Shown here piece after piece: positions 1-11,456 of a stretch of 11,456 nucleotides of DNA. The stretch covers positions 1 to 11,456 of the forward strand of contig DAOUZG010000025.1 in NCBI GenBank assembly GCA_030665705.1, in the 5' to 3' direction. The first letter of the stretch is position 1. Each line of letters opens with the position of its first letter. The DNA comes from Deltaproteobacteria bacterium. GTDB taxonomy: Bacteria > Myxococcota_A > UBA9160 > SZUA-336. The notes beneath the pieces were generated by a model that was not told where the DNA came from, made no database searches, and worked only from the letters and a program-made list of their open reading frames with translations. The position numbers were made by a program, and so were the translations under genes.

Positions 1-684
1 GAGCCCACGATGGGAGGCCTGGGCCGCCGCAGCGGCCACGGCGTCCCCTCCGTATTCCACCATCCCCTCCTCGAAAGGGATCTCCAACAGATCGGAGATC
101 TTCTCGAGCTCCACCGCTGGATGCTCGACGAGTTGTTCGTAGCGGACGTGAACCAGCGGGACCCGTCGTTCCCGGAGGAAGCGCGCGATGGCCGGGACAT
201 ACCGATCCAGGATGGGGTTGAATCGAAGCGCCTCTTCGTAGCTTCCGTCGAAGAACGACTCGGCATACGAGGAGAGAATCGCCAGAGGGTTCCGCGTGAG
301 GGTGACGTACCGTGCCTTCGGGTAGAGCTGTGCGATAAACGGCAGGGCCAGGGCGTAGGCCGGCGTCTTGTCGATCAGGATCGATTTCTCCGGATGGGTA
401 GCGAGAAGCCCTTCGTACACGCTGTCCGCATAGGCGCGACACGCAGCGATGTAGTCCTTCTCTCCCTCCGGGAGACGCAAGACGACCTCCTGGATCGCCT
501 CCTGGGAGATCACGGGATCGTACGGAGCCTTTTCCACCCGGTCGAAGTATCCCAGGAAGGCGAGTGGGGTCAGGAGATGCGGCTCGGGAACGCCGAGGAT
601 CTGCGAGTGGGCCCCGAGCATGCGGGCTAGAAGGGTCGACCCGGAACGCGGGGGACCGATCAGGAAAAGGAGCCGATCTTCCAC
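1..684 (-). CDS. Sulfotransferase family protein, C-terminus cut by window edge
   Basis: Transfers a sulfuryl group from PAPS to an acceptor that cannot be told from sequence. The frame is open from 684 down to base 1 (228 codons) and continues outside. The PAPS 5'-phosphosulfate loop is at residues 7-19 (FLIGPPRSGSTLL). The 3'-phosphate-binding motif is at 131-140 (RNPLAILSSY), with the usual Arg131 and Ser139. This spacing and the N-terminal loop fit the Sulfotransfer_3-like bacterial group. I chose the GTG at 684 because a GGAGG lies 9 bases upstream and the P-loop then begins near residue 7, as is normal. The frame stays open further upstream to an ATG at 897, but that extension is low-complexity and unlike the family. 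No signal peptide is seen, so it is probably cytoplasmic. It is divergent from the acetyltransferase gene. Family is well supported; substrate is unknown. Confidence 0.9.
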   Translation of the reverse strand, partial: MEDRLLFLIGPPRSGSTLLARMLGAHSQILGVPEPHLLTPLAFLGYFDRVEKAPYDPVISQEAIQEVVLRLPEGEKDYIAACRAYADSVYEGLLATHPEKSILIDKTPAYALALPFIAQLYPKARYVTLTRNPLAILSSYAESFFDGSYEEALRFNPILDRYVPAIARFLRERRVPLVHVRYEQLVEHPAVELEKISDLLEIPFEEGMVEYGGDAVAAAAAQASHRGL

Positions 685-948
685 CTCGAGCCGCCTCCGT
701 GGATCACACGCACCGGAACCCCGGCCCGCGCATCGCGGAGAACTTGCCCCCGTCCCTACGCCGGTGTCAAACCCCGGCCTGTGCGGACTGTTGACGCGGC
801 TCGCCGAAAGGAGCCCCTGCGCGCCGGGCCGCCCGAAGGTGTCACCAGCCGGAATCGCCCGGACCAGTCCGGAGTACCCCGTGAGGCTCAGCCGCATTGC
901 GTCTACAATCGCGGAGCGTTGCTCGTGGGACGAGCACGGAGAGGATGG
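685..948. promoter_or_regulatory. Divergent intergenic region between sulfotransferase and acetyltransferase
   Basis: This 264-base spacer should hold outward promoters for both flanking genes. On the plus strand, TACAAT at 904-909 matches a -10 box well and lies about 40 bases before the chosen GTG of the acetyltransferase, but no good -35 box is placed at 17 bases. On the minus strand, a perfect TTGACA (bases 770 down to 765) could be a -35 box for the sulfotransferase, yet nothing resembling TATAAT follows at 16-18 bases. Both coding frames remain open through much of this spacer, so N-terminal extensions cannot be fully excluded. The promoter calls are weak. Confidence 0.3.
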
Positions 949-1803
949 GTGGGCGAGTTTCGGGTCGACTGGATCGCAGAGGGAGACGAGGCCCGGCTCG
1001 ACCAGGCGCGGGAGCTTGCCCGGTCCCGCGTCCTCGTTCACGCTTCGGTCTACGCTTCGCTCGACTGCCCTGCGATCCGCAAGCGGAGCCGACTGCTCGT
1101 GGTGAGCCACGGGGAGCGCCTCGTAGGCCTCGCAGCCGTTGTGGACGGGATCTTTCCCTTTCCCGCCGTTGCGCTCTGTGCCTCCCTCCCCGGAGCGTCG
1201 CAGTTCCTGCTCAGTCGGGTCGATGCTCCCTTTGTCGTCCTCGCGACCCAGCCCTTCTGGCACGAGGTTGAGCGTTGCGGCGGGCAGCGCGAGTTCGAGG
1301 AGATCCAGATGGCCCGGCTGCATCCGGCCGAGCTTCCCGATCCCGACCCCCGCCTCGAACGGCTGACGCGACCGGAGGAACTCAAGGCTCTCGTCGGGTC
1401 CCGCGTCTCGGCGGTCCACTTCGAGGCCGGGCCCTTCCTGGGTGTGCGTGGCCCCGAAGGGGACCTGGTCGCCTGCGGCGGTGTGCACTTCGTCACCGAC
1501 CGAGTTGCCCAGATCGCCTACGTGCACACGCGGCAGGATCGTCGGCGCGAGAAGCTGGCGACGTCCGTCCTCATCGGTCTGGTTCGTGAGTTGGAGACGG
1601 AACAGCGCCGTGTGGTTCTTCAGGCCCAGACGGACAACGGTGCTGCGATGCAGCTCTACGCGCGGTTCGGGTTCCGTGGTCGGGTTCGGACGGCGTCTTT
1701 CACCTTCGCCGAGCGGGTTGCTGCGCCGCCTCGTCGTTCGGCGCGAGCCGAGCCCGGCTCCTCAGGAAGAGGGGGACCGGGAGCGGATCCTCTGCAGCGC
1801 TGA
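949..1803 (+). CDS. GNAT-family N-acetyltransferase
   Basis: Predicted 284-residue acetyl-CoA-dependent acyltransferase; the acceptor is unknown. The C-terminal third carries the GNAT fold. A strand-rich core (GGVHFVTDRVAQIAYVHT, about 177-194) leads into the cofactor loop and helix at 195-208. The late motif is N230-x3-M-x-L-Y-x-R-F-G-F242, typical of motif B, in which the Asn and Tyr sit near CoA. The usual Q/R-x-x-G-x-G/A loop is degenerate here (RREKLA, 199-204): the first Gly is Lys and the last position is Ala. The N-terminal ~150 residues match no family I recognise and may shape the acceptor site. GTG at 949 is chosen because GGAGAGGA lies just upstream; the frame is open back to 781. 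It ends with TGA at 1801-1803 and overlaps the convergent cbpM gene by 42 bp. Confidence 0.82.
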   Translation: MGEFRVDWIAEGDEARLDQARELARSRVLVHASVYASLDCPAIRKRSRLLVVSHGERLVGLAAVVDGIFPFPAVALCASLPGASQFLLSRVDAPFVVLATQPFWHEVERCGGQREFEEIQMARLHPAELPDPDPRLERLTRPEELKALVGSRVSAVHFEAGPFLGVRGPEGDLVACGGVHFVTDRVAQIAYVHTRQDRRREKLATSVLIGLVRELETEQRRVVLQAQTDNGAAMQLYARFGFRGRVRTASFTFAERVAAPPRRSARAEPGSSGRGGPGADPLQR

Positions 1804-2055
1804 TTCGAGTGCCTGACGGAGCTCGCCGATCTCCTCCCGCATCCGCACGATGATGACGACACCGGCCAGGTTCACCTCCAGGTCGTCCACCAGGGTGTGG
1901 GCGACGCGAACCCGCTCCAACATCCGCTCCGAGAACTCGAGCTTGCTCGGTTCCGGTCCGTCCGACTCGATGATCTCCTCCTGTTCGAGAGCTCGGACGA
2001 AGCCCTCCTCCACGTTGAGAAGCTCCACGATCTGACGGCGCGTGTAGAAGGTCAT
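1762..2055 (-). CDS. cbpM: CbpM-like chaperone modulator (MerR-type HTH)
   Basis: A 97-residue protein of the CbpM/MerR-HTH_2 type, close in length to E. coli CbpM (101 aa), which binds the J domain of CbpA and restrains it. The N-terminus (residues 3-33, FYTRRQIVELLNVEE onward) is a winged-helix start like MerR. The C-terminal half (about 40-92) is a long amphipathic helical region (VRVAHTLVDDLEVNLAGV, then REEIGELRQALESAL) suited to dimerisation or partner binding. The ATG overlaps the cbpA stop (ATGA, bases 2055-2052), so translation is probably coupled, and the partner gene is directly upstream. An alternative is a small MerR/HspR-like repressor of the chaperone gene, or a DafA-like DnaK/DnaJ assembly factor. 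The cbpA neighbour makes CbpM the best name. Confidence 0.75.
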   Translation of the reverse strand: MTFYTRRQIVELLNVEEGFVRALEQEEIIESDGPEPSKLEFSERMLERVRVAHTLVDDLEVNLAGVVIIVRMREEIGELRQALESALQRIRSRSPSS

Positions 2056-3014
2056 GGCTGCTTCAGGTCCTTCCGCAGGTCGATCTCTCCATAGAGTTCT
2101 ACCCACTCCTGCGCGAGGGTCTCGAGACGCGGGTCATCGGTCTCCGGCAGGCGGGCGATGAGCCGCACGATCAGGTCGCCCCGTGCCTCGGTCTTGCGGT
2201 CGGGCACTCCCTTTCCGCGAAGCCGGAGGCGCGTTCCACTCTGCGATCGGGGCTGAATCCGCATGGAGACCGGTCCGTCCGGCGTGGGTACCTCGACGGA
2301 TGCACCGAGCACCAACTCGGGCAGGCTCACGGGCAGGTCCATGAGCAGATCCCGGCCCTCCCGTCTGAAGTACCGGTGAGGACGGACGTGGAGGGTCAGG
2401 TAGAGGTCGCCGGGCGGCCCGCCCGGGGTCCCCGGGGTGCCCTGGTTGGCGAGCCGGATCCGTGTGCCTTCATCCGACCCCCGCGGGATGCGGACTTTGA
2501 GCGTGGTCTCCTCGTCGGGCAGGCCGGGACCGCGGGGTCGGGCCACCCGAACCCGCACCTCCCCCCCGCGGATCGCGTCCATGAATTCGACGGTGACTTC
2601 CCCCTCGACGTCCTGCCCGCGCATCGGTCTGGCGGCTCTGAAGGGACCCCCGCGTGCCGCCCGTCCTCCGAAGAGCTCCGAGAAGAGATCCCCGAGATCT
2701 CCCTCGACGAAGGTCTGACTGAAAGGGCTCCGTCGGGTCCCTTCCGACCATTGACGGTAGGCACGCGCCTGGTCGGAGTCGAAGCCCTTGGCTAACCCGG
2801 CCGCTCCGAACTCGTCGTAAAGCTTGCGCTTCTGCGTGTCCGAGAGGATGTCGTAGGCGAAGGAGATCTCCTTGAAGCGTTCCTCGGCCTGCTTGTCGTT
2901 CGGGTTGACGTCGGGGTGGTACCGGCGGGCGAGCCGGTGGTAAGACTTCCGCACCTCTTCGGCGGAAGCTCCCCGGGCAACCCCCAGAACCTCGTAGAGG
3001 TCCTTCTCCTCCAT
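2052..3014 (-). CDS. cbpA: Type II DnaJ/CbpA co-chaperone
   Basis: A 320-residue J-domain co-chaperone that would stimulate the ATPase of a DnaK elsewhere in the genome and deliver unfolded clients. The J domain spans residues 5-70 with the essential HPD triad at 33-35. A linker rich in Gly, Phe and Arg follows (about 71-132). Then come two beta-rich client-binding domains (about 134-212 and 213-290) with the characteristic GDLYL (202-206) and RGDLIV (279-284 region) strands. There is no CxxCxGxG zinc-finger repeat, so this is the class II (CbpA-like) type rather than classical DnaJ. The ATG at 3014 has no clear Shine-Dalgarno just upstream, so expression may depend on read-through from the gene before it, 50 bases away. 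The stop overlaps the cbpM start by 4 bases. Confidence 0.92.
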   Translation of the reverse strand: MEEKDLYEVLGVARGASAEEVRKSYHRLARRYHPDVNPNDKQAEERFKEISFAYDILSDTQKRKLYDEFGAAGLAKGFDSDQARAYRQWSEGTRRSPFSQTFVEGDLGDLFSELFGGRAARGGPFRAARPMRGQDVEGEVTVEFMDAIRGGEVRVRVARPRGPGLPDEETTLKVRIPRGSDEGTRIRLANQGTPGTPGGPPGDLYLTLHVRPHRYFRREGRDLLMDLPVSLPELVLGASVEVPTPDGPVSMRIQPRSQSGTRLRLRGKGVPDRKTEARGDLIVRLIARLPETDDPRLETLAQEWVELYGEIDLRKDLKQP

Positions 3015-3064
3015 CCACGGTGACGATAGCGCAGGCGCCCGATCGGCGGGAAGCGCTCCGACCC

Positions 3065-3601
3065 CTACGCGGCGGAGGCGGGAAGTGTCTTCAGAAATTC
3101 CTCGGGCTCGGGGTGGTCCCCGGCCGACTTACTGCGGTAGGTGTAGTAGAGCGTGTCTCCCGGACCGATGACGACGACGCCGCCGAGCTGCCACGGGTCC
3201 CCCTTGACCTGCCCCTGCCGGAACCCACGACGGAAGGCCCGAAAGCCGTTCGTGAAGACGGTGGGGCCGAGGAGTCGCACGACTCCGCGTCGGAACTGTC
3301 CCGCCCGGTAGGCGTCAAGGCTGGGGTCGACAAACAGGGGAAACGGAATTTCGAACTCCTTCCGGAACTCACGCGCCTGCTCGGGCGTTCCGTTCCCGAT
3401 AACGTAGAGTCCTGCACCCAGTCGCTGGATCTCTTGCCATACGCCGCGCAACTGCGCGACCTGCTCGCGGCAGAAGACTCAACCGAAGTGACGAACGAAG
3501 ACGAGTACGGCCGGCCGCTCGGTCCAGAACTCCCGCAAGAGAGTCGACTTGCCATCGAGGTCCTGAACCTCGACGTGAGCGAGGTCTCTGATCCATTTCA
3601 T
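3065..3601 (-). CDS. Probable selenoprotein: peroxiredoxin-like-2 (SelU/SelL-related) redox protein with UxxC
   Basis: A 178-residue thioredoxin-fold oxidoreductase read through an in-frame TGA at bases 3481-3479 (residue 41). Before the TGA, residues 30-40 (PAVLVFVRHFG) form the beta strand that precedes the redox site. After it, VFCREQVAQL gives U41-V-F-C44 at the head of the active-site helix. The rest matches the peroxiredoxin-like-2/SelL-related pattern: VIGNGTPEQA (67-76), FPLFVDPSLDAYRAG (87-101) and, near the end, a GGVVVIGPG strand and SAGDHP. All parts share one frame, with no shift. The ATG at 3601 has GGGGA 6 bases upstream. It probably reduces peroxides or disulfides in the cytoplasm; the substrate is unknown. 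It lies 65 bases after sufT and 50 before cbpA. Other readings are a nonsense mutation or a sequencing error; the exact position at a redox Cys and the hairpin downstream argue against both. A standard caller would report only a ~128-aa fragment. Confidence 0.87.
3442..3472 (-). promoter_or_regulatory. Candidate bacterial SECIS hairpin in the selenoprotein mRNA
   Basis: In the mRNA, counting the U of UGA as 1, GCCGCG (11-16) pairs perfectly with CGCGGC (34-39), extended by a U10-G40 wobble. Within it, GGUC sits at 21-24 in the apical part, closed by G18-C26 and C19-G25 around AGGUC; a competing fold closes a larger loop that also contains GU. In E. coli fdhF, GGUC in the AGGUC(U) loop begins at nucleotide 22, one base later. 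The element lies inside codons for the conserved CREQVAQL helix, as bacterial SECIS elements do. The fold was drawn by hand, and GC-rich DNA makes chance stems common. Confidence 0.6.
3479..3481 (-). other. In-frame UGA, predicted selenocysteine codon
   Basis: The codon between Gly40 and Val42 reads TGA on the minus strand. It occupies the first position of a C-x-x-C type motif, where family members carry Cys or selenocysteine. Neighbouring sufC, sufD, sufS, cbpA and cbpM all end in TGA, several overlapping the next start, so UGA is a normal stop in this genome and needs a local recoding signal here. Confidence 0.85.
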
Positions 3602-3666
3602 GAAGGTTCCCCGCAGTTTGGAGGGCGCTTGGGTCCCCTGGAAGACGTACCGGTAAGTGAGGTGTG

Positions 3667-3990
3667 CTAGAAGCCGAGCGCGAGCCGCGCCGCCTCCGAC
3701 ATCATGCTCTGATTCCAGGGTGGGTCCCAGACCAGCTCGACGTCGGCATCCGCGACCCCCGGAACGCTCGCGATCTTCCGATGCACCTCTTCGACGAGGT
3801 AGCCCGCAACCGGACATCCGGGCGCGGTGAGCGTCATGCGGATCCTGGCGCGCTGCTCGTCGTCGAGGTCGATTTCGTAAACGAGGCCGAGCTCGTAGAT
3901 CGACACCGGGATCTCCGGGTCGTAGACGCTGTGGAGCACCTCGATGATGTGCTGTCGAATCTCATCGTGGGACGGGCTGCTCGGCTCCAT
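3667..3990 (-). CDS. sufT: DUF59/MIP18-type Fe-S assembly factor (SufT)
   Basis: A 107-residue single-domain DUF59 protein, the usual size for the short SufT/MIP18 group, which helps mature or deliver Fe-S clusters to client proteins. It shows the family marks: DPEIPVSIYELGLVYEI (24-40), with the Asp-Pro-Glu turn and the helix-strand after it; the conserved Cys59 in TLTAPGCP; and WDPPW (88-92) near the C-terminus. ATG at 3990 is chosen because AGGAG lies 5 bases upstream. It starts 20 bases after sufU, so it is almost certainly in the suf operon. A PaaD-like role in phenylacetate metabolism is unlikely given the neighbours. The open frame extends well upstream of 3990, but that part is a shadow of sufU. 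Confidence 0.9.
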   Translation of the reverse strand: MEPSSPSHDEIRQHIIEVLHSVYDPEIPVSIYELGLVYEIDLDDEQRARIRMTLTAPGCPVAGYLVEEVHRKIASVPGVADADVELVWDPPWNQSMMSEAARLALGF

Positions 3991-4010
3991 CACGGCTCCT
4001 TTCGGGTGGG

Positions 4011-4463
4011 CTATTCCGTCGTAACCGTCTCGTCGCCGCCACTCAGGGCGGCGCACAAGGTGTGCCACGGTAGGCTCGCGCACTTGACCCGGATCGGGTA
4101 ATCGCGGACCCCCGCCAGCACGACGAGCTTTCCGAGTGAGGGGCCCCCGCCGTTGGGCCCCGATGCGCCTGTCACCAGTTTGTGGACCTGCTCGAAGAGG
4201 GCCCTCGCATCCTCTACTCGCAGGCCCTTGATGGCTTCGGTCATAAGCGAGGCCGACGCGGTCGAGATGGCGCATCCGGACCCCTCGAAGTGAATCTCCC
4301 GGACCGTGTCGCCATCCAGCTCGAGGTGCACCGTGACCCGATCGCCGCAGAGCGGATTGAACCCCTCTGCCTTGCGGTTCGCCGTTGCAAGCTGGCCGAA
4401 GTTCCGCGGCCGCTTGGTGTGGTCGAGGATCAGCTCCTGGTACAGGTCCCTCAGGTCCGACAT
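4011..4463 (-). CDS. sufU: SufU sulfur-relay protein
   Basis: A 150-residue SufU, the zinc-containing partner of SufS that accepts the persulfide and passes sulfur to SufBCD. The three cysteines and one aspartate of the metal site are present: Cys39 and Asp41 (NPLCGD), Cys64 (GSGCAIS) and Cys128 (RVKCASLPW). The B. subtilis ligands are Cys41, Asp43, Cys66 and Cys128. The ~19-residue insert between the second and third ligand (GASGPNGGG region, about 99-110) distinguishes SufU from IscU. The start ATG shares one base with the sufS stop (TGATG). Together with SufS this marks the SufSU rather than the SufSE version of the pathway. Confidence 0.96.
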   Translation of the reverse strand: MSDLRDLYQELILDHTKRPRNFGQLATANRKAEGFNPLCGDRVTVHLELDGDTVREIHFEGSGCAISTASASLMTEAIKGLRVEDARALFEQVHKLVTGASGPNGGGPSLGKLVVLAGVRDYPIRVKCASLPWHTLCAALSGGDETVTTE

Positions 4464-5725
4464 CAGCCAAAAATCTCGTGCACGCGGTGGAGACCCTCAA
4501 TCAGCCGGTCTACCTCCTGGCGTGTGTTGTAGAGGCCGAACGACGCGCGCGTGGTGGCAGGCACCCCGAAATGCTGCATCACTGGCTGCGCACAGTGGTG
4601 ACCCGCCCGAGCAGCGACGCCCTCGCGGTCGAGGATCGTTCCTACGTCGTGGGCATGGACGCCCTCCATCACGAACGAGACGATGCTTACTTTCTCTTTG
4701 GCGGTTCCGGTCACGCGCACCCCTGGGACCTCGCTCACCTTTTCGGTGGCATACGCGAGCACCTCTTCCTCATGCGCTTGGAGAGCCGCCGCGTCTATTC
4801 CGGCCAGGTAGTCGATGGCAGCCCCCAGACCGATCGCGCCCGCGGTGTTGGGCGTCCCCGCCTCGAACTTGTAGGGAATATCGTGGTAGGTCGTCCGCTC
4901 GAATGTGACGCTGCGGATCATCTCTCCGCCGCCGTGGTACGGGGGCATCGCGTCGAGAAGCTCCGCGCGTCCGTAGAGCACGCCGATCCCGGTGGGGCCG
5001 TAGGTCTTGTGCCCCGAGAAGGCGTAGAAGTCGCATCCGAGCTCCCGCACGTCGACGCGGAGGTGGGGTGCCGCCTGGGCACCATCGACGAGGACAGGAA
5101 CCCCCGCCGCGCGCGCTGCGTCCACGATCTGCCCGACCGGGTTGACGGTCCCGAGGGCGTTGGAGACGTGGGCGAGTGCGAGGAAACGGGTTCGAGGGGT
5201 CAGAAGCTGGTCGAGTTGCTCCAGGACGAGCTCCCCTCGCTCGTCGAACGGGAGCACCCGGAGCCGTGCACCGGTCTGCTCGCAGACGAGCTGCCAGGGA
5301 ACGATGTTGGAGTGGTGCTCCATCTCCGTGATGAGAATCTCGTCACCCTCCCGCATCCGAGGACGAACGAAGCTCTGGGCTACCAGGTTGATGGCCTCGG
5401 TCGTGCCTCGTACGAAGACGACCTCTCGCTCATCTGCGGCTCCGATGAAGCTCTGCGCCTTCGCCCGTGCCGTCTCGAAGGCCTCGGTTGCCTGCTCCGT
5501 CAGCTCATCCAGGCCGCGGTGCACGTTGGAGTTGTAATGAGCGTAGTAGCGGCTCACCGCATCGATGACGGCCCGGGGCTTTTGCGTGGTTGCCGCGTTG
5601 TTGATGTAGACGAGCGGCTTGCCCCGAATGGTGCGCTCGAGAATCGGAAAGTCCTTCCGGATCCGAGCGACGTCCAGACCGGACGAGCTCCGCTCCCGGG
5701 GGTGCGCTCGGCGGGGTGCCTTCAC
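4463..5725 (-). CDS. sufS: SufS cysteine desulfurase
   Basis: A 420-residue PLP-dependent group II desulfurase that takes sulfur from L-cysteine and leaves alanine. The PLP lysine is Lys240 in SGHKTYGPTG. The catalytic cysteine is Cys378 in RAGHHCAQP, the short conserved form of group II enzymes. Other marks are NNAATTQKP (42-50), EMEHHSN (134-140, with the His that stacks on PLP) and VDGAQAAPH (213-221). The GTG at 5725 overlaps the sufD stop (GTGA) and has GAGG 8 bases upstream; the longer open frame upstream is a shadow of sufD. Group II enzymes of this kind can also act on selenocysteine, which may matter next to a selenoprotein gene, but that link is inference. Confidence 0.97.
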   Translation of the reverse strand: MKAPRRAHPRERSSSGLDVARIRKDFPILERTIRGKPLVYINNAATTQKPRAVIDAVSRYYAHYNSNVHRGLDELTEQATEAFETARAKAQSFIGAADEREVVFVRGTTEAINLVAQSFVRPRMREGDEILITEMEHHSNIVPWQLVCEQTGARLRVLPFDERGELVLEQLDQLLTPRTRFLALAHVSNALGTVNPVGQIVDAARAAGVPVLVDGAQAAPHLRVDVRELGCDFYAFSGHKTYGPTGIGVLYGRAELLDAMPPYHGGGEMIRSVTFERTTYHDIPYKFEAGTPNTAGAIGLGAAIDYLAGIDAAALQAHEEEVLAYATEKVSEVPGVRVTGTAKEKVSIVSFVMEGVHAHDVGTILDREGVAARAGHHCAQPVMQHFGVPATTRASFGLYNTRQEVDRLIEGLHRVHEIFG

Positions 5726-7035
5726 GACTCGAGCCTCCCCGCAACTCCGTTCCCGAGCCACATGAGCATCTGGCGGTCCAACCGAGACCTGAGCGTGTCC
5801 ACCGGGAGCTCTTTGAGCACCTCCCACGCAAATCCTCGGAGCAGGGTGGCCCGTGCCTCTGCGAGGCTGATCCCGCGCGAGCGGAGGTAGAAGAGCGCGT
5901 CGTCGTCCAGATGACCCACGGTCGTCCCGTGGGTGCACCGAACGTCATCGGCGTAGATCTCGAGCCAGGGCTTCATGTTGACACGCGCACCGCGGGAGAG
6001 CACCACACTCCGGCTCGTCTGGTTCGCGTTGATCTTCTGCGCGCCCGGCCTCACCAGGATGTGTCCCAGGAAGACCCCGCGTGCGCGGTCATCGAGGATC
6101 CCCTTGTAGGTCTCCCGGCTCGAGGTGCTAGGGCTCGCATGATCGATCCGCGTGTAGTGATCCAGGTGCTGACGGTTCCGGCCGGCGAAAATCCCTTCCA
6201 GGCTGCACTCCGCGCCTTCCCCGGCGAGCCGCGTCTCGATATCGACGCGCGCCAAGCTGGATCCGAGCGCGAGTGACCAGGATCGGAGCCGGCTCGCGGA
6301 CCGCTGCTCGGCCACCACCCGACCGACGTGGAAAGCCCGCTCCGACTCCTCTTGGAGCCGAACGTGGTCCAAACGTGCATTCGACTCGACGAAAATCTCC
6401 GTGACCGGCGCGCTCAACGTCGGCGAGTCGCCCCCGCTTCGGTAATGCTCCACGATCACCCCTTGGCTCCCCTCGCCCGCCACGATGACGACGCGGGGGA
6501 AAGCCGCCCGGGGTTCGCCGTTCGACTCGACGTGGTGAACGACGTGCACGGGCCGGTCGAGCGTGACGTGCGGCGCGAGCTCGATCAGGACACCCCGATC
6601 GAAGAGGGCCGTGTTCACGGCTGTGATCCCGGGGGACTCGCAGTCCGCGAGCTGACCGAGGCGACCCTTTACCCTGTCGAGACTCTCCACCAGCGAGCCG
6701 ATGGTGAGTCCCCGGGGAAGTCCGTTCTCGGGGATATCGAGGAGGATCCCCGATCCTGTTACCGCGACTCGATACGCCTCGCCGACGCGTTCGGGGAGGT
6801 CCACCGGAAGCGTTGCAGCCCCGTTTGCGGCGGGTCGGAACGGAACACGGCGGATCGGATCGAGAGGCGTGTGGCGCCAGACCTCCTCCCGAGGGCCGGG
6901 GAGGCCCGTCTCCTCGAAACGCTCCGCCGCCTGGCGCCGCAGCTCCTCCACCCAGCCGCTCTCCGCACCTGCGAGCTCGGCCCGGCGGGATCGGTAGGCC
7001 TCGATGAGCGAGTCTTGGGCCACGACGGGACTCAC
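5722..7035 (-). CDS. sufD: SufD Fe-S scaffold subunit
   Basis: A 437-residue subunit of the SufBC2D scaffold on which the nascent cluster forms. The N-terminal helical part (1-60, with PREEVWRHTPL at 48-58) precedes the right-handed beta-helix core. The C-terminal conserved block runs RSRGISLAEARATLLRGF (about 385-402). In the segment DDVRCTHGTTVG (363-374), Cys367 and His369 correspond to the region of the E. coli SufD histidine (His360) needed for cluster assembly. GTG at 7035 overlaps the SufC stop as GTGA. SufB and SufD are homologous; this copy lacks the SufB signature [16 protein letters not shown], which confirms the assignment. Confidence 0.95.
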   Translation of the reverse strand: MSPVVAQDSLIEAYRSRRAELAGAESGWVEELRRQAAERFEETGLPGPREEVWRHTPLDPIRRVPFRPAANGAATLPVDLPERVGEAYRVAVTGSGILLDIPENGLPRGLTIGSLVESLDRVKGRLGQLADCESPGITAVNTALFDRGVLIELAPHVTLDRPVHVVHHVESNGEPRAAFPRVVIVAGEGSQGVIVEHYRSGGDSPTLSAPVTEIFVESNARLDHVRLQEESERAFHVGRVVAEQRSASRLRSWSLALGSSLARVDIETRLAGEGAECSLEGIFAGRNRQHLDHYTRIDHASPSTSSRETYKGILDDRARGVFLGHILVRPGAQKINANQTSRSVVLSRGARVNMKPWLEIYADDVRCTHGTTVGHLDDDALFYLRSRGISLAEARATLLRGFAWEVLKELPVDTLRSRLDRQMLMWLGNGVAGRLES

Positions 7036-7817
7036 GCTTGCAGGGTCCTCCCTTCGGCCTGGCTCGTCTTCGCGGTCTCCTTCTCGATCCAGGCGTAGCC
7101 GTGCTCTTCGACCTGCTTGGCGAGCTCCCGATCCCCCGATTTGACGATCCGTCCGTTGAGGAGAATGTGCGTGAAGTCGGGAACGAGGTAGTTCAGGATC
7201 CGCTGATAGTGCGTGACCACGACGATTGCGCGGTCCTCGCGCCGCAGCTCGTTGACGCCGTTTGCCACGATCCGGAGGGCATCGACGTCGAGCCCGGAGT
7301 CGGCCTCGTCGAGGATCGCGAGCTTGGGCTCCAGCACCGCCATCTGCAGGATCTCGTTCCGCTTCTTCTCACCCCCGGAGAAACCCTCGTTGATCGAGCG
7401 GTTCAGGAAGCTCTCGTCCATCTGCACCACCTTCAGCTTCTCCCGCACGAGCGCCAGGAACTCGAACGCGTCGATCTCCGGCTCGCCCCTCTCCTTGCGG
7501 ATCGCGTTGAGGCCCGCGCGGAGGAAGTAGCTGTTGCTGACACCCGGGATCTCCACGGGGTACTGGAATGCGAGGAAGATCCCCTCTTGCGCGCGCTCCT
7601 CCGGCGCGAGGTCGAACAGGTTGTGGTTCTCATAGATGACCTCGCCCGCGGTCACCTCGTAGCCCGGTCTCCCGGCGAGGACGTGCGCGAGGGTGCTCTT
7701 GCCGGACCCGTTCGGTCCCATCACCGCGTGTACCTCACCCGCCCGGACCGTGAGGTCGACTCCGCGCAGGATCTCAACGCCCCCCACCTTAGCGTGAAGG
7801 TTTCTGATCTCGAGCAT
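7032..7817 (-). CDS. sufC: SufC Fe-S assembly ATPase
   Basis: A 261-residue ABC-type ATPase that binds SufB and SufD and drives the conformational change needed for cluster assembly; it is soluble, not a transporter. Walker A is GPNGSGKST (34-42), the ABC signature FSGGEKKRNE (146-155) is the SufC-specific form, Walker B is LAILDE (166-171), the D-loop is SGLD, and the switch histidine is His203. ATG at 7817 is chosen because GGGAGG lies 8 bases upstream and the protein then begins MLEIRNLHAK like its relatives; the longer open frame upstream overlaps sufB. It starts 20 bases after the sufB stop, and its own stop overlaps the sufD start. Confidence 0.97.
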   Translation of the reverse strand: MLEIRNLHAKVGGVEILRGVDLTVRAGEVHAVMGPNGSGKSTLAHVLAGRPGYEVTAGEVIYENHNLFDLAPEERAQEGIFLAFQYPVEIPGVSNSYFLRAGLNAIRKERGEPEIDAFEFLALVREKLKVVQMDESFLNRSINEGFSGGEKKRNEILQMAVLEPKLAILDEADSGLDVDALRIVANGVNELRREDRAIVVVTHYQRILNYLVPDFTHILLNGRIVKSGDRELAKQVEEHGYAWIEKETAKTSQAEGRTLQA

Positions 7818-7837
7818 CCCCCGTGCCTCCCGACGAG

Positions 7838-9283
7838 CTAGCCGACCGATCCTTCGAGTGTCACGCCGAGCAACTTCTGAGCTTCGACTGCAAACTCCAT
7901 CGGCAACTCGCGGAAGACCTGCTTGCAGAAGCCGTTGACGATCATGGAGACCGCATCTTCGGCAGAGATTCCTCGCTGCTGGCAGTAGAACAGCTGGTCT
8001 TCCCCGATCTTGGAGGTACACGCCTCGTGTTCGACGACGGCCTCACTGTTCCGGGCGTCGATGTAGGGGAAGGTGTGGGCGCCACAGCGGTCTCCGATCA
8101 GAAGCGAGTCACACTGGGTGTAATTGCGGGCGTCGGTCGCGCGTGGGTGGACCTCCACCAGGCCCCGGTAGGTGTTCTGTCCACGGCCGGCCGAGATTCC
8201 CTTCGAGACGATGGTACTCCGCGTGTTCTTCCCAATGTGGATCATCTTCGTTCCGGTGTCGGCCTGCTGGCGGTTGTTCGTAACCGCAACGGAGTAGAAC
8301 TCGCCGATCGAGTCGTCCCCCTGAAGAAGTACGCTCGGATACTTCCACGTGATCGCAGACCCTGTTTCCACCTGCGTCCAGGAGATCTTGGAGCGCCTCC
8401 CGGCGCAGCGGCCCCGCTTCGTCACGAAGTTAAAAATCCCACCCCGGCCGTCCTTGTCGCCGGGGTACCAATTCTGGACCGTCGAGTACTTGATCTCTGC
8501 GTTTTCGAGCGCGACGAGCTCGACAACGGCCGCATGAAGCTGGTTCTCGTCCCGCATGGGAGCCGTGCAGCCTTCGAGGTAGCTGACGTGGCTGCCCTCG
8601 TCGGCAACGATCAAGGTTCGTTCGAACTGACCGGTCTTCTGCGCGTTGATCCGGAAGTAGGTCGAGAGCTCCATCGGACAACGCACGCCCTTCGGTACGT
8701 ACACGAAGGAGCCGTCCGTGAAGACCGCGGAGTTCAGCGTGGCGAAAAAGTTGTCGGAGTACGGGACGACCGAGCCGATGTACTTCTTGACGAGCTCGGA
8801 GTGATCCCGGAGCGCTTCCGACATCGAGCAGAAGATGATCCCCAGCTCGCCGAGCTTCTCCTTGAAGGTCGTTGCCACCGAGACACTGTCGAAGACCGCA
8901 TCCACGGCCACGCCGGTAAGCTGCTTCTGCTCCGCGAGCGGGATCCCGAGCTTCTCGAAGGTCCGGAGCAGCTCGGGGTCGACCTCATCCAGGCTCGCCG
9001 GTCCGTCCTGCTTCTTCGGTGCCGCGTAGTAGACGATGCTCTGATAGTCGATCGGATCGTAGTGCACGTGGGGCCAGTGCGGCTCCGTCATCTCGAGCCA
9101 GCGCCGGTACGCCTTGAGGCGCCACTCCAGCATCCAACTCGGCTCGCCCTTCTTCGCGGAGATGTGTCGAATGACGTCCTCGTTGAGCCCCGGCGGGATC
9201 GTGTCCTGCTCGATGTCCGTGACGAATCCCCACTTGTACTCGCGATTCGCCAGGCTCTCGATGTCGTGGCTCGAGTCACTCAT
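7838..9283 (-). CDS. sufB: SufB Fe-S scaffold subunit
   Basis: A 481-residue SufB, full length for the family. It receives sulfur from the SufS/SufU pair and carries the nascent cluster with SufC and SufD. Conserved blocks are YKWGFVTDI (16-24), SYLEGCTAP (234-242, with Cys239 matching the E. coli sulfur-entry Cys254), [19 protein letters not shown] (292-310) and [19 protein letters not shown] (387-405). Cys391 and Glu420 keep the 29-residue spacing of E. coli Cys405 and Glu434, the cluster-assembly pair. The start ATG at 9283 has AGGAG 5-6 bases upstream. It is the first structural gene after the rrf2 regulator, separated by 83 bases with no terminator-like hairpin. Confidence 0.98.
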
Positions 9284-9366
9284 CGGGTCTCCTGCAATTC
9301 CGTCGCCTCCGCCGTGCCCGCTTCCGCTTCTGCCGGGGTGCCTGGGGAGCAGTCAGGCCAGCGCCT

Positions 9367-9846
9367 CTACCCTGTCGGCTCCTCAGCGGCTGCCTCCGGG
9401 GAAGGTGCGTCCACCCACAGCGCGAATTCGCTCTCGGCCCGCTGGAGGTCGGCCAGGGTGATCCGGTCCAGTGCGTCGCGGAGGCCCGCCTCCAGGGCGC
9501 GCCACAGGGCGCGGATTGAACAGTCCGTAGTGTGGATGCAGTCGCGAAGGAGGCCCGGATGGGAGTTGCAGAAGCTCTCCGGGAAGAAGGAGCCACCGAG
9601 CGTTCCGATGACTTCCCACGCGGTGACCTCACGCGAGTCACGGGCCAGCCGGTACCCGCCTCCCGGCCCCCGCGTGCTCGTGACCAGGCCTCCCTGGCGC
9701 AGCGCCCGCATGAGCTTCGCGGTGTACTCGGGACTGAGGCCCTCTGCCTCCGCGATCTCGGGAATGGTCAGCGGCTCCGAACCGCGGTGCTGGGCTACCT
9801 GGAGCAGGCAGCGAAATCCGTACTCTTCCTGAGCGAGCAGATGCAT
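9367..9846 (-). CDS. Rrf2-family regulator, likely Fe-S sensor of the suf operon
   Basis: A 159-residue Rrf2/IscR-family transcription factor, read first in the suf operon and so probably autoregulating it. The winged helix has a DNA-contact helix (LSPEYTAKLMRALRQGG, about 37-53) followed by the typical wing TRGPGGGYRLAR (58-69). Three clustered cysteines, Cys93, Cys103 and Cys109 (C-x9-C-x5-C), lie in the usual cluster-binding loop, followed by SIRALWR. IscR has C-x5-C-x5-C, so the first gap is longer here. ATG at 9846 is preferred over a GTG two codons upstream because it puts the conserved EY pair at residues 8-9; no strong ribosome-binding site is visible. The role is inferred from family and position; the exact ligand ([2Fe-2S], [4Fe-4S] or NO response) cannot be told. 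Confidence 0.9.
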   Translation of the reverse strand: MHLLAQEEYGFRCLLQVAQHRGSEPLTIPEIAEAEGLSPEYTAKLMRALRQGGLVTSTRGPGGGYRLARDSREVTAWEVIGTLGGSFFPESFCNSHPGLLRDCIHTTDCSIRALWRALEAGLRDALDRITLADLQRAESEFALWVDAPSPEAAAEEPTG

Positions 9847-9863
9847 GAGCACGAACTTAAGAA

Positions 9864-9888
9864 ACTATACGGAAAAGTCAACATTGAA
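9864..9888 (-). promoter_or_regulatory. Possible suf promoter -10 box and IscR-like half-site
   Basis: On the minus strand TATAGT (9869 down to 9864) is a 5-of-6 match to TATAAT, 17 bases upstream of the rrf2 ATG. No good -35 box stands at 16-18 bases. Just upstream, GTTGACT (9882-9876) resembles one arm of the E. coli IscR type 1 site (SYYGACT), but the mirror arm is missing. The position inside an AT-rich dip in front of an Rrf2 gene makes an operator likely; the exact site is uncertain. Confidence 0.3.
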
Positions 9889-9968
9889 AGAGCCCCTCCA
9901 GCGCGGGTCGCCTCGTTCAGTTAAAGCTTAATAAATTCAATATGTTATATCATTCGCATCTCCCGGCA

Positions 9969-9994
9969 GGTCCAAGGCGTGAACGCCTTGGGCC
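9969..9994. repeat. Near-perfect inverted repeat (hairpin)
   Basis: CCAAGGCG (9972-9979) and CGCCTTGG (9984-9991) are exact inverted copies around TGAA. The stem extends outward through a T-G wobble and two G-C pairs to 9969/9994, giving 11 pairs. No T-run follows on either strand, so it is not a typical intrinsic terminator. It could be a protein-binding site, a leader structure for the leftward transcript, or the end of a mobile element. Confidence 0.75.
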
Positions 9995-10239
9995 GGGGGA
10001 GGATCGCTCCGCGCTTCCTGGGTCGGGCGGCTCTCTCGCCGGCCCTCAGCCGGTGGAAGCTGCAACCGCCAACTCTCGGTCCAACCAGCCTATTCCTCGG
10101 AGAGACCGCAAGGCCTCGGGTTCGCGCCAGGCCGCAGTCGCCGCCGTCAAGAAACCGACGCCGCGGGGGTACAGCTTTGGACGGCTGGCGCCAGCGGTCC
10201 ATCGCCGCGACTGGTCCGCGGCTTGCAATAAGTGAGCGT

Positions 10240-11456
10240 GTGTCAGTTCGGAGCCTGAGCTTCTGCGTCGTAAGCGCGGGCCGGCGGAACGAGCTGCTCG
10301 AACTCGTGCTGGCTGGCATCCGCGCGCAGCGCGTTCCCGAATACGAGATCGTCGTGGCTGGGCGCTTTCGCGAGGGACCGGGCTACCACTACGTACCGGC
10401 GCCGGAGGCAGCCGCGGCAGGCCGGATCGCGCGACTGCGGAACCTAGCCATGGAGAGGGCACGGTACGATCACGTTGTTGTGCTCGACGACGATATCTTG
10501 CTCGCACCTGGCTGGTACGCAGCGCTCGTCCGACTACCCGCGTTCGACGTGGTTACATCCCAGGTCCGCCTGCCGGACGGCGGACGCTACTGGGATTTCG
10601 CGCGGCGCGACTCGGTCGGCGAACGCCTGCTTGAGAGCTTCGAGTCCGGCACGCCCATTGGCCCCTTCGGGGGCGGGGGGTGGGTGCTGCGGCGCGGCAT
10701 CCATGCTTCGATTCCCTTCGACGAGAGTCTGGAGCTTGGGGTCTTCGAGGGCCTCGAGTGGAGCGACCGAGCGCGGGAGATGTCAGTCCGGATTGTGCAC
10801 CGCCACGACTGCGTCGTCTGGCATGCGGAGCCGTGCTGCACAACCGTCGGCCGGTCGGTTCAGCGTAGGAGCGCCGGACGCGACTTTGGTTGGGTGCGCA
10901 AGGCGCTCGAGTTGGCCACTCCGTGCGAGATCCTCGAAGCCGCCACGGAGCACGTGGAGATCGGTCAGGTGGGCGAGGCGGCGGACTGCCTACGGTTCGG
11001 CCTGGAGCGAGAGCCCCGAGCGACCGAGTTCCGCGATCCGCTCAATCAGCTCGAACGGACGTTCGGCGGCCGCCTGTCGGATGTGCGCTGGTCGAGCGCG
11101 GGCGATCCTGCATACCGCGCGCTGGTCGAGCGTTACGACGGCTTGCGCACGACCGACCAGCCTACTTTAGCGACGGCACGCGTGCAGCGCGAAGCGGCGG
11201 TGTGCGAGTCTCCGCCCACGCGGCTGACCTCGCGCGCGGAGTTCGGAGTCAACCTGTTCGGTTTCATAAGCGGCAACCTCGGCCTGGGGGTCGCGGCGCG
11301 AAATCAACTCCGGCTGCTGCTGGATTCGGGCATTGAGGTATGCCCAGTCGACATCGAGGTATGCGGGGGGCGCGCTCGCCACGACCGCACCTTCGCTCAT
11401 CTCACGGTCGACCTCACGACGCCGACGCCCCATCCAGTGAACGTGTTTGTGCTAAA
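10240..11456 (+). CDS. Multidomain glycosyltransferase (GT2-like, then GT4-like start), cut by right edge
   Basis: The open frame runs at least 405 codons to the window end with no stop. The first domain (about 6-230) is GT2/GT-A-like. It opens with LSFCVVSAGR, has the metal/nucleotide-sugar motif VVVLDDDILLAPGW (Asp83-85), a Gly-rich FGGGGWVLRR acceptor-side loop, and FEGLEWSDRAREM, where an acidic ED-type motif usually sits. A poorly conserved linker follows, then from about 335 GVNLFGFISGNLGLGVAARNQ, which resembles the N-terminal beta-alpha unit of GT4/GT-B enzymes (G-x-N-x-x-G-F...G-L-G). It probably builds surface polysaccharide or glycans; donor and acceptor are unknown. GTG at 10240 gives a short N-terminus, though its ribosome-binding site (GTGAG) is weak; a TTG at 10177 is in frame. 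No membrane segments are seen. Confidence 0.8.
   Translation, partial: MSVRSLSFCVVSAGRRNELLELVLAGIRAQRVPEYEIVVAGRFREGPGYHYVPAPEAAAAGRIARLRNLAMERARYDHVVVLDDDILLAPGWYAALVRLPAFDVVTSQVRLPDGGRYWDFARRDSVGERLLESFESGTPIGPFGGGGWVLRRGIHASIPFDESLELGVFEGLEWSDRAREMSVRIVHRHDCVVWHAEPCCTTVGRSVQRRSAGRDFGWVRKALELATPCEILEAATEHVEIGQVGEAADCLRFGLEREPRATEFRDPLNQLERTFGGRLSDVRWSSAGDPAYRALVERYDGLRTTDQPTLATARVQREAAVCESPPTRLTSRAEFGVNLFGFISGNLGLGVAARNQLRLLLDSGIEVCPVDIEVCGGRARHDRTFAHLTVDLTTPTPHPVNVFVL

Follow-up and report, generated by a model that had tools for sequence, protein, structure and literature searches.

A very probable SelL-related selenoprotein gene, with a conserved SECIS hairpin, at the end of a suf operon in a deltaproteobacterial genome bin

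What is to be made of a bacterial reading frame that is open on both sides of a single TGA? In the window, i.e., the whole stretch of 11,456 nucleotides analysed here, the minus-strand frame from ATG 3601 to TAG 3065 (3065..3601) would encode 178 amino acids before its TAG, and translation places its one internal stop, a TGA, at codon 41 (3481-3479), in the surroundings VLVFVRHFG*VFCREQVAQLR. The initial annotation had described just this, one frame with FVRHFG*VFCREQ around a single TGA, and translation bears it out. From the frame and from the codons of relatives, the UGA (3479..3481, minus strand) is read as selenocysteine (Sec) and as the first residue of a U-x-x-C motif, the second residue of which, presumed to be the resolving one, is Cys44 (TGC, 3470..3472, minus strand), invariant in 13 of 13 aligned members. 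The length of the frame is by itself no proof, as the window is GC-rich and has longer frames bridged by TGA: the 12 longest of the 230 counted extend over 424-707 codons and that of the selenoprotein over 298, and the chance of meeting such a frame was set aside as an uninformative argument. What does go beyond chance, as far as sequence can tell, is that homology extends to either side of the TGA, that 48 of 72 loci share the TGA and that the hairpin is conserved.

With the TGA taken as Sec, the protein matches the NCBIfam family NF040769, SelL-related redox protein, over its full length, at 138.6 bits where the curated cut-off is 120; the match takes in positions 4-172 of the 173 in the profile and residues 8-172 of the protein. 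There are also Pfam matches to AhpC-TSA_2 (72.7 bits) and AhpC-TSA (45.5 bits), and all 13 of the 13 aligned UGA members match NF040769 at E <= 0.001. The best match by sequence of the 13-member alignment to a solved structure is to prostamide/prostaglandin F synthase (PDB 9us9, E 8.4e-15, profile positions 8-164), which we take to be PRXL2B, and the fold of the selenoprotein is, as for its family, presumably thioredoxin-like. The CxxC of the synthase aligns to the UxxC of the window's protein, though it has Cys and not Sec, and its substrate is not transferable. Invariant in the alignment are G40, site 41, F43, C44, R45, E46 and Q47, and beyond the site G69-N70-G71, G134-D135, Q138-L139-G140 and G161-D162-H163. 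The proposal that this is a protein of the peroxiredoxin-like-2, SelL-related family with Sec at its site gains from the above-cut-off NF040769 score and from 9us9, and the Sec part of it also from TGA or Cys codons at 72 of 72 loci, a covarying SECIS element and the presence of selA, selB and selD in the bin, each considered below. A search of the bin for a second SelL-like gene gave only a weak TlpA-like match, with Cys and no TGA; an Rfam scan of 3000-3700 matched no family, and there was no match to plasmids.

Could UGA have another meaning in this organism, either through general reassignment to Trp or Gly, or through plain read-through? UGA terminates five of the nine other minus-strand genes of the window that were checked (cbpM, dnaJ, sufS, sufD and sufC), and the plus-strand ORF at 781-1803 also ends in TGA, so the earlier claim that UGA is an ordinary stop in at least six other genes stands. 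Among relatives' genes whose end is covered, 26 of 44 have TGA as their own stop, and where any of the 72 loci has a codon other than TGA at the site, it encodes Cys, never Trp or Gly. The genome bin (1.99 Mb, 338 contigs, 75.9% complete) carries selA (446.7 bits), selB (303 bits, summed) and selD (339.8 bits), the last (G000:C242, L021:6119-7201, minus strand) with an in-frame UGA of its own, GG*ARKLG, and, 27 nt downstream, an 8-bp bSECIS-like hairpin with the loop GUC. What favours another route for the UGA is that the bin, at 75.9% completeness and with 150 of 374 candidates scored by RF01852, did not yield selC, the gene for tRNA-Sec; the contigs with selA, selB and selD have none, and a strict pattern search of the bin gave nothing. 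The lone match over the RF01852 cut-off (L001:270-359, 52.1 against 47) is a tRNA-Ser(CGA), i.e., a false positive. Yet a tRNA-Sec match that scores 58 bits or more and is 94-96 nt long is present in 70 of 90 genomes of the class, including 7 of the 10 of the same family, the next best match in the class, below 58 bits, being the 52.1-bit tRNA-Ser of the bin, and ARAGORN reported tRNA-SeC(TCA) in all ten loci submitted to it. The gap in the bin is most simply missing sequence. Of the Sec machinery for which the initial annotation had proposed a check, selA, selB and selD are present and selC is the part not found; that UGA here is decoded other than as Sec is very unlikely.

Some other features of these genomes were noted. 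In one class-mate, G013, a single contig carries two tRNA-Sec genes separated by 1.3 kb (L056:703-801 and 1974-2072). As for formate dehydrogenase (TIGR01591), a search for it as a further selenoprotein of the bin gave nothing over the cut-off and no internal stops. By eye, near-identical translated stretches are present at both ends of contig C97 (L019:17-337 and 3463-3795), with a similar one in C242 (L021 near 5678), and these may be copies of an interspersed repeat.

Is the TGA simply an error of sequencing for TGC or TGT, or a fresh nonsense mutation in a dying gene? The locus comes from a single draft genome and Cys forms do exist, but relatives are informative. Scanning of named genomes with the peptide FCREQVAQ gave 72 loci, a few bins contributing two, and the site codon is TGA in 48 of them and TGC or TGT in 24, with no other codon; the UGA thus occupies, in frame, a redox position that is Cys in homologs, and the alternation of Cys and U at position 41 that alignment of homologs had been expected to reveal is what was seen. 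The best matches among the 72 come from records with Myxococcales, Myxococcota or delta proteobacterium in their titles, and the TGA form occurs also in records under the names Acidobacteria, Actinomycetota, Desulfobacterales and Chthonomonas. One UGA ortholog, L109, is that of a cultured isolate, Desulfosarcina widdelii PP31. A search independent of the FCREQVAQ pattern, among 282 genomes of the phylum, gave 81 matches at 1e-10, and the best 48 of the 81, the window's own included, all have an in-frame TGA (for two of these 48 a second TGA is counted, which is the terminal stop). Thirty of these phylum loci were fetched, again with the window's own among them, and all 30 have TGA at the site; they are in part the same genes as in the 72-locus set. 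With the identical TGA at 48 of 72 loci and at 29 other loci of the phylum (partly the same genes), with the residues downstream of it conserved, and with a covarying conserved hairpin 3′ of it, an error or a dying gene is extremely improbable.

Protein collections give a rather different impression from that of the nucleotide records. Among 120 proteins listed of 159, Cys is at the site in 99, 19 start after the site and two, the metagenomic homologs P0006 and P0065, have Arg at the Sec/Cys position. Since gene callers stop at UGA, such a list is biased and blind to Sec; Cys forms are, all the same, common in the family. The 60 listed class matches that exceed the NF040769 cut-off comprise 35 with a single TGA, 24 free of stops and one with a TAG, so NF040769 includes both Sec and Cys forms. 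In G070:C198, the relative with the TAG, the site has Cys and the TAG lies elsewhere. A second UGA-containing group within NF040769, with the site HRHL-x-U-LPC, was seen in the class-mates L023, L024 and L025. On a tree, Sec and Cys require six changes, three of them forced by well-supported branches; the window groups with long Cys branches under weak support (61/65), so that its place is unsettled.

How would the decoding apparatus tell this UGA from an ordinary stop? The 18 nt at 3460-3443 (3443..3460, minus strand) are GUCGCGC-AGUU-GCGCGGC, a core hairpin of 7 bp with the loop AGUU, 25 nt from the UGA to the loop, and -13.1 kcal/mol for the core. For bacterial SECIS elements the legend to Fig. 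2 of PMC13188914 gives a loop of 3-9 nt, an upper stem of 4-16 bp, a G among the first two loop nucleotides, a spacing of 16-37 nt and a minimum free energy <= -7.5; the window's hairpin falls within every one of these limits. A longer fold around it in the window's mRNA (3429..3478, minus strand) has -22.6 kcal/mol (z -1.89), and the evidence from conservation is for the core hairpin. In 49 UGA genes (that of the window and 48 others) 94.8% of 343 hairpin cells are paired, 13 cells have changes on both sides, a number reached by none of 500 shuffles, and the covariation score is 0.232, with slid structures giving 0.085 or less. These double changes fall in two of the pairs, and that count is unexceptional (130 of 500 shuffles). 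More double changes are present in phylum loci, e.g., GUCACGC/GCGUGAC in L160 and L177. At least six of the seven pairs are kept in 46 of the 49 UGA genes and in only two of 23 Cys genes (a further Cys locus, L133, was too short and was dropped); the three remaining UGA genes have fewer than six pairs in this register. All seven pairs are present in 23 of the 30 phylum loci, and the other seven have five or fewer in this register. The loop contains the codon for Leu51. Of the 46 UGA genes having Gln-Leu at residues 50-51, 45 use TTG for this Leu; among other Leu codons of the 48 relatives' genes TTG accounts for 61 of 889. We read the hairpin and the TTG pattern as selection on the RNA.

Several results temper this. 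The amino acids of the 5′ arm are fixed by the search, as the arm underlies the peptide FCREQVAQ that was used for finding the loci. The window's own fold is moderately better than those of shuffles, z being -1.89 for 54 nt, with nine of 200 shuffles folding as well, and -2.96 for the core, with three of 200. When RNAalifold was run free, it gave a weak and partly different consensus (-4.28 kcal/mol), in which two inner pairs and the outermost one are lost and an upstream helix is gained.

The same TTG has a consequence for annotation. The mechanical list of ORFs divides the gene into one frame that ends at 3479 and another, of 128 aa, that begins with TTG 3451 (3065..3451, minus strand), and this truncated call, an artefact whose start is the TTG of the SECIS loop, is present in the protein collection as P0001, a stub of 128 aa with 98% identity over 72% of the query. 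That a gene caller would split or truncate the protein had been predicted, and P0001 is an instance; P0004 (75% identity, 128 aa) has the same truncation. The SECIS-loop TTG is mistaken for a start codon, and in consequence collections contain stubs that have lost the active site: an annotation trap. That there really are two proteins, a peptide of 40 aa and one of 128 aa from TTG 3451, is what mechanical calling suggests and has next to no likelihood, given that TTG 3451 is the loop codon of the SECIS element, that the C-x-x-C site would vanish, that both halves lie in one NCBIfam domain (residues 8-172) and that the sequence preceding the TTG codes for protein and has, by eye, no clear ribosome site.

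We conclude that 3601-3065 on the minus strand is very probably, on the evidence of sequence, a genuine bacterial selenoprotein gene for a SelL-related, peroxiredoxin-like-2 oxidoreductase. On the known pathway, SelB carrying Sec-tRNA-Sec would bind the AGUU loop and permit insertion of selenocysteine at codon 41. The selenolate of U41 would then attack a peroxide or disulfide and close a selenenylsulfide with Cys44, which thioredoxin or glutathione may reduce and so recycle. U41 presumably sits where classical peroxiredoxins keep Thr, a position that would point to chemistry of the thioredoxin kind and away from the classical peroxidatic kind. The peroxidatic motif of classical peroxiredoxins is PxxxTxxC/U in the relevant passage of PMC13188914, and the site here, RHFGUVFC, lacks it, having no T-x-x-C.

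How much of this was known? SelL, ‘a Prx-like protein’, was listed in 2008 among the selenoprotein families common to prokaryotes and eukaryotes, and the same passages of that paper (PMC2398784) have Sec-containing SelL/Prx-like proteins already reported in aquatic bacteria, while being silent on the RHFG-UxxC group. Animal SelL, related to the window's protein by NCBIfam name, is described in the pertinent part of PMC3316567 as having two Sec, two residues apart; the window's protein has one, codon 44 being TGC for Cys, and so is not SelL in that strict sense. The earlier assignment to a SelU/SelL group holds in that the protein is SelL-related, with the qualification that its motif is UxxC and not that of the two-Sec animal protein. 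Table 1 of PMC13188914, an inventory of 119 families from 2026, gives cd02970 no motif other than UxxS, and PMC9312934 gives pfam13911 with UxxS; through a shared entry cd02970 and pfam13911 are one family. That UxxS selenoprotein shares the AhpC-TSA_2 domain and has Sec first in its motif, but the fourth residue in the window's protein is Cys. Within the parts of PMC13188914 at hand there is no mention of NF040769 or SelL, and Table 1 is without a cd02970 UxxC row, though its PF00578 row, ‘Prx-like UxxC, UxxU’, may already cover the window's form. The passages of the literature searched contain no earlier description of this UxxC form, an absence that is not firm, and the family name of NF040769 shows that curators know the group. 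Within that family the highest scores in the class, 172-178 bits, belong to three matches with HRHL-x-U-LPC, in contrast to the RHFG-U-xFC of the window's group, whose scores of 129.7-138.6 bits are below those of the HRHL-x-U-LPC group and not far above the cut-off of 120. The window's protein is an addition to a known family, both the family and prokaryotic Sec-containing SelL having been described before.

Has the location of the gene a bearing on its function? The minus strand at 1762-9852 has a suf operon, rrf2-sufB-C-D-S-U-T, then the selenoprotein gene, dnaJ and a MerR_2 gene that we take to be CbpM-like, i.e., the selenoprotein gene is at the end of the suf operon, between sufT (PF01883) and dnaJ. 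Eight of ten genomes of the same family have the sufS-sufU-sufT block, and in the 1.3-1.5 kb covered beyond sufT in those genomes there is no selenoprotein gene. Likewise none of the 72 relatives has a suf operon adjoining the gene, in flanks that reach 8 kb at most and are often shorter. The Cys relative L117 has homologs of sufU and sufS some 5-6 kb off on the other strand, and weak, distant neighbours some kb away are a sufC-like gene (24%) in L105 and L107 and a dnaJ-like gene (30-32%) in L108 and L112. A link to suf as a general rule was therefore discarded as unsupported, the operon being absent beside the gene in relatives and the gene absent beside sufT in family genomes, and for the same reason co-operation with SUF is a local possibility only. 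It is conceivable, though rather unlikely, that in this lineage the suf operon has acquired, at its end, a Sec-containing SelL-like oxidoreductase as a working partner, e.g., one that keeps the thiols of SufU and SufS, or the complex that builds the clusters, in the reduced state during oxidative stress. If so, it would be a selenium-dependent guard of Fe-S cluster assembly, and the neighbourhood is a functional hint for this lineage only. The locus adds a well-supported selenoprotein, with a covarying SECIS element, that occurs in genomes of several phyla.
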